Below are positions 1 to 64,000 of a stretch of DNA of 64,000 nucleotides, piece by piece. Positions within the stretch are counted from its first letter, which is position 1, and every line of letters begins with the position of its first letter. The stretch is from a virus. A model generated the notes under the pieces. That model was not told the origin of the DNA, did no database searches, and saw nothing but the letters and a program-made list of their open reading frames with translations. The position numbers were made by a program, and so were the translations under genes. The stretch lies in IMG/VR virus record IMGVR_UViG_3300032331_001766, positions 1 to 64,000 of that record; one strand, given 5' to 3'.

Positions 1-2
1 GA

Positions 3-83
3 ACAACCCCATCACCTAGTGGTGGAGGTTCCAGTGGAGGGCCAGGCGGCGGAGACCCAAGAATAAGGAGAAGAAAACCATGA
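3..83 (+). CDS. C-terminal end of an upstream gene (partial)
   Basis: The only frame with a believable protein tail reads Gly/Ser/Pro-rich residues and then a basic end (RIRRRKP) before TGA at 81-83. The stop overlaps the next ATG in an ATGA junction, and an AAGGAG ribosome binding site for the next gene lies inside this tail. Function cannot be judged from about 26 residues. A flexible Gly-rich end is common in phage virion and lysis proteins. Confidence 0.5.
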   Translation, partial: TTPSPSGGGSSGGPGGGDPRIRRRKP

Positions 84-262
84 TAACAATGATAAAGAAA
101 GTAATGCAAGATATGATTGATCAGTTATGGACTCTGCTAGGCATGTTTATTGCTTGGGTTGTCCTAGATGGGTCAGCAAAAACAATTGTTGGATATGCAA
201 TTATATGTACTTTAGTTGCATGGGCAGTAACATATCCAATCAGAAATAGAGAGGACAAATAA
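80..262 (+). CDS. small two-TM membrane protein, holin candidate
   Basis: This 60-residue protein has two hydrophobic stretches (about residues 16-30 and 36-53) joined by a short DGSAKT turn and ends in a charged tail (RNREDK). Its start overlaps the previous stop and its stop overlaps the next ATG, so it belongs to a compact operon. Size, two membrane spans and pairing with another small hydrophobic protein fit a holin or holin partner. No lysin lies next to it, so the lysis role is inferred from form only. Confidence 0.55.
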   Translation: MITMIKKVMQDMIDQLWTLLGMFIAWVVLDGSAKTIVGYAIICTLVAWAVTYPIRNREDK

Positions 263-552
263 TGTCAAAATCAAATATTCAAGAACCATCACATGTTGGT
301 GGAGGAGCGATTGCAAGCATCAATAATATTGTAGCTAGAATTATTGCTGTATTTGCAGCATCTGGTTTATCAGTAATTGGAGCGGGTGCAGTTGTTGGAA
401 TTAGCACAGCAAAGGCAGTTATATTGGCAGGAACTCTTGGAGTTGCTACAGTAATTGAAAAGCTTGCTCGTGGATTTTTAGATGATGGTAAATTAACTGT
501 AGAAGAAATTAATGCAGCATTTACAGCAGTAGATAAAAAAGCTGCTAAATAA
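262..552 (+). CDS. small membrane protein with EF-hand-like tail, holin-like
   Basis: The 96-residue protein has a Gly/Ala-rich hydrophobic middle (about residues 20-65, enough for two membrane passes). Its C-terminal segment, DDGKLTVEEINAAF, resembles half an EF-hand loop. The start overlaps the stop of the preceding membrane protein (TAATG). The gene at 31064 encodes a second small membrane protein with a clearer EF-hand, so there may be two calcium-linked holin-like proteins. Function is inferred from architecture only. Confidence 0.5.
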   Translation: MSKSNIQEPSHVGGGAIASINNIVARIIAVFAASGLSVIGAGAVVGISTAKAVILAGTLGVATVIEKLARGFLDDGKLTVEEINAAFTAVDKKAAK

Positions 553-567
553 TGGTATACTAGTACT

Positions 568-711
568 ATGAATACTTACAAGGTCAAATTAAGCGTAGAA
601 GTAGAAATCGATGCATTCGATGAGACAGACGCTAAAGACTACATTACAGATATATTTAATATCGATGATGAAATAAAAAGTGTAAATATCGTTAAAATAC
701 AACAAAAATAA
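568..711 (+). CDS. small acidic protein, leaderless start
   Basis: The 47-codon frame begins MNTYKVKLSVEVEIDAFDE. TATACT at 556-561 stands exactly six bases before the ATG and there is no ribosome binding site. This is the leaderless arrangement seen at many other genes here. The alternating hydrophobic and charged start suggests a beta strand, and its form resembles small phage proteins of the VEVEIDAFDETDA type. No function is recognised. Confidence 0.55.
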   Translation: MNTYKVKLSVEVEIDAFDETDAKDYITDIFNIDDEIKSVNIVKIQQK

Positions 712-725
712 ATATCTAAATATCA

Positions 726-755
726 TTGACAGAGCCGCAGTTTTACGTGTATAAT
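726..755 (+). promoter_or_regulatory. promoter of tRNA-Asn
   Basis: TTGACA at 726-731 and TATAAT at 750-755 are 18 bases apart, close to sigma70/SigA consensus, 28 bases upstream of the tRNA. The -10 lies in the loop of a potential hairpin (CCGCAGT near 734, ACTGCGG near 767), so part of the leader could fold. Confidence 0.7.
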
Positions 756-782
756 AATACATAGAGACTGCGGTTTCTTCTT

Positions 783-855
783 TGGTCCATAGCTCAGTTG
801 GTAGAGCGCCGAACTGTTAATTCGGATGTCCCAGGATCGAGCCCTGGTGGACCAG
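783..855 (+). tRNA. tRNA-Asn (GTT)
   Basis: Full cloverleaf: acceptor TGGTCCA pairs with TGGACCA, and the anticodon stem CCGAA/TTCGG encloses loop CTGTTAA with anticodon GTT. The T arm and D arm (GCTC/GAGC) are intact. Discriminator base is G and CCA is not encoded, so host CCA-adding enzyme would finish it. Confidence 0.93.
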
Positions 856-891
856 CGAAAATCTAGGCGGACTTACTAGATAGGAAAGACA

Positions 892-1125
892 TTGTTAAAT
901 CTAACACTAAAAGGTGTAGATGTATTTATAAAGAAGTCTATTACAAAGACGCAGGAATCCTTCTGGGACAACTATGATCTTGTTATATGGAAAAAAGATA
1001 AAGGCGGCTATACAAACATAAAAGGTTTGTTTAGGAAAGATGAATGGGGAACTGCAGAAAAAATTTCTGTAGATAACGACGGAATCTGGAAGCTGCCTGC
1101 TAAATATGTCAAATATTTTAAATGA
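892..1125 (+). CDS. hypothetical protein, TTG start
   Basis: The 77-residue protein is basic and aromatic-rich (FWDNYDLVIWKKDKGG). A GGAAAG sequence five bases upstream supports the TTG start; no in-frame ATG is available near the 5' end. It overlaps the start of the WhiB gene by 20 bases, which suggests translational coupling. I do not recognise the family. Confidence 0.55.
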   Translation: MLNLTLKGVDVFIKKSITKTQESFWDNYDLVIWKKDKGGYTNIKGLFRKDEWGTAEKISVDNDGIWKLPAKYVKYFK

Positions 1126-1417
1126 TTTAGGTATAGATAAACAAGAGTTTGAATGGTTTGATCTTGCGATATGTAGAGGCATGGACACAAACCTGTTCTT
1201 TGAAAAATATGAAACAGATGTAAACATTGCCAAAAGCATTGACGAGGCCTGCTTAAGTTGCCCAGTTGCAAAAATGTGCTATGAATCTGGAGTAGAAAAT
1301 AATGAGTATGGAGTTTGGGGCGGAGTTTATTTAAACTCTGGATCAGTTGATAACAGCAAAAATACACACAAGACTCCAGACATATGGAAGAGGATTAAAA
1401 AGCATAATGGAAAATAA
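1106..1417 (+). CDS. WhiB-family [4Fe-4S] transcriptional regulator
   Basis: Cysteines at residues 23, 49, 52 and 58 follow the C-X25-C-X2-C-X5-C pattern of Wbl proteins, and the diagnostic GVWGG turn is at 69-73. Known Wbl proteins bind an iron-sulphur cluster and dock on region 4 of the primary sigma factor to redirect promoter choice. Actinophages often carry one. At 103 residues it has normal size with a basic C-terminus (IWKRIKKHNGK). It could help read the odd - strand promoters described below, but that link is inference. Confidence 0.9.
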   Translation: MSNILNDLGIDKQEFEWFDLAICRGMDTNLFFEKYETDVNIAKSIDEACLSCPVAKMCYESGVENNEYGVWGGVYLNSGSVDNSKNTHKTPDIWKRIKKHNGK

Positions 1418-1709
1418 TCACTTCAAGCATGGAATAAATCAATGGAATGGTGAGCCAAATAAGCCAGTATTCTACACCGTAGAAATGGCAAAAAGAATTA
1501 GGGAAATCCCTAAGCCAAACCTACTACTAATGGACATTGCACAATATCCAGATTTTATTGCAGTTAGATTGTATGAGGATAACTTTATTCAATTTGATGG
1601 GTCAGCAAAAGAACGTGTAATAGACTATGTAAATAAGGTTAAGAAGCTGATTGAGTCCTATGGTGTGCGTTGTGAATTAGAGGGGGTGCCAGGTGCGAGA
1701 GTACTATGA
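1407..1709 (+). CDS. hypothetical protein
   Basis: The preferred start is the ATG at 1407 (MENNHFKHG), which overlaps the end of the whiB-like gene. A longer frame from 1347 would overlap it by 70 bases and is less likely. The protein is about 100 residues with an AVRLYEDNFIQFDGSAKERV segment typical of a small alpha/beta fold. No family recognised. The next gene overlaps its 3' end. Confidence 0.55.
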   Translation: MENNHFKHGINQWNGEPNKPVFYTVEMAKRIREIPKPNLLLMDIAQYPDFIAVRLYEDNFIQFDGSAKERVIDYVNKVKKLIESYGVRCELEGVPGARVL

Positions 1710-1890
1710 CAGAATAGCTATAGCCTATATACATGATTTAAATGTATATGGGACGGTAGAAAAACTCGGGGTTTACGCATCTGTGGTAAAATATAGACTA
1801 GAAGATAAAGATATTGAAGAAACTCTAAATAATGAAGATTTCGTTATTGTGGATGAAATTGTGTTTGAACATGTTGAGGAAGATAACTAA
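1693..1890 (+). CDS. hypothetical protein, GTG start
   Basis: A GTG start (MREYYDRIAIAYIHD) follows an AGGGGG ribosome binding site within the end of the previous gene. The 65-residue product resembles a helix-turn-helix-like segment (VYGTVEKLGVYASVVKYRLE) and then an acidic tail (FEHVEEDN). The helix-turn-helix idea is weak. The stop overlaps the next start. Confidence 0.55.
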   Translation: MREYYDRIAIAYIHDLNVYGTVEKLGVYASVVKYRLEDKDIEETLNNEDFVIVDEIVFEHVEEDN

Positions 1891-2126
1891 TGGAAAAAAT
1901 ACTGTGCTATTCTTGTAATAAGCCAAAGAATCAGCTTAATGCTAAGAAATCAATGCTTTTGCCAATAACTTTATTGATGTGCGAAACATGCATTACATCT
2001 AAGTTTGAGCCACGCTGGGTAGTCATTTTATCTGGCAGACAACATGGATCAGAATCTGTTAGAGATTTTGTATTAAAAAAGAGATATGTTGGTTCAGATA
2101 TTTCTGCATCAGAATTGTTGCTTTAA
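1890..2126 (+). CDS. small zinc-ribbon protein
   Basis: The 78-residue protein has two CxxC knuckles (CYSC at residues 5-8, CETC at 31-34), which should bind one zinc. The rest (FEPRWVVILSGRQHGSESV) is shared in style with small actinophage proteins. The start overlaps the previous stop (TAATG). The partner, DNA or protein, is unknown. Confidence 0.65.
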   Translation: MEKILCYSCNKPKNQLNAKKSMLLPITLLMCETCITSKFEPRWVVILSGRQHGSESVRDFVLKKRYVGSDISASELLL

Positions 2127-2198
2127 GTCAACTAAAAGTAATTACTTAATAATTTATTAATTTACATTATAATTATTACTCAAGTATAATTAGTTATT

Positions 2199-2486
2199 AT
2201 GCGTATGAACCCTTTACAATGGATAGTCTTGTCTGCAGCAGCTGCTGCTGGAGTAGGATATTTTGCTAGACTATTTTTTAAAATAGTAAAGACTTGGTAT
2301 ACATTTATTGAGGACTGGTACGGATCAGATGAAAAGCCTGGAATTGTTGAAAGATTAAATGATGGCCAGGATCATTTTAATAAAATAGATACAGAACTTG
2401 CAACAATAAAAGCTGAATTATTTAATAATGGCGGATCATCATTGCGTGATGCAATTGATCGAATTGAAAAAAATACAAATAAATAG
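2199..2486 (+). CDS. membrane-anchored coiled-coil protein
   Basis: An N-terminal hydrophobic span (about residues 7-30, with SAAAAAGVGYFA) is followed by a helical, charged region that could form a coiled coil (ERLNDGQDHFNKIDTELATI). The layout is like spanin or holin-associated proteins of actinophages. TATAAT lies eight bases before the ATG and no ribosome binding site is present, so the start is probably leaderless. It sits among accessory genes, so a lysis role is only a guess. Confidence 0.6.
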   Translation: MRMNPLQWIVLSAAAAAGVGYFARLFFKIVKTWYTFIEDWYGSDEKPGIVERLNDGQDHFNKIDTELATIKAELFNNGGSSLRDAIDRIEKNTNK

Positions 2487-2526
2487 CCTACTAGACCTTC
2501 GAATTTATAAATAGTATACTTATATT

Positions 2527-3084
2527 ATGACTTGTATTGTTGCTATTGCCCAAAATGGTGTTGTTTACATGGGATCAGACCATGCTGCATCTGACGATAA
2601 AACTGGATGGATACTTTCACGCAAAGAACCAAAAGTTTTTAAAAATGGTCAATACGGAATTGCTTTTACAGATTCATTTCGTATGGGACAAATTTTGCAA
2701 TACATGTGGACTCCACCAAAATATACACCAACTAAAACTAATTCTGGATTAGATAAATTTATGAGAACTAAGTTTATTGATTCCGTCAAGGTTGCATTTA
2801 AGGATCATGGATACGGAAGTGTTGGCTCTTCATCAGAAGAAGATACTGGTGGAATTTTTATTGTTGGAGTATGCGGAAGACTCTTTACTGTAGACGAAGA
2901 CTTTCATGTTGGAGAAAACATTGTTAACTACATGGCAGAAGGAAGCGGCGGACAGCTTGCATTAGGCGCATTACATGCAACAAAAAATCAAAAGAATCCT
3001 AAGCTAAGACTAAAAGCAGCGCTAGAAGCGGCAACTGAATTTAATATGAGCGTAGCAGCACCCTATACATACATCCAAGTTTAG
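2527..3084 (+). CDS. proteasome/HslV-like Ntn hydrolase
   Basis: The start MTCIVAIAQNGVVYMGSD resembles the N-terminal strands of proteasome beta subunits and HslV (TTxVxxxxxGxVxxxGD). Loss of Met would leave Thr2 (or the neighbouring Cys3) as an N-terminal nucleophile. Length, 185 residues, is normal for HslV-like proteins. A Gly-rich SGGQLALGALHA segment fits the family's GSGG(x)xA stretch. TATACT six bases before ATG gives a leaderless start, which places Thr2 directly after the initiator. The substrate is unknown; actinobacterial hosts carry proteasome systems it might imitate or disrupt. Confidence 0.7.
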   Translation: MTCIVAIAQNGVVYMGSDHAASDDKTGWILSRKEPKVFKNGQYGIAFTDSFRMGQILQYMWTPPKYTPTKTNSGLDKFMRTKFIDSVKVAFKDHGYGSVGSSSEEDTGGIFIVGVCGRLFTVDEDFHVGENIVNYMAEGSGGQLALGALHATKNQKNPKLRLKAALEAATEFNMSVAAPYTYIQV

Positions 3085-3098
3085 TGTATAATTAAGAT

Positions 3099-3419
3099 AT
3101 GAAATGGCTAAATAGATTATCTGCTCTAGTTTTTGCATTAATTTCTGCAAAAGGTTTAATGTTATTCCTAGATAAATATGAGTTTTTAGTATTTGATAAG
3201 AAAAATCTTCAAGAGTACGAATATAAAGATGAAAACAATATTAAAGAAGGCATTGATTTTAGAGGTCAGCCATCGCATGTTTGTATATGTGGTTCCGAAA
3301 TTTGGAACGTAAAGGTTGTTTTTGAAGATCATGAGATAGCAACGTACTTCCTAGACATGGAATGTGCACACTGTGGCAGTTTAGCTACAGCCCCGACCCC
3401 AGTAGATAAAGAGATATAA
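3099..3419 (+). CDS. membrane-anchored zinc-ribbon protein
   Basis: The 106-residue protein has a hydrophobic N-terminus (residues 8-25) followed by a zinc-ribbon pattern: CIC at about residue 62 and CAHC about 30 residues later. TATAAT precedes the ATG by six bases, a leaderless arrangement. It could be a membrane-tethered zinc protein. No function recognised. Confidence 0.6.
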   Translation: MKWLNRLSALVFALISAKGLMLFLDKYEFLVFDKKNLQEYEYKDENNIKEGIDFRGQPSHVCICGSEIWNVKVVFEDHEIATYFLDMECAHCGSLATAPTPVDKEI

Positions 3420-3590
3420 ATGAGAAAGTCAGAAAGATTAAGATTACTTGAAATGCAAATGGTTCGCATGGAGATGCTTGTTGAGTTATATTCACAAACT
3501 TTAAATAACTTATTGGAATCTCAAGGAATGCAAACTCCAGAGGTAGACTCTGGTAAGTGGTATTCAAAAAAAGCCAAAGAAACCCCTTGA
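3420..3590 (+). CDS. small helical protein
   Basis: A 56-codon frame begins one base after the previous stop (MRKSERLRLLEMQMVRME). It is Met- and Leu-rich and predicted fully helical, probably a short coiled coil, with a basic end (WYSKKAKETP). Its TGA stop sits inside the -35 box of the next gene's promoter. Function unknown. Confidence 0.6.
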   Translation: MRKSERLRLLEMQMVRMEMLVELYSQTLNNLLESQGMQTPEVDSGKWYSKKAKETP

Positions 3591-3615
3591 CATCCCAATT
3601 CTATTTTAGTAGAAT
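3587..3615 (+). promoter_or_regulatory. consensus promoter of the subtilase gene
   Basis: TTGACA at 3587-3592 and TAGAAT at 3610-3615 are separated by 17 bases. The ATG at 3623 follows seven bases later, so the transcript should be leaderless. Confidence 0.75.
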
Positions 3616-3622
3616 TCATTAC

Positions 3623-4564
3623 ATGAACAAAAAATATATCACTGGCCTATTGGCCCTAACACTAATTATACCTGCAACATCAAATGCTGCAACGTTATCT
3701 AATAAGACCATTACTGGTCCAACAATTGCTATTTTAGATACAGCAATTGACACGTCTATTCCACAACTTCAGGGTAAAGTTATTTATGAAGCATGTATAA
3801 CAGAATGGGGCGGATGTGCTGGAGGAGTCTTTCAGGCGGAAGGACCAGGATCTGCATCATTGCCAAAGGATGTAATCTCAAAAAATGGTTTTGATCATGG
3901 AACGCAAATGTCTTCGGTGGCAGTTCAAACCAATTCAAATGTTAATATTGTTTTTGTTAAAATTGTTGGAACAAGCAGACTAGGTTTGCGACAACCAGTA
4001 GGTGAAAAAAGTGTTAATAATGCACTACAATGGATTATTGATAATAAAGATAAGTTTAATATTCAATCAGTAGCAATGTCACAAGGCCACCACAACCTCG
4101 GTGCTGCTGGTACAGATTACTGCCCAAAGACACCTAATACCCAGTTGCTAATTGATAAGCTAAAATCTTCAGATGTGCCTGTATTTTTTCCAACAGGAAA
4201 CATTGTTCCTGCAGATACATCTAGAATTGATTGGCCTGCATGTATTCCAAATTCAATTGCTGTAGGCGCAATATTGCCAGCAGGAGAAGTTGCTGTTTAC
4301 AGTAATTATGATGCTAATCTCACAGACTTTGTTGCACTTGGAACAATGAAAACTGCAACTGTTGGTGGTGCAATTGTACCAATTGCTGGAACATCCGCTG
4401 CAAACATTGTTGCAGCAACCAATTGGGCAACACTTAAGAGTGCAAAACCAAATTTAACTTATGATCAACTATACTCATTGTTATCATCAACTGCAAAAAT
4501 TACAAAGAATTCTAAGGTTACTGGAGCCAAGCTAATTGATATTAAGGCAGCGCTAAATGGCTAA
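3623..4564 (+). CDS. secreted S8 subtilisin-like serine protease
   Basis: The start at 3623 is chosen because a consensus promoter ends seven bases upstream and the first 22 residues form a signal peptide (MNKKYITGLLALTLIIPATS, then NA-A). The catalytic triad is visible: Asp39 (ILDTAID), His92 (DHGTQ) and Ser258 (AGTSAAN), with the oxyanion Asn193 (PTGN). The mature enzyme, about 290 residues, lacks an obvious propeptide. A secreted protease is unusual cargo for a phage; it might cleave host surface proteins, mature a virion protein, or act in lysis or superinfection exclusion. Substrate unknown. Confidence 0.85.
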   Translation: MNKKYITGLLALTLIIPATSNAATLSNKTITGPTIAILDTAIDTSIPQLQGKVIYEACITEWGGCAGGVFQAEGPGSASLPKDVISKNGFDHGTQMSSVAVQTNSNVNIVFVKIVGTSRLGLRQPVGEKSVNNALQWIIDNKDKFNIQSVAMSQGHHNLGAAGTDYCPKTPNTQLLIDKLKSSDVPVFFPTGNIVPADTSRIDWPACIPNSIAVGAILPAGEVAVYSNYDANLTDFVALGTMKTATVGGAIVPIAGTSAANIVAATNWATLKSAKPNLTYDQLYSLLSSTAKITKNSKVTGAKLIDIKAALNG

Positions 4565-4763
4565 CATGACTGTATTAGAAGAAATCATTAAACAGATTGG
4601 CGAAGAGCTATATCAAAAATGGTACAACGGTTTAGCAGTTGAGGATAGAACAGAAGAATCTTCAAAGGCAATGTCTGTTAATGCTGGAGAAACTGCATTG
4701 TGGGTTATTCAAACATTTATGAATAAGTTTAATGACGCAGCGGAAGAATTAAAAGATAAATGA
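4557..4763 (+). CDS. small helical protein
   Basis: The start overlaps the end of the subtilase gene by eight bases, and the stop overlaps the thioredoxin start (ATGA). The 68 residues are helical and acidic (MANMTVLEEIIKQIGEELY). A second Met at residue 4 could also be the start. Function unknown; the overlaps argue for one transcript from the subtilase to at least 5253. Confidence 0.6.
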   Translation: MANMTVLEEIIKQIGEELYQKWYNGLAVEDRTEESSKAMSVNAGETALWVIQTFMNKFNDAAEELKDK

Positions 4764-5062
4764 TCATTACTGATAAATCATTTGATAATGAGATTGCATC
4801 ACATGATGTTGTCCTAGTAGATTTTTGGGCAGAATGGTGCGGACCATGTAAAAAAATATCTCCAATTCTAGATGAGATTTCTAATGAGCGTGGGCTTTGG
4901 GTCGGAAAGTTAAATGTTGATGAGAATCCTATAAAAACACAGGAATTCTCTGTCAATTCTATTCCAACTATGGTATTATTCAAGGGTGGGAAACCAGTAA
5001 AGACAATTATTGGAGCCAAGCCAAAGCATGTGTTGCTAGAGGAACTATCTGAATGGATATAG
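4760..5062 (+). CDS. thioredoxin
   Basis: A complete 100-residue thioredoxin fold with the WCGPC active site (Cys27, Cys30), the buried Asp21 in VDFWAEW, and the cis-proline turn SIPTM near residue 73. It reduces disulphides in the cytoplasm. The window also encodes a class II ribonucleotide reductase (28132-30066) whose C-terminal cysteines need such a donor, so supplying electrons for dNTP synthesis is a sensible role. ATGA overlap with the previous gene. Confidence 0.92.
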   Translation: MIITDKSFDNEIASHDVVLVDFWAEWCGPCKKISPILDEISNERGLWVGKLNVDENPIKTQEFSVNSIPTMVLFKGGKPVKTIIGAKPKHVLLEELSEWI

Positions 5063-5253
5063 AATTTGATTCAGAAGATGTTAGTCATTTAGAGTTTGAA
5101 ATATGGCTTAAGAATGGCTATGACCGTGGTTGGGTTTCTGATGTATTTTGTGATACACATGATGGTCCACCAATGTCAGAAGAAGAAATGCAAGAATGGG
5201 AAGAAGGCGGAGATCCCTGCTCGTTTCATGTAAAGATACATGAACTACACTAA
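5053..5253 (+). CDS. acidic small protein
   Basis: This 66-residue, strongly acidic protein (MSEEEMQEWEEGGDPC) overlaps the end of the thioredoxin gene by 10 bases. Two cysteines and three histidines (FCDTHDG, CSFHVKIHELH) could bind metal. The coupling to thioredoxin may mean a redox partner, but that is inference. No family recognised. Confidence 0.6.
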   Translation: MDIEFDSEDVSHLEFEIWLKNGYDRGWVSDVFCDTHDGPPMSEEEMQEWEEGGDPCSFHVKIHELH

Positions 5254-5300
5254 TGTTCTGTACTCATTAAGAGGCAGATTAACTAAGGAGAAAAAATAGA

Positions 5301-6344
5301 ATGAACTCATTCAAGAAAGTATCGCTAATCATCGCTGCAGCCCTGACTAGCACAATGCTTGTATCACCAGCAGCTAACGCAAATGCTGGAACTGTTACCC
5401 TAACGGTGGCGGGAACTGCAGCAACAGGTGGAACAGTAGTAACAACTCCTGTATCACTACCAGTACCAGCAGATAACAGTATCGATGCAGCAGACGCATT
5501 AAAGATTGCTGTAACATCAGTAGATACAGGAACAGTAGTAACAGCAGTTGCAGTAAATGCAACAATTGTACCTGCTCTTGCAACATCAACAGCCCCAGTA
5601 ACTGCATCAAATGGAACATCAACACTTTCAATTGCAACAGGAACTGGAACAGCAGCAGACTTTTATGTCTATACAAAGAGTTCAGCAGTCGGATCGGTAT
5701 CGATTACACGTGCTGGAACAACAACAATTTATTATGTACAAGGCACAGCAGGTGCTTTAAACTCAATCACACTTACTGCACCAACTTCAGGAGCAGCAGG
5801 AACAGCAGCAACACTTAAGGTATCAGGATACGATGTATTTGGTAATCTAAAGAGTGGCGCAACAATTAACACATTGGTATCTTCAAACGGTGTAGCAACA
5901 GCAACAGCGCTTACAACAGATACAGCAACAGCAACTCTAGGCACAAAGGAGCAGGTAGTAACACTTCCAGCTTCAGGCTCAGTAGTTGTTACTGCATACG
6001 CAACAGTTGCAGCAGCAGTAACTGGACTTTCAACACCAGTTGGTGCAGTTACGGCAACAATTACAGTTCGTGATCTTGCAGGAGAACTTGCAGCAAAGAT
6101 TGCAGAACTTGCAGTTGCTAACGCAGCCCTTGCAGCAGAAAAGGCTGGTCGTGCAAACGATTCAGTAGCAGCAGCAGCAGCACTTGCAACAGCAAATGCA
6201 GCAACAGCTAAGGCTAATGCTGAAGCAGCAACATCAAAAGCAGCAGCGGATCTTGCAGCAGCAACTTACAAGGCAGAGTACAACGCTCTTGCTAAGAAGT
6301 GGAACGCTAAGAACCCAAAGGCTAAGGTTGCATTAAAGAAGTAA
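5301..6344 (+). CDS. secreted Ala/Thr-rich surface protein
   Basis: The 347-residue protein has a signal peptide (residues 1-28, MNSFKKVSLIIAAALTS then ANANA). A low-complexity Thr/Val/Ala beta-rich body follows with Ig-like pieces (SYDVFGNLKSGATI-type), then a long Ala-rich coiled coil (about residues 258-330), and it ends KKWNAKNPKAKVALKK. A good AAGGAG ribosome binding site precedes it and a strong terminator follows, so it is a single-gene unit at its 3' end. Actinobacterial surface proteins have similar make-up, so it may be host-derived and could coat the cell surface. The function is unknown. Confidence 0.7.
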   Translation: MNSFKKVSLIIAAALTSTMLVSPAANANAGTVTLTVAGTAATGGTVVTTPVSLPVPADNSIDAADALKIAVTSVDTGTVVTAVAVNATIVPALATSTAPVTASNGTSTLSIATGTGTAADFYVYTKSSAVGSVSITRAGTTTIYYVQGTAGALNSITLTAPTSGAAGTAATLKVSGYDVFGNLKSGATINTLVSSNGVATATALTTDTATATLGTKEQVVTLPASGSVVVTAYATVAAAVTGLSTPVGAVTATITVRDLAGELAAKIAELAVANAALAAEKAGRANDSVAAAAALATANAATAKANAEAATSKAAADLAAATYKAEYNALAKKWNAKNPKAKVALKK

Positions 6345-6356
6345 TTAACTTCAATT

Positions 6357-6392
6357 AAAGGGGCAGGATCTTAGGGTCTTGCCCCTTTAATA
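6357..6392 (+). terminator. intrinsic terminator after the surface protein
   Basis: AAAGGGGCA (6357-6365) pairs with TGCCCCTTT (6380-6388) and a T-rich stretch follows. It closes the transcript of the preceding gene. Confidence 0.8.
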
Positions 6393-6413
6393 TTTAAATG
6401 ATAGAATGGTAAT

Positions 6414-6614
6414 ATGGAATCAACCAAAAGAAGTTTATATAAAACAATATCATGGCACCTATTACATATGTTTATGGTAGCTTTGGTAGCATTTATAGTT
6501 ACAGGTAGCGTTAAAGTGGCTGCCATATTAGCATCAGCAGAATTAGTTTGGGAATCATTTGCATACTTTTTACATGAAAGAGCATGGAATAAATTTGGAG
6601 AAAAGATTAAATAA
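6414..6614 (+). CDS. DUF2061 membrane protein
   Basis: The 66 residues match the DUF2061 pattern: a basic start, KTISWHLLHMFMVALVAFIV as first span, TGSVKVAAILA as second, and the ending YFLHERAWNKFG. DUF2061 proteins are small inner-membrane proteins of unknown role. TAGAAT stands six bases before the ATG, so the gene is probably leaderless. It overlaps the next gene (TAATG). Confidence 0.8.
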   Translation: MESTKRSLYKTISWHLLHMFMVALVAFIVTGSVKVAAILASAELVWESFAYFLHERAWNKFGEKIK

Positions 6615-6757
6615 TGGGAAAACATCACGATAAGATTAAAAAAGCTTTAGAGCAAAGAATTGCAGCGACGCCAAATGGCGCTGGTTTTAAGAAACCAGGA
6701 TCTATGAACAAAAAGAAAACTGGCTACAGGGGCCAAACGGCACGTGGCTCAAAGTAA
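6614..6757 (+). CDS. small basic protein
   Basis: A 47-residue Lys/Arg/Gly-rich protein (MGKHHDKIKKALEQRIAA; ending TGYRGQTARGSK). The charge suggests nucleic acid contact. The start overlaps the DUF2061 stop, and the next GTG lies inside its 3' end. Confidence 0.55.
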   Translation: MGKHHDKIKKALEQRIAATPNGAGFKKPGSMNKKKTGYRGQTARGSK

Positions 6758-6863
6758 TTGTGAAGTAAAAGATTGTCAGCTTGAAGCTAAATATATTACT
6801 TCAACTGAAAGCAAATATTTAAAAGTTTGCGAACAACATTGGCATGAAAAGTATAAAAATTGA
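6744..6863 (+). CDS. 39-residue zinc-finger-like protein, GTG start
   Basis: The GTG at 6744 opens a frame with Cys6 and Cys11 and a CEQHWHEKYKN tail, a plausible CCCH zinc site. It overlaps the previous gene by 14 bases and its TGA overlaps the TTG start of the oxygenase gene. Very short, but its placement in an unbroken chain of overlaps supports it. Confidence 0.5.
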   Translation: MAQSNCEVKDCQLEAKYITSTESKYLKVCEQHWHEKYKN

Positions 6864-7384
6864 TAAATATTATAGAAGGCTTTGTATCTGATAAAGAATG
6901 CCAAGAATTATTTGAGCATTATAATTTAAAAATATGGGATGCAGAGGATCCCTTTGTTAAAACAGGTTTTGGGGTTGGCAAAGACGAGGCACTTGATCTG
7001 TACAACAAGGATAATCTGTTATCAGATATTGTAAAAAGAATTGGCACCCACCTATCATCACATTATGGTGAAGATATAGAATTAAAATCATTATTCCATA
7101 GCGTAATGACCCCAGGTGCAGTAAACCCCTTACATTGGGACAATTACATTGAAAATGGTCAAGACGACATATCAACATTGTTTTATTTAAATGAAGATTA
7201 TGTTGGTGGAGAACTGCATTTCCCAAATCAAAACAAAATAATTAAACCCAAAGCTGGAACTTTTATATTTTTTAAAGGGGAAGAAAGTCTTATGCACGAG
7301 GTTAAAGAGGTTATTGAGGGTAATAGGAATGCTTTTGTGGGTTTCTTTTGGCCTACAAGGACAAGAATCTCCATAACCAGCTAA
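6860..7384 (+). CDS. 2OG-Fe(II) oxygenase, prolyl-4-hydroxylase type (copy 1)
   Basis: The 174-residue double-stranded beta-helix enzyme uses Fe(II), O2 and 2-oxoglutarate to hydroxylate a side chain. Iron ligands are His and Asp in LHWDNY and the distal His in MHEVKEV; the Arg of GNRNAF should bind 2-oxoglutarate. The family core LNEDYVGGELHFPNQNKI and the strand KPKAGTFIFF are intact. It starts at TTG, overlapping the previous stop (TTGA). It is one of ten such genes with complete ligands here; the substrate is unknown and could be a proline-rich virion protein. Confidence 0.85.
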   Translation: MINIIEGFVSDKECQELFEHYNLKIWDAEDPFVKTGFGVGKDEALDLYNKDNLLSDIVKRIGTHLSSHYGEDIELKSLFHSVMTPGAVNPLHWDNYIENGQDDISTLFYLNEDYVGGELHFPNQNKIIKPKAGTFIFFKGEESLMHEVKEVIEGNRNAFVGFFWPTRTRISITS

Positions 7385-7400
7385 ATGCTATAATGTATCT

Positions 7401-7430
7401 ATGGATGGACTTCTAGAACCATCTAAATAA
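7401..7430 (+). other. possible nine-residue leader peptide
   Basis: TATAAT (7389-7394) is exactly six bases upstream of ATG-GAT, which encodes MDGLLEPSK and stops. The next real gene has its own AGGAG site 11 bases further. A leaderless micro-ORF before a second, ribosome-bound start could tune translation. It may also be chance. Confidence 0.3.
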
Positions 7431-7451
7431 TAAACCTATAGGAGAAATAAA

Positions 7452-7649
7452 ATGTCAGACGGAAATAACTTAACAGGATTTAACGAAACAAAGCCAGCAG
7501 GATCATCCCCATGGCCAACAGAAAATTACACAGAAGCACCAGCAGCAGCATTTCCTGCACAGGATATGTCAACACAGGGAGCATCTGGAACAACAAATAA
7601 GATGGTTCACACTGCAGCAGAAACATCAGCATTTGGCACAGGAAACTAA
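7452..7649 (+). CDS. small disordered protein
   Basis: The 65 residues are low-complexity, Ala/Thr/Pro/Ser-rich and likely disordered (GSSPWPTENYTEAPAAAFPA). A clear AGGAG site precedes the ATG. The next two small genes follow with minimal gaps, and a terminator ends the group. Role unknown; a virion decoration or linker peptide is possible. Confidence 0.6.
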   Translation: MSDGNNLTGFNETKPAGSSPWPTENYTEAPAAAFPAQDMSTQGASGTTNKMVHTAAETSAFGTGN

Positions 7650-7650
7650 T

Positions 7651-7863
7651 ATGTGTGCAATGTGTGGGTGCGGTAAAGAAGCATTCATGGGAGTAGAACT
7701 TGCTCCACAAAGTATGTATGATGTAGGTGCAACTGGAATTGTTTTACAGCCAGAAATGTTTGGAACAGATTCTATGGACACTCTTGGAACAGAAACTACT
7801 GAAGAAGGATACTTGCATGAATCTTCAGAGCCAAAAGGCCCAATGGGAGAGGACATTGATTAA
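7651..7863 (+). CDS. small cysteine-knuckle protein
   Basis: Start at ATG 7651 is preferred to an upstream TTG inside the previous gene. The protein opens MCAMCGCGKEAFMGVELAP: four clustered cysteines that could hold zinc or an iron-sulphur cluster. The rest is acidic and flexible. The stop overlaps the next ATG. Confidence 0.6.
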   Translation: MCAMCGCGKEAFMGVELAPQSMYDVGATGIVLQPEMFGTDSMDTLGTETTEEGYLHESSEPKGPMGEDID

Positions 7864-8069
7864 TGTCTGAAAACGGTACAGGAATGGCAACTCCACCAAA
7901 TAATCAACCATCTGGTGCGGTAACTTCACAAGAAGCTACACGAAAGAAGCCATCACAAGGTAAGTTTCAATCAGGAATGCGCCCACCAACTAAGATCGAT
8001 ACCAATAAGCATGGCATTCGTAGAGAAACAACTCTAGGCCAAAAAAAGGGAAGACCTAAGAAAGTATAA
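7863..8069 (+). CDS. basic protein with AT-hook-like end
   Basis: The 68-residue basic, disordered protein ends in KKGRPKKV, which matches the AT-hook core (GRP flanked by basic residues) that inserts into AT-rich minor grooves. Its start overlaps the previous gene and a strong terminator follows. DNA binding is inferred from this motif alone. Confidence 0.6.
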   Translation: MSENGTGMATPPNNQPSGAVTSQEATRKKPSQGKFQSGMRPPTKIDTNKHGIRRETTLGQKKGRPKKV

Positions 8070-8082
8070 CTAATTAAAAGTT

Positions 8083-8110
8083 AAGCCCCGTCTTCGGACG
8101 GGGTTTAATT
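8083..8110 (+). terminator. intrinsic terminator with UUCG tetraloop
   Basis: CCCCGTC (8086-8092), loop TTCG, GACGGGG (8097-8103), then TTTAATTATTT. A textbook terminator for the 7452-8069 unit. Confidence 0.9.
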
Positions 8111-8123
8111 ATTTAGGAGAATT

Positions 8124-8222
8124 ATGTGCGGTAGAGTTAACAATGATGGCATAATGCCAGATGTTATAAAGACAATTGATGACGCAATAGATAAGATATT
8201 AGAATTAGATTCTTTTACTTAA
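8124..8222 (+). CDS. 32-residue hypothetical protein
   Basis: An AGGAGA site precedes ATG; the product MCGRVNNDGIMPDVIKTIDD... is short, acidic and helical at its C-terminus. It fills the gap between terminator and next promoter. Low-information sequence; the ribosome binding site is the main support. Confidence 0.45.
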   Translation: MCGRVNNDGIMPDVIKTIDDAIDKILELDSFT

Positions 8223-8225
8223 TCA

Positions 8226-8254
8226 TTGACTATCATATATATAAATTGTATAAT
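8226..8254 (+). promoter_or_regulatory. promoter with leaderless start
   Basis: TTGACT (8226-8231) and TATAAT (8249-8254) are 17 bases apart; ATG follows after seven bases. It drives the group of small genes from 8262. Confidence 0.75.
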
Positions 8255-8261
8255 AGTAAAT

Positions 8262-8456
8262 ATGAGAAAACTAATCGACGGTAGCGAAGTAGAAGAATTT
8301 GAAAAAGCGATAGACTTAACAATACATACAAAAGCTCCAGCGAAATGGCTACTGATCGATTTAGAAACAGGACAAGAATATTTGGGTTCAGACAAGCCGA
8401 ACCTATATGGTAAATGGAAACGGATTAAAGATGCAGTCAAAGGTAAATCTAATTAA
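8262..8456 (+). CDS. hypothetical protein, leaderless
   Basis: The start is the ATG seven bases after the -10 box, not the upstream ATG at 8226, which lies inside the promoter. The 64-residue product (MRKLIDGSEVEEFEKAIDL) includes a KWLLIDLETGQEYLGS beta segment and a basic end. No family recognised. It overlaps the next gene by 26 bases. Confidence 0.6.
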   Translation: MRKLIDGSEVEEFEKAIDLTIHTKAPAKWLLIDLETGQEYLGSDKPNLYGKWKRIKDAVKGKSN

Positions 8457-8580
8457 AGCCTTGATTTGTGGGATTAAAGAACATAAATTAGTAATGGCTG
8501 GAACATGTCCGTTTACTGGATCAACCTATCAGTACTGTGAAAGATGCAGTGCAATGATTCCGATTCAGGTGGCGGTGTGA
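8431..8580 (+). CDS. small cysteine-rich protein
   Basis: The 49-codon frame contains Cys13 plus a C-P-F-T...C-E-R-C arrangement that could form a zinc site (TCPFTGSTYQYCERCSAM). It overlaps the gene before and touches the GTG of the gene after. Unknown function. Confidence 0.5.
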   Translation: MQSKVNLIKALICGIKEHKLVMAGTCPFTGSTYQYCERCSAMIPIQVAV

Positions 8581-8684
8581 AAGAGCCTAAAATAATGAAA
8601 ATGGATTGGCGTCCATTAGGATATTGGCCAGTTTATAAAGATGGAAAACTAACATGGGAAAAGGATCCAGAGAATAATGATTGA
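8577..8684 (+). CDS. 35-residue hypothetical protein
   Basis: GTG at 8577 (or the ATG six codons later) starts a Trp-rich peptide (MDWRPLGYWPVYKDGKLTW). Its end overlaps the next gene by eight bases. Kept because it bridges two overlapping genes in the operon. Confidence 0.45.
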   Translation: MKEPKIMKMDWRPLGYWPVYKDGKLTWEKDPENND

Positions 8685-9021
8685 TTGGTTAGTTAATCGT
8701 ATATTTAGATTTACATCTCTAAGAGAAGCCATCTTTGAAGAAGTACACATGTATGATCATTTGTCTGATGTATTTACTAATTCAGATTTAACAGATATAG
8801 CCTCATGCAGCTGGATGGAAGGTGACATGTGGTATGGCTGGAACTATGATAGTAACGCCAAGCGTTACTACTTTGATGATATTGGAAGCAAATCATTAAT
8901 TGGGCTATGGGAAGACCAATGGCTAAAAGAAGCAGATGAAATTGATCCAGAAAAAAAGATTAATGCATGGGCAAGTGAACAAATTAAAATAGCTAAAGTA
9001 ACTGGAGAGGTGCCTTTCTGA
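8677..9021 (+). CDS. hypothetical protein
   Basis: The 114-residue protein is rich in Trp, Asp and Glu (CSWMEGDMWYGWNYDSNAKR; GLWEDQWLKEADEIDPEKK). The start overlaps the previous gene and the stop overlaps the next start (TGATG). No domain recognised. Confidence 0.6.
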   Translation: MIDWLVNRIFRFTSLREAIFEEVHMYDHLSDVFTNSDLTDIASCSWMEGDMWYGWNYDSNAKRYYFDDIGSKSLIGLWEDQWLKEADEIDPEKKINAWASEQIKIAKVTGEVPF

Positions 9022-9302
9022 TGTGGTCATATGTATTAGCAGCAATTGGAGTAACAGGCATATTCTTTGTTGGGCGGAAGACCATATGGGGATGGCTAAT
9101 CCTACTTACCAATGAATGTATCTGGATAGCATATGCTCTGGCTACAAAACAATATGGATTTATTCTAATGGCTACAGCTTATTCAGCAGTTTATATTAAA
9201 TCATTTATTGGATGGCGTAAAGAAGATCAAATACCTATAGTCTCACAATATGAGATGAATACACATGGACAGATAGATCATAGATATATTAGGATTGATT
9301 AA
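9021..9302 (+). CDS. small membrane protein, weakly PnuC-like
   Basis: Three hydrophobic stretches (residues 3-18, 23-40, 46-62) with WGWLILLTNECIWIAYALAT recall a fragment of PnuC-type nicotinamide riboside transporters (Trp-rich spans), but at 93 residues it is far shorter than PnuC (about 230). A WRKEDQIP cytoplasmic tail follows. Similar small membrane proteins occur in actinophages. Transport activity is not established. Confidence 0.55.
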   Translation: MWSYVLAAIGVTGIFFVGRKTIWGWLILLTNECIWIAYALATKQYGFILMATAYSAVYIKSFIGWRKEDQIPIVSQYEMNTHGQIDHRYIRID

Positions 9303-9811
9303 TGAAAGCAATCAAGATTGATGAGAATGTTTATGAGATTAAAAACTTCTTAAACCATCATGAGATTACAGCAATAAGAGAATATCTGTCTAAGCTAAAA
9401 GAGCATGATTGGCTAGAGTCTAAAGATAACTGGAACAAAAGAATGGCACCATTGTCAGGCTATCCTTTAGATCAGATCAATAACAGATTTAACTCAATAT
9501 TTATAGATGGCAACATTGATGGATTCAGTATGGTGATAAGACACCTAACTGGTGATAGAATGAGTAGTCATAGGGATAATGGAAGCAACCCTACTATTAA
9601 TTGGGGCGCAGTCATATATTTAAATAATGATTACCTTGGCGGTGAGATCTATTATCCTGAATTAGATATAGTACATAAACCAGACCCAGGATCAATGTTA
9701 CTACACGGAGGAAGCGTAGAACACGGAGTCTATAAGGTAGAAGAAGGCATTAAGTATATTATGACTAACTTTATACATAATGGTTATATAGACCCTAATA
9801 TATTAAATTAG
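9302..9811 (+). CDS. 2OG-Fe(II) oxygenase (copy 2)
   Basis: The 169-residue enzyme shows iron ligands in SSHRDNG (His, Asp) and VEHGVYKV (His). The 2-oxoglutarate anchor is Lys (EEGIKYIMTNF), as in collagen-type prolyl-4-hydroxylases. Core: LNNDYLGGEIYYPELDI and KPDPGSMLLH. It ends the 8262-9811 operon, with overlapping start. Its sequence differs enough from copy 1 to suggest a different target or separate acquisition. Confidence 0.85.
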   Translation: MKAIKIDENVYEIKNFLNHHEITAIREYLSKLKEHDWLESKDNWNKRMAPLSGYPLDQINNRFNSIFIDGNIDGFSMVIRHLTGDRMSSHRDNGSNPTINWGAVIYLNNDYLGGEIYYPELDIVHKPDPGSMLLHGGSVEHGVYKVEEGIKYIMTNFIHNGYIDPNILN

Positions 9812-9857
9812 CTCGCAATTAGTGAAGCGAAAAGTGCGGCGGTAGAGAGAAGGAAAA

Positions 9858-10037
9858 ATGTCAGTACCTGACACAACAACATGTCCCATATGCTATTGTA
9901 TAATCAATATGGAATTCATGTTTAGGCATATAGAATATCACCAGGAAGCAGGGGAAATAGCCCCACCAGAGCCAGAATATGATCCAGATATGGATGACCC
10001 ATTTGGTGATGGGAATCTGATCCACGAGGACTTTTAG
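9858..10037 (+). CDS. C2H2-like zinc-finger protein
   Basis: The 59-residue protein begins MSVPDTTTCPICYC and has FRHIEYHQEAG, giving CPIC-X14-HxxxxH, a plausible C2H2 finger. An acidic Pro-rich tail follows. AGAAGGAAAA upstream is the ribosome binding site. Confidence 0.6.
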   Translation: MSVPDTTTCPICYCIINMEFMFRHIEYHQEAGEIAPPEPEYDPDMDDPFGDGNLIHEDF

Positions 10038-10045
10038 GGGCGGAA

Positions 10046-10213
10046 ATGAGTAAACAGTATCTAGATTATATAAGGGAGAAAAATAAAAGAATGAAGTCTA
10101 TTTGTGCCCAATGTAAGAAAGAATATAAGGATAAAGAGTTAGATATAATGGCTATAGGCGAAAGGATATTCTTTGCTTGCCCTGAATGTATAGAGCAGTT
10201 GAGTAAGAAGTAA
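10046..10213 (+). CDS. zinc-ribbon protein
   Basis: The 55-residue basic protein has CAQC and CPEC knuckles 21 residues apart, a two-knuckle zinc ribbon. GGCGGAA before the ATG is a weak ribosome binding site. Role unknown. Confidence 0.6.
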   Translation: MSKQYLDYIREKNKRMKSICAQCKKEYKDKELDIMAIGERIFFACPECIEQLSKK

Positions 10214-10227
10214 GGTATAATAGAATT

Positions 10228-10461
10228 ATGGATAACATTGAATTAACTGATGAAGAGATCTCAAAGACATATATCTCTGATGACGAGCATTTAGATAAAT
10301 GGAACAATATGGAGAAGGCTTGCTGGAGCGGATATAAGCAGGTTGGTATGAAAGATAAGAACGGTAAGAAAGTCCCTAATTGTGTGCCTGTAAATAAGGC
10401 AACGGGGGAACCAGAAGAAGTTAAATCCTGGGACGGTATCTTTAGACCTAGGAAGAAGTAA
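10228..10461 (+). CDS. phage protein with GYKQVGMK motif
   Basis: The 77-residue protein contains CWSGYKQVGMKDKNGKK and VPNCVP, a short module common in phage proteins, often attached to virion-associated ones. Leaderless start: TATAAT six bases before the ATG. The acidic N-terminus and basic RPRKK end suggest a docking protein. No enzymatic residues seen. Confidence 0.65.
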   Translation: MDNIELTDEEISKTYISDDEHLDKWNNMEKACWSGYKQVGMKDKNGKKVPNCVPVNKATGEPEEVKSWDGIFRPRKK

Positions 10462-10462
10462 T

Positions 10463-10630
10463 ATGGGTATACTAGATAACCTAGAAGCCTATATAGACAT
10501 TGATCCAAAAGACGAGAAATGTCACTATTGCACACATAAGGCTAAATACACAGATGTTGCTGAAATAGCTAAACAAGGCTATGCAGTCATAGGTGTATGT
10601 CAATGCCACTATGTGCAAGATGTAAGTTAA
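10463..10630 (+). CDS. cysteine/histidine-rich small protein
   Basis: The 55 residues carry CHYCTHKAKY and GVCQCHYV, enough ligands for one zinc. ATG is one base past the previous stop, so it is probably translated by coupling. Confidence 0.55.
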   Translation: MGILDNLEAYIDIDPKDEKCHYCTHKAKYTDVAEIAKQGYAVIGVCQCHYVQDVS

Positions 10631-10642
10631 GGCGGGAACAAA

Positions 10643-10825
10643 ATGATAACTTTATTACTAATAGCCATTACATGGTATATAACTAAGCTATATTACACAA
10701 GGTCATTTACCCTTGATATAGAACAATCTGATCTAATTAAAGCAACATGTGCTAAGTGTGCTCGATCAGGATATATTAGTCCAGATAACCTACGTGCTCC
10801 ATACTACTGCATCTCCTGTAAATAG
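10643..10825 (+). CDS. membrane-anchored zinc-ribbon protein
   Basis: An N-terminal hydrophobic span (MITLLLIAITWYI) is joined to a CAKC...CISC zinc ribbon at the C-terminus. At 60 residues it resembles the 3099 gene in design. It is the last + strand gene before the convergent non-coding junction. Confidence 0.6.
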   Translation: MITLLLIAITWYITKLYYTRSFTLDIEQSDLIKATCAKCARSGYISPDNLRAPYYCISCK

Positions 10826-11188
10826 AGCACAAAAGCACTTAACTCCTATATCCCCCCGCATTTAAACATGCCTTAGAAAGCCTCACAAGGCTTTATTTGA
10901 CCCATTCTAGAGAAGATCTACCATATGAATGACTATTAATTCATGTCCAATTACTATCTATTTGTCGACATAAAGATATATGTGTAATTGAGCGAGTTCC
11001 CTTATGCTCCATTTAGCTCCACTCTGCACCACTTTAGACATGCATGCATATTTGGAGAGAATTGTCAATGATATTGTCGACATTTGCTCCAGAATATGGC
11101 AGAAATTTTGACTAAATTCCTGGACATTCTGCACAATTTTGTCTAATATGTATATGATTCTATATAGATTTGTCGACATTTCTATGCA

Positions 11189-11286
11189 AATTTCAGGGAT
11201 TTTGTCAAGCCCTTCGTAAATAGAAAAATTCGCCCACAATTTCAGGGATTTTTTTTGATCTGTCGTAAATAGAAAATTTGGCCCTC
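11189..11286 (-). repeat. 49-bp tandem direct repeat, two copies
   Basis: Each copy carries AATTTCAGGGATTTT, then after 16 bases from GGG, CGTAAATAGAAAA and GCCC. The copies begin at 11189 and 11238, exactly 49 bases apart. The GGG-N16-CGTAA core recurs at six further sites across the - strand region, always in the same orientation. Confidence 0.75.
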
Positions 11287-11303
11287 ATTCCCACACATAC
11301 AAA

Positions 11304-11335
11304 AAATCCACAGGCTGTGGAAAACCTGTGGATAA
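11304..11335. repeat. inverted DnaA-box-like pair (site 1)
   Basis: AAATCCACA (11304-11312) and TGTGGATAA (11327-11335). The second is the reverse complement of the DnaA box TTATCCACA. The 23-base offset is identical at 17841 and 19690. Confidence 0.65.
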
Positions 11336-11389
11336 TTTGGGCTACATATGTTTATCTATATAGCTCTTAGCATTCTCTTCTCATATATG

Positions 11390-11737
11390 CTATTTAAATG
11401 GATTAGATTCTTCCTTCCAACCAAAGGTTGAATTTCTAATCGGTTCCGCCCGTTTTACTTTATAAGTATCACGATTAGGAAGTTTGATTGAGTCGAAGGT
11501 ATGTCTATCTTGTAGTATCTTGATGTAATTGTTTAGTTCTTTAGCGAGGGCTACGCCTTCGCTCTCTACTTCTCTTACTGAGATAGTTCTGATGATTTGA
11601 GCAACCATTTCCATTACTCTGTCCATTGTGTAGATAGGCTGGTTTGAGAGTAGTCTTGCAATAACCGCTGGATTAAACCAATGGCTTTCAACTGCGTTAG
11701 CGATGTCATCTGCCAACTTTTGTTCTACTGATTTCAT
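11390..11737 (-). CDS. hypothetical early protein
   Basis: The start at 11737 (MKSVEQKLADDI) follows a GGCGGA site; the longer frame to 11776 would begin inside the -10 box. The 115-residue helical protein (DRVMEMVAQIIRTISVREVE) ends in a basic/aromatic segment (FGWKEESNPFK). It is the last gene of the - strand block. No family recognised. Confidence 0.65.
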   Translation of the reverse strand: MKSVEQKLADDIANAVESHWFNPAVIARLLSNQPIYTMDRVMEMVAQIIRTISVREVESEGVALAKELNNYIKILQDRHTFDSIKLPNRDTYKVKRAEPIRNSTFGWKEESNPFK

Positions 11738-11766
11738 TTGTCCGCCTTCCGCCTTGGTAACTACTG

Positions 11767-11795
11767 ATTGTATCAAAAAATGTGGGGAAGGTCAA
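11767..11795 (-). promoter_or_regulatory. promoter of the 11737 gene
   Basis: Read on the - strand: TTGACC (11795-11790), 17 bases, TACAAT (11772-11767). It sits 30 bases before the start codon. Confidence 0.65.
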
Positions 11796-11834
11796 TAACT
11801 GCAATGCCCTTGACCCTCCCCAACCCTATTGGAT

Positions 11835-11981
11835 CTACTTCTTTGCGTTAGGTGTTTCTGCAGTGAAGGTTACGCCCTTTTGGACTGCCTCCTGCAATGC
11901 GACCTTAGCTGCTCCTGAGAAGCGACCACGTGCACCAACTGTGATGCCTTGCTGCTTTAGATATTCACGCTTTGTTGTCAT
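11835..11981 (-). CDS. Lsr2-type small DNA-binding protein
   Basis: The 48 residues (MTTKREYLKQQGITVGARGR then FSGAAKVALQEA) match the C-terminal DNA-binding domain of Lsr2, where an RGR loop enters the AT-rich minor groove. The dimerisation domain is missing, so it cannot bridge DNA like full Lsr2 and may compete with the host protein. A GAAAGGATATAAA leader gives strong initiation, and a consensus promoter (TTTACA, 17 bases, TATAAT at 12018-12013) lies upstream. Confidence 0.7.
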   Translation of the reverse strand: MTTKREYLKQQGITVGARGRFSGAAKVALQEAVQKGVTFTAETPNAKK

Positions 11982-12012
11982 TTTATATCCTTTCAAGATA
12001 TGGTTTGAGTTA

Positions 12013-12041
12013 ATTATAGCAACTTTTCACGGGATTGTAAA
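12013..12041 (-). promoter_or_regulatory. promoter of the Lsr2-like gene
   Basis: TTTACA (12041-12036) and TATAAT (12018-12013) with 17-base spacing on the - strand. It overlaps a GGG-N15-CGTAA element (12031-12053), so a factor bound there could block or assist polymerase. Confidence 0.7.
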
Positions 12042-12074
12042 TAGCTACCGTAAGCCAATTTTTTGGCCCCTATA

Positions 12075-12233
12075 TTAAATTGTCTTTGCTAGCTTATCTT
12101 TAATTAGTTTTTGCTTTTCTCGCCATTTCTGCCAATGATTAATCCATTTGATCTCTACATCGACTTCTGGAGGACATTCAACAACTGTCGCTACTCCTCC
12201 AACTAATTCAATTACTACTTTATACTGAGCCAT
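12075..12233 (-). CDS. small hypothetical protein
   Basis: The 52-residue frame starts MAQYKVVIELVGGVATVVE, a beta pair, and ends in a Lys-rich helix. It overlaps the upstream gene by 14 bases in another frame, as expected in a compact early operon. Confidence 0.55.
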   Translation of the reverse strand: MAQYKVVIELVGGVATVVECPPEVDVEIKWINHWQKWREKQKLIKDKLAKTI

Positions 12234-12360
12234 GTACATCTATTCTATCTTTAATTAACTTAGAGATAATGTTATGTGCCTCAATGTTTTCTGTTTCGGA
12301 CCCACCCCAAAGGAGCTTTTGTGCTGTATTCAATTGATCATTGATGTACTTGTCACTCAT
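12220..12360 (-). CDS. small hypothetical protein
   Basis: The 46-residue helical protein (MSDKYINDQLNTAQKLLWGG) overlaps genes on both sides. No family recognised; support comes from the chain of overlapping starts and stops. Confidence 0.5.
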   Translation of the reverse strand: MSDKYINDQLNTAQKLLWGGSETENIEAHNIISKLIKDRIDVHGSV

Positions 12361-12691
12361 CTTCATCTTCGTCCTCATCTTCTTCATCCTCTAGGTCGTC
12401 AATACTTTTGACGTGACCTTTTTCAACCAGGTAATCCATAATTAGTTCATCTAATGTTTCGGGACCAAACTCTATTGTAAATCCTGGGTGGAAGGAATCT
12501 GATAGATAACTCACAAGGATGTCATCTAATGGATTAACTATGATGTACTCACTCAAATCAATCTGTGTGATGTAATCATAAAACCACCAGTCAATTAAAC
12601 TTGGTCGACCAAACTCTTTTGTATATCTAGTTAGTTTGCCATTGATTTCTGCAATCATGGCTCCTGCTTCATATGCCCGTGCTTTATCCAT
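12353..12691 (-). CDS. hypothetical protein with acidic tail
   Basis: MDK at 12691 is preferred because it overlaps the upstream stop. The 112-residue product has a mixed fold and then a run of Asp/Glu (DDLEDEEDEDEDEDE). Such tails may mimic DNA or bind basic proteins. Function unknown. Confidence 0.6.
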   Translation of the reverse strand: MDKARAYEAGAMIAEINGKLTRYTKEFGRPSLIDWWFYDYITQIDLSEYIIVNPLDDILVSYLSDSFHPGFTIEFGPETLDELIMDYLVEKGHVKSIDDLEDEEDEDEDEDE

Positions 12692-12962
12692 TGTCCCGTG
12701 CTCCAATCGCAAACGATAGTTGATATGTTAGTTCATACAGCGCTACCAAGGCGTCTAGGTGCCCTTCACATTCTGTGCGGACCATAGAGTCCATTGCCTC
12801 TTCGGTTTCTTCTTCACGTACAATTGCGTCTGCAAGTTCTTGCTCGGCAATTAGCATTAGGTTTTTTAGTTCACCGTGGATAATGTCAAGGCCTGAGACC
12901 CCAGCATTAACCATACGTTGTAAATGGGGCGGGAGCCCAATATCTTCTGCAGTCATATTCAT
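12684..12962 (-). CDS. hypothetical helical protein
   Basis: The 92-residue, Glu-rich helical protein (QELADAIVREEETEEAMDSM) starts after an AAAGGG site in TAATG overlap with the previous gene. A TGTCAG-type promoter (12987-13008) lies inside the 3' end of that previous gene, 25 bases before this start, so this gene can be transcribed on its own. Confidence 0.6.
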   Translation of the reverse strand: MNMTAEDIGLPPHLQRMVNAGVSGLDIIHGELKNLMLIAEQELADAIVREEETEEAMDSMVRTECEGHLDALVALYELTYQLSFAIGARDNG

Positions 12963-13279
12963 TAGTATACCCTTTCGTTGTCATTCATTATATCAGTTGC
13001 CACTGACAATATATGCTCTAGTGCATTTATAGCACCTTCATAATAAGCATCTGACTCATAGTACTCATCTTCTTGAATAGGGATGTCATTGTTAGCATCT
13101 TCCATATCTTGGATTAGAGATAACCTGTGAAGTTTAATATATTCTAGGAACGTAGAAGACTTTGTTTCTATTTTATTATATTCCTCTTGGTCACATTTAT
13201 AGCATGTAACATTTTCATCCTCCGTATAAAGCATTCCTGCCCCACAGGAGGCACACCATGATTGGTCACGCATTCCCAT
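12962..13279 (-). CDS. zinc-ribbon N-terminal protein
   Basis: CASC and CYKC knuckles (residues 9-12 and 26-29) form a zinc ribbon; the rest is acidic and helical. It is 105 residues. Its C-terminal codons (ILSVATDIM) also encode the TGTCAG promoter of the next gene. Partner unknown. Confidence 0.65.
   Translation of the reverse strand: MGMRDQSWCASCGAGMLYTEDENVTCYKCDQEEYNKIETKSSTFLEYIKLHRLSLIQDMEDANNDIPIQEDEYYESDAYYEGAINALEHILSVATDIMNDNERVY
12987..13008 (-). promoter_or_regulatory. TGTCAG-type promoter 1 (inside a CDS)
   Basis: TGTCAG (13008-13003), 10 bases, TATAAT (12992-12987). It lies in the end of the 12962-13279 gene. Confidence 0.65.
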
Positions 13280-13455
13280 TAGTCAAAATACCCTTCTGCC
13301 CATAGTCCTTGAAGAAAGTCATTTGTCTTTAACAAACCTTCAACTAAGGGGTCCTTGTCTATTTGTTCCACATCTGATTTTAAGATATAAAACAATTTAG
13401 CATCGTGCACGGCATTAGACATCTGATCGATGTCATCTTTAGTGTAACCTAACAT
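13279..13455 (-). CDS. small acidic hypothetical protein
   Basis: The 58-residue protein (MLGYTKDDIDQMSNAVHDAK) is helical with a tail ending WAEGYFD. The stop overlaps the next ATG region, and the start lies within the end of the upstream gene. Confidence 0.55.
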   Translation of the reverse strand: MLGYTKDDIDQMSNAVHDAKLFYILKSDVEQIDKDPLVEGLLKTNDFLQGLWAEGYFD

Positions 13456-13595
13456 TCTATTGCCTCCATGTATTTAATCATAGTGTTGAGTGTTATGTGA
13501 ATATAACAATCACAATCATCTGATGTGTCTCTGTCATCAAAATGTGCCAAGTTGTCATCATACATATAATCAATTAGTTCCTGTGTAGTAATCAT
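13449..13595 (-). CDS. small acidic hypothetical protein
   Basis: The 48 residues begin MITTQELIDYMYDDNLAHF and carry DDCDCYIH, a possible metal-binding patch. It overlaps both neighbours by a few bases. Confidence 0.55.
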   Translation of the reverse strand: MITTQELIDYMYDDNLAHFDDRDTSDDCDCYIHITLNTMIKYMEAIEC

Positions 13596-13819
13596 TCTTC
13601 CTCACATTCTAAATAGTATTGGTCGCCTGCTTTTAAATCATAGAACTGATTAAATCTACCTTTTAAGTAATTGTTATCTGACATTTCTGCAAATCTAAAA
13701 TCTGCAAATAGTTGGCCTTCATCTAAATTAGAATTAACCCAATCCTCCACTAGCATTTCGCCAATCTCAGAATATGTAGCATCTATTACCATTTGGTTTT
13801 CATTTTCCAAGAAACTCAT
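13592..13819 (-). CDS. hypothetical protein
   Basis: The 75-residue acidic protein (MSFLENENQMVIDATYSEIG) has an AAAGGCGGAGG ribosome binding site and overlaps the upstream DUF1281-like gene by 20 bases. Promoter 2 (13859-13880), inside that gene, should transcribe it separately. Confidence 0.6.
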   Translation of the reverse strand: MSFLENENQMVIDATYSEIGEMLVEDWVNSNLDEGQLFADFRFAEMSDNNYLKGRFNQFYDLKAGDQYYLECEEE

Positions 13820-14567
13820 TTACCTCCGCCTTTCTATACTCAGGTACTTTGGTTTCCAAGTATACACTGTGGGTCTGACATTTTGCTACCTCTTCAAGGT
13901 CTGCCTCGCCAAGCCAGTTGCAGTTGCCACAGATTTGACCGCAGTCTGCTTCTTCGCAATACTCCATTTGATTAGTTGCATCGCAATCACGGCACATGTT
14001 ATCGTATTCTGATTCTGAGATAACTTCTCCACGGAGCATCTCCAACTCCCCACCCCAGCCTGTTTCTTCCTCATAAGATAAAGTCATAAGTAAACTAGGA
14101 TACTGTGCAGATAGTTTAAGTAAAGCAGACATTGGTCGGGACCAAGCAGTATTAAAGTTATAATGAACTACATGGTTTTCGCCATTAGCAGTTTCCTCGT
14201 AATGAGTATCAGTATAGGCATCATTGTCAGATACAGCCACATCCCATTTGGTGCCCCACTCACGGACATTAAAGTTATACCAGTCATTGGTATCAAACTT
14301 CATGAAATCAGCAAATGTTTGGTCGGCGGAACGGACAGGCTGAGAAAGATACTCTTCCTCAGTAATACCTGCATCTAGATAAGAATAGATATTATGAAAA
14401 GCAAACACAGGATTAGGATAAGTTGTTAATTTCTTTTCCATTTGTCCAGTTTCCATGTTCCATGAATCATGGACCATTTTGAATGGCTTATTCATTTGTT
14501 CCATAAGAGATTTAACTTGCTCAGGATTTCCCTCGATAGTTAAACCGTTGTATACCCAATTTGGCAT
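13800..14567 (-). CDS. DUF1281/api92-like phage protein
   Basis: MPNWVYNGLTIEGNPEQVKS at the start, WGTKWDV in the middle, FNTAWSRPM and a YEEETGWGGE segment are the marks of the DUF1281 (api92, ferredoxin-like) family of phage and plasmid proteins. Two cysteine clusters near the C-terminus (MCRDC, CGQICGNC) add a probable zinc site not typical of the family. It is 255 residues from the ATG at 14567, which has GAAAGGATATAAA before it. Biochemical role unknown. Confidence 0.7.
   Translation of the reverse strand: MPNWVYNGLTIEGNPEQVKSLMEQMNKPFKMVHDSWNMETGQMEKKLTTYPNPVFAFHNIYSYLDAGITEEEYLSQPVRSADQTFADFMKFDTNDWYNFNVREWGTKWDVAVSDNDAYTDTHYEETANGENHVVHYNFNTAWSRPMSALLKLSAQYPSLLMTLSYEEETGWGGELEMLRGEVISESEYDNMCRDCDATNQMEYCEEADCGQICGNCNWLGEADLEEVAKCQTHSVYLETKVPEYRKAEVNEFLGK
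13859..13880 (-). promoter_or_regulatory. TGTCAG-type promoter 2 (inside a CDS)
   Basis: TGTCAG (13880-13875), 10 bases, TATACT (13864-13859). It is inside the 3' part of the DUF1281-like gene, about 40 bases before the next start. Confidence 0.6.
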
Positions 14568-14594
14568 TTTATATCCTTTCGTTGATATGTTCCA

Positions 14595-14616
14595 ATTATA
14601 CAATGGACCACTGACA
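14595..14616 (-). promoter_or_regulatory. TGTCAG-type promoter 3
   Basis: TGTCAG (14616-14611), 10 bases, TATAAT (14600-14595), then a 27-base leader and the DUF1281-like ATG. Confidence 0.75.
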
Positions 14617-14662
14617 TTTGGGAAGAGTATATTGGTGTGTTCCACACCACATTTCCCAGCTT

Positions 14663-14710
14663 TGTGGTCAAGATCACAGAAATTCAGGGCATTTTATATT
14701 GATCTCGTAA
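14663..14710 (-). promoter_or_regulatory. 48-bp composite element, copy C
   Basis: On the + strand: TGTGG-N6-TCACA, 8 bases, GGG, 16 bases, CGTAA. It ends 46 bp upstream of the TGTCAG box of promoter 3. It differs from the other full copies by one base in the first half-site. Confidence 0.6.
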
Positions 14711-14874
14711 ACAACATATGCTACCCTCATCCCTTGCGGGCAATAGTAATCCCCCCAGGCACCGCTCCTAGGGGGATTTATATAAAGGCTGCTAGGGTAA
14801 CCAACGAAAGTAAATACCCTGCGTTATTTAACGACTGGCTGAACAGCTAAGTAGCCGCACCTTTAATTGTTTAG

Positions 14875-15243
14875 TTATACTTTTTCCAGGGCCCTGACAT
14901 ACTTATGACAGAATTCAGAGATACCCATAGTAAACACTTCTGTAGTAAGGTCCTCTTCCATCAAGGTCATTGTCTTGGCCTCCCAGTTGATTACAGGAAT
15001 CTTGTGCTCGTTATCATCAATTCGATTAATGCTTAAGCCCCAGCCTGTTATTTGTTTCCACTCATCTCCAATTAGATTAGAGATAGCAATACGTGTTGCA
15101 TATGATGGGTCCGACCATCTAGACTCTGCTGCTAGCACGGCATGCGCTAAGTTGTTTAGCATGTCATAGCCAGCCCAATGTCCATACAGGTACAACGTGT
15201 CCCCGTTGTTTTGCTTGAATCCGAAGTTTGCTCTATCTCCCAT
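14875..15243 (-). CDS. conserved phage protein (MGDRANFGF type)
   Basis: The 122-residue protein starts MGDRANFGFKQNNGDTLYLY and has GHWAGYDM, a pattern I know from small conserved proteins of actinophages. WGLSINRIDDNEHKIPVINW follows. No catalytic residues assigned. ATG overlaps the upstream stop (TAATG-type junction). Confidence 0.65.
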   Translation of the reverse strand: MGDRANFGFKQNNGDTLYLYGHWAGYDMLNNLAHAVLAAESRWSDPSYATRIAISNLIGDEWKQITGWGLSINRIDDNEHKIPVINWEAKTMTLMEEDLTTEVFTMGISEFCHKYVRALEKV

Positions 15244-15479
15244 TACATTTCCGCCGTTTCTAGTTGAGGTACGTCTTCTTCTATTTTGTTTAATTCTATC
15301 ACTTCATAAGAAACCTTGTCAAGGCCTGTCTTGCTTGCGTTGTAGTGGTGCCCGCAAAAGAATAGTTCTCCTTCTACAAGCTTAACTAAATACATAGCTT
15401 GAGCTGTACCGCATTGATCACAGCCAATCCATCTTGTTAGATCTTCGCTAGTCATTTGATTTAAATCCTCCGCCTTCAA
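15243..15479 (-). CDS. DUF7455-like zinc protein
   Basis: CDQCGTAQAMYLVKL, GELFFCGHHYN are the features of the actinobacterial DUF7455 family: two cysteines, then C-x-H-H completing a zinc site. The 78 residues include an acidic end. DUF7455 proteins are common in Actinobacteria and their phages; role unknown. Overlaps both neighbours. Confidence 0.75.
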   Translation of the reverse strand: MKAEDLNQMTSEDLTRWIGCDQCGTAQAMYLVKLVEGELFFCGHHYNASKTGLDKVSYEVIELNKIEEDVPQLETAEM

Positions 15480-15606
15480 TCATGTCTGCAAGTCTATCTA
15501 ATAACCAGGTATCTATGTCTGCAATATCGATTTCTCTTAATTGTTCTATTAGTTCCTCACGAGCAAACTTATAGCCATCATCAAAACCATCTTTATAATC
15601 TGACAT
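15448..15606 (-). CDS. small hypothetical protein
   Basis: The 52-residue acidic helical protein (MSDYKDGFDDGYKFAREELI) has a DGYxxG-like start found in many small phage proteins. It overlaps the DUF7455-like gene by 32 bases; GGAGAATATGTCAGATTATA supplies the ribosome binding site. Confidence 0.55.
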   Translation of the reverse strand: MSDYKDGFDDGYKFAREELIEQLREIDIADIDTWLLDRLADMIEGGGFKSND

Positions 15607-15614
15607 ATTCTCTC

Positions 15615-15818
15615 CTAGTAACCTGTTGCTTCTTTATCTGACCAGTATGACTCCGTTAAGTTATACTTATCACGAATGCGTGACACTTTCTCAATACTAC
15701 CAGTTCCAATATTGAAAGTCAACGCTGACATTGCTTCAGGGTCCAGCCCTGTAATTTCTGCATCCCAATATGCTCTCTGCATCGAGAGCACATCGGGAGC
15801 GGTAAGTTCAAAATACAT
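15615..15818 (-). CDS. hypothetical protein
   Basis: The 67-residue protein (MYFELTAPDVLSMQRAYWDA) starts in overlap with the upstream gene's stop. No domain recognised. It is between the 15818-16486 gene and the small gene at 15448. Confidence 0.55.
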   Translation of the reverse strand: MYFELTAPDVLSMQRAYWDAEITGLDPEAMSALTFNIGTGSIEKVSRIRDKYNLTESYWSDKEATGY

Positions 15819-16486
15819 TAGTTCTCCCTAACGTTAGTAACTTCAGTATCAGAAACTTCAATGTTACCGTGTTGTGATTCAACATATAAGTTGTCGTAGA
15901 TTTCTGATTCTACATCTACATCGCCTTCAAGCAAATCAACTGTAATAGTTCCGCTAACTTCAATTGTTGCAGACCATTCAATCTCTTTAACTAGAGGAAT
16001 GTCTAGCGCTTCAGCAATTGCACGTAGTGTATCTTGGTCATCTGAATCAGCGTAAGCCTCAGAAATAATATCTTTAACTGTGCCAATCTTATTGTTTAAG
16101 ACGCCGTTTGTTTTTTGTGCTTGACGTGCATTGTGCAAATCCCATTCGAGGGATGCAACCTTGGCAGTTGCATATTCAGGGTCAGAGTATCCGTGGATAA
16201 TCTTATATGTAACTAATTGATTAGGATTGTACTCCACTGCAGGTGAGTGTGTGGCATCTGAGCCAATTGTTGATTCTTCCATTTTTTCCTCTTTCGTTTG
16301 GTTTGAAGGTGCAATTGTAGCATGCTCCACTGACAACAAGGTGGTCTTGCGTCCACATGGACATGTGAGTTCTGTCACACCTGATGGGAATCCAAACCCG
16401 TCAGATGATGTTAGTTCTATTAGGCAATCACATTCATCTGGGTCGCAAACAAATGTATATTTACTTGATATGAGTTCGTTGGTCAT
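15818..16486 (-). CDS. two-part protein with internal promoter and second start
   Basis: The leaderless ATG at 16486 is seven bases after TACAAT. The first 68 residues hold a zinc-binding pattern (CDPDECDC, TCPCGRKTT). At 16282 a second in-frame ATG (MEESTIGSD) has its own GAAAGAGG site and its own TGTCAG promoter (16314-16335), so two products of 222 and 154 residues are expected. The C-terminal part is acidic and includes a beta segment (SATIEVSGTITVDLLEGDVD). Function unknown. Confidence 0.6.
   Translation of the reverse strand: MTNELISSKYTFVCDPDECDCLIELTSSDGFGFPSGVTELTCPCGRKTTLLSVEHATIAPSNQTKEEKMEESTIGSDATHSPAVEYNPNQLVTYKIIHGYSDPEYATAKVASLEWDLHNARQAQKTNGVLNNKIGTVKDIISEAYADSDDQDTLRAIAEALDIPLVKEIEWSATIEVSGTITVDLLEGDVDVESEIYDNLYVESQHGNIEVSDTEVTNVREN
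16314..16335 (-). promoter_or_regulatory. TGTCAG-type promoter 4 (inside a CDS)
   Basis: TGTCAG (16335-16330), 10 bases, TACAAT (16319-16314). It should make the short form of the 15818-16486 gene. Confidence 0.65.
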
Positions 16487-16493
16487 AGAGAGA

Positions 16494-16515
16494 ATTGTAC
16501 CAGGGCCCACTGACA
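16494..16515 (-). promoter_or_regulatory. TGTCAG-type promoter 5, leaderless
   Basis: TGTCAG (16515-16510), 10 bases, TACAAT (16499-16494), then seven bases to ATG. Confidence 0.7.
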
Positions 16516-16526
16516 AATGTCTATAG

Positions 16527-16556
16527 TTTCCAGGGCTTTTTTTATATTAGCCGTAA
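16527..16556 (-). promoter_or_regulatory. GGG-N16-CGTAA element, copy D
   Basis: TTTCCAGGG, 16 bases and CGTAA on the + strand, just upstream of promoter 5. It lacks the TGTGA-N6-TCACA half found in the full composite. Confidence 0.55.
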
Positions 16557-16592
16557 CGCAGTTTTGCTGCCTTCACCTTTGGGGGCGCTTTG

Positions 16593-16666
16593 CGATCCAT
16601 AACAGACTTGAACTGTCGACCTCTACCGTGACAGGGTAGCGCTCTAACCAACTGAGCTAATGGACC
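16593..16666 (-). tRNA. tRNA-Asp (GTC)
   Basis: On the - strand the acceptor GGTCCAT pairs with ATGGATC (one G-U), the anticodon stem CTACC/GGTAG encloses CTGTCAC with anticodon GTC, and the T stem GACAG/CTGTT contains one wobble. Discriminator G, no CCA. It stands after a terminator and before the 16486 gene. Confidence 0.9.
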
Positions 16667-16669
16667 AAG

Positions 16670-16712
16670 AAAAAATGTGAGCAGTTTTAAATCATGCTCA
16701 GGATTTTTTTTA
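16670..16712. terminator. bidirectional terminator
   Basis: TGAGCA (16678-16683) pairs with TGCTCA (16695-16700). A-runs and T-runs on both sides allow ending of the DUF932 transcript on the - strand. Confidence 0.75.
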
Positions 16713-16713
16713 T

Positions 16714-17721
16714 TTAGAAAGCAGAAACCAATTTCTTGATTTTGTTTTTCTCAGCGGTAAGAATTGGGTCAAAGCCCGATGCACCAGCCATAAGCGATTC
16801 AGCATTACCACGTGATGAGCGATAATAATCTAGGCGTTCAGTAAGCGCATTAAATGCACCCCACTTTGTGCCCTTGATTGTAGCATTGGTTGGTGAGTTA
16901 TGATAAAGGTCATCAAGTAGAACAACCTTATTCTCCCACTTAGTTAGCGCAACCTTTGAAGCATCATCGGCAGGCTTTGGATAGATTGTTTTAATCAACT
17001 TAGAGAATTCGGCATCAGTAATTGACTGAGCGAACAAAGCCTTAGCCTCAGTTTCGAATTCGTCAAAGTATCCAAGAGCAAGACCAAGAGTCTCACGTGC
17101 AACTTGGATGCGACCTTCAACAGATTGCGTGTGACGAATTTTGAAAGATTGCTTTGCATTACGCATTGCAAGATTCAAAGTGTTTTGGCATACAACACGA
17201 ACAGGAGTAACCGCTGCCTGAACAGCAACAGAACCATCGTGTGATGTCCATACGATTAGATAAAGTTTAGTTTCATCATTGGCGCCTTGTGGGTCAAGAA
17301 CCATTGTGCGAGGGATGTCTACTGTACCGAATACCACTTTGCCCTTTTTTAATGAGCCAGCAGATTCCCAGCGACAGTTAGCATCTGCATCGTGAATAGC
17401 ATCCGCAAAAGCGAATAACTCTTCATTCTGCACAGGCTTGTAACGCTTGCCAACAGTGGCAAGAACATCGGTGCCTTTGTTAAATGGGTTGTCACGAATG
17501 ACAAGAGATGCGGTAGATACATCATTCCATGATTCTGGAATGTGCTCGGTGATTGGAGACAAGCGAACATTCCAATTAGATAACTTTGCTTCATCAAGCA
17601 TTGTTTGTGTTGTAACTTCTTCATCTGCTGAGAAGATACGATTGGCAAGATTATGCCATGCAGGTGCACCACGAAGAGCAAAAGCAACTTCGCCGTTTTC
17701 CATTTCTAGATTATGAGCCAT
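16714..17721 (-). CDS. DUF932 / phage-plasmid-like protein (TIGR03299 type)
   Basis: The 335-residue protein starts MAHNLEMENGEVAFALRGAP and continues with WHNLANRI, LVIRDNPF, GKRYKPVQNEE, TPVRVVCQNTLNLAM, and a C-terminal SRGNAESLMAGASGFD segment. All are typical of the DUF932/TIGR03299 family in phages and plasmids. Molecular role is unresolved. The start at 17721 has GAAAGGAAATAAAAATG; the longer frame to 17781 lies across the promoter. It has its own TGTCAG promoter, a composite element upstream and a terminator downstream, so it is a separately controlled unit. Confidence 0.85.
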   Translation of the reverse strand: MAHNLEMENGEVAFALRGAPAWHNLANRIFSADEEVTTQTMLDEAKLSNWNVRLSPITEHIPESWNDVSTASLVIRDNPFNKGTDVLATVGKRYKPVQNEELFAFADAIHDADANCRWESAGSLKKGKVVFGTVDIPRTMVLDPQGANDETKLYLIVWTSHDGSVAVQAAVTPVRVVCQNTLNLAMRNAKQSFKIRHTQSVEGRIQVARETLGLALGYFDEFETEAKALFAQSITDAEFSKLIKTIYPKPADDASKVALTKWENKVVLLDDLYHNSPTNATIKGTKWGAFNALTERLDYYRSSRGNAESLMAGASGFDPILTAEKNKIKKLVSAF

Positions 17722-17752
17722 TTTTATTTCCTTTCGATTGGTTGATGTTGCA

Positions 17753-17774
17753 AGTATAACAGGAGGGACTGACA
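17753..17774 (-). promoter_or_regulatory. TGTCAG-type promoter 6
   Basis: TGTCAG (17774-17769), 10 bases, TATACT (17758-17753). TTGATA one base further upstream gives a normal -35 as well (17-base spacing). Confidence 0.75.
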
Positions 17775-17812
17775 TTATCAAGAGTTAAAGATAAGATGTC
17801 CGAATTATGCCA

Positions 17813-17860
17813 TGTGATCAATCTCACAATTTTTCGGGCGTTTTCCACAGGCAGCCGTAA
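17813..17860 (-). promoter_or_regulatory. 48-bp composite element, copy E
   Basis: On the + strand: TGTGATCAATCTCACA, then 7 bases, GGG, 17 bases, CGTAA; total 48 bp. TTTTCCACA of a DnaA-box-like pair (17841-17872) lies inside it. It is upstream of the DUF932 promoter. Confidence 0.7.
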
Positions 17861-17872
17861 GGCTGTGGATAA
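17841..17872. repeat. inverted DnaA-box-like pair (site 2)
   Basis: TTTTCCACA (17841-17849) and TGTGGATAA (17864-17872). Offset 23 bases, as at the other two sites. A 9-bp hairpin (17892-17914) between this site and the stop of the 18177 gene may end that transcript. Confidence 0.65.
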
Positions 17873-17922
17873 CCCCTCACATTTGGGGGCTGCTCCCTGG
17901 ATCTACCAGGGAGCGGCACCTC

Positions 17923-18177
17923 TTAAACGAAGAGCTTCGAAGGATAACTCATTTTGGATTTAATCGATTGAACTGTTTCCATTGGTAGAAACATCGCTGC
18001 AGTCTTCTTCTTTTTTAAAGTATCAAACACGTATGCATGTACTGTTGTATTAAAGTTGCGGATGTTACCAAACACATACTCGGAAAGTAATTCTCTATCA
18101 ACATTGTTATCAGCAAAAATAGTTAAATCATTTGCTTTGATGTCATCATAGATTTCTATTCTGAATCTGTTTTTCAT
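17923..18177 (-). CDS. hypothetical protein
   Basis: The 84-residue basic protein (MKNRFRIEIYDDIKANDLTI) has an alternating beta start and a KKKKTAAMF basic patch. Followed by a 9-bp hairpin. The start has a weak AAAGGCAACAAATG site. Unknown. Confidence 0.6.
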   Translation of the reverse strand: MKNRFRIEIYDDIKANDLTIFADNNVDRELLSEYVFGNIRNFNTTVHAYVFDTLKKKKTAAMFLPMETVQSIKSKMSYPSKLFV

Positions 18178-18248
18178 TTGTTGCCTTTGTTAGAAGGGAC
18201 ACCCGAAGGTGTGAGCAGTTTGGCGACATACTCAGGTCGTTGGATTAC

Positions 18249-18665
18249 TTAGAGGTACTTAGCAATCTGCTTCATTGTAGAAGCATTTACTGTTTCCTCA
18301 TCTGTCATCTTGAGAATTGTGAGAGCATTTGTGATGTCCTCTTTCATCTCACGATAAGTGTGCTGATGAATAACCTCAAAATCCTTTTCAGGTTCTTTTG
18401 GAAGGTCTGACTCATTAACTGTTAAGTCATAGTCAATGTTAAGTGTTTTGTTCCAAGAGCGGTAGTTGGTACGGAAGTTTTCTGCCTTCTTGATGTTAGC
18501 AACTGCAAAATCGCTAACTTCTTTTTGCCAAGCCTTGCGAGCCTTCTCGTACTTTGCTTCGTTTGCTTCTTGTGAGGTATAGTCTTTTTCTAGTTGTGCT
18601 AGACGAGTTTCTAGTGCCTTGATAACCTTTGGTGTTGCCACCTTTACTGTAATTGCTCTGCTCAT
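18249..18665 (-). CDS. coiled-coil early protein
   Basis: The start at 18665 (MSRAITVKVATPKVIKALET) has GAAAGGCAACAAATG before it. The 138 residues form a long charged helix (RLAQLEKDYTSQEANEAKYE, then KARKAWQKEVSDF), probably a coiled coil, and a C-terminal helix bundle. Transcribed from promoter 7 just upstream. Function unknown. Confidence 0.65.
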   Translation of the reverse strand: MSRAITVKVATPKVIKALETRLAQLEKDYTSQEANEAKYEKARKAWQKEVSDFAVANIKKAENFRTNYRSWNKTLNIDYDLTVNESDLPKEPEKDFEVIHQHTYREMKEDITNALTILKMTDEETVNASTMKQIAKYL

Positions 18666-18696
18666 TTGTTGCCTTTCGTTGGTTGGTTGTTTGAGT

Positions 18697-18718
18697 AGTA
18701 TAACATAGGGGTCTGACA
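18697..18718 (-). promoter_or_regulatory. TGTCAG-type promoter 7
   Basis: TGTCAG (18718-18713), 10 bases, TATACT (18702-18697). No composite element nearby; an imperfect 11-bp hairpin (18731-18771) lies upstream. Confidence 0.7.
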
Positions 18719-18799
18719 AGTCCCCGTAGGGAGAGAGTTCTTACTTACGACATTGGACGAGAACACTCTCTAAAACTGTCCCTGTTTCGTTCTAGTTAA

Positions 18800-18976
18800 T
18801 TAAACTAGGGCTTCGTTGCTAACTGTTGTCCAACGAGTTTCCTTTGTTGGCATTTCTAGCAACACACGCACCGAGCCAGATGCGTTAGGAATAATCTCCT
18901 TGATTACTCCTGTCTTTTTTGACTTTAGGGTGGTGAATAAATCGCCGACCTTGTAAGTGTATCCATTTACTGTCAT
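18800..18976 (-). CDS. small beta-barrel-like protein
   Basis: The 58-residue protein (MTVNGYTYKVGDLFTTLKSK, KTGVIKEIIPN) reads like a KOW/SH3-type barrel: G-D-x-F turn, then T-G-V-I-x-E-I. It may bind nucleic acid or protein. The GGAAGCAAAATG leader and promoter 8 upstream support it. Confidence 0.65.
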   Translation of the reverse strand: MTVNGYTYKVGDLFTTLKSKKTGVIKEIIPNASGSVRVLLEMPTKETRWTTVSNEALV

Positions 18977-19002
18977 TTTGCTTCCTTTCTTGTTAGGGTC
19001 TT

Positions 19003-19024
19003 ATTATAGCAAAGGGGTCTGACA
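19003..19024 (-). promoter_or_regulatory. TGTCAG-type promoter 8
   Basis: TGTCAG (19024-19019), 10 bases, TATAAT (19008-19003). A perfect TGTGA-N6-TCACA palindrome (19062-19077), inside a longer 9-bp hairpin, stands upstream. Confidence 0.75.
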
Positions 19025-19061
19025 TTTTCTACCCCAATCTCATTATGCGAGATACCAAGCG

Positions 19062-19077
19062 TGTGAGTTATCTCACA
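19062..19077. promoter_or_regulatory. CRP-like palindrome TGTGA-N6-TCACA
   Basis: TGTGAGTTATCTCACA, extended to GCGTGTGAG/CTCACACGC. It sits between the stop at 19093 and promoter 8, so it could be a terminator hairpin, a CRP/GlxR-type site or both. Confidence 0.55.
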
Positions 19078-19092
19078 CGCCTAGTTTTGATC

Positions 19093-19362
19093 TCAGTATT
19101 CGCTCTCAGGTAGCCAAGCGTCTAGGTGGTGTTGTTCAATAATAGCGGAGGCGGGTGCAAACTTTTCTCCACGATACGATACGCCTTCAGGCATTTCGAT
19201 TAGTTTATTATAGTCCTCCTCATAGTATGCGTCAATAGCATCTATGCAAGGTTGCACCATAGAAAGTGGAACGGGTGGATAGTGATTACCCTGTAAGTGA
19301 TAACCTAGTGCAACCTCTAAGTCTAATTCATTAGCAAGGTCAAGCGCAGTGTTGTATCCCAT
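19093..19362 (-). CDS. hypothetical early protein
   Basis: The 89-residue protein (MGYNTALDLANELDLEVALG) has a C-terminal ASAIIEQHHLDAWLPESEY segment. TAATG overlap with the previous gene means both come from promoter 9. I recall similar small proteins in actinophages, but no function. Confidence 0.6.
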   Translation of the reverse strand: MGYNTALDLANELDLEVALGYHLQGNHYPPVPLSMVQPCIDAIDAYYEEDYNKLIEMPEGVSYRGEKFAPASAIIEQHHLDAWLPESEY

Positions 19363-19577
19363 TAGTTATTATCTCCAAACTTTACAATAGCCCAAGTGTT
19401 ATTTTCATTTACTTTATCAAGCGCACCAATTTGTGACATAGTACCAATAAAGCAATCACGAAGTAATGCTTCCATTTGTGCCTCATCAAGATTTACAAGA
19501 CGAGCCAATAATGAAGGTGGCATAAGGTGTTCGTTAATCTCTGTAACAAGATTAATTGTGTGGTTAAGTGTTATCAT
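19362..19577 (-). CDS. hypothetical early protein
   Basis: The 71-residue protein (MITLNHTINLVTEINEHLMP) is helical with an LLARLVNLDEAQMEALLRDC amphipathic stretch. CGAAAGGTAATAAATG supplies a strong ribosome binding site, downstream of promoter 9. Confidence 0.6.
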   Translation of the reverse strand: MITLNHTINLVTEINEHLMPPSLLARLVNLDEAQMEALLRDCFIGTMSQIGALDKVNENNTWAIVKFGDNN

Positions 19578-19606
19578 TTATTACCTTTCGTTGTTGGAAT
19601 AAGAGT

Positions 19607-19628
19607 ATTTTACCATTAGCCACTGACA
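19607..19628 (-). promoter_or_regulatory. TGTCAG-type promoter 9
   Basis: TGTCAG (19628-19623), 10 bases, TAAAAT (19612-19607). Confidence 0.7.
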
Positions 19629-19661
19629 TTACCTAATCCATCCTCGGCGTGTCGCAGCTTT

Positions 19662-19709
19662 TGTGAGAATGATCACAATTTTCTAGGGGTTTTCCACAAG
19701 TACCCGTAA
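19662..19709 (-). promoter_or_regulatory. 48-bp composite element, copy F
   Basis: On the + strand: TGTGAGAATGATCACA, 8 bases, GGG, 16 bases, CGTAA. It contains the left half of DnaA-box-like pair 3. It is upstream of promoter 9. Confidence 0.7.
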
Positions 19710-19721
19710 GCCTGTGGATAA
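19690..19721. repeat. inverted DnaA-box-like pair (site 3)
   Basis: TTTTCCACA (19690-19698) and TGTGGATAA (19713-19721), offset 23. Confidence 0.65.
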
Positions 19722-19758
19722 CCCCCCATATATGCGGGCTGTCAGCTACTTTGTCAAA

Positions 19759-19857
19759 TCATTTTGATTTTACATAAAGATAAATAGCAAATACAAATGG
19801 AGACACAAGGCCACCAATTAATAAAATAGATATAACCGCTGCAACAAAATCAACCAT
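19759..19857 (-). CDS. single-span membrane micro-protein
   Basis: The 32 residues are almost wholly hydrophobic (MVDFVAAVISILLIGGLVSP), ending YLYVKSK on the positive side. It overlaps the preceding basic gene. Small membrane proteins like this may alter host envelope functions; nothing more can be said. Confidence 0.5.
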   Translation of the reverse strand: MVDFVAAVISILLIGGLVSPFVFAIYLYVKSK

Positions 19858-19984
19858 GATCAAAATCTTTTTTATGTTTTGTTTTACGTGAATATTTTTT
19901 CTTATTGCGAACAGGAGTTGCGGCGTTAGATCTCCGCAATTCCTGAATGCGTTTAACTTTATTTAGTAGAGAGTTTTGGAACAT
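19850..19984 (-). CDS. small very basic protein
   Basis: The 44 residues are Lys/Arg-rich (MFQNSLLNKVKRIQELRRSN; RNKKKYSRKTKHKK). Nucleic acid binding is likely from charge alone. It overlaps both neighbours. Confidence 0.5.
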   Translation of the reverse strand: MFQNSLLNKVKRIQELRRSNAATPVRNKKKYSRKTKHKKDFDHG

Positions 19985-20150
19985 GGTAACCACACGCCTC
20001 ATGAAACTTATTTACATCAAAGCGCTCATTTTCTTTTGCAAACATCATCGCAAAATCATTTACCATTTTAGAAAATAAAGCAGGGTGCGTTTTATCGCTG
20101 GCAAACTTTAAGATTTCTGCAGTTGCTTCGAAATGTTTTCTTGTCATCAT
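19959..20150 (-). CDS. conserved actinophage-type small protein
   Basis: The 63 residues (MMTRKHFEATAEILKFASDK; NDFAMMFAKENERFD; FHEACGY) match a small protein type frequent in actinophages: MTRKHFEA start, helical body. Either of two adjacent ATGs may start it. Function unknown. Confidence 0.65.
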   Translation of the reverse strand: MMTRKHFEATAEILKFASDKTHPALFSKMVNDFAMMFAKENERFDVNKFHEACGYHVPKLSTK

Positions 20151-20353
20151 TTAGTTATTACCTTTCGTCCTTCACGATAAAAAATGCGTGTATAGCATTT
20201 GCCTGTTGGCGTGTAGAGATTAACAGTTGAATACTCATCTGCAAAGCCCCAGTCAATAAACTTAGAAAACTCGGTGTGCGCTTCTAACTCATCTGCGTAT
20301 TCTTTTGACCAATGCGGAGCATTTTCATCATACGCCAAAGTTACTTTATGCAT
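20147..20353 (-). CDS. hypothetical protein
   Basis: The start at 20353 (MHKVTLAYDENAPHWSKEY) is favoured by a GAGGAAG site five bases upstream. The 68-residue product has a VNLYTPTGKCYTRIFYREG beta hairpin. It overlaps both neighbours. Confidence 0.6.
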   Translation of the reverse strand: MHKVTLAYDENAPHWSKEYADELEAHTEFSKFIDWGFADEYSTVNLYTPTGKCYTRIFYREGRKVITK

Positions 20354-20495
20354 TATTATCTTCCTCATCTGTTACACAATCGCAAGGCTCTACATCATAA
20401 TTATTTTCGTCTCCGAAAAAAACAAATCCTGCGCCACCGCATTCATCGCAATCTATTGCGAGAATGTTAGTTAATTCATCTAGAATGTTTCCCAT
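20346..20495 (-). CDS. zinc-knuckle protein, DnaJ-like
   Basis: CDECGGAGFVFFG resembles one CxxCxGxG repeat of the DnaJ zinc domain; a second pair, CDC, lies 20 residues on. 49 residues, acidic. May bind unfolded protein or simply hold zinc. Confidence 0.6.
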   Translation of the reverse strand: MGNILDELTNILAIDCDECGGAGFVFFGDENNYDVEPCDCVTDEEDNNA

Positions 20496-20497
20496 TA

Positions 20498-20704
20498 TTA
20501 TTCACCAACCTTTACTGCGATTGTTGCGAATTTATTTCGCAAGCCACCTGTACGAATTTCGATTGTGTAGGCTTCAGTTTTGTCGCCATACCAAATTGCT
20601 GGACGAGGTTCAGCAGAAACAATTTCGCCTGAAAAGTGGCGAGAGTTTGAGCGGTAAGTCTTGCCGATTAGCAAGTTTTCGATTGTGTATAGTTTAGTTG
20701 CCAT
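20498..20704 (-). CDS. small beta-rich protein
   Basis: The start at 20704 (MATKLYTIENLLIGKTYRSN) has GAAAGAGG nine bases upstream. The 68-residue barrel-like sequence (FSGEIVSAEPRPAIWYGDK) is close in style to the 18800 gene. The upstream 43-codon gene overlaps its first bases. Confidence 0.6.
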   Translation of the reverse strand: MATKLYTIENLLIGKTYRSNSRHFSGEIVSAEPRPAIWYGDKTEAYTIEIRTGGLRNKFATIAVKVGE

Positions 20705-20825
20705 TAGTGGCACCCTCTTTCGTTGTTGTTGAAGTTGTAATTGTAGCAGAGAGGACTGACAAAGCCTCGGATTTGGATTGCTGGCGTGTTGCAAGTACAT
20801 GAGCCTTGAATTCGTCTAGATTCAT
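20694..20825 (-). CDS. 43-residue ORF overlapping a promoter
   Basis: MNLDEFKAHVLATRQQSKSE, then ALSVLSATI, whose codons contain TGTCAG promoter 10. The start has CGAAAGGAAGTCAAATG and lies under promoter 11 and composite element G. The stop overlaps the next start. The frame is kept across the promoter, as at 16314. Confidence 0.55.
   Translation of the reverse strand: MNLDEFKAHVLATRQQSKSEALSVLSATITTSTTTKEGATNGN
20740..20761 (-). promoter_or_regulatory. TGTCAG-type promoter 10 (inside a CDS)
   Basis: TGTCAG (20761-20756), 10 bases, TACAAT (20745-20740). Confidence 0.65.
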
Positions 20826-20855
20826 TTGACTTCCTTTCGTTTGGTTATACCCGCA

Positions 20856-20877
20856 ATTATAGCCGAAACCACTGACA
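20856..20877 (-). promoter_or_regulatory. TGTCAG-type promoter 11
   Basis: TGTCAG (20877-20872), 10 bases, TATAAT (20861-20856). Confidence 0.75.
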
Positions 20878-20925
20878 TAAACTAATTACTAGCCAGTAAT
20901 TCCAAATATTGAGACGCTCAAGCCG

Positions 20926-20973
20926 TGTGATAAATCTCACAAAATTCCAGGGGTTTTTATAACAAACACGTAA
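20926..20973 (-). promoter_or_regulatory. 48-bp composite element, copy G
   Basis: On the + strand: TGTGATAAATCTCACA, 8 bases, GGG, 16 bases, CGTAA. No DnaA-like pair here. Confidence 0.7.
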
Positions 20974-21009
20974 CGACACGCCCGACCCCGCACATGTGCG
21001 GGGGTGTCG
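20974..21009. terminator. strong hairpin downstream of the 21229 gene
   Basis: CGACAC (20974-20979) pairs with GTGTCG (21004-21009) around a perfect CCCCGCACATGTGCGGGG palindrome. No clear T-run, so it may stabilise an mRNA end or be rho-linked. Confidence 0.55.
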
Positions 21010-21034
21010 CCCTGTATGTCAAGGCGACACGCCG

Positions 21035-21229
21035 TTATTCTTCTTCTATCTCCGCTAAATAATCTTCATGCTCTACTAGACCTATAGCAAACGCTACGGG
21101 ATCACAGCATTCTAGTATCTCGGCGGGGGTAAATGTAGAGTAGCCTATCTTTACAGTAGGATAAACATCATTTAGTAAGTCTATAAAGCTTTCTTTTATT
21201 TCTATGTCTCGCTCTAGTTGTGATTTCAT
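21035..21229 (-). CDS. conserved actinophage-type small protein
   Basis: The start at 21229 (MKSQLERDIEIKESFIDLLN) is chosen for its ATGA overlap with the upstream stop. VYPTVKIGYSTFTPAEILE and DPVAFAIGLVEHEDYLAEI follow, a pattern I associate with a family of small actinophage proteins. 64 residues, acidic end. Unknown role. Confidence 0.7.
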   Translation of the reverse strand: MKSQLERDIEIKESFIDLLNDVYPTVKIGYSTFTPAEILECCDPVAFAIGLVEHEDYLAEIEEE

Positions 21230-21339
21230 TTCGTTAGTTCTTTCCAATCTTCTTTCATCATGTGCCACATCATGCGCCCCATGTATAGGGCGGGTACTAG
21301 TAGGGCTAGTTGTACTAGTGTAGTTAGTAAGCGGTTCAT
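21226..21339 (-). CDS. single-span membrane micro-protein
   Basis: The 37 residues begin MNRLLTTLVQLALLVPALYM, one membrane helix, then a Met/His-rich GRMMWHMMKED. It overlaps genes on both sides by four and one bases. Confidence 0.55.
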   Translation of the reverse strand: MNRLLTTLVQLALLVPALYMGRMMWHMMKEDWKELTK

Positions 21340-21479
21340 TACTTATTCTTCTTTCTCTTGATTACTTTATAGAGTGTAACACCTAGCACCGACAAGATAA
21401 TAAACGCCCATGATAGGGATAGGTAGATAAAGTTTCCCATGTCGAACATGAAGCCGTATTCATTTAGTTCGATAGTCAT
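21339..21479 (-). CDS. single-span membrane micro-protein
   Basis: The 46 residues have a short acidic start, a membrane helix (SLSWAFIILSVLGVTLY) and a basic tail (KVIKRKKNK), so the N-terminus should be outside. Adjacent to a second similar protein, suggesting a paired role. Confidence 0.55.
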   Translation of the reverse strand: MTIELNEYGFMFDMGNFIYLSLSWAFIILSVLGVTLYKVIKRKKNK

Positions 21480-21686
21480 TTACTTATCTCCAAACATAGA
21501 GAATACCTCATCTAGTTGCTCATCTGTTAGGTGGTCTAGTTCGATAGCCTTAGAGAAGCCGAATACATCTCCCTCATCTTCTGCCTCTACCTCTACCTCA
21601 TCTAGGTATGTGTATTGGTCTTTTACATCTTCTTGAATAGTGTCCCACTTAGACACGCTATTAGTCTCGTATGAGTATGCGTACAT
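21480..21686 (-). CDS. acidic hypothetical protein
   Basis: The 68-residue protein is strongly acidic (YLDEVEVEAEDEGDVFGFSK; DHLTDEQLDEVFSMFGDK). The end resembles a helix of the EF-hand type but lacks the loop. TAATG-type junction with the upstream gene. Confidence 0.6.
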   Translation of the reverse strand: MYAYSYETNSVSKWDTIQEDVKDQYTYLDEVEVEAEDEGDVFGFSKAIELDHLTDEQLDEVFSMFGDK

Positions 21687-21838
21687 TAGTTCTGTTCTAC
21701 CTTTCTCATGTGTGCAACAACATTCTTAGAAACCTTTTGTAGGTCTGCTACTACCTTATTCATCTCGTCTGCGCTATTAGCGGTGAAGCCTGCGCCTAGT
21801 AGTTGTGCGCCGTCCCATAGTGAGTATGTTATAGTCAT
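21686..21838 (-). CDS. small hypothetical protein
   Basis: The start at 21838 (MTITYSLWDGAQLLGAGFTA) follows GAAAGAGATAACGAAATG. The 50-residue product is beta then helix (MNKVVADLQKVSKNVVAHMR). Promoter 12 is upstream. Confidence 0.6.
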   Translation of the reverse strand: MTITYSLWDGAQLLGAGFTANSADEMNKVVADLQKVSKNVVAHMRKVEQN

Positions 21839-21872
21839 TTCGTTATCTCTTTCGTTAGTTGGTATAGTTGGA

Positions 21873-21894
21873 ATTGTAGCGGATAGGCAAGACA
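21873..21894 (-). promoter_or_regulatory. TGTC-type promoter 12 (variant)
   Basis: TGTCTT (21894-21889), 10 bases, TACAAT (21878-21873). The only member with TT instead of AG. Confidence 0.6.
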
Positions 21895-21921
21895 TTAGCA
21901 AGGCGACACGCCGTAGGCTAG

Positions 21922-21937
21922 TGTGAGGTGTATCACA
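21922..21937. promoter_or_regulatory. CRP-like palindrome at a stop codon
   Basis: TGTGAGGTGTATCACA extended to CTAGTGTGA/TCACACTAG. The TAG stop of the 22096 gene is inside the stem. Confidence 0.5.
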
Positions 21938-22096
21938 CTAGGGCTTAGTGTAGTACTTACCTTGCGGACAATGTGTGTCGAATTGACCTCCACACATTAC
22001 ACATCGTGTCCATGCGGTAAGCCCTCCGCATGTATCGCAAGCGGTTAGCGGGAAGGCAGAGCCTAGGCTATTTCTATTTTCATACAATGAGTTCAT
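21938..22096 (-). CDS. zinc-ribbon protein
   Basis: The 52 residues have CDTC and CVMC knuckles (residues 20-23, 32-35), plus one later Cys. First gene of the - strand early block; AGGAGTTCAAG upstream is the ribosome binding site and promoter 13 (weak -10) lies further up. Confidence 0.6.
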   Translation of the reverse strand: MNSLYENRNSLGSAFPLTACDTCGGLTAWTRCVMCGGQFDTHCPQGKYYTKP

Positions 22097-22126
22097 CTTG
22101 AACTCCTTTCTTTATCTTATGTCTTA

Positions 22127-22148
22127 AGACTACATGAGGGGTCTGACA
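22127..22148 (-). promoter_or_regulatory. TGTCAG-type promoter 13 (weak -10)
   Basis: TGTCAG (22148-22143), 10 bases, TAGTCT (22132-22127). A TGTGA-N6-TCACA site is upstream at 22197-22212. The 22097-22341 gap also holds the + strand promoter TTGAAA, 17 bases, TACAAT (22330-22335). Confidence 0.55.
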
Positions 22149-22196
22149 AAAAGCAACTCAAGAAACGGACATTAGAGACATTTCAAAATAAATCTT

Positions 22197-22212
22197 TGTG
22201 ATACTAGTCACA
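22197..22212. promoter_or_regulatory. CRP-like palindrome TGTGA-N6-TCACA
   Basis: TGTGATACTAGTCACA, in the divergent region between promoter 13 and the first + strand gene, so it could act on both. Confidence 0.55.
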
Positions 22213-22341
22213 CACACGCTCATTATGGGCGGACTATCCAAAAACTAAGACCCCTATAAATGTATGTATCATACAAAAGAAAAATATATTAACATTTTAT
22301 AAAATCTTGAAAAGCAGTTGACTATAATGTACAATGATCAA

Positions 22342-22446
22342 ATGAGAATAGTAATTTGCGAAAAATGCGGGGAAGAAATAGAATCCAGATCAGCTTTTGC
22401 ACATATGACTTTATCAAATCATAAAAAAGTTTGTCAAAAGTCTTGA
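22342..22446 (+). CDS. 34-residue zinc-finger protein, leaderless
   Basis: MRIVICEKCGEEIESRSAFA then HMTLSNHKKVC: a CC...HC finger like C2H2. TACAAT stands six bases before ATG with TTGAAA 17 bases further, a complete leaderless promoter. Confidence 0.6.
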   Translation: MRIVICEKCGEEIESRSAFAHMTLSNHKKVCQKS

Positions 22447-22478
22447 CCAAAGAAAATTCCTAATGTTATACTTCTATA

Positions 22479-22492
22479 GGGGGGTCGGGGGG
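22479..22492 (+). other. G-rich tandem GGGGGGTC
   Basis: Two runs of six G two bases apart in AT-rich DNA. It could form a two-layered G-quadruplex or part of one, or bind a protein. Confidence 0.4.
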
Positions 22493-22552
22493 TCAAGAAA
22501 ATCAATATTTAATAATATTAAATATATTATATATATAAGAGAAATAAAGGAT

Positions 22553-22642
22553 ATGAAAACAATAGTCTCAATTGTGATTGTAACAATAATGACATTTATC
22601 CTTGGCATAGCATACTATATACAGCAAGCTATATCCAGATAA
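22553..22642 (+). CDS. 29-residue membrane peptide
   Basis: MKTIVSIVIVTIMTFILGIA then YYIQQAISR: one membrane helix with a basic end. AAAGGAT before the ATG. It ends six bases before the tRNA. Confidence 0.45.
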   Translation: MKTIVSIVIVTIMTFILGIAYYIQQAISR

Positions 22643-22647
22643 CATCT

Positions 22648-22722
22648 GGGGATATAGCTTAATCTGGTTAAAGCATTTGTCTTATATACAAACGACTGTG
22701 GGTTCAAATCCCACTATCCCTA
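22648..22722 (+). tRNA. tRNA-Ile (UAU)
   Basis: Acceptor GGGGATA pairs with TATCCCT, D arm GCTT/AAGC, anticodon stem TTTGT/ACAAA with loop CTTATAT (anticodon TAT), T stem GTGGG/CCCAC. Discriminator A, no CCA. It should read the AUA codon directly; most bacteria instead use a modified CAU tRNA. AUA is frequent in this phage. Confidence 0.88.
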
Positions 22723-22749
22723 CTAATCAAAATATTGTATAATAAACAT

Positions 22750-23292
22750 ATGGAACAATTAATTCAAGAATTTAAGGCTGCTATGGCAGATCCTACAGTC
22801 AATCATAAAATTTTTAAGAAAGCTTTGGTTCAAACACCTAGCTGGCAGAATATGATGGATTATATTGAATTTTCAAAAACGGCGGGAAACTATAGATCTG
22901 ATTATGAAGGATTTTATATCTTGCACTGTGGAGAAGATCACGATATATCTCATTTTAATGGTGCAGCAGAATTTCTTAAAGTTATGGGTGCTGTATATGG
23001 AGAAGAAAATCCATCACAGGGATGCTTTACTTTTGTAATCTCTGAAAATTACAGAGCTATGACAGATAAAAGTGGAATTATGAGACATACTGACACTACT
23101 GATACAATTCACTGGACAACAGTAGGAGCTACTATTTGGACGTTATATCAGGATGGTCAAGCTCATGAATATTTGGTGGAACCTGGGGATATTGTCTATA
23201 TTCAATATGGAACAGAGCATGGAGTAGAATCTTTAACACCTAGAGCAGGAATTGTTTATTCAGGTGGAGAATATCATCCTAATAAGGATTGA
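22750..23292 (+). CDS. cupin-type metal-binding protein
   Basis: The start at 22750 (MEQLIQEFKAAMADP) is six bases after TATAAT, so leaderless; an ATG at 22735 lies upstream of the -10. The 180 residues carry RHTDTTDTIHW, then PGDIVYIQYGTEHGVESL, an HxD...H set like JmjC/cupin Fe(II) oxygenases, although the 2OG-binding residue is unclear. It may be a distant relative of the oxygenases here. Confidence 0.6.
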   Translation: MEQLIQEFKAAMADPTVNHKIFKKALVQTPSWQNMMDYIEFSKTAGNYRSDYEGFYILHCGEDHDISHFNGAAEFLKVMGAVYGEENPSQGCFTFVISENYRAMTDKSGIMRHTDTTDTIHWTTVGATIWTLYQDGQAHEYLVEPGDIVYIQYGTEHGVESLTPRAGIVYSGGEYHPNKD

Positions 23293-23318
23293 TATAATTG
23301 TAGTCGACTAGGATATAT

Positions 23319-23465
23319 ATGAAGAATATAAAAATAATAGGAGTATTGCTGGCAACAGCAATCGCAACTGGATATTTATTAAATGAAATTTTAAAAAAGG
23401 CGGGACTAGAAGACTCTTTCGATTTTGATCTATTTGGAGAAGATATAGATGTCGATCAAGAGTAA
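23319..23465 (+). CDS. membrane-anchored micro-protein
   Basis: The 48 residues begin MKNIKIIGVLLATAIATGYL and end acidic (FDLFGEDIDVDQE). It overlaps the next gene by 17 bases in another frame. TATAAT about 20 bases upstream and a weak AGGA site. Confidence 0.55.
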   Translation: MKNIKIIGVLLATAIATGYLLNEILKKAGLEDSFDFDLFGEDIDVDQE

Positions 23466-24057
23466 AGCCATATACCTAGAACCAGGTATATTCTATGTAG
23501 AAGACTTCCTTGATCCAGAAGAATTAAAGGCATTGCAGGAATTTTGTACTAAATCGGACAAATGGGATTCTGTTCTTGGATGGGGATCTGAATCTCTATG
23601 GCAAGACAATACTAGACATACAGCAGGAGATCAAAAAGCTACAAATGCTGTATATAAGATTAACCTAGCTATGGCTGAATTGGTAAACTCTGATAAAGCA
23701 GAACTTAGACCTAACTATACTGTAAATCGCTTTAGGCCTATTTCGAACCCGCCCATCGAAGGTTCTACATTCTGGGATGACGATGAATGGTCAATGGGGC
23801 CACACTGGGATTCAGATTATGGTCCATTAGATGCTCTATCTACAATTGAGCATGGCGTCCTATTTTATATAAATGACAATTATGAGGGTGGAGAAGTCGT
23901 ATATACCAAAAAGGGTATTACATTTAAGCCAAAGGCTAATACGATTCTAGTTCATGGTGGATCCGAAGAATACACCCATGGTGTTCGTAAGGTTACATCT
24001 GGAGAAAGATATACTCTCTCTACTTTCGCATTCACTCCAGGAAGTATTTATCTGTGA
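23449..24057 (+). CDS. 2OG-Fe(II) oxygenase (copy 3)
   Basis: The 202-residue prolyl-hydroxylase-type enzyme has GPHWDSD (His, Asp), YTHGVRKV (His), GERYTLSTF (Arg), and the core INDNYEGGEVVYTKKGITF. A KPKANTILVH strand follows. Its stop overlaps the GTG of the next gene. All iron ligands present, so likely active; substrate unknown. Confidence 0.87.
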   Translation: MSIKSKAIYLEPGIFYVEDFLDPEELKALQEFCTKSDKWDSVLGWGSESLWQDNTRHTAGDQKATNAVYKINLAMAELVNSDKAELRPNYTVNRFRPISNPPIEGSTFWDDDEWSMGPHWDSDYGPLDALSTIEHGVLFYINDNYEGGEVVYTKKGITFKPKANTILVHGGSEEYTHGVRKVTSGERYTLSTFAFTPGSIYL

Positions 24058-24347
24058 ATAAGTCTATCATCCATGAATTGGTAATAAGATTTAAGGAAGC
24101 TAGATATAAAGAATGTAATTACTATATGGCTGATACTTTACTGGCTACCGCCGCCCTAGAATGGGCCGTAGAACGGCTACAAGGGCGTTTAGCCAAATGT
24201 TTGAATGCTGACAAGGGGTATTGTGACATCTGGTACTTAGAAAGCCACTCAGACTGTAAATTGCTAATGGAAATGTTACACGAATTAACTGGCGAAGACA
24301 GATATGTAACTGAAATTATTATAAATTTTGCAGATCCTGAATTTTAA
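24054..24347 (+). CDS. hypothetical protein, GTG start
   Basis: The 97-residue helical protein (LATAALEWAVERLQGRLAKC) begins with GTG overlapping the oxygenase stop. Three cysteines (residues about 21, 48 and 57) show no clear zinc spacing. No family recognised. Confidence 0.55.
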   Translation: MNKSIIHELVIRFKEARYKECNYYMADTLLATAALEWAVERLQGRLAKCLNADKGYCDIWYLESHSDCKLLMEMLHELTGEDRYVTEIIINFADPEF

Positions 24348-24385
24348 TTGGTTCTTCTACCGACGGCGCACTTTTTTCGCACTAT

Positions 24386-24937
24386 TTATGGTAATGCCCA
24401 TTCAGAATGATGATATAGCCAATCAATGAATGAGTATTTTATCCCAGCAGTTACTGGTTCTGAAATGTATCTTTCATAATCTTTTATAGGCAAAAGATAT
24501 AATGTATTTTTTTCTATATTAAGAGTATTATATTTTTCAGCTTCATTTACTTTATAGCATCTAATATTTCCGCCTTCATAATCTCCAAAATAATAAATAA
24601 CAAGATAATCTGCAACATTCCAATCACTCCAGCCAAACTCATTCCCAGGATGTTCAACTTTCATTCTGTTTATTGTTTTATGTTCATTTGGCCAATATGT
24701 TGGTATTACGTAGTCTATTAATTTTTGAGAAATTGATAGTGTAGTTGTTATATTTGTACTTATCCTTCCAGACTCGTAGTCTTCAGTTGGGTGCGTGTCC
24801 CATTCTTTTTCTGGAAGATTTTCAACATCATGCAAAAGCTGAGTATATTCAAAATCAGTTAAAAAATTTTTTTTAATATAAATTGCATTTTCAATTTTTA
24901 AAAAATTTTCATTATTTTCTAATAAACGTTTTTCCAT
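24386..24937 (-). CDS. degenerate 2OG oxygenase-like protein, iron ligands lost
   Basis: The 183 residues keep the fold landmarks of the family (ADYLVIYYFGDYEGGNIRCY, and GIKYSFIDW at the 2OG site), but the HxD pair is replaced by FGWSDW and the distal His region reads YERYISEPV. It should not bind iron normally. It overlaps the gene for an intact oxygenase and may be an inactive partner or a substrate-binding paralogue. Confidence 0.7.
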   Translation of the reverse strand: MEKRLLENNENFLKIENAIYIKKNFLTDFEYTQLLHDVENLPEKEWDTHPTEDYESGRISTNITTTLSISQKLIDYVIPTYWPNEHKTINRMKVEHPGNEFGWSDWNVADYLVIYYFGDYEGGNIRCYKVNEAEKYNTLNIEKNTLYLLPIKDYERYISEPVTAGIKYSFIDWLYHHSEWALP

Positions 24938-25506
24938 TAAATGATTATACTATCTTTTAAAGCATTTTTAACTAAAAATGTAGTATAAGTATATCTTACA
25001 CCTTCTATTATTTTTTTCACTCCATGATCAATCATTGCATGATGAATTACTAGATCTCCAGCAACTGGCTTATATTCTAAATTTAGATCTGGATAATATA
25101 TTTCTCCACCATTAAAACAATCGTTTAAATAAAGCACTACTCCATACTCTGTAATAGCACAGGTTCCAAAATCATCATTTGCTGTTACTTCATCATCTCC
25201 ACAGCTGTCTGTGTGGACATGCATTTCATCACCTGGGAACATCCTTGTAAAGGATAGGCTAGGAGTAGGAGTATGTGTATCTTTAACTAGCTCATTAACT
25301 TTTTCTAGGATAGGCTTTGCTTCGTCTACAAATATTGTAGTTTTGCCGTTATACCACTCAATAGGGTTAACAGTTGTTGTCCAAACTTCATGGGGGTAAT
25401 TCATACATTTTTCATGTAGGCCTTTGGCTTCTTCTTTAGAGATAAAATTTTTATACAAAAAGATATCTTCTGCAAGCTTTATAACTCCTGAATACTCTTT
25501 AAACAT
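24937..25506 (-). CDS. 2OG-Fe(II) oxygenase (copy 4)
   Basis: The 189-residue enzyme has HVHTDSCG (His, Asp), MIDHGVKKI (His), GVRYTYTTF (Arg), and the core LNDCFNGGEIYYPDLNLEY, with KPVAGDLVIHH. It runs directly into the degenerate copy (stop and start overlap at 24937), a pair that could form a heterodimer. It follows the small basic 25651 gene. Confidence 0.87.
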   Translation of the reverse strand: MFKEYSGVIKLAEDIFLYKNFISKEEAKGLHEKCMNYPHEVWTTTVNPIEWYNGKTTIFVDEAKPILEKVNELVKDTHTPTPSLSFTRMFPGDEMHVHTDSCGDDEVTANDDFGTCAITEYGVVLYLNDCFNGGEIYYPDLNLEYKPVAGDLVIHHAMIDHGVKKIIEGVRYTYTTFLVKNALKDSIII

Positions 25507-25651
25507 TTTTACGCTTCCATATCTTTTTAATTAAATTTTCAAATTTTTTTTCAATAGACTTTTCAACTTGACGACCAAAATTTTCTTCCTCATAATGTTT
25601 TGTTTTAAAATAAGGATTGTTCATTTGTTTAGAAAAGTATCTTGGGCTCAT
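25499..25651 (-). CDS. small basic helical protein, leaderless
   Basis: The 50 residues (MSPRYFSKQMNNPYFKTKHY; RQVEKSIEKKFENLIKKIWK) are Lys-rich. TATAAT at 25663-25658 precedes the ATG by six bases. Its stop overlaps the oxygenase start. Unknown. Confidence 0.6.
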   Translation of the reverse strand: MSPRYFSKQMNNPYFKTKHYEEENFGRQVEKSIEKKFENLIKKIWKRKNV

Positions 25652-25666
25652 ATATCTATTATAGCA

Positions 25667-25703
25667 AAAAACCCAACCAGAGGCGGATCCGATTGGGTTT
25701 TGC
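25667..25703. terminator. terminator of the lysozyme unit
   Basis: AAACCCAA (25669-25676) pairs with TTGGGTTT (25693-25700) around CGGATCCG. On the - strand a six-T run follows, ending the 26966-25790 transcript; on the + strand four Ts follow. Confidence 0.75.
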
Positions 25704-25789
25704 TGCTCATAAGAGCGATATACAGGGAGTAATTGCTTACTTCAACCTATACAATAATAGTATAAGTTTATCTGTATAAAAAGTCAATA

Positions 25790-25987
25790 CTAACTATTGC
25801 TAGTAATAACACCCTTTAAAACAAGGGTGTCGTAAAGGCTTGCACACATTTGTCTATATTGTGGCTGTACCTGGATTAATTGCTTCTCTAATTCAACCAG
25901 ATCTTGTTTCTGATGAACTGCTGATTGACGCTGCATAATATTAATTGCTTCAACCATAATTTCTACTGCTTGTTCTTTAGTTGCCAT
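25790..25987 (-). CDS. small helical protein of the lysozyme unit
   Basis: The 65-residue helical protein (MATKEQAVEIMVEAINIMQR) is rich in Gln. It overlaps the upstream gene by 11 bases. Function unknown; the operon context suggests lysis or virion assembly. Confidence 0.6.
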   Translation of the reverse strand: MATKEQAVEIMVEAINIMQRQSAVHQKQDLVELEKQLIQVQPQYRQMCASLYDTLVLKGVITSNS

Positions 25988-26195
25988 TTTGTTCTCCTGT
26001 TTCGTCTACCGTATACGATGGGCCTGGACCCAGCAAATAACCTTTATCATGATATTCTACCATTTTAGATATTTCATCACCACCAACTAATTTATTTCCT
26101 ATTACTGTCAATAGGTCATAAATTCTGTGTAACATTATGTAGTTAACCATAGGAAGGTTATCTTCTAGATTGCTGCTATTTGGCTCGTCAGCCAT
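25977..26195 (-). CDS. hypothetical protein of the lysozyme unit
   Basis: The 72-residue protein (NYIMLHRIYDLLTVIGNKLV) ends GPSYTVDETGEQNGN. It overlaps genes on both sides. No family. Confidence 0.55.
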   Translation of the reverse strand: MADEPNSSNLEDNLPMVNYIMLHRIYDLLTVIGNKLVGGDEISKMVEYHDKGYLLGPGPSYTVDETGEQNGN

Positions 26196-26403
26196 TTTCC
26201 ACCTCTTTTACTTTATTTGATATTTTATTGTAAAGGTCTATACCTACAATTTTTTTATATGAGCATTCAAGGCAATATAAAAATATATTATCGTTCTCAT
26301 TTAGATTAGGAAGAAGAAGACCCTGGTCTATTGGGCATTCCAATTTAGACACAAGGCCTTCTTCTGATAAAGATATATATTTAGATACGTATTGTATCCT
26401 CAT
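26188..26403 (-). CDS. zinc-ribbon protein of the lysozyme unit
   Basis: The 71-residue protein has a Cys in ECPIDQG and LYCLECSYKK, giving a three-to-four Cys zinc site. Nine bases after the lysozyme stop, with AGAGGAATAATG before it. Confidence 0.6.
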   Translation of the reverse strand: MRIQYVSKYISLSEEGLVSKLECPIDQGLLLPNLNENDNIFLYCLECSYKKIVGIDLYNKISNKVKEVENG

Positions 26404-26411
26404 TATTCCTC

Positions 26412-26966
26412 TTATGCTTTTTTAGTCGGGAATTGCGCTAGCCATTCCTTAGCTTTTGGGGTGAGTCCCTTCCAGCTTGACCAATCTGTTCCGCCATTGG
26501 TCATGTGATACGTTATCTCTGCGTTTATTACTGGATCAAATAATAGTATATTTGATTTCAGGTCAAATTTTTCTTTACGATCTACGCCGAGGTTACCCAA
26601 CATATTGATCTGAAAAATTCCATAGGAACTGTCTCCAGTTTTCCTGTTACCATTGTATGCCATTGGTCGTCCATTTGACTCCCTTTTGGCAATGGCCCAA
26701 GCCGTTTTAAGGGCTTTACCTTCAAAACCAACAGTTTGCAACAATTGTTTTAGTTCCAAATCTGTAAGCTTTTCTGAAGGCTTATAAACAGTATTGCTGT
26801 ACTTTTCTAAGGTTTCTTTCTTAAGTTGTACTTCTGTCTTTGGTTGTACTATTAAAGCTTGCGCTTGTGGTAAAGCTGGGTTTGCTGAAAATAGAAACAA
26901 TGTTATCATTGCTATTGCAGTCCAGTGATGTACAACATCGCTAAGCTTTTGTTTTATATTCTCCAT
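26412..26966 (-). CDS. secreted lysozyme/transglycosylase-like protein
   Basis: The start at 26966 (MENIKQKLSDVVHHW) is seven bases after AGGAGG; the ATG two codons earlier is too close. A hydrophobic anchor or signal (AIAMITLFLFSANPALPQAQ) precedes an SLT/lysozyme-like domain: the catalytic Glu in AIAKRESNGRP, then GDSSYGIFQINML. 184 residues. It should cut peptidoglycan, for entry or lysis. A consensus-like promoter (TTGACA near 27028) lies upstream. Confidence 0.8.
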   Translation of the reverse strand: MENIKQKLSDVVHHWTAIAMITLFLFSANPALPQAQALIVQPKTEVQLKKETLEKYSNTVYKPSEKLTDLELKQLLQTVGFEGKALKTAWAIAKRESNGRPMAYNGNRKTGDSSYGIFQINMLGNLGVDRKEKFDLKSNILLFDPVINAEITYHMTNGGTDWSSWKGLTPKAKEWLAQFPTKKA

Positions 26967-27051
26967 TGGCATTTCCTCCTTTAGAGATAACGAACTATAA
27001 TACTATCATCTACTAGCAAGTAGTGTCAAGCCAGTCAACTAGAAAGAATAC

Positions 27052-28041
27052 ATGAAAATATCATTTTTTACGCCAACTATTAATTTAAAAAATTCTAATG
27101 GGTATGGTTATGCTGGATTAAACATAGTTAATTCTTTAAAAACACTAGGGTGTCAAGTTCCATATTCAGACCCTAAATCTCCAGTTCAATTTAATTTTGC
27201 ACAACCAGATCATTTTAAAATGCACAGAGGGCAATATCAAATTGGATATACTCCATGGGAATCTACAGTAATACCAGATAGATGGCGTGAAATGATTAAT
27301 GCAACAGATGAAATGTGGACAACATCAGATTGGTGTGCTAATGTATTTGAAGATAATGGATATAAAAATATAAAAGTTTTTCCTCATGGCATAGAAGACA
27401 TTTGGAAACCTAAAAAAAGAATAGAATCAGAAGTTATAAAGTTTTTACATGTTGGAGAGCCCGCACCAAGGAAAGCGGGACAAATGGTAGTAGATGCTTT
27501 TGTACATCTTTATGGAAATGATCCAAGATACTCTTTGACAATAAAAGCTTATCATAATAATACTACACGTATATATAATAATCTAGTAGATCGTAATATA
27601 ATAGGTTTACCACATCATGTATATAACAACATTAAAATAATTACAGAAGAATTAACAGATGAAGAGCTAGTAAGGCTTTATCATAAACACGATGTTTTGG
27701 TTTATCCTAGCTACGGAGAAGGCTTTGGCTTTATTCCGCTTCAAGCTTTAGCAACTGGAATGCCAACAATTTGTACTAGCGGTTGGGCACATTACGAAAA
27801 GTACTTAGGCCCATTAAAATTAAAATCAGAACTTGTAGATTCACCTTGGCCCTTCCCACACGAAGGTAAAGTTTTTGAACCGAACTATACACATCTACTT
27901 GAGGTTATGAGAGATGTAGTTCATAATTTTAAAGCATACTCTGGATATTATTATGCCCAGTCAACTAAAATACATGAAGAGTATAACTGGTTGCAGTTGA
28001 CCAATAAATCTTTTACTAACATATTTAAAAAATTTTCTTAG
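27052..28041 (+). CDS. GT4-type glycosyltransferase
   Basis: The 329-residue protein has the GT-B two-domain form: Gly-rich N-terminus (GYGYAGLNIVNSL), donor-side hinge (KFLHVGEPAPRKAGQMVV) and the nucleotide-sugar motif YPSYGEGFGFIPLQALATGM. In that motif the second Glu of the usual EX7E is Gln. AGAAAG precedes the ATG. It could decorate virion proteins, given its position near the fibre region, or host surface glycans. Confidence 0.8.
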   Translation: MKISFFTPTINLKNSNGYGYAGLNIVNSLKTLGCQVPYSDPKSPVQFNFAQPDHFKMHRGQYQIGYTPWESTVIPDRWREMINATDEMWTTSDWCANVFEDNGYKNIKVFPHGIEDIWKPKKRIESEVIKFLHVGEPAPRKAGQMVVDAFVHLYGNDPRYSLTIKAYHNNTTRIYNNLVDRNIIGLPHHVYNNIKIITEELTDEELVRLYHKHDVLVYPSYGEGFGFIPLQALATGMPTICTSGWAHYEKYLGPLKLKSELVDSPWPFPHEGKVFEPNYTHLLEVMRDVVHNFKAYSGYYYAQSTKIHEEYNWLQLTNKSFTNIFKKFS

Positions 28042-28131
28042 GCCTAGACCGTTTAAAAAAAGTTTGGTACACTTAGAACTTATTCAAAAATTAATCAATC
28101 CGTAAGGCGGAAGAAAAGGTGACACTAAAAA

Positions 28132-30066
28132 ATGTCTAGAACTATTGAAAACCCATATGAAAACTTTATTGCATTGTCTCGATATGCGAGATGGATTTCT
28201 GAAGAAAATCGTCGTGAAACATGGGGTGAAACAGTAGATAGATATTTTGATTTTATGTTAGATCATCTTTTTAAAGAGTATGCTTACGAACCAGAATCAA
28301 AATTAGTTGAAGAACTTAAGTCTGCAGTATTTAATCGTAACGTTATGCCATCTATGAGATCAGTAATGACCGCAGGAGCTGCATTAGATAGAGATCATGT
28401 TGCTGGATACAACTGCTCATTTGTTCCAGTAGACTCTCCAAGATCATTTGATGAAACAATGTATATTCTTATGTGTGGAACAGGTGTAGGATTTTCTGTT
28501 GAGTATAAGTATGTTAATAAACTTCCCGCAGTACCAGATTCATTTGATAAATCTACAACAGTAATTACAGTAGAAGATTCAAAGCAAGGTTGGGCAAAAG
28601 CATATCGTGAGCTACTTGCACTTTTATGGTCAGGACAAATTCCTGCAATTGATGTTAGCAAAATTAGGCCTTCTGGCGCAAGACTTAAGACAATGGGTGG
28701 AAGATCATCTGGACCACAACCTTTAGTTAATCTATTTGATTTTACTATAGCAAAATTTAAATCAGCAGCTGGTCGTCAACTTAAACCAATTGAAGCGCAT
28801 GACTTAATGTGTAAGATTGGTGAAATTGTAGTTGTTGGTGGAGTTCGCAGATCTGCAATGATTTCTCTTTCTAATATTAATGATATCGAAATGGCTGCTG
28901 CAAAATCTGGCAACTGGTGGGAGAACAATACTCAACGTGCACTTTCTAATAACTCTGTTGCGTATTCACGCAAACCAGATATGGAGCAATTTATTGCAGA
29001 ATGGAAATCTTTGTATGATTCAAAGTCAGGAGAACGAGGTATATATAATGTGGCCGCAGCTCAAGCCCAAGCAGCTAAATATGGAAGAAGAGATCCAGAT
29101 ATACACTACGGAACTAACCCTTGCTCAGAGATTATCCTACGCCCTTACCAGTTTTGTAACCTTTCAGAAGTCGTATTACGTGAAAAAGACACAGTTGAAG
29201 ATGTTGCAAATAAAGTACGTATGGCAACAGTTCTTGGGACATGGCAATCAACACTAACAGACTTTAAGTATCTAAGAAAAATTTGGAAAGATAATACAGA
29301 AGAAGAAAGATTATTGGGAGTTTCCCTTACAGGACAATTTGGACATAAGTTTTTTTCAGGAAAAGAAAATATTAAAAAACTAGAAGAGGTTTTAAACGGA
29401 CTTCGTGAACATTCAAGAGAAATAAATAAAGAAGAGGCTGGGAAAATTGGGATTCCTGAGTCTGCAGCTATTACATGTGTAAAGCCTTCTGGAACAGTAT
29501 CTCAATTGGTCGGGGTATCTTCAGGAATGCATCCATGGCATTCACCGCATTATATTCGTACAGTACGTGGTTCAAAAGGTGATCCAATTTCTACATTTTT
29601 AAAAGAAGTTGGCATTCCAGTAGAAGACGATGTTATGAAACCAAATGACACTTATGTATTTTCATTTCCAGTTAAGGCACCAGAAGGTGCAATTGTTAGA
29701 AATGATTTAACTGCGCTAGACCACCTAAATACTTGGTTAGTTTATCAGCGAGCATGGTGTGAACACAAACCTTCAATTACTGTATCTGTAAAAGAAGAGG
29801 AATGGATGGAAGTCGGCGCTTGGGTATATAAGCACTTTGATGAAGTCTCAGGAATTTCGTTTCTTCCACATTCAGATCACTCTTACAAACAAGCCCCATA
29901 CCAAGAAGTTTCAAAAGAAGAATACGATGCACTAGTTGCACAAATGCCTAGCAGTATTCGTTGGGAAGATTTATCTTTCTATGAAACAGAGGATGGAACT
30001 TCAACAAATGCCACTTTAGCATGTAGCTCAGATGGTAACTGTGAACTAGTAGATATTTCAGCTTAA
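28132..30066 (+). CDS. nrdJ: adenosylcobalamin-dependent ribonucleotide reductase (class II)
   Basis: A 644-residue single-chain class II enzyme of the RTPR type. Cys95 (YNCSF) and Cys342 (QFCNL) form the redox pair; Cys331 and Glu333 in NPCSEI are radical residues, spaced 11 residues from Cys342 as in Lactobacillus RTPR. The tail Cys631 and Cys637 (CSSDGNC) takes electrons from thioredoxin. KPSGTVSQLVGVSSGMHPWH confirms family. It provides dNTPs for replication without oxygen. Stop overlaps the next ATG. Confidence 0.92.
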   Translation: MSRTIENPYENFIALSRYARWISEENRRETWGETVDRYFDFMLDHLFKEYAYEPESKLVEELKSAVFNRNVMPSMRSVMTAGAALDRDHVAGYNCSFVPVDSPRSFDETMYILMCGTGVGFSVEYKYVNKLPAVPDSFDKSTTVITVEDSKQGWAKAYRELLALLWSGQIPAIDVSKIRPSGARLKTMGGRSSGPQPLVNLFDFTIAKFKSAAGRQLKPIEAHDLMCKIGEIVVVGGVRRSAMISLSNINDIEMAAAKSGNWWENNTQRALSNNSVAYSRKPDMEQFIAEWKSLYDSKSGERGIYNVAAAQAQAAKYGRRDPDIHYGTNPCSEIILRPYQFCNLSEVVLREKDTVEDVANKVRMATVLGTWQSTLTDFKYLRKIWKDNTEEERLLGVSLTGQFGHKFFSGKENIKKLEEVLNGLREHSREINKEEAGKIGIPESAAITCVKPSGTVSQLVGVSSGMHPWHSPHYIRTVRGSKGDPISTFLKEVGIPVEDDVMKPNDTYVFSFPVKAPEGAIVRNDLTALDHLNTWLVYQRAWCEHKPSITVSVKEEEWMEVGAWVYKHFDEVSGISFLPHSDHSYKQAPYQEVSKEEYDALVAQMPSSIRWEDLSFYETEDGTSTNATLACSSDGNCELVDISA

Positions 30067-30998
30067 TGAAAATTGCTATTACTGGAGGAACTGGCCTACT
30101 TGGTTCAAACCTTGTTAACTACTATTCTGATTTAGGGCATGATGTTTATGTTTTAGTAAAAGATGAGTACCATACAGTATCTTTAAATAGCAATATTAAT
30201 AAAATTTATGGAAACATAACAAGCAAAGAAGATGTTGATTATTTTATTCAAAAAGCTTGTCCAGATTATTTTATTCATTTGGCTGCACAGACACAAGCCT
30301 ATGATTCTTTAAAATATCCTTATAACACTTTTTATATTAATCTTATTGGTACTTTAAATATATTAGAGTCTTTAAGAGAATACAATAAATGTAAATCAAT
30401 TGTTATTGCATCTAGCGATAAAGCCTATGGCGAGCTAAATGAAAAGGAGTATACTGAGTCCCACCAACTTAATGGGATATACCCCTATGACGCCTCAAAG
30501 TCCGCCACAGACCTTCTGGCAAGGTCTTACAAGAAGACCTATGAAATGCCAGTTGTAACAACAAGATCATGTAATATTTACGGTATTGGCGACAGCAATA
30601 AAGAAAGGCTGATTCCAGGAATAGTTAGATCTTATTTAAATAGCGAGCCGTTTGAAATAAGAAACGGCGGAAGAGATATTCGTGAATGGATCAATGTAAG
30701 AGATGTTGTTTCTGCTTATGACGCTATATTAAGATTTAATGAAAAAGATAATTCTGTAGACTCCTTTAACATTTCTTCTGGAGACAGATTTTCAACAATG
30801 GAAATTTTTAGGCTTGTTGAAGGAGCAATAGGTAATTCAGTCAACTGCAAAATTATAGATAGCAAGGGGCTTGAGATACAAAAACAATTTATGAGCTCAC
30901 AATTGCTTATTAGTAAAACTGGCTGGAAGCCAGAGTCTAATTTTATGAAAGACTTAAAAGAAACCGTAGACTGGTACTTGAATAAGCTAAAGAATTAA
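30066..30998 (+). CDS. NAD(P)-dependent sugar-nucleotide epimerase/dehydratase (extended SDR)
   Basis: The 310-residue protein begins MKIAITGGTGLLGSNLVNYY with the TGxxGxxG dinucleotide motif, and has ASSDKAYGE and the catalytic YDASK (YxxxK). A TRSCNIYGIGD stretch and REWINVRDVV complete the extended SDR pattern, closest in style to GDP-mannose or CDP-glucose 4,6-dehydratases. It overlaps the reductase stop. With the glycosyltransferase it may supply an activated sugar for fibre modification. Confidence 0.85.
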   Translation: MKIAITGGTGLLGSNLVNYYSDLGHDVYVLVKDEYHTVSLNSNINKIYGNITSKEDVDYFIQKACPDYFIHLAAQTQAYDSLKYPYNTFYINLIGTLNILESLREYNKCKSIVIASSDKAYGELNEKEYTESHQLNGIYPYDASKSATDLLARSYKKTYEMPVVTTRSCNIYGIGDSNKERLIPGIVRSYLNSEPFEIRNGGRDIREWINVRDVVSAYDAILRFNEKDNSVDSFNISSGDRFSTMEIFRLVEGAIGNSVNCKIIDSKGLEIQKQFMSSQLLISKTGWKPESNFMKDLKETVDWYLNKLKN

Positions 30999-31018
30999 AG
31001 TATAATAACTATTAATGG

Positions 31019-31056
31019 GTAACCCCAAATTTTTGAGCAAATAGCTCAATAGGAGA
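31019..31056 (+). promoter_or_regulatory. leader hairpin before the EF-hand gene
   Basis: TTGAGC, AAATA, GCTCAA sits directly before AGGAG of the 31064 gene, with TATAAT at about 31001. The hairpin may limit ribosome access, useful for a toxic holin. Confidence 0.45.
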
Positions 31057-31063
31057 TGATAAT

Positions 31064-31306
31064 ATGGCCACAAAGAAATTTGACAAGGCTGATTTAAACA
31101 AAGATGGGAAAGTAACTATGCAAGAACAAATTCTAAACGCATTAGGAACATACGGAAGAGCATTTTTAGCTGCTGCTATGGCTCTTTACATGACTGGAAA
31201 TACAAATCCAAAGGATCTTTTGGCAGCGGGAGTTGCAGCTGTTGCACCCGTTATCTTGAAGGCGCTCAATCCAAATGACAAGTCGTTTGGCTTCCAAAAC
31301 AAGTAA
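31064..31306 (+). CDS. EF-hand-bearing holin candidate
   Basis: The 80-residue protein opens with a complete EF-hand loop, DLNKDGKVTMQE, followed by a helix with Ala/Leu-rich hydrophobic segments (AFLAAAMALYM; AAGVAAVAPVILKA). Small membrane proteins with N-terminal EF-hands recur in phage fibre and lysis regions as holins. AGGAGATG gives a good ribosome binding site, preceded by a TTGAGC/GCTCAA hairpin. Holin role is inferred. Confidence 0.6.
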   Translation: MATKKFDKADLNKDGKVTMQEQILNALGTYGRAFLAAAMALYMTGNTNPKDLLAAGVAAVAPVILKALNPNDKSFGFQNK

Positions 31307-31327
31307 TATTTAAAGTAAATTAGGATT

Positions 31328-31358
31328 ACTCCTGTGCTAAAATAAGCATAGGAGTTTT
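31328..31358 (+). terminator. intrinsic terminator
   Basis: ACTCCTGTGCT pairs with AGCATAGGAGT (one G-U), then TTTT. It separates the holin candidate from the fibre genes. Confidence 0.7.
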
Positions 31359-31379
31359 CCTATTTAGGAGTACTAGCAA

Positions 31380-31742
31380 ATGGCAGGTCAGAATTTAGAA
31401 TCAAAAAATTTTGAGGTAGAGCAAAACACTACCTTTACTTTTCAGATTCAATATGTTGCAGACGATGAGGTTACACCAATCAGTTTAGTTGGTGCTACCG
31501 CAAAAATGCAGGTTCGTGATACACAAGGCGGATCCAAAATTGCTTGTACTCTAACTTCGCCAACAGGCGGAATAACTATCAATGGTGCCACAGGTACCTT
31601 GACTATAAAGATGACTCCTACTCAAACAAATAAACTGTTTTATCCAAAATCAGCTTATGATGTTATGGTTGTAGATTCCAATGGGAACAAGATCAAACTT
31701 CTTAAGGGATTTATGACATTAAGTAGATCGGTCACTATATAA
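31380..31742 (+). CDS. tail/baseplate protein, BppU-like N-domain
   Basis: The 120-residue beta protein (FEVEQNTTFTFQIQYVADDE; GATAKMQVRDTQGG; GTLTIKMTPTQTN) resembles the N-terminal domain found on receptor-binding or baseplate proteins of siphoviruses. It overlaps the next gene (TAATG) and opens the fibre region. Attachment role is inferred. Confidence 0.65.
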   Translation: MAGQNLESKNFEVEQNTTFTFQIQYVADDEVTPISLVGATAKMQVRDTQGGSKIACTLTSPTGGITINGATGTLTIKMTPTQTNKLFYPKSAYDVMVVDSNGNKIKLLKGFMTLSRSVTI

Positions 31743-32179
31743 TGGTTGAAAAAGTAATAGTAAAAGAAACCGTAAATAATATTAAGGTATCAACTCCTGG
31801 TCCACAAGGACCAAGAGGTAAAACTATACTTAATGGCGAAGGTGCACCAGCAGAAAACCTAGGATTAGAAGGAGATTTTTATTATGATAAAATTCTTACT
31901 AAATTCTACGGCCCAAAACTTTCAGATATAACTTGGGTGGGAGCAGAAAGCTATCTTTTAAGCACAAAGACACTTACTTACTCATGGTCAATTGGTCAAG
32001 TTGTAAATATGGGAAGTTACCATAAATTAGAGATCACACATAATTTGGCATACAACCCAAATGTTACCGTTAAAAATAGTGCTGGAGATGTATTAGAGAC
32101 GGGTATAGATTATAATAGTATTAACAAAATAACACTGATAATGGCTCAACCATTTGGTGGGACAGCGTACCTGTCTTAA
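31742..32179 (+). CDS. small fibre protein with collagen-like triplets
   Basis: The 145-residue protein contains GPQGPRGKT, three Gly-X-Y triplets that form short collagen-like joints in many phage fibres, then a compact domain (GDFYYDKILTKFYGPK) and a beta C-terminal domain (LEITHNLAYNPNVTVKN). Pro residues in such triplets are candidate hydroxylase targets. Confidence 0.7.
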   Translation: MVEKVIVKETVNNIKVSTPGPQGPRGKTILNGEGAPAENLGLEGDFYYDKILTKFYGPKLSDITWVGAESYLLSTKTLTYSWSIGQVVNMGSYHKLEITHNLAYNPNVTVKNSAGDVLETGIDYNSINKITLIMAQPFGGTAYLS

Positions 32180-32191
32180 AGGAGAAAAGAA

Positions 32192-34039
32192 ATGGCAAGA
32201 TTATTTGTAACTGATATCAATCTGAATAAGAATGAACTTCAGAACGCTAGAATTCAGGGGCTAAGTTCTGCTCCTTCAGCACCAGTAAATGGACAAATTT
32301 ACTTTAATACAACAGACAAGGTTATGTATTATTACAATGGATTAGCTTCACCAGATGGTCCATGGGTGCCAATGTCTGGATCAACGGAAGTTATCCAGGA
32401 CGTACTTGGTTCTGCTATCAATGGCGGAGTTGGCTTAACTGCAACTTATAATGATACAACTGGAGTACTTACTTTAGATTTAGATAACACTGCTGTTACA
32501 GCAGGTTCATACGGATCATCAACAAAAATATCAACATTTACAGTAGATGCACAAGGTCGTTTGACTGCAGCAGGTGAAGTAGATGCAAACCTTTCAATTG
32601 CTGGAGACACTGGAACAGATACAGTTAATGTATTAACTGATACGTTAACAGTTGCAGGCGGAGAAGGAATTGATGTTGCTGTAACAAATAATACAATTAC
32701 AGTTTCTGGAGAAGATGCCTCTACAACTAATAAAGGTGTTGCATCATTTAATACAGATGATTTTAATACAACAACTGGACATGTAGAGCTAAAAGATACA
32801 GTAGTTAAATCAATTACAACTGATTCTGGAGCGCTTACTCCATCAACACATGGAATTTCAATTCTTGGTGGAGAGGGAATTGATGTAACTCATACTGGTT
32901 CATCAATTACAGTAGCAGCAGAAGATGCAACATCATCAAATAAAGGCGTTGCAAGCTTTGATTCAACAGATTTCACCGCTACAGCAGGAAATATAACATT
33001 AAATGCTGAGCGTGTACAAGATATTGTTGGTGGCTTAGTTTCTGGCGGAACTGGAATTACAGCAACCTATAATGATGCTGGAAATACAGAAACAATTAGT
33101 ATTACAAATACTGGAGTCTCTGCTGGAACATATGGTTCTGCAACAAAGACATCAACAGTTGCAGTAAATGCCCAAGGACAATTAACTTCTGCATCACATC
33201 AAGATATTGCAATTCCATCTACACAAATTACTGACTTTACAGAAGCAGTACAAGATGTTGCTGGAGCAATGGTATCTACTAATACAGAAAATGGTATTGC
33301 AGTATCATATGACGATACTTCAGGTAAATTAAACTTTGATGTATCCGATTTTGATATTACATTAACTGGAGACGTAACTGGTAGCGGAACAGTAACAAAT
33401 CTAGGAAACGTAAGCTTTGCAGCAACAATTCAACCAAACTCAGTAGAGCTTGGTACAGATACAACTGGTAATTATATAGCAACAATTGCTGGAACAGCAA
33501 ATCAAGTAACAGTGACTGGCTCAGGATCAGAAACAGCAGCTGTTACAGTAGGCTTACCAGATAACGTAGAAGTTGTTGGAAACTTAAGAGTTGGCGGCAA
33601 CTTAAATGTTGTTGGAACAGTTAATTCTGTAAATACAACTCAAGTAAATATTGTTGATAATAAGATTAATCTTAATACAGACTTTACAGGAGCACCAACT
33701 ACAGACGCTGGTATTCGTGTAGAGCGTGGAACATCTGCTGATGTTGAAGTATTATGGAATGAGTCCTCAGATAAGTGGACACTTACAAATGATGGTACAA
33801 ACTACCACTCAATTGCCAGAAAATTTACTTCAGACATAACAACAACAACCGAAGCCCCATTCACATTTGTGGCAACACACAATTTAGGAACAAGAGACGT
33901 TACAGTACAAATTTTTGCAACATCTTCTCCATGGAACCAAGTTGAATGTGATGTTGATCTAACCTCTACATCACAAGTAACTCTAACATTTGCAACACAG
34001 CCAACAGCTGGTGCATATAGAGTAGTTATTGTAGGATAA
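32192..34039 (+). CDS. tail fibre protein, beta-repeat
   Basis: The 615-residue fibre starts with GQIYFNTTDKVMYYYNGLAS (the common phage fibre header) and has repeated segments GGVGLTATYNDTTGVL, VTAGSYGSSTKISTFTVDAQ and GLVSGGTGITATYND, typical of trimeric beta-helical shafts. The C-terminal domain (VATHNLGTRDVTVQIFATSS) matches the 31742 protein's end in style. AGGAGAAAAGAA upstream. Confidence 0.8.
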   Translation: MARLFVTDINLNKNELQNARIQGLSSAPSAPVNGQIYFNTTDKVMYYYNGLASPDGPWVPMSGSTEVIQDVLGSAINGGVGLTATYNDTTGVLTLDLDNTAVTAGSYGSSTKISTFTVDAQGRLTAAGEVDANLSIAGDTGTDTVNVLTDTLTVAGGEGIDVAVTNNTITVSGEDASTTNKGVASFNTDDFNTTTGHVELKDTVVKSITTDSGALTPSTHGISILGGEGIDVTHTGSSITVAAEDATSSNKGVASFDSTDFTATAGNITLNAERVQDIVGGLVSGGTGITATYNDAGNTETISITNTGVSAGTYGSATKTSTVAVNAQGQLTSASHQDIAIPSTQITDFTEAVQDVAGAMVSTNTENGIAVSYDDTSGKLNFDVSDFDITLTGDVTGSGTVTNLGNVSFAATIQPNSVELGTDTTGNYIATIAGTANQVTVTGSGSETAAVTVGLPDNVEVVGNLRVGGNLNVVGTVNSVNTTQVNIVDNKINLNTDFTGAPTTDAGIRVERGTSADVEVLWNESSDKWTLTNDGTNYHSIARKFTSDITTTTEAPFTFVATHNLGTRDVTVQIFATSSPWNQVECDVDLTSTSQVTLTFATQPTAGAYRVVIVG

Positions 34040-34041
34040 TC

Positions 34042-34338
34042 GTGGCTAGACAATTTCTAACCCCACTTACATTAGCGCTATTAGAAGAAAATCCAGCTAG
34101 CCCAATTGCTGGACAAATTTATTATAATACGACAGAACAAACAATCAAAGCGTATAACGGAATTGTTTGGTACGATGTAGCTGGACCTAAAGAAATTCTT
34201 GAGCACACTCACGGAACAGATGGCGCAGTAAATGAAGTGTTGTTTGCAGATTACGTTGATGAAGATAGAGTCTTTGCAAACTCTGGAAACATAGCTTCAA
34301 GTTTTATATATGATTATATTGATGGGGGTGGTGCATAA
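34042..34338 (+). CDS. short fibre-type protein, GTG start
   Basis: The 98 residues repeat the header seen in the previous gene (GQIYYNTTEQTIKAYNGIVW). It starts three bases after that gene's stop and ends in overlap with the next ATG. It may be a fibre-joining subunit. Confidence 0.65.
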   Translation: MARQFLTPLTLALLEENPASPIAGQIYYNTTEQTIKAYNGIVWYDVAGPKEILEHTHGTDGAVNEVLFADYVDEDRVFANSGNIASSFIYDYIDGGGA

Positions 34339-37300
34339 TGGCAATTAGAATTCAATTACGCAGAGACACAGCAGCAAATTGGACTTCAGCAAATCCCGTT
34401 CTGGCTAACGGAGAAATGGGTATTGAGACAGATACCTTAAAAGCTAAAATAGGTAATGGCTCTGCCGCATGGTCAACAAGACCATATATAAACGTACTTC
34501 CATCAGAACTTACAGAGCTAGCACAAGATGCTGTCAACTCAGCAATTGTTGCAGGCGTTGGATTAGATAAGACATACGATGATGCAGGAAATACAATAAC
34601 ATTAGATATTGACTCTACTGTAGCAACTAAAACATTTGCAGCAGAGCTTTTAACAAATGCTACAAAATCAAACATTGTAATTACTGGAGATCAAAATGGT
34701 CTTACAATTACTGCAGAAAACGGAGTCGCAGACTCTACAACAGATAACCTTGCAGAAGGCTCAACTAATAAATATTTTACAGATGAAAGAGCGCAGGATG
34801 CTGTAGGAAATGCTTTAGGAAATGGTCTTAAGTATACAGACTCAACTGGAGCAATTGAACCAAATTTAACAACAGCTGGCGGAATAAAAATAGATGTATC
34901 TGGCAAATTAGCTGCAGATTCTCAATACGTAACATTTAATACTGAGACACAAACGCTTACAAATAAAACATTAACAACTCCAAAGGTTAATGAAAACGTT
35001 GCGCTTACATCAACATCAACAGAGTTAAATATACTTGACGGAGCAACATTATCTACAACAGAACTTAATTATGTAGATGGCGTTACATCAGCAATTCAGA
35101 CTCAAATTGACAACAAGGCTTCTTTATCTGGAGCTACATTTACAGGAGCAATATCTGGTACAAGCCTTACTTTGTCTGGTGACCTTACTGTTAATGGAAC
35201 TACAACAAATATTAACTCTACTAATTTAACTGTAGAAGATAAGAATATCGTTTTAGGAGATACCGCAACACCATCAGATGCAACTGCAGATGGCGGAGGT
35301 ATTACATTAAAGGGCTCTACAGATAAAACTTTTGCATGGTCAGATGCTACAGATTCATGGACATCATCTGAAAATATAAACCTTGCTTCAGGCAAGTCTT
35401 ACACTATTAATGGAACTAATATTAAAAATGTATCTGAGACTCTTACAAATAAGACTCTTACATCTCCAACAATAACATCCCCAACAGTTTCTGGCCTATA
35501 TTTATCAGACAACTCAGTAACATTTGAAGGACAAGGCGGAGATGATCAATATGAGACTATACTTTCTGTAGAAAATCCTACAGCAGATAGAACTATTATT
35601 CTTCCAGATGCTTCAGACCGTTTAGTTGGTAGAGCAACAGAGGATACATTAACAAATAAAACATTAACTCTTCCAAAAATTAATGATAATACTTTGCTTA
35701 CAGCAACTTCAACAGAACTTAATGTTTTAGATGGAATTACTGCCTCAACTTCAGAATTAAATAAGCTAGATGGAGTAACTGCAAGCACAGCAGAAATTAA
35801 TACTTTAACTGGAATAACTGCTTCAGCATCAGAACTTAATATTTTAGACGGAGCGACATTATCTACAACAGAATTAAATTATGTACAAAATGTTACTTCT
35901 TCAATTCAAACACAATTAAATTCAAAGCAACCAAAAATTACTGGAGTTTCAGATACAGAAATTGGTTACCTTGATGGAGTTACCTCTGCAATCCAGACAC
36001 AAATAGATTCTAAGCTTCCAAAAGCTGGTGGAACTATGACAGGTGCCATTGCAATGGGCACAAATAAAATTACAGGCTTGGGAACACCAACAGACAATAC
36101 AGATGCATCAACTAAAAATTATGTAGATTTAGCGGCAGCTGCTTCTATTACAAGCTCTAACTCTACTACAACTACAAAATTAGGCGATTACACAATTGAT
36201 GGTACTGCTGGAAATACAGTAACTTCAAGAATTGCTACAGCTAAAGGGCAGGCCAATGATTATACAGATTCCGCAATAAGTGGTCTTAGCAATACAGTTA
36301 CTACAGAGTATGTACCTTTAGCAATTTTAGCTCAAGAAGATGGAGTTGCAACATTAAATTCATCTGGCTACGTTCCTTTAACACAGTTAGACCCAGTTGT
36401 TGTAACAACAACAGGTGGAACAATTCCTTTAGCTAAATTAGATTCAACTGTTGTTTTGACAACATCTGCTCAAACACTTACAAATAAAACTTTAACCTCA
36501 CCAAAAATTAATGAAAACGTTGCTCTTACTACAACAGCAACTGAGTTAAATTATGTTGGTGGAGTAACATCAAGCATTCAAACTCAATTAGGTACTAAAT
36601 TAAACCTATCTGGTGGAACAATGACTGGAGCTTTAACTCTTTCTGCTGCCCCAACATCAGACCTGCATGCAGCAACTAAACTATATGTTGATAACGTAAC
36701 TGCTGGAATTAACTTCCACGAATCAGTTCACGCAGCCTCAGTATCAAACCTATCAACAATTTATAACAATGGAACATCTGGAGTAGGCGCAACACTTACA
36801 GCAGATACAAACCGTGCATTCTCAACACTTGACGGAGAATCAGTTGTTGTTGGACAAAGAGTACTTATTAAGAACCAGACAGACTCAAAGCAAAACGGTA
36901 TTTATACATTGACAACATTAGGTTCAGGATCTGCTCCATGGGTATTAACTCGTGCAACAGATGCAGATAATAACCCAGTTGGAGAAATGAAGACAGGTGA
37001 CTTTGTATTTGTTCAAAACGGAACAATAAATGCATCTATTGGATATATTAATAATTCAACAGCAAACCCAATAGTAATTGGAACAAGCAATATTACTTAT
37101 ACAGAGTTTAATGCTGGTAAAACAGTAGTTGCTGGAACTGGTTTGACAGAAGCAACTCCTGGAACATTATCAATTGATACTGGTATAACTGCTAATTTAT
37201 CAGGTGCTCAGACATTAACTAATAAAACAATTTCTGGTAGCTCAAACACATTAACAAATATTGCAAATAATAGCCTAGTTAATAATTCTATAACTTTAGG

Positions 37301-38324
37301 TACAGTAACTACAATACTTGGAAATACATATACAACATTAGAAGGATTTACATCAATCTCTGCAACAACATTTACTGGTGATTTTACTGGAAATTTGACA
37401 GGAAATGCATCTACGGTAACAAATGGTATTTATACAACTGGCACATACGCAAATCCAGCTTGGCTTACATCTTTAAGCGCAACAAAAGTTGGTTTAGGAA
37501 ATGTTGAGAATACAGCTCTTTCAACATGGACTGGAAGCACTTCATTAGTTACACTAGGTACAATTACAGATGGAACATGGTCTGCAAATACAATTGCCTT
37601 AAATAAAGGTGGAACTGGTGCAACTACACAAATTGGAGCAGCAAATGCAATATTACCATCACAGACAACAAATGCAAATAAATATTTAACTACAGATGGC
37701 TCAAATGTTTCATGGGCATCGGTTCCAGCAGGATATAATGCACCAACAATTGGTACAACATTATTACAGTCTGGAACGACTTATCCAGGATTTGCTAATT
37801 TACAATTAGCAACTGCAACACTAGATAATGCAACAATTAATGCTGCAACAATGACTGGGGCTATTATAGTACCAACCCCAACAGCAAATAGCCATGCAGC
37901 AACAAAATTATATACAGACACAGCAGCAACAAATGCAGCAACAGCTGCTGGAACAATAGAAAGAACATATACAAATGATCGTTTAGACATAGTTCCATTA
38001 GATGATATAAGCACATTATTTAATGGGTCTGAGTCTAGATTCCCAGCAAAGGTCGGTGGAACGAAAATAGATATTACTAACCCGCTTAGACTTTTGATAA
38101 ACATTAATGGTATAATTCAAATGTTGGGTAATCAAGATAACCATTGGTTGTCGCCGATTAATGAAGATGGATTTTATATAGATGGAGACGGATATATAGA
38201 ATTTGGGGAGCCAATACCATTTGGTTCTACATTTGATGCAAGGCTTATGCCAGGCAAGACAAGCAATACTTTAGAAAAATCAAGATATCCGTTCAGAGCA
38301 ACAGATATATTACTAGGAGCGTAA
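34338..38324 (+). CDS. large tail fibre protein with ELN-x-LDG repeats
   Basis: The 1328-residue fibre opens with MAIRIQLRRDTAANWTSANP and GEMGIETDTLKAKIGNG, a well-known phage fibre header. It then carries many repeats of ATSTELNVLDGI type, TNKTLTSPKI type and GGTMTGAL type, characteristic of long trimeric fibres. The end (INLNGIIQ-like, DGDGYIEFGEPIPFG) resembles a receptor-contact tip. Repeats make it prone to recombination and length change. Confidence 0.85.
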   Translation: MAIRIQLRRDTAANWTSANPVLANGEMGIETDTLKAKIGNGSAAWSTRPYINVLPSELTELAQDAVNSAIVAGVGLDKTYDDAGNTITLDIDSTVATKTFAAELLTNATKSNIVITGDQNGLTITAENGVADSTTDNLAEGSTNKYFTDERAQDAVGNALGNGLKYTDSTGAIEPNLTTAGGIKIDVSGKLAADSQYVTFNTETQTLTNKTLTTPKVNENVALTSTSTELNILDGATLSTTELNYVDGVTSAIQTQIDNKASLSGATFTGAISGTSLTLSGDLTVNGTTTNINSTNLTVEDKNIVLGDTATPSDATADGGGITLKGSTDKTFAWSDATDSWTSSENINLASGKSYTINGTNIKNVSETLTNKTLTSPTITSPTVSGLYLSDNSVTFEGQGGDDQYETILSVENPTADRTIILPDASDRLVGRATEDTLTNKTLTLPKINDNTLLTATSTELNVLDGITASTSELNKLDGVTASTAEINTLTGITASASELNILDGATLSTTELNYVQNVTSSIQTQLNSKQPKITGVSDTEIGYLDGVTSAIQTQIDSKLPKAGGTMTGAIAMGTNKITGLGTPTDNTDASTKNYVDLAAAASITSSNSTTTTKLGDYTIDGTAGNTVTSRIATAKGQANDYTDSAISGLSNTVTTEYVPLAILAQEDGVATLNSSGYVPLTQLDPVVVTTTGGTIPLAKLDSTVVLTTSAQTLTNKTLTSPKINENVALTTTATELNYVGGVTSSIQTQLGTKLNLSGGTMTGALTLSAAPTSDLHAATKLYVDNVTAGINFHESVHAASVSNLSTIYNNGTSGVGATLTADTNRAFSTLDGESVVVGQRVLIKNQTDSKQNGIYTLTTLGSGSAPWVLTRATDADNNPVGEMKTGDFVFVQNGTINASIGYINNSTANPIVIGTSNITYTEFNAGKTVVAGTGLTEATPGTLSIDTGITANLSGAQTLTNKTISGSSNTLTNIANNSLVNNSITLGTVTTILGNTYTTLEGFTSISATTFTGDFTGNLTGNASTVTNGIYTTGTYANPAWLTSLSATKVGLGNVENTALSTWTGSTSLVTLGTITDGTWSANTIALNKGGTGATTQIGAANAILPSQTTNANKYLTTDGSNVSWASVPAGYNAPTIGTTLLQSGTTYPGFANLQLATATLDNATINAATMTGAIIVPTPTANSHAATKLYTDTAATNAATAAGTIERTYTNDRLDIVPLDDISTLFNGSESRFPAKVGGTKIDITNPLRLLININGIIQMLGNQDNHWLSPINEDGFYIDGDGYIEFGEPIPFGSTFDARLMPGKTSNTLEKSRYPFRATDILLGA

Positions 38325-38329
38325 CGCAA

Positions 38330-41300
38330 ATGGCAAGAAAAATTTTATTAGAAACAGCATATACATTTACACCGTCAGCAAATACGGTTGTAATTCCAAA
38401 GACAATTTTGAGAGAAAGACTGTTACTTATCACAAATGTGACATCTAACCAAGTTATTTATAACTTCTCAGATCCAAGTTTAAAAGCAACATCATATATT
38501 ACTAACACAGACTCAAGCGCAAATGAGTCTACAACAATTGTATTAAGCTACAATACAGCAGCAATGCTTTCAACAGACAAGCTTTCCTTTACAATTGATG
38601 AATATGCTGAAAAATTTGAGCCAGCAGAGACATTGATGGACCCAACAAATAAGTTGAGAGTATCAACTCCACAATCTCTTATCGATACCGACTTTGAGTA
38701 TGGTACACAGATTTCTAAGTGGGAAAATTTAGGTCTTTATAACAATAGACCATTTTCTTATACAAGCCCAACACAAATTTCAAATATTTCAGGAATTGCA
38801 ATGGCTAATGGTTCTAGAACTGTTACAGTCACACTTTCATCTGGAGCAGCTCCAGCAAACAATACACCAATTGTTGTACAGGATACATACCTACAAGCAG
38901 CAAATGGTAACTTTATTATCGAAACAGGCGGAGGAGGATCATCATTTACTTACACTGCGTCATCAACAAATACTACATCAGTGACAGCGATCTTTGATCC
39001 AAATAAAACAGTAGTATCAACAGGAAATCTATTTTCTGGTGCACAAATTGGTGGAACACCAACTCTTTCATATTCTGGTCGCAAAATTACAGTAACAACT
39101 ACAATTCCTCATGGCCTAGCATTAGGAAATGAAATTGTAGTAATGGGTGTAACAGCTTCAACAAATGCACCAAATGGAAATATGGAAGTTGCACAGATTA
39201 CAAGCTCTACAGTCTTCTCATACTATGCAGATGCTATTCCAACTGGAACTTTAGCTGCAGGTTCAATTTACGTAAGACCACAAGCATCATTCTCACACAG
39301 ACCAGCAGATGGCGGAGTTATTTTCGGTACAAACTCTGGTTCAAATTATGCTTCAGCAACAAGACAGACAAGACGTTATTTCCGTTACCAATCAGGTAAA
39401 GGTATTCAATTCTCATCTGGAACAATTTTAAAGCCATACGCAGGTATTGATTCAATTACTTGGGATGGATCTATTGTTACAGTTCAAACAAAAGAAAGAC
39501 ACAATATTCAGCCAGGAACAGTTGTTAAGGTTGGTGGTTGTGATCAGTATCAATTTAATGGAACATTTACAATTACAAGCATTATAGCTTTTGATAAGTT
39601 CCAGTACACACCAACAACTTCACCAACAACATCAATTGCTACTGGTGCATTTTATGCTTCAGTAGAAGGATGGACTGGCTGCCAAAATAGACTAGGCGGA
39701 TTTGATAGTCAAAATGGTTTATTCTTTGAGTATGATGGTAAGACATTGTATGCAGTTAGAAGAAATTCTACATTCCAGGCTTCTGGAAGAGTTAGCGTAA
39801 CAAATGGAACATCTTTGGTTACACAAACATCTTCAACATTCCCAACCTACTTTGCAAAGCAATTTGCACCAGGAGACTACATTGTAATTAGAGGTCAATC
39901 ATATAAGATTCAAGATATTGCATCAAACGTATCTATGACAATTACGCCAGCATATCGTGGAGCAACCACAGATTATGCAATTCTTTCAAAGACTCAAGAA
40001 ACTCGTATTGCTCAATCATCGTTTAATATTGATAAACTAGACGGAACAGGCCCATCACAATACAATCTAGACTTAGGCAAAATGCAGATGTTCTATATTG
40101 ACTATACATGGTATGGTGCTGGTTTCGTAAGATGGGGTGTTAGAGGTCCAAAAGGTAACGTTGTTTATGTACACAAGATGCCTAACAACAACATGAATAC
40201 AGAAGCTTATATGCGTTCTGGAAACTTGCCAGGAAGATATGAATCTACAACAACACCTCCTTATACATTTACTAAGGCAGATATGCTAACAACAGATTCA
40301 GCTATATCAGTTTCAGATACTACCAAATTCCCAGACGCAGGTACACTTGTAGTTAGAAATGCAAGCACATACGAGTATGTAAACTATACTGGAAAAACAC
40401 AGTCTACTGGTATTTACACCACTACAGCTACAGGAACATCTGGAGTCGGAACTCTTGTTGTAGGTTCAAATACTGGACTAGCCGTAGGAATGACTGCAAC
40501 TGGTATTGGAGTTGGTTATGGCGCAACAATTACAAACGTAAACGGAACAGTCATTACTGTATCTGTTGCAAATACATCTGCAGTCAACGGAAACGTTGTA
40601 TTCAGCGGTGGAGCAACATCTGGTACATTCACTGGTTTAACTAGAGCAAAAGCTGGAGAAGCAAGCGTAAGCTTAACAATTGCAGCTGGAGCAAATGGTT
40701 GTACTGGAGTAACAACAACAAACCTACAAGTAGGTATGAGAGTAATTTCTTCAGCTTTCCCTGAAGGAACATATATTTCAAAGATTGTTGGAAGCGAAGT
40801 TACTTTCTCACAAGCAGCACTTTCTGCAAATCCAACTGGAGTAATTTTTGCTCCAATGGGTGCAACATCAGCTCAATTATTTACATATTCTGATACAGCC
40901 CCAACATGTGTTGAATTAGCTTTCCCAACATTCTCAGCATCAATTTCACACTGGGGAACATCAGTAATTATGGATGGTCGCTTTGATGATGATAAGTCGC
41001 TTGTCTTTACATATGGACAAAGAGTTGCAACAGCACTGGCACCAGCACAAAACGTTACAACAACAATCACAGGAACATCTGGAGCGAATACAATTGTAGT
41101 TGGTTCAGGTACAAACTTAGTACCAGGCATGTCAGTGACAGGAACTGGTATCGGAGCAGGAGCAACTGTAACAATTGTTAACGGAACAGGTATTACATTA
41201 TCTGTTAATAACTCAGGAACAGTTTCTGGTAACGGAACATTCTCTGGTGGTAACTCAAAGGCACTATTCTCAATTAGAGTAGCCCCTTCAGTAGATAATG

Positions 41301-41758
41301 GTATCGCAGCAGCGTTCGGTGCTCGTGAACTTGTAAACAGAATGCAGCTAACACTTAGAGCTCTTGATGTTACAACTTCAACAGCAGGTGCAAACCTACT
41401 CGTAACAGCCGTTTTGAATGGCCTTCCAAGCTCATCAACTCCTTGGACAAATGCAGTAGGAAATGCAGCAGGAGCAGTTAACTCTTCTCTAGCACAAATT
41501 GCAGATTATGCTGGTGGTTTAACAACAGTGTCTGGTGGAGAAGTAACAGCTGGATTCTTCGTTGGAACTGGTGCAAACTCAATCGATCTTTCAGGAGTTC
41601 GTGATCTTGGTAACTCTGTCCTTGGTGGCGGAGGAGTAAATGCTAACACAAATATCTATCCAGATGGACCAGATGTACTTACAGTAACAATTTCAAACCT
41701 TGGTACTACATCTGCATCAGTGTTCGGTAGATTATCTTGGACAGAAGCTCAGGCATAA
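38330..41758 (+). CDS. large virion structural protein (tail/baseplate)
   Basis: The 1142-residue beta-rich protein contains two copies of a roughly 60-residue module (TLVVGSNTGLAVGMTATGIG and TIVVGSGTNLVPGMSVTGTG, each ending with FSGG). It contains no visible enzymatic motif. Similar very large proteins occur in fibre regions of actinophages and cyanophages. Position between fibre genes supports a structural role. Confidence 0.75.
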   Translation: MARKILLETAYTFTPSANTVVIPKTILRERLLLITNVTSNQVIYNFSDPSLKATSYITNTDSSANESTTIVLSYNTAAMLSTDKLSFTIDEYAEKFEPAETLMDPTNKLRVSTPQSLIDTDFEYGTQISKWENLGLYNNRPFSYTSPTQISNISGIAMANGSRTVTVTLSSGAAPANNTPIVVQDTYLQAANGNFIIETGGGGSSFTYTASSTNTTSVTAIFDPNKTVVSTGNLFSGAQIGGTPTLSYSGRKITVTTTIPHGLALGNEIVVMGVTASTNAPNGNMEVAQITSSTVFSYYADAIPTGTLAAGSIYVRPQASFSHRPADGGVIFGTNSGSNYASATRQTRRYFRYQSGKGIQFSSGTILKPYAGIDSITWDGSIVTVQTKERHNIQPGTVVKVGGCDQYQFNGTFTITSIIAFDKFQYTPTTSPTTSIATGAFYASVEGWTGCQNRLGGFDSQNGLFFEYDGKTLYAVRRNSTFQASGRVSVTNGTSLVTQTSSTFPTYFAKQFAPGDYIVIRGQSYKIQDIASNVSMTITPAYRGATTDYAILSKTQETRIAQSSFNIDKLDGTGPSQYNLDLGKMQMFYIDYTWYGAGFVRWGVRGPKGNVVYVHKMPNNNMNTEAYMRSGNLPGRYESTTTPPYTFTKADMLTTDSAISVSDTTKFPDAGTLVVRNASTYEYVNYTGKTQSTGIYTTTATGTSGVGTLVVGSNTGLAVGMTATGIGVGYGATITNVNGTVITVSVANTSAVNGNVVFSGGATSGTFTGLTRAKAGEASVSLTIAAGANGCTGVTTTNLQVGMRVISSAFPEGTYISKIVGSEVTFSQAALSANPTGVIFAPMGATSAQLFTYSDTAPTCVELAFPTFSASISHWGTSVIMDGRFDDDKSLVFTYGQRVATALAPAQNVTTTITGTSGANTIVVGSGTNLVPGMSVTGTGIGAGATVTIVNGTGITLSVNNSGTVSGNGTFSGGNSKALFSIRVAPSVDNGIAAAFGARELVNRMQLTLRALDVTTSTAGANLLVTAVLNGLPSSSTPWTNAVGNAAGAVNSSLAQIADYAGGLTTVSGGEVTAGFFVGTGANSIDLSGVRDLGNSVLGGGGVNANTNIYPDGPDVLTVTISNLGTTSASVFGRLSWTEAQA

Positions 41759-41770
41759 GGAGAATATAAA

Positions 41771-42271
41771 TTGTCTATCAATAAGGCTAAAGTCAATTAC
41801 GATGATGCCCTTGAGGTCAAATCTATAGTCTCATCTGATTCAGCGGGATTTAATGGTGTAACCTCTTTGGCTGGTACTACCAAATTACTAGGAATACTTG
41901 ATTTATCTCAAGGAACAGTAGTGTTTGCAGATGGTATCCAGTCAAAGCAGGGAACACCTTCCCTAACTGATATTAAAGTTAAATATTTTAACTACACATT
42001 ATCATCATTAGATGATAGAGATAGTATTATTGAAATGAATAATGTTGCTGCAAATACATTAACTGTTCCATTAGATTCTACAACTAACTTTCCTATTGGA
42101 ACAACTATTGATATAATTCAAGCAAATGCTGGTCAAACTACAGTTGTTGCAACAGCAGGAGTTATTATTAATGCTACACCTGGTTTACAGCTAAGACAAA
42201 AATGGTCTGTTGCTACATTATTAAAAAGAGCACCAAATACATGGTTGCTTTTTGGCGACTTAACAGCTTAA
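41771..42271 (+). CDS. fibre-associated protein, TTG start
   Basis: The 166-residue protein begins at TTG after AAGGAGAATATAAA. Its second half (TIDIIQANAGQTTVVATAGV; LRQKWSVATLLKRAPNTWLL) matches the C-terminal beta domain often found on phage fibres. It is immediately upstream of the FFxPP protein. Confidence 0.7.
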   Translation: MSINKAKVNYDDALEVKSIVSSDSAGFNGVTSLAGTTKLLGILDLSQGTVVFADGIQSKQGTPSLTDIKVKYFNYTLSSLDDRDSIIEMNNVAANTLTVPLDSTTNFPIGTTIDIIQANAGQTTVVATAGVIINATPGLQLRQKWSVATLLKRAPNTWLLFGDLTA

Positions 42272-42282
42272 AGGGGATATAA

Positions 42283-43911
42283 ATGAGTAAAAAGGCTGGT
42301 AGAAAATCTGATCAATTAGCTGGTGACTTTCAGATACCATCTAAACCAAATAAACCTACCGCTGTAGATGTTGGAACTAATAGACTATATAATAATGGTT
42401 CACATATTGTTTCATTTACATATCCTTCAGGTCAGCCACCAGTTTCTTCATATACAGTTATTTCTTCTCCTGGAGGATTTACAAATGTTGGAGCATCAAG
42501 TCCAATTACAGTTGTAGGTCTACAGTCTAATATTGATTATACTTGGACAGTAACTGCAACTAACGTAAATGGAACATCAGACCCTTCAGATCCTTCTGAT
42601 GCAGTAAAAGCTACAACAGTTCCAGAAGCACCAATTAATGTAACAGCAATATCAAATACAACTGGACCAGGGCATAATGCAAACACTCCTGATCTTCGTG
42701 GACAAGATACTGTTTCGTGGACAACTCCAACAAATAATGGTGGAAAACCAATATCAACTTATACTGTTTTATCATCAGATGCAGTAGCTCAACCAGGAGG
42801 TCTTGGTCCTTCTTATACCGTAACAGCACCAACAACAACTATAAATATTAGAGAAACTATGGGTACTACTCAAACCTATACGGTTACTGCAAATAATGCT
42901 AATGGTTCATCTTTAGCTGGAGCAAGTTCCTCTGTTACTACATTCTTTTCCCCACCAGTATTCTTTTCGCCACCTCTATTCTTTGCGCCACCGCTGTTCT
43001 TCAGCCCACCGCTGTTCTTCAGCCCACCCCTATTTTTTGCGCCACCGCTGTTCTTCAGCCCACCGCTGTTCTTCAGCCCACCTCTATTCTTTGCGCCACC
43101 GCTGTTCTTCAGCCCACCGCTGTTTTTCAGCCCACCTCTATTTTTTGCGCCACCGCTGTTCTTCAGCCCACCAGGGTTCTTTAATCCTCCTGGATTCTTT
43201 TCACCACCAGCGTTCTTTGCGCCACCTCTATTTTTTGCGCCACCGCTGTTCTTTTCCCCACCAGCATTCTTTTCACCACCAGGGTTTTTTAACCCTCCTG
43301 GATTCTTTTCACCACCAAGATTCTTTGCACCCCCATTATTTTTCTCCCCACCAAGATTCTTTTCCCCACCAGCATTTTGTATTGCAGAAAATACATTAGT
43401 CTTAACTACAGACGGATACAAGAAGGCAAAAGATATTGAAGTTGGTGATATTTTATCAACAGTCTCATTTAATAATCTTCCTTTAGGAGATAGTAATTGT
43501 TCAATAGGTAATATTACAGATAAATGTATTGATATTGTTGACAAATGGAACTCTGAAGGACTACATGGTGTTAATTTCCTAGAGTCAAAAGTTACAGATA
43601 TTAAAGAAGCAGTATATGAGTCTTCAATCTATTTTAATGATGATTTTTCAAAAGAGCTATCTTTATCAGAACAGATACTTGTAAACAGAGATGAAAAGTT
43701 TACATTTAAAACAACATCTGAAATTAAAGTAGGAGATACTATAATATCTTACTCAGATAAAGATTTAATTGATATTAAAGTTGAGTCTATTAATATTGTA
43801 GAAAAAGAAACAAAAACATTTTTATTCTACAGAGATCCATATGGATTAATTATTGCAGACGGTATGCTTGCATATAATGGTTGTCCAGCCCTTTCCTTGA
43901 CCAACAACTAA
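42283..43911 (+). CDS. FN3 / FFxPP-repeat / Hint-domain protein
   Basis: The 542-residue, three-part protein begins with two fibronectin III-like domains (about residues 17-112 and 113-220). A run of 24 hexapeptides of form xFFxPP (residues 221-363) follows. It ends with a Hint domain from Cys366 (CIAENTLVLTTDGYKKAKDI) to Asn532-Gly533-Cys534 (YNGC), like inteins and bacterial intein-like domains. The usual block B TxxH reads SLSEQ, so the His is lost and the penultimate His is Tyr, which makes full splicing doubtful; cleavage or cross-linking remains possible. It is probably a virion surface protein. Six oxygenases follow. Confidence 0.8.
   Translation: MSKKAGRKSDQLAGDFQIPSKPNKPTAVDVGTNRLYNNGSHIVSFTYPSGQPPVSSYTVISSPGGFTNVGASSPITVVGLQSNIDYTWTVTATNVNGTSDPSDPSDAVKATTVPEAPINVTAISNTTGPGHNANTPDLRGQDTVSWTTPTNNGGKPISTYTVLSSDAVAQPGGLGPSYTVTAPTTTINIRETMGTTQTYTVTANNANGSSLAGASSSVTTFFSPPVFFSPPLFFAPPLFFSPPLFFSPPLFFAPPLFFSPPLFFSPPLFFAPPLFFSPPLFFSPPLFFAPPLFFSPPGFFNPPGFFSPPAFFAPPLFFAPPLFFSPPAFFSPPGFFNPPGFFSPPRFFAPPLFFSPPRFFSPPAFCIAENTLVLTTDGYKKAKDIEVGDILSTVSFNNLPLGDSNCSIGNITDKCIDIVDKWNSEGLHGVNFLESKVTDIKEAVYESSIYFNDDFSKELSLSEQILVNRDEKFTFKTTSEIKVGDTIISYSDKDLIDIKVESINIVEKETKTFLFYRDPYGLIIADGMLAYNGCPALSLTNN
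42943..43371 (+). repeat. 24 tandem 18-bp units encoding xFFxPP
   Basis: The units are 18 bp; in the first half they group into 54-bp higher-order repeats (LFFSPPLFFSPPLFFAPP). Third residue is S, A or N and the leading one L, G, A, V or R. The DNA is clearly richer in G+C than its surroundings, a sign of different origin or recent expansion. Confidence 0.9.
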
Positions 43912-43931
43912 CTAAATGCTATAGTATATTT

Positions 43932-44564
43932 ATGTACTCTAGAAAAGAAGAAGTCTTTCATGGCATCTGGAAATATTCAGATGTTTTTACTCCAGAGCTG
44001 GATTTAATTAATAGAATTGAATCAGAAGTAGAAAAAGAAGAGTTTTCCTGGAGAAAAGGTACAGTTGGGTTAGATGCTGAATATCCAGAATACAGAGATT
44101 GTTATGATCTTAAATTAAGTAGACTAGGCAAATCTCATCCCTTATATCAGGATATTTATAATGCTCAAGTACCATGTGTAAATGATTATTGCTCAATGTA
44201 TACAATTGAAATGAATTATTGGGAATGGACTAATATTGTTAAATATGAACCAGGACAACATTTTCAAGAACATGCTGATCATGGCTGGTCATATATATCA
44301 ACTGTATCTTTAGTTGGATATCCAAATGATAATTATGAAGGCGGAGATCTTTATTTTCCAAAACTTAATGTAACAATAAAGCCAAAAGCTGGAGACTTAT
44401 ATATATTCCCATCAGCATATATTTATTCACATGTTGCAAGACCAGTTTTATCTGGAACAAAGTATTGTTTTGCTACGATGTTAGATTATAATGATGACGC
44501 ACATTCAAAAGAATTTGAAGATTATTTAGATAAAAAATATAACAAAGAAAAGAGATTAATATAA
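43932..44564 (+). CDS. 2OG-Fe(II) oxygenase (copy 5)
   Basis: The start at 43932 (MYSRKEEVFHGIWKY) is six bases after TATAGT; the frame back to 43881 overlaps the fibre gene and is not used. The 210-residue enzyme has EHADHGW (His, Asp), YSHVARPV (His) and GTKYCFATML (Lys). Core PNDNYEGGDLYFPKLNVTI, then KPKAGDLYIFPS. It is close to copy 6 and likely arose by duplication. Confidence 0.88.
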   Translation: MYSRKEEVFHGIWKYSDVFTPELDLINRIESEVEKEEFSWRKGTVGLDAEYPEYRDCYDLKLSRLGKSHPLYQDIYNAQVPCVNDYCSMYTIEMNYWEWTNIVKYEPGQHFQEHADHGWSYISTVSLVGYPNDNYEGGDLYFPKLNVTIKPKAGDLYIFPSAYIYSHVARPVLSGTKYCFATMLDYNDDAHSKEFEDYLDKKYNKEKRLI

Positions 44565-45226
44565 TGTTACCAAATGCGGAACTTCTTTATCCAGGTATTA
44601 TTGTTTATAGAAATGTTTTTAGTGGATTAAATGTAATTGATAGGCTAGAAGAAGTTCTTTCTAATGATAGCTATGAAGAAAAATGGGCAGAGGCGTCTGT
44701 TGGATATTCTAAGCTAGATAAGTCTTATAGAGATTGCTGGGATCACCATATTAAAAAGAACATATTTGATGATACGGGTAAACCAGAATCTCAATTAAAG
44801 CTTGAATCAATATGGCAGGACTGCAGAGATGCACAAGATGCTGCTGTAGAAGATTATAGAGCAATGTTTAACTTACCGCCATTTGGATATTGGGAATCTT
44901 TTAATTTCATTAAATATGGTGCAGGTCAACATTTTCAAGTACATTCAGATCACGGATATTCTTATGTTTGTGTACTTTCTTCTGTTGGATATATTAACGA
45001 TGATTATGATGGCGGGGAACTATATTTTGATAAACTTGGACTTACCATAAAGCCAAAAGCAGGAGATCTTTATTTATTTCCATCTTCATATATATATTCT
45101 CATTCTGCAATGCCAGTTACAAAAGGTATTAAGTATTCTGTAGTTACAATGCTTGACTACTCAATAGCTACACATTCTCCAGAATATCGTGAGCTTGAAC
45201 AAAAGTATGCACTAGTAAAAGAATAA
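44564..45226 (+). CDS. 2OG-Fe(II) oxygenase (copy 6)
   Basis: The 220-residue enzyme is a sister of copy 5: VHSDHGYSY (His, Asp), IYSHSAMPV (His), GIKYSVVTML (Lys), INDDYDGGELYFDKLGLTI. Start overlaps the stop of copy 5. Both have a GQHFQ lead-in and the same KPKAGDLYxFPSxYIYSH stretch. Confidence 0.88.
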   Translation: MLPNAELLYPGIIVYRNVFSGLNVIDRLEEVLSNDSYEEKWAEASVGYSKLDKSYRDCWDHHIKKNIFDDTGKPESQLKLESIWQDCRDAQDAAVEDYRAMFNLPPFGYWESFNFIKYGAGQHFQVHSDHGYSYVCVLSSVGYINDDYDGGELYFDKLGLTIKPKAGDLYLFPSSYIYSHSAMPVTKGIKYSVVTMLDYSIATHSPEYRELEQKYALVKE

Positions 45227-45235
45227 GGAATATTA

Positions 45236-45946
45236 ATGATTAATTTAGAAGTTTATAGATCAGGTCCAGATTCAGCAAACATAGAACCTCTTTCTGGTAA
45301 AAGACAGTGGATGGATGATAGTCAAGAAAAGCATGCATATAGATGTTTCCCTTTGAGCCTATCAAATCAACTGGGATGGTCTTTATCTTTTCCAGAAGAT
45401 ATAACATTTATGTGGGATGGTGAAATTACAACATCTTCAGAAAACGTTAAAGTTCTTCAAGGAGAAAAATATTGTAGTACAGCTAGAGGAAATGCAACAA
45501 TTAGCTTTAATACAAATTTAACTTTTAGAACTGATGCAAATCATAGTTTACTATCATATCCAGTACCAAATCATTTTGTAGATGGAGCAACACCATTTAC
45601 AACTTTAATGAGCACATCATTTTTTGAAGGTCAGCTTCCAGTTTCTTGGAGAATTACAAGGCCATTTACACCAATAACAATTAAGGCAAATGAACCTTTT
45701 ATAGCAATTCTTCCAGTATCATTAACAGAACTTCATTCTTCAGTGGCACAAATAAAGCCAATAGATAACATGAAACCAATATATAGAGAAAAGCCATTAA
45801 CGCTTGAAGGAGCAATAGAGGCTGGGAAAAAAGCAGCAGAAAATGGTGGATGGACAGATTACTATAGAGATGCTGTTGATTATATGGGTAATAAATTAGG
45901 TGAGCATGAAGTAAAGTCAGTTAAGCTAAGAGTAGAAGGTCACTAA
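45236..45946 (+). CDS. DUF6065 family protein
   Basis: The 236-residue protein fits DUF6065: EVYRSGPDSANIEPLSGKRQ then WMD, YRCFPLSLSNQLGWSLSFP, WDGE, and GATPFTTLMSTSFFEGQLPV with the C-terminal NEPFIAILPV. The family is found with oxygenase and peptide-modification genes but its function is not settled to my knowledge. It is within the oxygenase operon, suggesting a link to fibre modification. Confidence 0.7.
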   Translation: MINLEVYRSGPDSANIEPLSGKRQWMDDSQEKHAYRCFPLSLSNQLGWSLSFPEDITFMWDGEITTSSENVKVLQGEKYCSTARGNATISFNTNLTFRTDANHSLLSYPVPNHFVDGATPFTTLMSTSFFEGQLPVSWRITRPFTPITIKANEPFIAILPVSLTELHSSVAQIKPIDNMKPIYREKPLTLEGAIEAGKKAAENGGWTDYYRDAVDYMGNKLGEHEVKSVKLRVEGH

Positions 45947-46660
45947 ATGAATAAGATAGGATTTTGGTCAAATCGTATTGCAAATAACGATTCCACTATT
46001 CCTGTTCCCGCAAAGAAAATAATTCCAGAATGGTTTGCAAATGCAAAGAAATATTGGAAAGATGAAAATGATCAAGAGTTTATAGTTGCTCCAGAAGAAA
46101 AGGGTTTAGGGTTTAAATCTTGCCCAGCATTATTAGATATATTTAATTCTGGTTACCTTTTAGTTACACCGTGTGATGTAGTTATATATAAACAAGATAA
46201 TAAAAGATTTGCTGTATCTTCACCAGGCTTTGATGATTTTTGTGAAGCAAGGCCATTTATGGGTGAATTTAATTATCCTCATGGTTATGGAACAGATTCT
46301 TTTCATTGGTTTCCAAACTGGGGATTTGATTTACCAGAAGGATATAGCGCTTTAGTTTTACACCCATTAAATAGATATGAGTTACCTTTTTTAACAACAA
46401 ACGGTATAATTGATAGTGATAGGTATGGCTCTCCAGGATTGATGCCATTTTTTCTTAAAGAAAATTTTACTGGCATAATACCCAAAGGAACTCCATTTGC
46501 ACAAATAATACCCTTCAAGCGTGAAGACTGGAAAGCAGATTACAAATTTTTAGAAGAAAAAGAAATGATTGCAAGACATGAAAAAACTGCAGGTAAATAC
46601 CGTGTTCCATTTGGTGGAATATATAAAAGACATACCTGGGTTCCAAAGAAATACGAATAG
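45947..46660 (+). CDS. DUF6065-neighbour protein, weakly dUTPase-like end
   Basis: The 237-residue protein (MNKIGFWSNRIANNDSTIPV; IIPEWFANAKKYWKDE; GLGFKSCPALLDIFNSGYLL) is a type I associate with phage oxygenase clusters. The end, GIIDSDRYGSPGLMPFFLKE then IIPKGTPFAQIIPF, recalls the dUTPase family turn, but the key sugar-phosphate residues cannot be placed. It shares the PF-x2-I-x-P ending with the DUF6065 gene, so the two may be related. Confidence 0.6.
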   Translation: MNKIGFWSNRIANNDSTIPVPAKKIIPEWFANAKKYWKDENDQEFIVAPEEKGLGFKSCPALLDIFNSGYLLVTPCDVVIYKQDNKRFAVSSPGFDDFCEARPFMGEFNYPHGYGTDSFHWFPNWGFDLPEGYSALVLHPLNRYELPFLTTNGIIDSDRYGSPGLMPFFLKENFTGIIPKGTPFAQIIPFKREDWKADYKFLEEKEMIARHEKTAGKYRVPFGGIYKRHTWVPKKYE

Positions 46661-46668
46661 AGGATGAC

Positions 46669-47346
46669 ATGGATCAAAATTTAGCTTGGGATGAAGGAAT
46701 TAGAACTGCAAGAACTTCTATAACACCTTCAGGATATTTTGGAAACTCTACAGACAATATTGTTGAACTTGAGAATATTGTAACAGAAGAAGAGTGCGAG
46801 TATATCTTAGAGTTTGCTAAACAAAATGAAATTTGGGATGTAACCCGTTCTGCAAAAAATGAAAATGGTAACATCATTTATGATCACAATGTTTGGGCTA
46901 ATCGTGTTGCAACTAAGCCATCTTTAGATCAATGTGATCCAAAAGTTACTGAAATTCTTAATAATATTTATGCAAGAATAAAGCCAAAGATTGAAGAGCA
47001 TTTTAATGTGGAATGTTATCCAACTGGACCATGTGTTGTTAGATGGCCAGTAGGAACAATGCAATGGCCTCATGCAGATAAAGAACTTCATGAGGGTCCA
47101 GATGCTGGAACACCAGGAAACTTTCCATGGTATGACCTAGGAACAGTTATTTATTTTAACGATGACTACGAGGGCGGAAGACTTCATTTTCCAAAACAAG
47201 AAATTGCTTTTAAACCAAAAAAGAGAGCAGCCTACTTCTTTGTAGGAGACTTAAATTATATTCATGGGGTAGATGTAATTACAGATGGAGTAAGATATAC
47301 GTCTCCTTTATTTTGGACAATTACAAAACTGGAGGCAAACAAGTGA
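46669..47346 (+). CDS. 2OG-Fe(II) oxygenase (copy 7)
   Basis: The 225-residue enzyme has PHADKELH (His, Asp), YIHGVDVI (His), GVRYTSPLFW (Arg), and the core FNDDYEGGRLHFPKQEIAF. A KPKKRAAYFF strand replaces the usual KPKAG. Followed in overlap by copy 8. Confidence 0.88.
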   Translation: MDQNLAWDEGIRTARTSITPSGYFGNSTDNIVELENIVTEEECEYILEFAKQNEIWDVTRSAKNENGNIIYDHNVWANRVATKPSLDQCDPKVTEILNNIYARIKPKIEEHFNVECYPTGPCVVRWPVGTMQWPHADKELHEGPDAGTPGNFPWYDLGTVIYFNDDYEGGRLHFPKQEIAFKPKKRAAYFFVGDLNYIHGVDVITDGVRYTSPLFWTITKLEANK

Positions 47347-48143
47347 TGTCAAACTTTACAATTAAAACTTTATATCCAAAGATTGATGTTTACAAAGGTT
47401 TGCTTCCAGACCATAAAGAAATTTTTGAAGTAATTAAATCTACAGAAGATACAGAAGGAGAACACTATTTTAATAAGTGGACTCCATGGAGCGCATTTGG
47501 TCTTTACTCATCAACTAAATTTAAGGGTGGAGTCCAAGACCAATTAGGAAAAAATGAAATATTTGATAAACAGTATTGGGCAGCAGAAACAGTTTACGAT
47601 GCATATAAAATTGCAGTAGATGACTATATTGAAAGAAATAATGTTATTCTGCCAGAAGGATCAGAACTTGGCTCTTCCTCTTTTTGTAAATATCATAGCA
47701 ATTTAAATGTTTTAAATAATAACTTAACTATGCAATATCATACAGATTTTAAACAAAGCGAAAAAGATATGCCAGGAAATCAGTTCTTCCTAACCTGTAC
47801 TGTTTATATAAATGATGATTATGAAGGCGGAGACATAGAGTTTTATATTGATGGAGATACAGCAGCTTACAAACCAGAGGCTGGAGATATTATGGTGTTC
47901 CCATCTGGAGAGCCGTATTATCATGGAGTCAAAACAGCAAACAATGGAACTAAATATTTAATTAGAAACTTTATGGTTTACCCAAACCCAGGATCAAAAG
48001 AATGGCTTGAAAATCAAGCTAGATATGGTGCTGTTAAATGGGCAAAGATGGAAGAAGAAAGATTATCTAAAGATAAATATGGCGGAAACATATTTATTAA
48101 AGATGGCAAAAGGGTAGACAGTCCTGAAGAAAGGGATCAGTAA
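47346..48143 (+). CDS. 2OG-Fe(II) oxygenase (copy 8)
   Basis: ATG at 47346 has GGAGG 13 bases upstream and overlaps the previous TGA. The 265-residue enzyme has YHTDFKQSEK (His, Asp), YYHGVKTA (His), GTKYLIRNFM (Lys), and INDDYEGGDIEFYIDGDTAA. A C-terminal extension of about 45 charged residues (ARYGAVKWAKMEEERLSKDK) is unique among copies. Confidence 0.86.
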   Translation: MSNFTIKTLYPKIDVYKGLLPDHKEIFEVIKSTEDTEGEHYFNKWTPWSAFGLYSSTKFKGGVQDQLGKNEIFDKQYWAAETVYDAYKIAVDDYIERNNVILPEGSELGSSSFCKYHSNLNVLNNNLTMQYHTDFKQSEKDMPGNQFFLTCTVYINDDYEGGDIEFYIDGDTAAYKPEAGDIMVFPSGEPYYHGVKTANNGTKYLIRNFMVYPNPGSKEWLENQARYGAVKWAKMEEERLSKDKYGGNIFIKDGKRVDSPEERDQ

Positions 48144-48851
48144 ATGGAGATAGTAGCTTTAAAAGACGACGTATTTGTAATAGATGATTTAATTACACCT
48201 GCAGAATGTCAATCAATCATTGCTTATTTGGATGGTATTGTAAATGCTAATTTATTGCAATGGAACCAGATATCATTTTTTGGATCTTTTGCAATGGGTT
48301 ATTGGCCAAGTGATCCAAACTTGTTACACTTTGGTTTACCAGAAGATTATTTTGCACAACTTAAAAAGAAAATTAAAGATGCTGGAGAAGAATGTTTTAA
48401 GCGTGAATTTTCTGAAGTAAGTTATCATGCACAAAAATGGGTAGAAGGCGCATTTGCTGGTTTTCATTCTGACAATAGTCATGAAGATGGTAGTCCAAGT
48501 GCATTTTATAAAAGTAAGTATGCTGGCTTTTTGTATTTAAATGATAATTTTAATGGTGGTTTTTTAAACTTTAAGCATCATGATATTACCATAAAAGCAA
48601 AGCCAGGAAGACTAGCTTTCTTTAAGGGCGGTTATGGGAATGAGCATGAGGTTACTACAGTTAAAGATGGAGAAAGATATACCGTTGGTTCATTCTGGGA
48701 TAATGCTGATGAAGTTTATACACCAGAACAAGTTGCTGAATGGGAAAAAGAATTAAAAGAAACTAGAGCTTCTCAACAAGAAACATACAAGGAATGGGAA
48801 GAAGCCAAGAAAAATGGAATGATCCCACAATATATAGGTAAATATGATTAA
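48144..48851 (+). CDS. 2OG-Fe(II) oxygenase (copy 9)
   Basis: The 235-residue enzyme has FHSDNSHED (His, Asp), NEHEVTTV (His), GERYTVGSFW (Arg), and LNDNFNGGFLNFKHHDITI; AKPGRLAFFKGG. A charged helical tail (EKELKETRASQQETYKEWEE) could mediate complex formation. Overlaps the next gene by eight bases. Confidence 0.86.
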   Translation: MEIVALKDDVFVIDDLITPAECQSIIAYLDGIVNANLLQWNQISFFGSFAMGYWPSDPNLLHFGLPEDYFAQLKKKIKDAGEECFKREFSEVSYHAQKWVEGAFAGFHSDNSHEDGSPSAFYKSKYAGFLYLNDNFNGGFLNFKHHDITIKAKPGRLAFFKGGYGNEHEVTTVKDGERYTVGSFWDNADEVYTPEQVAEWEKELKETRASQQETYKEWEEAKKNGMIPQYIGKYD

Positions 48852-49437
48852 AGAAGTATTACATCCAGAAATTCATTATTATAAAAATGTTATTTCTAAC
48901 CCAAAGGCTTTTGTAAAAGAGTTAGAGGATATGGATAGCTTTCAGTCAACAGTATCTCAAATATCAAAGTGGGAACAGTGGACTGCATCAAATCATGATG
49001 TTGTATATGGATCAGTTAAAAGATGCTTTTTAAATTTGTTTCAAAATACAACAGATGCTGATAGGGTAAATTCAAAGCTCTGCTCTATAGTTGCACACAA
49101 TGTAATTTCTATAGGTGAGCAATATTCCTTAGATTCTGGAATAGACCTCGGATATCTACCAGTATATTTTGGCATTAATAAATATAATGTTGGTGTTCAC
49201 ATGGGCGCACACGTAGATGCATATGATGGGGCTCAAGATGAATCTACTGTTTCTATGGTTATGTATTTAAATGATGACTACGAAGGCGGAGAGATAGAGT
49301 TTCCAGAGCATGGGATATCAATTAAACCAGAAGCTGGAAGCGTAGTCGTATTTGCCTCAAAGGGCGTTTTACATGATCCAAAACCTACAATATCTGGAAC
49401 TAAGTATATGATCCCCATATTCTTTTTCAAAAGATAG
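48844..49437 (+). CDS. 2OG-Fe(II) oxygenase (copy 10)
   Basis: The 197-residue enzyme has GAHVDAYDG (His, Asp), VLHDPKPT (His), GTKYMIPIFFF (Lys), and LNDDYEGGEIEFPEHGISI; KPEAGSVVVFAS. Last of the six-gene block behind the FFxPP protein. Confidence 0.88.
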   Translation: MIKEVLHPEIHYYKNVISNPKAFVKELEDMDSFQSTVSQISKWEQWTASNHDVVYGSVKRCFLNLFQNTTDADRVNSKLCSIVAHNVISIGEQYSLDSGIDLGYLPVYFGINKYNVGVHMGAHVDAYDGAQDESTVSMVMYLNDDYEGGEIEFPEHGISIKPEAGSVVVFASKGVLHDPKPTISGTKYMIPIFFFKR

Positions 49438-49458
49438 ATATTAGTATATAATAAAAGA

Positions 49459-51198
49459 ATGTCATACCAACTTAAAGTAATCAAGGATCAACCAGTAGGG
49501 TTTTGGGCCTTAGATGAAACTTCTGGAACTTCAGCTACAGACTCATCTGGTTGCGGAAATTCTGGCACATATACTGGTGGAATTACAAATGGTCTTATGC
49601 CATTAATTCCAGGCGGACTTCAGGGTTCTTTAATTACTAGTTCAAAATCTATTTCGTTTCCAATAGTAAATAACTATTACGGAAGTTCTGGATATAAAAG
49701 CTTGGCAGATGTAAATTCATTAGATAACGATTGTTCTTTTGAAGTATGGTTTTACCCAAAATTTGCAACAACAAACGAGACTGTCATATTTGGTAACTCA
49801 ACAAATCTAGTTGGTTTATTTTATGATTCTGGAGATATTGTATTTAAATTTGCTCAATATACTGCTAGATATACTTTACAACATATTTCAAAATCTCATC
49901 ATATTGTTGGAACTTATTCACCTTCAGAAATTAAGCTATATATTGATGGTGAGATTAAAGCTACAACATCTATTACAGACCTTCCAAGCCTTTCTCAGAC
50001 TGGTTTAACACTTAACGCTGGTCCAACCATAAGTGCATCAGATTCTTTTGTCATAGACGCCCCTGCGGTTTATAGACATGCATTACCTATATCAAAAATA
50101 ATTAATCATTATTCTGAAATTCAGCCAATACCAGCACATCAAGTTGCATTTCCAGATAGCGGAAGAATATTTGAAATTCAAGATGATAATATATCTACAG
50201 CATATTCATATTCATATCCAGGAAACAAGCCATTAAATTATTTAATAACGGATGGACTTTACTATAATACAGAAGAACAATATATCTCTCTTGTTAAATC
50301 AGATTTAGGTGGGGCATCGTCAATAGAAATTCTTGATTTTATTTCTATCCCTTCAGGAATTGAAGCTAACTCTTCTAAAATTGAATGGAACGGATCAAAT
50401 GGAATTGCAGTTTCAATAAATGATCAGCTATGCGTAAATGGCGGGGAGATTCCAAACTACTCAAAAAATAGCTTTTCTTCAGAAACTGGAATGAACATTA
50501 AGATAACAATATCTTCTTCCGATGTAAGCAAATATATTCCTAGACTATATGGACTTTCAATTACTCTGTACAAGGATCAGACGGTCTTTGCTTCAAATTC
50601 TGCAGACTACATAAATCATTTAAGCACTGAGTCATTTACTCTAGGCAGTAAAAAATATCCAATACTGTCAAGGGATAGCCGAAATGGGGTTAAGACATTT
50701 AGTAGCTCTGGATTTAATTTAAATACAGAAGAACTGATTAGCACGGTAGAATTTTTCTACACCCCCTCAGCTTTGTCTAACAGTGGACTGGTATCTTCAA
50801 TTTCTGGAACAGGGGCTGCTTCAAATTACTCATGGATTACCGCTGGTACCGTAAGCAAGACTAACGTTGCTGGTATATATGTAAATGGTGTAAATAAGAC
50901 ATCTCAGACATTAATATCAAACCTGTTCTCTGCGGGAGAGATTTACCATGTTGTAATTGTATACACTAGCCCTATATCTGGAGCATTAAAATTTAATTCA
51001 TCGGCAGCTGGCTCAGTTTCTTCCACATATCAAAATATTGCCCTGTACCAGACGGCATTTGATGCCACAAAAGTATCTCAGCATTATTCTTTATACACAC
51101 AGAGATCCATATCTTTGGCTGACGATTCGTCAATTACGATGACAGAAAACGGAACCTTTGTATATAACAATGACTGGCTTGTAATACAAAACATATAA
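49459..51198 (+). CDS. LamG/concanavalin-like tail protein
   Basis: The 579-residue protein contains GFWALDETSGTSATDSSG, CSFEVWFYPKFA, and HHIVGTYSPSEIKLYIDGEI, which mark a LamG/concanavalin-type carbohydrate-binding domain. A second similar sheet is near residues 410-560 (STVEFFYTPSALSN). TATAAT six bases before ATG shows a leaderless, separately promoted gene. Likely attaches the virion to surface glycans. Confidence 0.75.
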   Translation: MSYQLKVIKDQPVGFWALDETSGTSATDSSGCGNSGTYTGGITNGLMPLIPGGLQGSLITSSKSISFPIVNNYYGSSGYKSLADVNSLDNDCSFEVWFYPKFATTNETVIFGNSTNLVGLFYDSGDIVFKFAQYTARYTLQHISKSHHIVGTYSPSEIKLYIDGEIKATTSITDLPSLSQTGLTLNAGPTISASDSFVIDAPAVYRHALPISKIINHYSEIQPIPAHQVAFPDSGRIFEIQDDNISTAYSYSYPGNKPLNYLITDGLYYNTEEQYISLVKSDLGGASSIEILDFISIPSGIEANSSKIEWNGSNGIAVSINDQLCVNGGEIPNYSKNSFSSETGMNIKITISSSDVSKYIPRLYGLSITLYKDQTVFASNSADYINHLSTESFTLGSKKYPILSRDSRNGVKTFSSSGFNLNTEELISTVEFFYTPSALSNSGLVSSISGTGAASNYSWITAGTVSKTNVAGIYVNGVNKTSQTLISNLFSAGEIYHVVIVYTSPISGALKFNSSAAGSVSSTYQNIALYQTAFDATKVSQHYSLYTQRSISLADDSSITMTENGTFVYNNDWLVIQNI

Positions 51199-51221
51199 TT
51201 TTGTCATAAGGCATGACAAAA
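51199..51221. terminator. short AT-rich inverted repeat, terminator-like
   Basis: TTTTGTCAT (51199-51207) and ATGACAAAA (51213-51221), nine perfect pairs around AAGGC, right after the stop at 51198. Might end transcripts or serve as an operator. Confidence 0.5.
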
Positions 51222-51260
51222 ACTAGACTTATATCCAGGATAATGGTAAAATAAAACACT

Positions 51261-51605
51261 ATGGACTTCAATAAGATAAACACAAAGGTTTTAGACGAAG
51301 AGTCAACGCTGGGCATTTATGTCTGGGAAATGCCAGACGGCAGATGGATTGGCGATGACGACGGCAATTATCTATCTATTACATCTAAAAAGAATAATAG
51401 ATCACGCATGGATGCCTTGGCTAGAGAAGTAAGATCTTATGGAATTCATGAAGGGCAGCCGCTTTTTCTTTCAGCAAGAAGAAAAATTGATGATGAAGAA
51501 TTTCTTTATCAGAGCCAAAGACTTAACCTGGGCTTAGTTCCAGACCCACTCGATATTGGAAATTATAAAGATGAAATGAAAAAGTTAGGTAATCTAAGGG
51601 GTTAA
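51261..51605 (+). CDS. head-gene leader protein
   Basis: The 114-residue protein (VWEMPDGRWIGDDDGNYLSI; RMDALAREVRSYGIHEGQP) lies two bases before the portal gene. Small basic/acidic proteins in this place occur in actinophages; no function known. TAAAAT eight bases before ATG. Confidence 0.6.
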   Translation: MDFNKINTKVLDEESTLGIYVWEMPDGRWIGDDDGNYLSITSKKNNRSRMDALAREVRSYGIHEGQPLFLSARRKIDDEEFLYQSQRLNLGLVPDPLDIGNYKDEMKKLGNLRG

Positions 51606-51606
51606 A

Positions 51607-53187
51607 ATGGAATTCATGCATGAAGAAGACTCACAAAATATTATTGATATTTCTAATACTGCAGACTGGTTTTCTTTTAAAAAAGAAATAACAACAAGCA
51701 ACGACCCATTTGCTATAGACGTTGAAGAATTAAAAAAGTTTAAAGGTCTAAGCCCAGCATTTCGTAGAAAAATGAATCGTGATTTTTCAAAGTCATTTTC
51801 TGGAATTGATGGAGTTACAACACAACAGAATTTATTGGCTCAAGCAATTACTGGCTACGCAATGTTCGATCTTATCGAGCCACCATATAACCTAGAATAC
51901 CTTTCAAAAATTTATGAAGTTTCAACATATAACTATGCTGCAATTAATGCAAAGGTCTCTAACATTGTTGGTTTAGGATACGACTTTATTGAAACAAAAA
52001 AAACCAATGATGCGTTTGATGCAATAGAAGATGAAAAAGTTTTGGCTAGAGCACGTAAGAAGCTTGGTAAGCTTAGACAAGATATGCAAGAGTGGTTAGA
52101 TACAACAAACGATGAAGATACATTTACTCAAACTTTAATTAAGGTCTATACAGATTTAGAAGCTACTGGAAATGGGTTCCTAGAAATTGGTAGAACGACA
52201 TCAGGCAATATTGGTTACATTGGGCATATTCCAGCAAAGACAATGAGAATAAGAAGATTGCGTGATGGCTTTATTCAATTACTTTATGGCAAGGCTGTGT
52301 ATTTCCGCAACTTTGGAGACTCAGAAACATTGAGTCCAATTACTTCACAAGAAGAAAGACCTAATGAAGTTATTCATTTTAAAAAGTATACTCCTATGAA
52401 TAACTACTATGGAATTCCAGACATCATTGCCGCACAGACAGCGTTGGCTGGTAACGAATTTTCTGGTAGATATAACCTAGACTACTTTGAAAATAAAGCG
52501 GTCCCAAGATATATTATTACAGTAAAGGGAGCAAAGCTTTCACCAGAATCAGAAAGAAAACTTCTTGAGTTTTTTCAGGTTGGATTAAAGGGCAAAAATC
52601 ACAGATCTCTTTACGTTCCGCTACCAGCAGATACCCCAGACTCTAAAGTTGAATTTAAAATGGAGCCAATTGAAGCTGGCAATCAGGAAGGCTCATTTGA
52701 GAAGTATCGCAAATCAAATAGAGACGAAATCCTATTAGCTCACCGTGTGCCAATTAATAAAATTGGAACCCCAGAAGGACTAAGCCTGGCAAATGCTCGT
52801 GATGCAGATAAAACATTTAAAGAGCAAGTATGCCGACCAGCCCAAATGATTCTAGAAAAGAAATTAAATAGAATATTTGAAGAAAAAACAGATGCCCTTC
52901 TACTTAAATTTAATGAATTAACATTGACTGATGCAGATACTCAGTCTAAAATTGATGAGCGTTATTTAAGAATGCAGGTAATTGTTCCTAATGAAGTTAG
53001 AATTAGAAATGGCTGGATCCCACTTGATGGCGGAGATAAAGTCATAGAATTAAAGCCTCAACAAGCAGCAGAACAATCAGCCCAGGCAGGCAAGACAAGA
53101 GCACGGGATGGTGAAAGAGCTGCAAATTCACCAGATAAATCTGGAGAAGGAAGAAATGCAAAAGGCGACGGGAGCAAGGTAGAGTAA
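51607..53187 (+). CDS. portal protein
   Basis: The 526-residue protein fits the PBSX/HK97-type portal family: LEYLSKIYEVSTYNYAAINA, then VSNIVGLGYDF, the clip region with FLEIGRTTSGNIGYIGHIPA, YYGIPDIIAAQTALAGNEFS, and the wing GLKGKNHRSLYVPLP. A C-terminal disordered, charged tail (ARDGERAANSPDKSGEGRNA) follows. Twelve copies would form the DNA gate at one capsid vertex. Confidence 0.88.
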   Translation: MEFMHEEDSQNIIDISNTADWFSFKKEITTSNDPFAIDVEELKKFKGLSPAFRRKMNRDFSKSFSGIDGVTTQQNLLAQAITGYAMFDLIEPPYNLEYLSKIYEVSTYNYAAINAKVSNIVGLGYDFIETKKTNDAFDAIEDEKVLARARKKLGKLRQDMQEWLDTTNDEDTFTQTLIKVYTDLEATGNGFLEIGRTTSGNIGYIGHIPAKTMRIRRLRDGFIQLLYGKAVYFRNFGDSETLSPITSQEERPNEVIHFKKYTPMNNYYGIPDIIAAQTALAGNEFSGRYNLDYFENKAVPRYIITVKGAKLSPESERKLLEFFQVGLKGKNHRSLYVPLPADTPDSKVEFKMEPIEAGNQEGSFEKYRKSNRDEILLAHRVPINKIGTPEGLSLANARDADKTFKEQVCRPAQMILEKKLNRIFEEKTDALLLKFNELTLTDADTQSKIDERYLRMQVIVPNEVRIRNGWIPLDGGDKVIELKPQQAAEQSAQAGKTRARDGERAANSPDKSGEGRNAKGDGSKVE

Positions 53188-53241
53188 TTATTACTCAACC
53201 ACTTATTTGCCTTTTGATGTATACGAGTATAAAATTAAGCA

Positions 53242-54562
53242 TATGAATATTGAAAAATCACAATGGTCCAGTAATGGAGATAACTTACATTTATCTATTC
53301 CATTTACTAAGGTTAACCGTGAAAAAAGAACAGTATCAGGCTTTGCTACGCTAGACAATGTTGACCAGACAGGCGATGTTGTAACAGCAGAGGCAAGCAC
53401 AAAAGCATTTGAAGGTTTCCGTGGGAACATTCGTGAAATGCACGGATCGCTTGCAGTTGGTAAAATGTTATCATTTAAGCCAGAGACATACTATGATCCA
53501 ATTTCAAAGAATTTTTATAATGGAATTTATGTAACAACATATATTTCAAAGGGTGCACAAGATACATGGGAAAAAGTTCTAGACGGAACTCTTTCAGGAT
53601 TTTCAATTGGCGGAAAGATTACAGAGTCAGATAACGAAGTCAATAAAGCAAATGGAGAAACTGTTCGTTTTATTAAAGGCTATAGCCTAATTGAGTTATC
53701 AATTGTAGACTCACCAGCAAATGAATTATGTAATATTATTTCATTTGAAAAGGTAAATGGCCAGATGATTGCCAAAGGTATTGCAACTGAAGTTGTAACA
53801 GAAAACATCTTTTATTGCGAAGAAAGCGACTCAGTTTTTGTATCAACAGAAAAAACATTTGATTCACCAGTTTCTGGTAAGCCAGCAACATTAATCGGTT
53901 GGGTTGAAAGTTCAGATACAAATAAGTCAAAAGAAATAGATAAGATTCTTGCTTCATTTAAGAAGTCAAGATTGTCGTTGCCTGATACACAAACAATTGC
54001 AAAACAGGCAAACGCAGAAGGAGGTAATGAAGTGTCAGAAAATACAGAAAACGTAGTAGTTGAAGAAACTACAGCCGTTGAAGAGACTCCAGTTGTTGCA
54101 GAAGAAGCAGCACCAGTTGTCGAAGAAGCTCCTGCAGAAGAAGCAGCAGCAGACGCTCCTGCCGAAACTCTGGAAAAAGCAGCCGACGTATCAGAAGTTA
54201 TGGTTGATGAACCTGATTTTGCAAAAATGTTAGGCGATCTAAAAAACTTTTTCTCAGAAACTCTAGAAAAGTCAAACAGCACAAGCTCTGCTGAATTTAC
54301 AACAGTTAAAGAAACTGTTGAATCATTTAGCAAGTCTGTTGAAGTAAAGCTTTCAGAGCAGGCAGAAGTAAACAGCGCATTAGCAAAAGCTATTGAAGAA
54401 ATCAAGAACACGATTGATGGCGTACAAAAGCGTGTCGATGCAGTAGAATCAGAGACTGCAGTAAAGAAGTCCTCAGATCTTGGCGGATCTCAGGAAGTAA
54501 CAATCAAAAAATCCAAATGGAACGGTTCTTTCCTCGGTTCCGTGAACGAAATATTTAACTAA
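53242..54562 (+). CDS. prohead protease fused to scaffold
   Basis: The start at 53242 (MNIEKSQWSSNGDNLHL) is favoured by a TAAAAT box seven bases upstream. Protease part: FATLDNVDQTGDVV, His67 in MHGS, the FSIGGKI and ELSIVDSPAN segments of XkdF/HK97-type serine proteases. After about residue 260 comes an Ala/Glu-rich disordered and coiled-coil region typical of scaffolds, with an internal start at 54032. Confidence 0.83.
54032..54562 (+). CDS. nested scaffold protein (internal in-frame start)
   Basis: AGAAGGAGG (54016-54024), a near-perfect ribosome binding site, stands seven bases before an in-frame GTG that opens SENTENVVVEETTAVEETPV. The 176-residue product would be the scaffold alone, like Nu3 inside lambda C. 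The full-length protease would lie among the scaffold chains. Confidence 0.7.
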   Translation: MSENTENVVVEETTAVEETPVVAEEAAPVVEEAPAEEAAADAPAETLEKAADVSEVMVDEPDFAKMLGDLKNFFSETLEKSNSTSSAEFTTVKETVESFSKSVEVKLSEQAEVNSALAKAIEEIKNTIDGVQKRVDAVESETAVKKSSDLGGSQEVTIKKSKWNGSFLGSVNEIFN

Positions 54563-54576
54563 GGTAGGTATAAAAA

Positions 54577-55623
54577 ATGAGCAATGATTTATTAAAAGAT
54601 ATTGCATCTGGTACAACAGCAACAGGTACATTTGCTTCCACTACAGGTGGAACAGGTACTCACGTCGCTTCCGAAAATGGAAACGGTGGTTTGTTAAACC
54701 CAGAGCAATCAGCTCGCTTTCTAGACTACATGTTCGATTCAACCGTAATTGGTAAGGTCGCACGTACAGTCCGCATGAAGGCAGACACAACCGAGATTGA
54801 TCGTATTGGTGTTGGCGAGAAGCTTATGAAGCTCGCTACAGAAGGAGATAACACAGCTACAAATGCTGCAGTTACTTTCTCAAAGATTTCTCTCACAACT
54901 AAGAAGCTTCGCTTAGATTGGGAACTTTCAACTGAGTCTCTAGAAGACAACATTGAAGGTCCAGATCTAGAAGATCACATCGCAAGAATGCTTGCAACAC
55001 AAGCAGGAAACGATATCGAAGATGTTATCCTTAACGGTAACACAGCATTAACAGGAGATGCACTTTACAAGGCATTTAACGGTGTAGTAAAGAAGGCTAA
55101 GACCTATGGTCGTGTAGTCGATGCAGCTGGAGCTGGCATTTCACGTGCCACATTCAACTCAGCACTTAAGGCACTCCCACGTAAGTACAAGCAACGTCGT
55201 ACAGACCTTCGCTTCCTTGCTGGATCAAACTTGATCCAGGATTACTTATACAACACATCACAGAACATTCAGAACGTTAACCCACAGGACATTGCTTCAG
55301 GCATCATCCGTGGAGATGTTCCAGTTCTTGGTGGACCAGCAGGATATGTAGCTCCATACGCATTTGGTATTCCAATCGTTGAAGTTCCACTTCTTCCAGA
55401 AACACAGACTGGTGACTACTCAGCAGCAGCAGGATCACACGGTGACGTGCACTTAACATTCCCAAATAACGTTGTTATTGGTGTTAAGCGTGACGTAACT
55501 GTTTACCGATTCTTCTGGCCACGTAAGGACTCAATTGAGTACACAATGTATACTCGTGTTGGCGTCCAGATCGAACAAGCAGATGCTTGGGTCGTAGTAA
55601 AGAACGTTAAGGTTGCTTCTTAA
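54577..55623 (+). CDS. major capsid protein (HK97 fold)
   Basis: The 348-residue protein has LLNPEQSARFLDYMFDSTVI, RMKADTTEIDRIGVGEKLM, then ATNAAVTFSKISLTTKKLRL, and the spine helix region DLEDHIARMLATQAGNDIED. The end (VGVQIEQADAWVVVKNVK) is a normal P-domain finish. Codon use here is more biased and GC-rich than its neighbours, as in highly expressed genes, and a strong terminator follows. Confidence 0.88.
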   Translation: MSNDLLKDIASGTTATGTFASTTGGTGTHVASENGNGGLLNPEQSARFLDYMFDSTVIGKVARTVRMKADTTEIDRIGVGEKLMKLATEGDNTATNAAVTFSKISLTTKKLRLDWELSTESLEDNIEGPDLEDHIARMLATQAGNDIEDVILNGNTALTGDALYKAFNGVVKKAKTYGRVVDAAGAGISRATFNSALKALPRKYKQRRTDLRFLAGSNLIQDYLYNTSQNIQNVNPQDIASGIIRGDVPVLGGPAGYVAPYAFGIPIVEVPLLPETQTGDYSAAAGSHGDVHLTFPNNVVIGVKRDVTVYRFFWPRKDSIEYTMYTRVGVQIEQADAWVVVKNVKVAS

Positions 55624-55649
55624 TTAATTTAAGAATTAATCACGGAAAG

Positions 55650-55676
55650 GCCCCCAATTAATTTTGGGGGCTTTTC
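55650..55676 (+). terminator. terminator after the major capsid gene
   Basis: GCCCCCAA (55650-55657), loop, TTGGGGGC (55664-55671), then TTTTC. Confidence 0.9.
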
Positions 55677-55726
55677 ATTTAAATTCATCAATGCTATAAT
55701 TAAATACCTAGAAAAAGGAGTAATAT

Positions 55727-56134
55727 ATGTCATTCGAGACATTAAAAGTTGCAGAACTAAGAAAGATCGCAGAAGATTTTGCGGTTGAAACAGAAGGTCT
55801 AAAAAACAAGGCGGATATTATTGCTGCCCTATCAGAAGAAGGCGTAACATATGCAGTCTATGCCAAAACTATAGAAAAGCTTGAAGAAGCAGAAGAAGAA
55901 GAAGAAGAAGCAGAAGAAATTCTTCCAAGATTTGATCCTAAGAAATCACAATCTAAGGATGATGTGCTAGTTAGAATGACTAGAGCAAATTTTCGTTACG
56001 ATATCATAGGATATACCTTTACAAAGGAGCATCCATTTATTGCAATGAAAGAAGAAGACGCACAAAAAATCTTTGATATGGAGGAAGGTTTCCGTTTAGC
56101 AACGCCAAGAGAAGCACAAGAGTACTACAGCTAA
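55727..56134 (+). CDS. Rho-N/SAP-like connector-region protein
   Basis: The 135-residue protein begins LKVAELRKIAEDFAVETEGL with KNKADIIAAL, a SAP/Rho-N/HeH-type two-helix motif. A Glu-rich run follows and a C-terminal domain (RMTRANFRYDIIGYTFTKEH). Similar proteins sit between capsid and connector genes in many phages. A TATAAT box at about 55694 and AGGAG drive it. Confidence 0.7.
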   Translation: MSFETLKVAELRKIAEDFAVETEGLKNKADIIAALSEEGVTYAVYAKTIEKLEEAEEEEEEAEEILPRFDPKKSQSKDDVLVRMTRANFRYDIIGYTFTKEHPFIAMKEEDAQKIFDMEEGFRLATPREAQEYYS

Positions 56135-56148
56135 ACAAACCTAATTAA

Positions 56149-57132
56149 ATGGCAGAAGTTTATATTGAAAGTAATTTTCCAGTTAAAACAAAAATATTTT
56201 ATGCTGGAGAAATTATTGACGCAGACGGTAGTGTTACAGCAGAAATTTATGACATTACCGAAGACCCTGCCATTGTACCCGCAATAAACCCAGGAACACT
56301 GATAACTCAATTGGTTGCGTCTAAGTCTGAATCAGACATTGGATCATATCAAATTGTTTTTCCATTTTCTCTTACAACTAGACCAAGAAAATTTAGAATT
56401 AAGTGGAGATATGCAATCAATTCAGAATTGGTAAATCATTTTACAACAGTAGATATTGTAACTCCATACATAGAGCTAGCTGATGCTATTGAAGATTTAG
56501 GATTTGGATCAGATTCGTCAGACCCAAATAACAAAACATATCATGAGTTAATTATGGCAGAAAAATGGGCTAGAAAAACAATTGAAACTTACACTGGACA
56601 GCAATTTTATTTATACAACGATATACATGTTGTCTATGGAGATAACGCCGACTCGTTAAGATTACCTTTTAAAATTAATGAGATTCATGAACTTTATGAA
56701 AATGACATATTGCTATTAGATACTATTAATAATATTAACAATTGGAATTATGATACTCAAATATCAGAAAGCGGATTTGGAGTTAGAATAAATCGAGCAA
56801 GCATGTTAGACAATACTGTTTATACAGCAAATGGAATGGTTCCGCCAAGCATCAATGATACTTATGGTGGCGTATTTAAAAATGGTTCAGTTTATAGAAT
56901 CCAAGGTGTATATGGATGGGACAGTGTTCCTGACGCAGTAAGCGAAGCATGTATATATTTAATGAAAGACTATTTTTCAAAAGATAAAACTTGGAGAGAA
57001 AAGTATATTGCTAGTTTATCTTCATTTGATTGGAATTTTAAGTACAACACAGGAGCTTTTGTAGGAACAGGTAATTTATATGCAGATCAAATATTATTAC
57101 CTTACGTCTTAACTCAAATGGTTGTAATTTAA
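56149..57132 (+). CDS. head-tail connector protein
   Basis: The 327-residue protein has an Ig-like N-terminal part (NFPVKTKIFYAGEIIDADGS) and a helical C-terminal half (YHELIMAEKWARKTIETYTG) like gp6/adaptor connectors, with VSEACIYLMKDYFSKDKTW. Start follows the previous gene by 14 bases. Confidence 0.7.
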   Translation: MAEVYIESNFPVKTKIFYAGEIIDADGSVTAEIYDITEDPAIVPAINPGTLITQLVASKSESDIGSYQIVFPFSLTTRPRKFRIKWRYAINSELVNHFTTVDIVTPYIELADAIEDLGFGSDSSDPNNKTYHELIMAEKWARKTIETYTGQQFYLYNDIHVVYGDNADSLRLPFKINEIHELYENDILLLDTINNINNWNYDTQISESGFGVRINRASMLDNTVYTANGMVPPSINDTYGGVFKNGSVYRIQGVYGWDSVPDAVSEACIYLMKDYFSKDKTWREKYIASLSSFDWNFKYNTGAFVGTGNLYADQILLPYVLTQMVVI

Positions 57133-57561
57133 ATGTTTGGTATAGTTGAAGCCACATTCTCAATGAGTCTTGACCTATATAAACAGTCTGATTTACAAGA
57201 TCCAAATACTGGTGCTATAAAAAAAGAATGGTCTTATGACAGCACAGTAAGTTGCTATGCCAAGGGTGTAATTAGCAATTCCTCTTCATCCAGATCTGGA
57301 GATAGACAAGCTTTTAATAATAGATATGAAAACGTACAATTTATTGATGTTCGTACAACAAATAAATTAAATACAAGATTTAAAATAACAAATATATGCG
57401 GTCCAAGTGGTAAACCAATATGGACTGAGCTAGATTACCCAACAGAAACACCAACAGTTTTTGAAGTTCTTGGATCAACACCATTAACAGACGCCTTTGG
57501 AAATATTTTAGGATATAACTCAAGCCTAAAAAGATCGGAGAATCAGCAAATTGGACTCTAG
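57133..57561 (+). CDS. head-tail joining protein (stopper type)
   Basis: The 142-residue beta protein (QSDLQDPNTGAIKKEWSYDS) is in the usual position of a head-closure stopper. The next gene's TTG lies inside its end. No diagnostic residues, so identity rests on order and size. Confidence 0.6.
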   Translation: MFGIVEATFSMSLDLYKQSDLQDPNTGAIKKEWSYDSTVSCYAKGVISNSSSSRSGDRQAFNNRYENVQFIDVRTTNKLNTRFKITNICGPSGKPIWTELDYPTETPTVFEVLGSTPLTDAFGNILGYNSSLKRSENQQIGL

Positions 57562-58339
57562 TCAATTATTAATGACAGCTGCCAGCGGACTTGAAAAGCT
57601 AATGGCTAACCCTACTAAGAATAATAAAAATTTAAGGGATAGCAGCGTGGCACAAATATCTGCTGCAATTTATTATAAGGCTAATGTTATTTCCCAATTG
57701 ACTTCAAACACTGCATTTCAGAAAAAATTTAGAGAAGTAATATATGGACAAATAGAAAAAGATTTTGGAGACTATATTGACTCTCAGGCAAGAACAAAGC
57801 CAAAAGCATTACACCATGTATATGAATGGGACAAGGCTGGTTCACCAGCAGCAAGACTATTTAAGTTAAAATCATTTGGGGATAACGCATTGTCGTTTAA
57901 AGTTGGATACGAATTTAAACTCTCTAAATCAAATGTTCCATCTCCAGCAAATTTTAAAAAATATAAGTTTGCTAATAAAGCATATGTAATGGAAAACGGC
58001 ATACCCGTTACAATTGCTCCAAAGGCCGCTGAGAGACTTGTGTTTGAGGTTAATGGTTATACCGTCTTTATGCCTAAAGGTCGCTCTATTACCGTTTCAA
58101 AGCCTGGTGGAGGCGGTGCTACGCATCAGTTCAGACTTGCATACTCAAGATTCTTTAGAGGAAATTTAGCGGGAGATTCAATTAGAAGATCTGGATTTCA
58201 ACAATTATTTAATTCAAAAATGTCAAAAGCATTAAAGGTTCCAGGAGGAATATCAAGAGTTCAATATTCTTTCGCACCAAATACAGTTAGAGCTCAAGCA
58301 AACTCAGCATTAAGTCAAGCATTTGGAGGATCACTATGA
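57551..58339 (+). CDS. tail-neck completion protein
   Basis: The 262-residue basic protein (RNDKN-type; FKVGYEFKLSKSNVPSPANF) starts at TTG in overlap with the previous stop. It resembles larger members of the HK97 gp10 or neck family in place and charge. Identity tentative. Confidence 0.55.
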   Translation: MDSSQLLMTAASGLEKLMANPTKNNKNLRDSSVAQISAAIYYKANVISQLTSNTAFQKKFREVIYGQIEKDFGDYIDSQARTKPKALHHVYEWDKAGSPAARLFKLKSFGDNALSFKVGYEFKLSKSNVPSPANFKKYKFANKAYVMENGIPVTIAPKAAERLVFEVNGYTVFMPKGRSITVSKPGGGGATHQFRLAYSRFFRGNLAGDSIRRSGFQQLFNSKMSKALKVPGGISRVQYSFAPNTVRAQANSALSQAFGGSL

Positions 58340-58848
58340 CAGTAGATTATAAAGCAGATGCAATGCTAGAAGTCCGCAAATATTTGTGGGACTCATTGGC
58401 TACAATAGGAATATTTGATGAAAATAATTATTATAGCGATAACATTGGAACTACAATAATTCCAATTATTCCAGTACAGCAACAGCCAGAACTAAATCAA
58501 TTCTTAAGCGGAAAGAAGCACATAGTCTATGATAAGGTAGGAATGTCATATGAGGAGAACTGGGTCATATGCTGCGAGCAGATCTTGTTTACAATCTATT
58601 CAACAGATGTATCTGAGATAGCAGAAATTAGAAACTTTATGACAGATTTATTTAGAAGAATAGACGAGTCAGCAAGAGATGTAAACTTGTGGGATGGAAT
58701 GTCTAATAAATTCAAATTCCATAGCATCTTTATTTCTGACATATCTGCCACAACTCCATCTGAAGAACTTCAAGGCTTTCTATCAGCAGATGTCATCCTT
58801 GAAATTAAATACTCAAGATACTCTGATATACAGGGCAGATTTATCTAG
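58336..58848 (+). CDS. tail terminator-like protein
   Basis: The 170-residue protein (MLEVRKYLWDSLATIGIFDE; NWVICCEQILFTIYSTDVSE) overlaps the previous gene and precedes the tail tube gene, the normal place for a tail terminator. LFRRIDESARDVNLW and a beta end (SADVILEIKYSRY) fit. Confidence 0.65.
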   Translation: MTVDYKADAMLEVRKYLWDSLATIGIFDENNYYSDNIGTTIIPIIPVQQQPELNQFLSGKKHIVYDKVGMSYEENWVICCEQILFTIYSTDVSEIAEIRNFMTDLFRRIDESARDVNLWDGMSNKFKFHSIFISDISATTPSEELQGFLSADVILEIKYSRYSDIQGRFI

Positions 58849-58866
58849 TTTGCCTTAAGGCTCAAA

Positions 58867-58917
58867 ATGGCTTATTATTATACCAGAGGAAAGCGGCCTA
58901 GCCAGCCAAAATTTTAG
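58867..58917 (+). CDS. possible 16-residue basic peptide
   Basis: AAGG, six bases, ATG then MAYYYTRGKRPSQPKF and TAG. It has a proper ribosome binding site and lies in the leader of the tail tube gene, but its length makes the call weak. Confidence 0.25.
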   Translation: MAYYYTRGKRPSQPKF

Positions 58918-58959
58918 AATACAACTTAATATAGATTTTTATAAACAGGAGGTTTTACA

Positions 58960-59652
58960 ATGGCAACATTTAATAATGCCAAGAACATTCTCGTAGGTGC
59001 TTCACCACTGTTCCTTTCAACAAAGGATTCAACTGATGGAACATACGCCGAGAACATGGAGCCAGGCTCATCAGCTGGAGTTGCATATCCATCAGCAGCA
59101 TCTTATACAGATGCTTTGAACTCAGCAACAACAAAGTTTCGTAACGTAGGTTACACAAACAATGGTCTTCAGATTACTTACAACCCATCATACGGTTCAG
59201 TAACAGTAGATCAGCTTCTTGATACAGCTAAGCTTTTCAAGGAGTCAATGGAAGTTATGATTGCAACAGAAATGACTGAAGGTACTCTTGAAAACGTACT
59301 AACAGTATTTGGTCAAGGATCTTCAACTCTTACAACTGAAGCTGGATACACATCAGGTACAGCTGAAGGAAAGAAGACACTTGGTCTTGCAGCAGGAGCT
59401 CTCGGTGTTCAGCCAACAGAGCGTCAATTAATTGCAGTTGGTCAGTCACCAACAACAACTGATGGAACTAATACAGAAAGAACAGAGCGTATTTATTATG
59501 CACGTCGTGTTCTTTCAGTTCAGCAATCAGCATTCTCATTAGCACGTAATAATCCAACCACATTCCCAGTAACATTCCGTCTGCTTCCAGACGGCAATAC
59601 AGCATACGCTGGCCAGGAATACGGTAAGATTATTGACCGTGTTATTGCATAA
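58960..59652 (+). CDS. major tail (tube) protein
   Basis: The 230-residue protein (FNNAKNILVGASPLFLSTKD; NNGLQITYNPSYGSVTVDQL; LDTAKLFKESMEVMIATEMT) is typical of siphovirus tube proteins with a beta-sandwich. A strong AGGAGG site, biased codons and a terminator suggest high expression. No sheath gene was found beside it. Confidence 0.82.
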   Translation: MATFNNAKNILVGASPLFLSTKDSTDGTYAENMEPGSSAGVAYPSAASYTDALNSATTKFRNVGYTNNGLQITYNPSYGSVTVDQLLDTAKLFKESMEVMIATEMTEGTLENVLTVFGQGSSTLTTEAGYTSGTAEGKKTLGLAAGALGVQPTERQLIAVGQSPTTTDGTNTERTERIYYARRVLSVQQSAFSLARNNPTTFPVTFRLLPDGNTAYAGQEYGKIIDRVIA

Positions 59653-59672
59653 TTTAATACTTTAAATTACGG

Positions 59673-59698
59673 AAACCCCCATTGATATGGGGGTTTTC
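59673..59698 (+). terminator. terminator after the tail tube gene
   Basis: AAACCCCCAT (59673-59682), TGAT, ATGGGGGTTT (59687-59696), then TC. Confidence 0.85.
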
Positions 59699-59758
59699 TG
59701 TTTGTGTTAATAAAACCCTTTTGTTATAATAATAAAGACATATCCATAGGAGGATAAA

Positions 59759-60091
59759 TTGGCAACTACAGTATATGACGTAGAAGAAATTACGTTACAG
59801 AATGGCGCAACAGTTAACCTTAAGCCATTAACAATTAAAGAACTACGCAAGTTTATGGCTGCTATCTCCAAAACTGGAGAAGCAAAAACAGAAGACGAAA
59901 CACTAACAATTCTTATTGACGCTTGTGCAGTAGCATTAGAAAAGCAATTACCAGAATTGGTAAAAGATCGTGACGCATTTGAAGATGTTTTAGACGTTCC
60001 TACCATCAACCGCATTCTTGAAGTTTGCGGAGGAATTAAGATGGACGACCCAAACCTTCTAGCGGCAGCGGTTCTGGCTGGTCAGAACTAG
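59759..60091 (+). CDS. tail assembly chaperone (G-type)
   Basis: The 110-residue protein starts at TTG (MATTVYDVEEITLQNGATV) after AGGAGG. LKPLTIKELRKFMAAISKTG is normal for siphovirus G-type chaperones. It ends at TAG 60089-60091, with a slippery CCCAAAC at 60049-60055 inside. Confidence 0.82.
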   Translation: MATTVYDVEEITLQNGATVNLKPLTIKELRKFMAAISKTGEAKTEDETLTILIDACAVALEKQLPELVKDRDAFEDVLDVPTINRILEVCGGIKMDDPNLLAAAVLAGQN

Positions 60092-60420
60092 ATTTAGCCG
60101 CTTTAGAGGGAGAAGTTTTTCTTTTAGGTAATTGGAAAAATTACGCAGAGATAGAAGAAAATCTTTCAATGCCAGAACTTATTCAAACATTGAAGTCAAT
60201 GCAAAAAACGGAATCAGAGAAAAGAAAATTTTTAGCTGGAATCCAAGGTGTTGATATAAATGATGAACAAGAAGAAAAAGAAGGTCCTACCTTTGAAGAT
60301 ATACAAAGAAGAGCACTTGGCATACATGCAAGCGGAGATGATATAACATCACTTCAAGGAGCATTAGCAGCACAAAGTGGATTTGGTATCGGAGCTGGAT
60401 TAGGATACACCAGGGAGTAA
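60040..60420 (+). CDS. T extension of the chaperone, made by -1 frameshift
   Basis: The frame is open from 60040 to 60420 with no credible start, and after the slip reads SGSGSGWSELDLAALEGEVF and a helical, charged end (EKKEG-type, FEDIQRRALGIHASG). CCCAAAC (60049-60055) in the frame C CCA AAC is a canonical -1 site. The GT product would be 220 residues. It guides tape measure and tube assembly. Confidence 0.82.
   Translation, partial: DGRPKPSSGSGSGWSELDLAALEGEVFLLGNWKNYAEIEENLSMPELIQTLKSMQKTESEKRKFLAGIQGVDINDEQEEKEGPTFEDIQRRALGIHASGDDITSLQGALAAQSGFGIGAGLGYTRE
60049..60055 (+). other. -1 frameshift slippery heptamer CCCAAAC
   Basis: Codons GAC-CCA-AAC can re-pair as CCC-AAA after a one-base slip back. 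Position within the overlap of the two chaperone frames is right. Confidence 0.85.
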
Positions 60421-60429
60421 AATAGATAA

Positions 60430-63400
60430 ATGGCTGATGAGCAAATTGTAACCAATATAGTTGCAACCTCAGATTTTTCAAGTCTCATTGCCGATGTGCA
60501 ACGGACCACAGCAGCACTATCTAAATTACAGTCACAACTAGCTTTATCAAATACAGCATTAGCGAATCAGGCTGGCCAGATACAAAAAGGTTTTGGAGAA
60601 ACTCTAAGATCAACTGGCCAGTTTACTTCGCATTTTGTTACTGTTGGATCAGAGGTAGATAGATTTGGTAAAAGCCTTGATTCTGGAAGATTAAAGTTAA
60701 GAGATTATTTTAAAACTTGGCAAGATCACACAAAAAGTTCTGGCGGATTAATTAGAGGTTTAGCAAAAGAACAGGTTGCATTACAGCAATCTATAGTTCA
60801 ATCGCTTGGTAAAACTGCAGATGGAATGCAGAAGTTTAACGTACACGTTAAGACTGGGCTAGATGAAGTAGCAAACAGAACTGCATTAGCAAAGAAAGAA
60901 ATGCAGATATACAACAAGGTTATTCAAGACGGCGGAAATCAAATTATTAACTGGGGTAAAAATACTCAGTGGGCTGGTCGTCAGTTAACAGTAGGACTCA
61001 CAGTTCCAATAGCAGCATTTGGTGTGGCTGCATCAAAAGCATTTAGAGATGTTGACCAAGAGCTTGTTAGACTTACAAAGGTTTACGGTGGGCTTTCTGC
61101 AACTAGCGCAGTAGAGTTAGCTAAAGTTAGAAAAGATGTTTCTGCAACAGCTAAAGAATTAGCTGCAGCATATGGAGCGTCGTACAAAGATACAATTGCA
61201 TTAGCAGCAGATATTGCAGCAACTGGTAAACAGGGCAACGAGCTGCTTCAGTCTACAAAAGAAGCAACAAGACTTTCTATTCTTGGAGAAGTAGATAGAC
61301 AAGAAGCTATGAAAGCAACTCTTGCAATTCAATCAGCATTTAAAAAGAATACAACAGAGCTTGGCAAATCAATTAACTTTCTTAACGCAGTTGAAAACCA
61401 AACCTCAACAAGCCTTGCAGATTTAGTTGAAGCTATACCAAAAGCTGGACCAGTAGTTAAAGCACTTGGCGGAGACATAGAAGATTTAGCACTTTATCTT
61501 ACAGCTATGCGTGAAGGCGGAATTAACGCATCTGAAGGAGCAAATGCTTTAAAGTCAGCATTAGCATCTATCATTAACCCAACTAAAGTTGCTAAAGAAA
61601 TGTTTCAAGGATTTGGAATTGATTTAGGTGGGATAGTAACAAAAAATGCTGGAAACTTAACAGGAACTATATTAGAGATTCAAGCAGCATTAGAAACACT
61701 AGATCCTCTTAAGAAATCACAGGCAATTGAGCAGTTGTTTGGTAAGTTCCAGTTTGCAAGAATGAATGCTTTATTTGAGAATTTGGGTAAGCAGGGTAGC
61801 CAGACTTTACAGGTATTAGATTTAATGAAAGCAAGCTCACAAGATCTTGCAAATGTGGCTGGACGAGAATTAGCACAAATTACTGAGTCTGCTTCTGGTA
61901 AATATAGAAGAGCATTAGAGTCATTAAAGGCAGACTTAGCTAAAGTAGGAGAGCAGTTCTTAACAATTCAAACATTCTTTATTGAATTAGTAGATAAAAT
62001 AATTAACTTTGTAAACAAATTACCAGAGCCTATTCAAAAAGTTCTTACATTGCTAGCTGGATTCACTGCAGCAGCGGGTCCACTTATTATGTTAACTGGT
62101 GTATTTGCTAACTTCTTTGGATATGTAATTAAGGGAATTGGCCATCTAAGAGCTTTATTTAAGGGCGGCGAAGGATTTAAATTATTAACACCTCAAATAA
62201 TAGCTGCAAATCAAGCTGGAAGTTTAATAGAAAAAACATTTTATAGCGATGCTCAAGCAGCAGCGACATTAGCTAATGCCCTAAGTAATTTAAATAATGA
62301 ATTTAATCTTCTATACAATAAAGCAAACAACATTGCGCCAGTAGCACCAGCAATTTCAACAATGGCAAGCACCATGATGTTGCCAGGCGGAGCAACAGAA
62401 AGAGTTGTAAATAAGCAAAGCTCAATGCTAGGCAAGCCTTATTCAAGAGATATGTCTCATATGATTCCTTCAAAAACTGGACAAGCAGGAACAATGTTTG
62501 GAGTTCTTCCTGGAACTGCTCCAGTAAATAAAAGAATTAGTAATAACCCACAGATCTATGCAGCAGGAGATTTGCCAGATGTTCCTGGATTAACTAATGT
62601 TAATAAAGTTTCAACAGGTGTTGTAGCAGCAGAAGCTGCTAAATGGCACTCAATGACTGCAGCAATTGCAATGCAATCAGATGCAGAACTTACAGCATTG
62701 AAACAAGAAGTTGCTGCAACTGGAACAATTACACATGAATTGTCTTCTTCATACCAGGCATTGTTGCCTAAGATGACTGAAGTTATTCAGAAAGCTGTTA
62801 AAGAATCAGAGTTAATTGTTGCTCAGACACAATCTGGTAAAATAACGTTAGATCAAGCAAGAGCAAAAATCACTGCGCTTAATGCACAAATAGAAACATT
62901 ATTAGCATCAACAGCACAAGGAGTTGCAACAGCACAGGGAAGATCTATTAATGTTGGAATGGTTCCATTAACAAATCAACCAGCTGTATCTCCAACTGGC
63001 AAGAGCAACATGAAAGAAATGTTCCACAAGAGTGCTAACGCAAATCTTATTAATAAAATAGCTGGCGTACTTGGAGTAAGAACTTCAGGCGGAGGATACA
63101 GCACTGAAACAACAATGCCAAAGAGATTTGCAGAAGGTGGATTTGTACCAGGAACTGGAAACACAGATACTCATCCAGATTCACTACCTGCTGGATCTTA
63201 TGTTGTAAATAAAAAGTCTTCTGAAAATCCTATGTATAGACCTATACTTAGAGCAATGAAAACTGGAATTAGATTTAGCAAGGGTGGAGAAGTACCAGTC
63301 GTACTAACACCAGGAGAGTTTGTTGCTGACCCACAAACAGCAAGAGAAAACGCACCAGTTCTAAGATCTATTAATGCTGGTAATTATGCTGTTGGCGGAA

Positions 63401-64000
63401 CAGTAAGTATGAATAAAGTTAACTATGGAATTTCACCAAACAAGCAAAGAGTAAAGAGCCCAGCAATCATTGAAGATGCTTTAGCTAAAGTTATTGCATT
63501 TAACACAGATAAAAACTATGCTAAAAATAATTATACTGGTGCAGTATTAAATGACTCATGGGCAATATATGATGCAATAACTTCTGCAACTGGAAGACCA
63601 GCAGATCCAAAAGAAGCAATTTCAATTGCAGAAGCAATGGAAGAAGAAGCAAGATCAGCATCGACCTTTGGCGGAGTGCTAGATGAAAATGAATATCGTA
63701 AAGTCGCTAAAGAACAGATGACTACATGGAAAAAGAAACTTAAAGAACAGTATCCTTCTATAAGACTTACAAGTTCTAACAAAAGACAAAATGCAACTGA
63801 TCCAACTGTCAGAAAATTAATTTATGCAATGATGCTTAAGGATAAAAGATTTAGTAGAGATTACCTAAAAACGCTAGATGTTTCTGAAGGCGGAAATGCA
63901 GTAAGAGCACACAGAGATCAGCTTTCTCAGTCTAAGAATAAGAATAATCCTTATAAGTATTTAAGAGCAGCCGTTGTTACTCCAACAAATGTTAATTATG
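60430..64000 (+). CDS. tape measure protein (partial, runs off the window)
   Basis: The open frame from ATG 60430 (MADEQIVTNIVATSDFSSLI) continues past the end, at least 1190 codons. It has long helices, the TP901-type core (AFRDVDQELVRLTKVYGGLS, and KAGPVVKALGGDIEDLALYL), a hydrophobic span (KVLTLLAGFTAAAGPLIMLT), and Gly/Lys segments (GGFVPGTGNTDTHPDSLPAG) found in tape measures of this type. Its length sets tail length. Confidence 0.88.
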   Translation, partial: MADEQIVTNIVATSDFSSLIADVQRTTAALSKLQSQLALSNTALANQAGQIQKGFGETLRSTGQFTSHFVTVGSEVDRFGKSLDSGRLKLRDYFKTWQDHTKSSGGLIRGLAKEQVALQQSIVQSLGKTADGMQKFNVHVKTGLDEVANRTALAKKEMQIYNKVIQDGGNQIINWGKNTQWAGRQLTVGLTVPIAAFGVAASKAFRDVDQELVRLTKVYGGLSATSAVELAKVRKDVSATAKELAAAYGASYKDTIALAADIAATGKQGNELLQSTKEATRLSILGEVDRQEAMKATLAIQSAFKKNTTELGKSINFLNAVENQTSTSLADLVEAIPKAGPVVKALGGDIEDLALYLTAMREGGINASEGANALKSALASIINPTKVAKEMFQGFGIDLGGIVTKNAGNLTGTILEIQAALETLDPLKKSQAIEQLFGKFQFARMNALFENLGKQGSQTLQVLDLMKASSQDLANVAGRELAQITESASGKYRRALESLKADLAKVGEQFLTIQTFFIELVDKIINFVNKLPEPIQKVLTLLAGFTAAAGPLIMLTGVFANFFGYVIKGIGHLRALFKGGEGFKLLTPQIIAANQAGSLIEKTFYSDAQAAATLANALSNLNNEFNLLYNKANNIAPVAPAISTMASTMMLPGGATERVVNKQSSMLGKPYSRDMSHMIPSKTGQAGTMFGVLPGTAPVNKRISNNPQIYAAGDLPDVPGLTNVNKVSTGVVAAEAAKWHSMTAAIAMQSDAELTALKQEVAATGTITHELSSSYQALLPKMTEVIQKAVKESELIVAQTQSGKITLDQARAKITALNAQIETLLASTAQGVATAQGRSINVGMVPLTNQPAVSPTGKSNMKEMFHKSANANLINKIAGVLGVRTSGGGYSTETTMPKRFAEGGFVPGTGNTDTHPDSLPAGSYVVNKKSSENPMYRPILRAMKTGIRFSKGGEVPVVLTPGEFVADPQTARENAPVLRSINAGNYAVGGTVSMNKVNYGISPNKQRVKSPAIIEDALAKVIAFNTDKNYAKNNYTGAVLNDSWAIYDAITSATGRPADPKEAISIAEAMEEEARSASTFGGVLDENEYRKVAKEQMTTWKKKLKEQYPSIRLTSSNKRQNATDPTVRKLIYAMMLKDKRFSRDYLKTLDVSEGGNAVRAHRDQLSQSKNKNNPYKYLRAAVVTPTNVNY

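What the first reader, a model, noticed from the sequence alone, without database searches (positions are those of the whole stretch)
43378..43911. Hint domain lacking the block B His and the penultimate His
The C-terminal region from Cys366 to NGC at 532-534 has intein block A and G features, but TxxH reads SLSEQ and the usual HN is YN. Eight residues follow the final Cys, too few for a real C-extein. It may cleave itself at Cys366 or form an ester or thioester that attaches the repeat protein to a surface.
Basis: partly seen in the sequence, partly recalled or inferred. Interest (0 to 1): 0.72.

Follow-up and report, generated by a model that had tools for sequence, protein, structure and literature searches.

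The report
Phage fibre cap: His-less Hint domain
A fibre-like protein of an uncultured water phage ends in an intein-type (Hint) domain whose usual helper histidines are gone while the reactive cysteine is kept in every relative found, so it is either a self-cutting domain working by unusual chemistry or a dead one reused as a cap, and a simple expression test can tell which.

Summary
ORF 42283-43911 (542 aa: fn3 domains, 24 FFxPPx repeats) ends in a 177-residue domain from Cys366. It has the Hint (Hedgehog/intein) fold: AlphaFold pLDDT 92, and all 50 listed PDB matches are inteins, bacterial intein-like domains or Hedgehog. Block B TxxH reads S460-LS-E463 and the end reads Y531-N532-G-C534.

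It is not a lone oddity. I found 49 distinct family members in viral contigs. Cys1 is present in 49/49 (37/37 in searches blind to it). Block-B Thr is Ser in 49/49. Block-B His is Glu or Gln in 49/49. In 15 of them Cys1 is the only cysteine. The C-terminal site decays: penultimate His in 4/49, Asn replaced by His in one clade, nothing after Asn in another. dN/dS is about 0.1. Canonical cousins (TxxH, HN, Gly at -1) cap collagen-like fibre proteins of jumbo phages.

Best reading: a BIL-like Hint domain that may still activate the F365-C366 bond. [quoted passage not shown] A dead structural cap is the main rival. Attachment to a surface is untested. New variant of a known kind; no chemistry was shown.

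The parts
42283..43911 (+). Whole ORF, 542 aa: fn3-like N-terminus, FFxPPx repeats, C-terminal Hint domain
42394..42600 (+). Fibronectin type III domain (residues 38-106); a second beta domain at about 118-205
   Evidence: Pfam PF00041 E 1.1e-7; AlphaFold full-length model
42943..43371 (+). 24 FFxPP(x) repeats, residues 221-363; no predicted structure (pLDDT <50)
43375..43377 (+). Phe365, the -1 residue of the putative N-terminal junction
   Evidence: -1 residue is F/Y/I/L in 33 of 37 distinct C1-blind relatives
43378..43878 (+). Hint domain, Cys366 to Asn532
   Evidence: AlphaFold pLDDT 92, Foldseek PDB, BFVD, profile hit to RadA intein
43660..43671 (+). Block B: S460 (Thr B:7 position) and E463 (His B:10 position)
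43870..43884 (+). Block G: A530-Y531-N532-G533-C534 in place of HN|+1
43879..43908 (+). Ten residues after Asn532 (GCPALSLTNN)
41771..42271 (+). Upstream 166-aa protein with the tail-fibre C-terminal motif (..NTWLLFGDLTA); conserved neighbour
   Evidence: PHROG virion, tail-fibre and minor-tail hits; synteny
38330..41758 (+). Virion structural protein (phrog_5838), about 46% identical to cyanophage proteins
43932..44564 (+). Downstream 2OG-Fe(II) oxygenase, conserved neighbour in most of the sampled clades

Best explanation
It is a C-terminal Hint domain (closest in kind to bacterial intein-like domains) that caps a repetitive, fibre-like phage protein. SHOWN: the Hint fold, the homology to complete Hint domains at the ends of collagen-like virion proteins of jumbo phages, the uniform replacement of block-B Thr/His by Ser and Glu/Gln, the strict conservation of Cys1, and strong purifying selection. 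INFERRED: the domain still activates the Phe365-Cys366 bond. Cys366 attacks the carbonyl of Phe365 to form a thioester (N-to-S acyl shift). The lost histidine is compensated by strain from the bulky -1 residue together with Ser460 and Glu463. The thioester is then slowly resolved by water, a thiol or an amine, freeing the repeat fibre from the Hint cap during or after assembly. The C-terminal half of the intein reaction (Asn cyclisation) has decayed and is probably not the purpose.
For: Fold. Homology to complete cousins: hhalign 98.9%, E 2.7e-17; tblastn of a relative to NCTB 4e-7. Cys1 is in 49/49 distinct sequences, 37/37 from searches keyed on other motifs; it is conserved where Asn is replaced by His (L114 clade), where nothing follows Asn (L108 clade), and where it is the only cysteine (15 sequences), so an intramolecular disulfide within the domain cannot explain it there. 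Conservation ranks of 177 positions: Cys1 1st, B:7 Ser 3rd, Asn G:7 11th, B:10 Glu/Gln 12th, while penultimate G:6 is 44th, F:4 77th and +1 87th: the N-terminal subsite is kept, most of the C-terminal one drifts. dN/dS about 0.09-0.15 for most pairs and 0.16-0.20 for two more diverged pairs, including clades without Asn or without a tail. -1 residue F24, Y5, I3, L1 versus G3, S1 in the blind set, but Gly in the His-bearing cousins. [quoted passage not shown]
Against: Block-B His is described as the most conserved intein residue, and of two inteins known without it in 2014 one is a degraded pseudogene (PMC4031507). F:4 Asp and penultimate His are also missing in the window. Three sequences have Gly and one Ser at -1, so strain cannot be the whole story. 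Phe at -1 may simply be the next letter of the FFxPPx repeat. Asn532 is itself still well conserved (45/49), which the N-terminal-only model does not explain. A sister set of FFxPP proteins has an 18-residue Cys tail instead of the Hint domain, so its activity is not needed everywhere.
Confidence: 0.5

Rival explanations
1. The Hint fold is catalytically dead and has been reused as a structural C-terminal cap (assembly, oligomerisation or host-contact domain) of a fibre protein. Cys1 is kept for packing or for an intermolecular disulfide between fibre chains.
For: Block-B His, F:4 Asp and penultimate His are all missing in the window and its clade; Asn is lost in one clade, and in another Asn is the last residue so nothing could be released there. 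In the window clade C41, C50 and C169 appear together with Cys1, an even number that fits two disulfides. The domain is interchangeable with an 18-residue Cys-rich tail that also begins with Cys at the same place.
Against: Cys1 is never replaced in 49 distinct sequences as little as 26-28% identical to the window, including 15 with no other Cys; B:7 is always Ser and B:10 always Glu/Gln, so the N-terminal active-site corner is among the most conserved parts, which a mere scaffold would not need.
Confidence: 0.35
2. One reading: the thioester at Cys366 is not hydrolysed but passed to a nucleophile, so that the repeat fibre becomes covalently attached to another virion or host-surface molecule (Hedgehog-like transfer).
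For: Same first step as the best explanation; Hedgehog is among the fold matches; the gene lies in a tail-fibre region.
Against: No substrate-recognition region follows the Hint core (ten residues only) and no partner is known; nothing here tests it.
Confidence: 0.1
3. Functional intein: splices, or cuts at Asn532, releasing a short C-terminal peptide.
For: Asn is kept in 45/49, and Asn-Gly, a succinimide-prone pair, stands in the window clade.
Against: +1 is Gly, Ala, Lys, Arg, Leu, Met or absent, never Cys/Ser/Thr; penultimate His in only 4/49; Asn is His in the L114 clade; L108-L111 end at the Asn. The C-terminal stretch is 0-34 residues and unconserved.
Confidence: 0.05

Closest known systems
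Hint domains at the ends of collagen-like virion proteins of jumbo phages (Phage NCTB BN7874_136; Erwinia phages pEa_SNUABM_2 and pEa_SNUABM_7)
   Same: Same position (C-terminal cap of a repetitive fibre-like protein), shared W and N landmarks, 7-10 residues after Asn, tail-fibre neighbourhood
   Different: They keep TxxH and His-Asn and have Gly at -1; the window family has SxxE/Q, mostly Tyr-Asn, bulky -1, and FFxPPx or VFGFSPFx repeats
Bacterial intein-like (BIL) domains, A- and B-type
   Same: Fold (top PDB hits are BIL domains); variable host proteins; no Cys/Ser/Thr +1 nucleophile needed; N-terminal cleavage is the intein-like activity of B-type (PMC7765530)
   Different: A-type keeps His-Asn; B-type keeps intein motifs other than the C-terminal one; this family lacks block-B His in all members
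Tko CDC21-1 intein
   Same: Natural Hint domain without block-B His; bulky -1 residue (Leu) as noted in PMC6333167
   Different: A true splicing intein in a host enzyme, compensated by a Lys (PMC4031507); a small ortholog group
Ssp DnaB M86 intein G-1F/H73A mutant (PDB 6FRE)
   Same: Phe at -1 and no block-B His; N-S acyl shift still occurs (PMC6333167)
   Different: Laboratory mutant; Ala rather than Glu at B:10; other intein residues intact
Hedgehog Hog domain
   Same: C-terminal Hint, Cys1 chemistry without need of a C-terminal Asn
   Different: Has block-B TxxH and a sterol-recognition region (established knowledge)

Membership tests
Hint (Hedgehog/intein) superfamily | Horseshoe all-beta Hint fold | tested here: met
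   pLDDT 92.2; 50 of 50 listed PDB hits are Hint, best E 3.4e-6; Pfam alone does not reach a cut-off
Hint (Hedgehog/intein) superfamily | N-terminal nucleophile Cys/Ser at position 1 (block A) | tested here: met
   C366; 49/49 family members, 37/37 blind
Active Hint domains in general | Block B TxxH (usual, not part of the fold definition; Tko CDC21-1 is an active exception) | tested here: not met
   S460-LS-E463; Ser 49/49, Glu/Gln 49/49
Intein | C-terminal His-Asn plus +1 Cys/Ser/Thr | tested here: not met
   Tyr-Asn-Gly
Intein | Inserted in a host protein with a conserved C-extein | tested here: not met
   0-34 unconserved residues follow
A-type BIL domain | Highly conserved His-Asn at the C-terminus | tested here: not met
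   Only 4 of 49 (L006, L020, L046, L066) have His-Asn
B-type BIL domain | Intein motifs except the C-terminal one | tested here: not met
   Block-B His absent
BIL-like autocleavage (mechanism) | Cleavage at the N-terminal junction | not testable with these tools
   Needs expression and mass spectrometry
Polymorphic-toxin PT-HINT | Hint followed by a toxin domain | tested here: not met
   Only ten residues follow Asn532
Hedgehog Hog | Block-B TxxH and sterol-recognition region | tested here: not met
   Block-B His absent and only ten residues after the Hint core

The most novel reading that the evidence does not exclude
A natural, widespread Hint family has replaced the general acid/base histidine by Glu/Gln and drives the N-S acyl shift by steric strain from a bulky residue at -1, the trick so far shown only in a laboratory intein mutant. 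It serves as a removable or ligating C-terminal cap of phage fibre repeats.
Probability: 0.3. Interest if true: 0.75.

Novelty: new variant of a known kind. Interest (0 to 1): 0.52.

Why it matters
Block-B His is treated as near-essential for Hint chemistry; reviews (PMC4031507 of 2014, PMC7765530 of 2020) list only two natural inteins without it, one of them a pseudogene. A family of dozens of distinct phage Hint domains that all lack it yet never lose Cys1 makes the question of how little catalytic machinery a Hint domain needs directly testable, and gives natural sequences to try for the strain mechanism seen in the Ssp DnaB G-1F/H73A mutant.

Tried and rejected
Pfam, PHROG and single-sequence PDB searches with the window protein: no Hint hit. 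tblastn of the window Hint in cultured phages: none. One viral pattern scan was lost to a mistyped pattern. The FFxPPxFC scan is circular for Phe -1 and Cys1; it was therefore backed by two searches keyed on GYKKAKDI and on the C-terminal motif, plus MLAYNGC. Considered and rejected: true intein (no +1 nucleophile, no extein), polymorphic toxin (nothing follows), pseudogene (dN/dS about 0.1), lone sequencing error (49 family members), intramolecular disulfide within the domain as the general reason for Cys1 (15 sequences have no other Cys in it). L127 is a genuine intein in a T4-like portal gene and was excluded. Active-site distances could not be measured because model coordinates are not returned. 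One family-scan call failed on wrong coordinates. Paper searches found no earlier description of this family (open-licence papers only).

Full report
WHAT IS THERE. The ORF at 42283-43911 (+) encodes 542 residues. Residues 38-106 match fn3 (Pfam E 1.1e-7). Residues 221-363 hold 24 FFxPP repeats, which the full-length AlphaFold model leaves unstructured (pLDDT below 50 for 224-364). Cys366 begins a 177-residue C-terminal domain.

IS IT A HINT DOMAIN. Family libraries do not call it, but an alignment-based model is confident (pLDDT 92.2, pTM 0.88). Foldseek against the PDB gives 42 matches with E <= 0.001, and all 50 listed rows are BIL domains, inteins or Hedgehog, best 3.4e-6 to Tetrahymena BIL2. 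The sequence profile alone reaches the Pho RadA intein at 6e-4, with its block-B region and HN|A opposite the family's block B and yN|g. In a library of viral models the best matches are fn3-, PASTA- and Hint-named proteins of uncultured Caudovirales and then three records that by length look like the NCTB Hint proteins (the identity of those last records is my inference).

RELATIVES. A pattern scan for FFxPPxFFxPPxFC found 65 stretches in viral contigs. That scan selects Cys1 and Phe -1, so further searches were run on other motifs: GYKKAKDI (57 family loci plus one unrelated intein, L127) and the C-terminal A..xL[AV]YN[GA][CY] motif (67 loci), plus MLAYNGC (42 stretches). Together they give 49 distinct family Hint domains, 37 of them found without using Cys1. 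States at the positions known to matter in inteins (nomenclature as in PMC4031507) are as follows. Cys1: 49/49. B:7 Thr: Ser in 49/49. B:10 His: Glu 45, Gln 4, His 0. F:4 Asp (window position 149 of the domain): Leu 25, Asp 12, Glu 8, Arg 3, Gln 1. G:6 penultimate His: Tyr 40, His 4, Arg 3, Asn 1, Val 1. G:7 Asn: Asn 45, His 4. The four sequences with Gln at B:10 are the same four that keep His-Asn. In the L108-L111 group the protein ends exactly at the Asn; in the L114 clade Asn is His. Contig fragments without block A (L186, L196, L201) were not counted.

COMPLETE COUSINS. Phage NCTB BN7874_136 and Erwinia jumbo-phage virion proteins carry collagen-like repeats followed by a Hint domain with TxxH and His-Asn, Gly at -1, and 7-10 residues after the Asn. 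A metagenomic contig has the same arrangement (L204/L205). The window family is related to NCTB by profile (98.9%, E 2.7e-17) and one member by tblastn (4e-7). A tree drawn with these cousins as the deep branch puts the Gln/His-Asn clade first, then the rest. That is consistent with stepwise loss of B:10 His and then of the penultimate His, but the branches are long and the tool warns that the joins may be false.

SELECTION AND CONSERVATION. Pairwise dN/dS is about 0.09-0.15 for most pairs and 0.16-0.20 for the two most diverged, in the window clade and likewise in the clades lacking Asn or lacking any tail, so this is not a decaying gene. Weighted column entropy ranks Cys1 first, B:7 third, Asn G:7 eleventh and B:10 twelfth of 177, against 44th for G:6, 77th for F:4 and 87th for +1. 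The corner of the active site that attacks the N-terminal junction is therefore among the most conserved parts of the domain, in altered form, while most of the C-terminal junction drifts; Asn itself is the exception. Fifteen members have Cys1 as their only cysteine; in the window clade three more cysteines (41, 50, 169) appear as a set, which would allow C41-C50 and C1-C169 disulfides (inference).

THE -1 RESIDUE. In the C1-blind set the residue before Cys1 is F 24, Y 5, I 3, L 1, G 3, S 1; in the His-bearing cousins it is Gly. Friedel et al. (PMC6333167) showed that bulky -1 side chains restore the N-S acyl shift when block-B His is mutated in the Ssp DnaB intein, with Phe giving up to about 50% splicing in M86(H73A), and pointed to the His-less CDC21-1 inteins with Leu at -1. 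The match is suggestive. Caution: in FFxPPx proteins the Phe may just be the next repeat letter. The L174 clade, with other repeats and a non-repeat linker, still has Y, F or L; L108-L111 (Gly) and L120 (Ser) are exceptions.

CONTEXT. In most sampled clades the gene lies after a protein ending in a tail-fibre-like motif (..NTWLLFGDLxA) and before 2OG-Fe(II) oxygenases and DUF6065 genes; the L118 and L180 clades differ downstream and the L006 group has other genes in between. So the protein belongs to a tail-fibre module, though no virion proteomics exists here. Some FFxPP proteins at the same place in the same module end instead in an 18-residue Cys-rich tail.

MECHANISM AND VERDICT. I favour a Hint domain that can still form the Cys366 thioester and so detach the fibre (0.5). 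A dead structural cap follows at 0.35, transfer to a surface nucleophile at 0.10, and C-terminal cleavage or splicing at 0.05. The family cannot be filed as intein, A-type BIL, B-type BIL or Hog, because a defining feature of each was tested and not met; it can be filed in the Hint superfamily by fold and ancestry. No chemistry has been shown.

Noticed in passing
L008, L011, L013, L025, L040, L060, L068: FFxPP proteins in the same gene neighbourhood end in an 17-18-residue Cys-rich tail (e.g. CSFQCPYGTYCEGNSCIG) starting at exactly the place where the Hint domain starts in others: an interchangeable C-terminal module.
   Followed up: partly
window genome G000: 7115, 23797, 44232, 44903, 47724, 48441, 49171, 91453: Eight 2OG-Fe(II) oxygenase domains (PF13640) above cut-off in a 113-kb phage record, five of them in the 6 kb after the fibre gene; whether they modify the proline-rich repeats is open.
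   Followed up: partly
L114-L124, L174-L197: Same His-less Hint domain behind quite different repeats (VFGFSPFxVFGFSPF), so the cap travels between repeat types.
   Followed up: partly
L127:3501-5200: A genuine intein with a LAGLIDADG-like stretch inserted in a T4-like portal protein (gp20) gene.
   Followed up: no
L128:4480-4938 and L204:3980-4441: A separate small Hint-like ORF directly after the collagen-Hint gene in NCTB and a metagenomic contig.
   Followed up: no
window 51607-53187 versus 38330-41758: Mosaic phage: portal about 57% identical to Streptomyces phages, neighbouring virion protein about 46% identical to cyanophages.
   Followed up: no
L014, L023, L064: A sub-clade has a 28-34-residue acidic extension after the terminal Asn.
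   Followed up: no
window 42876-43544 (-) and 42983-43399 (+): The FFxPP repeat DNA is open in other frames (222 aa antisense, 138 aa sense); by-product of the repeat, not evidence of genes.
   Followed up: no
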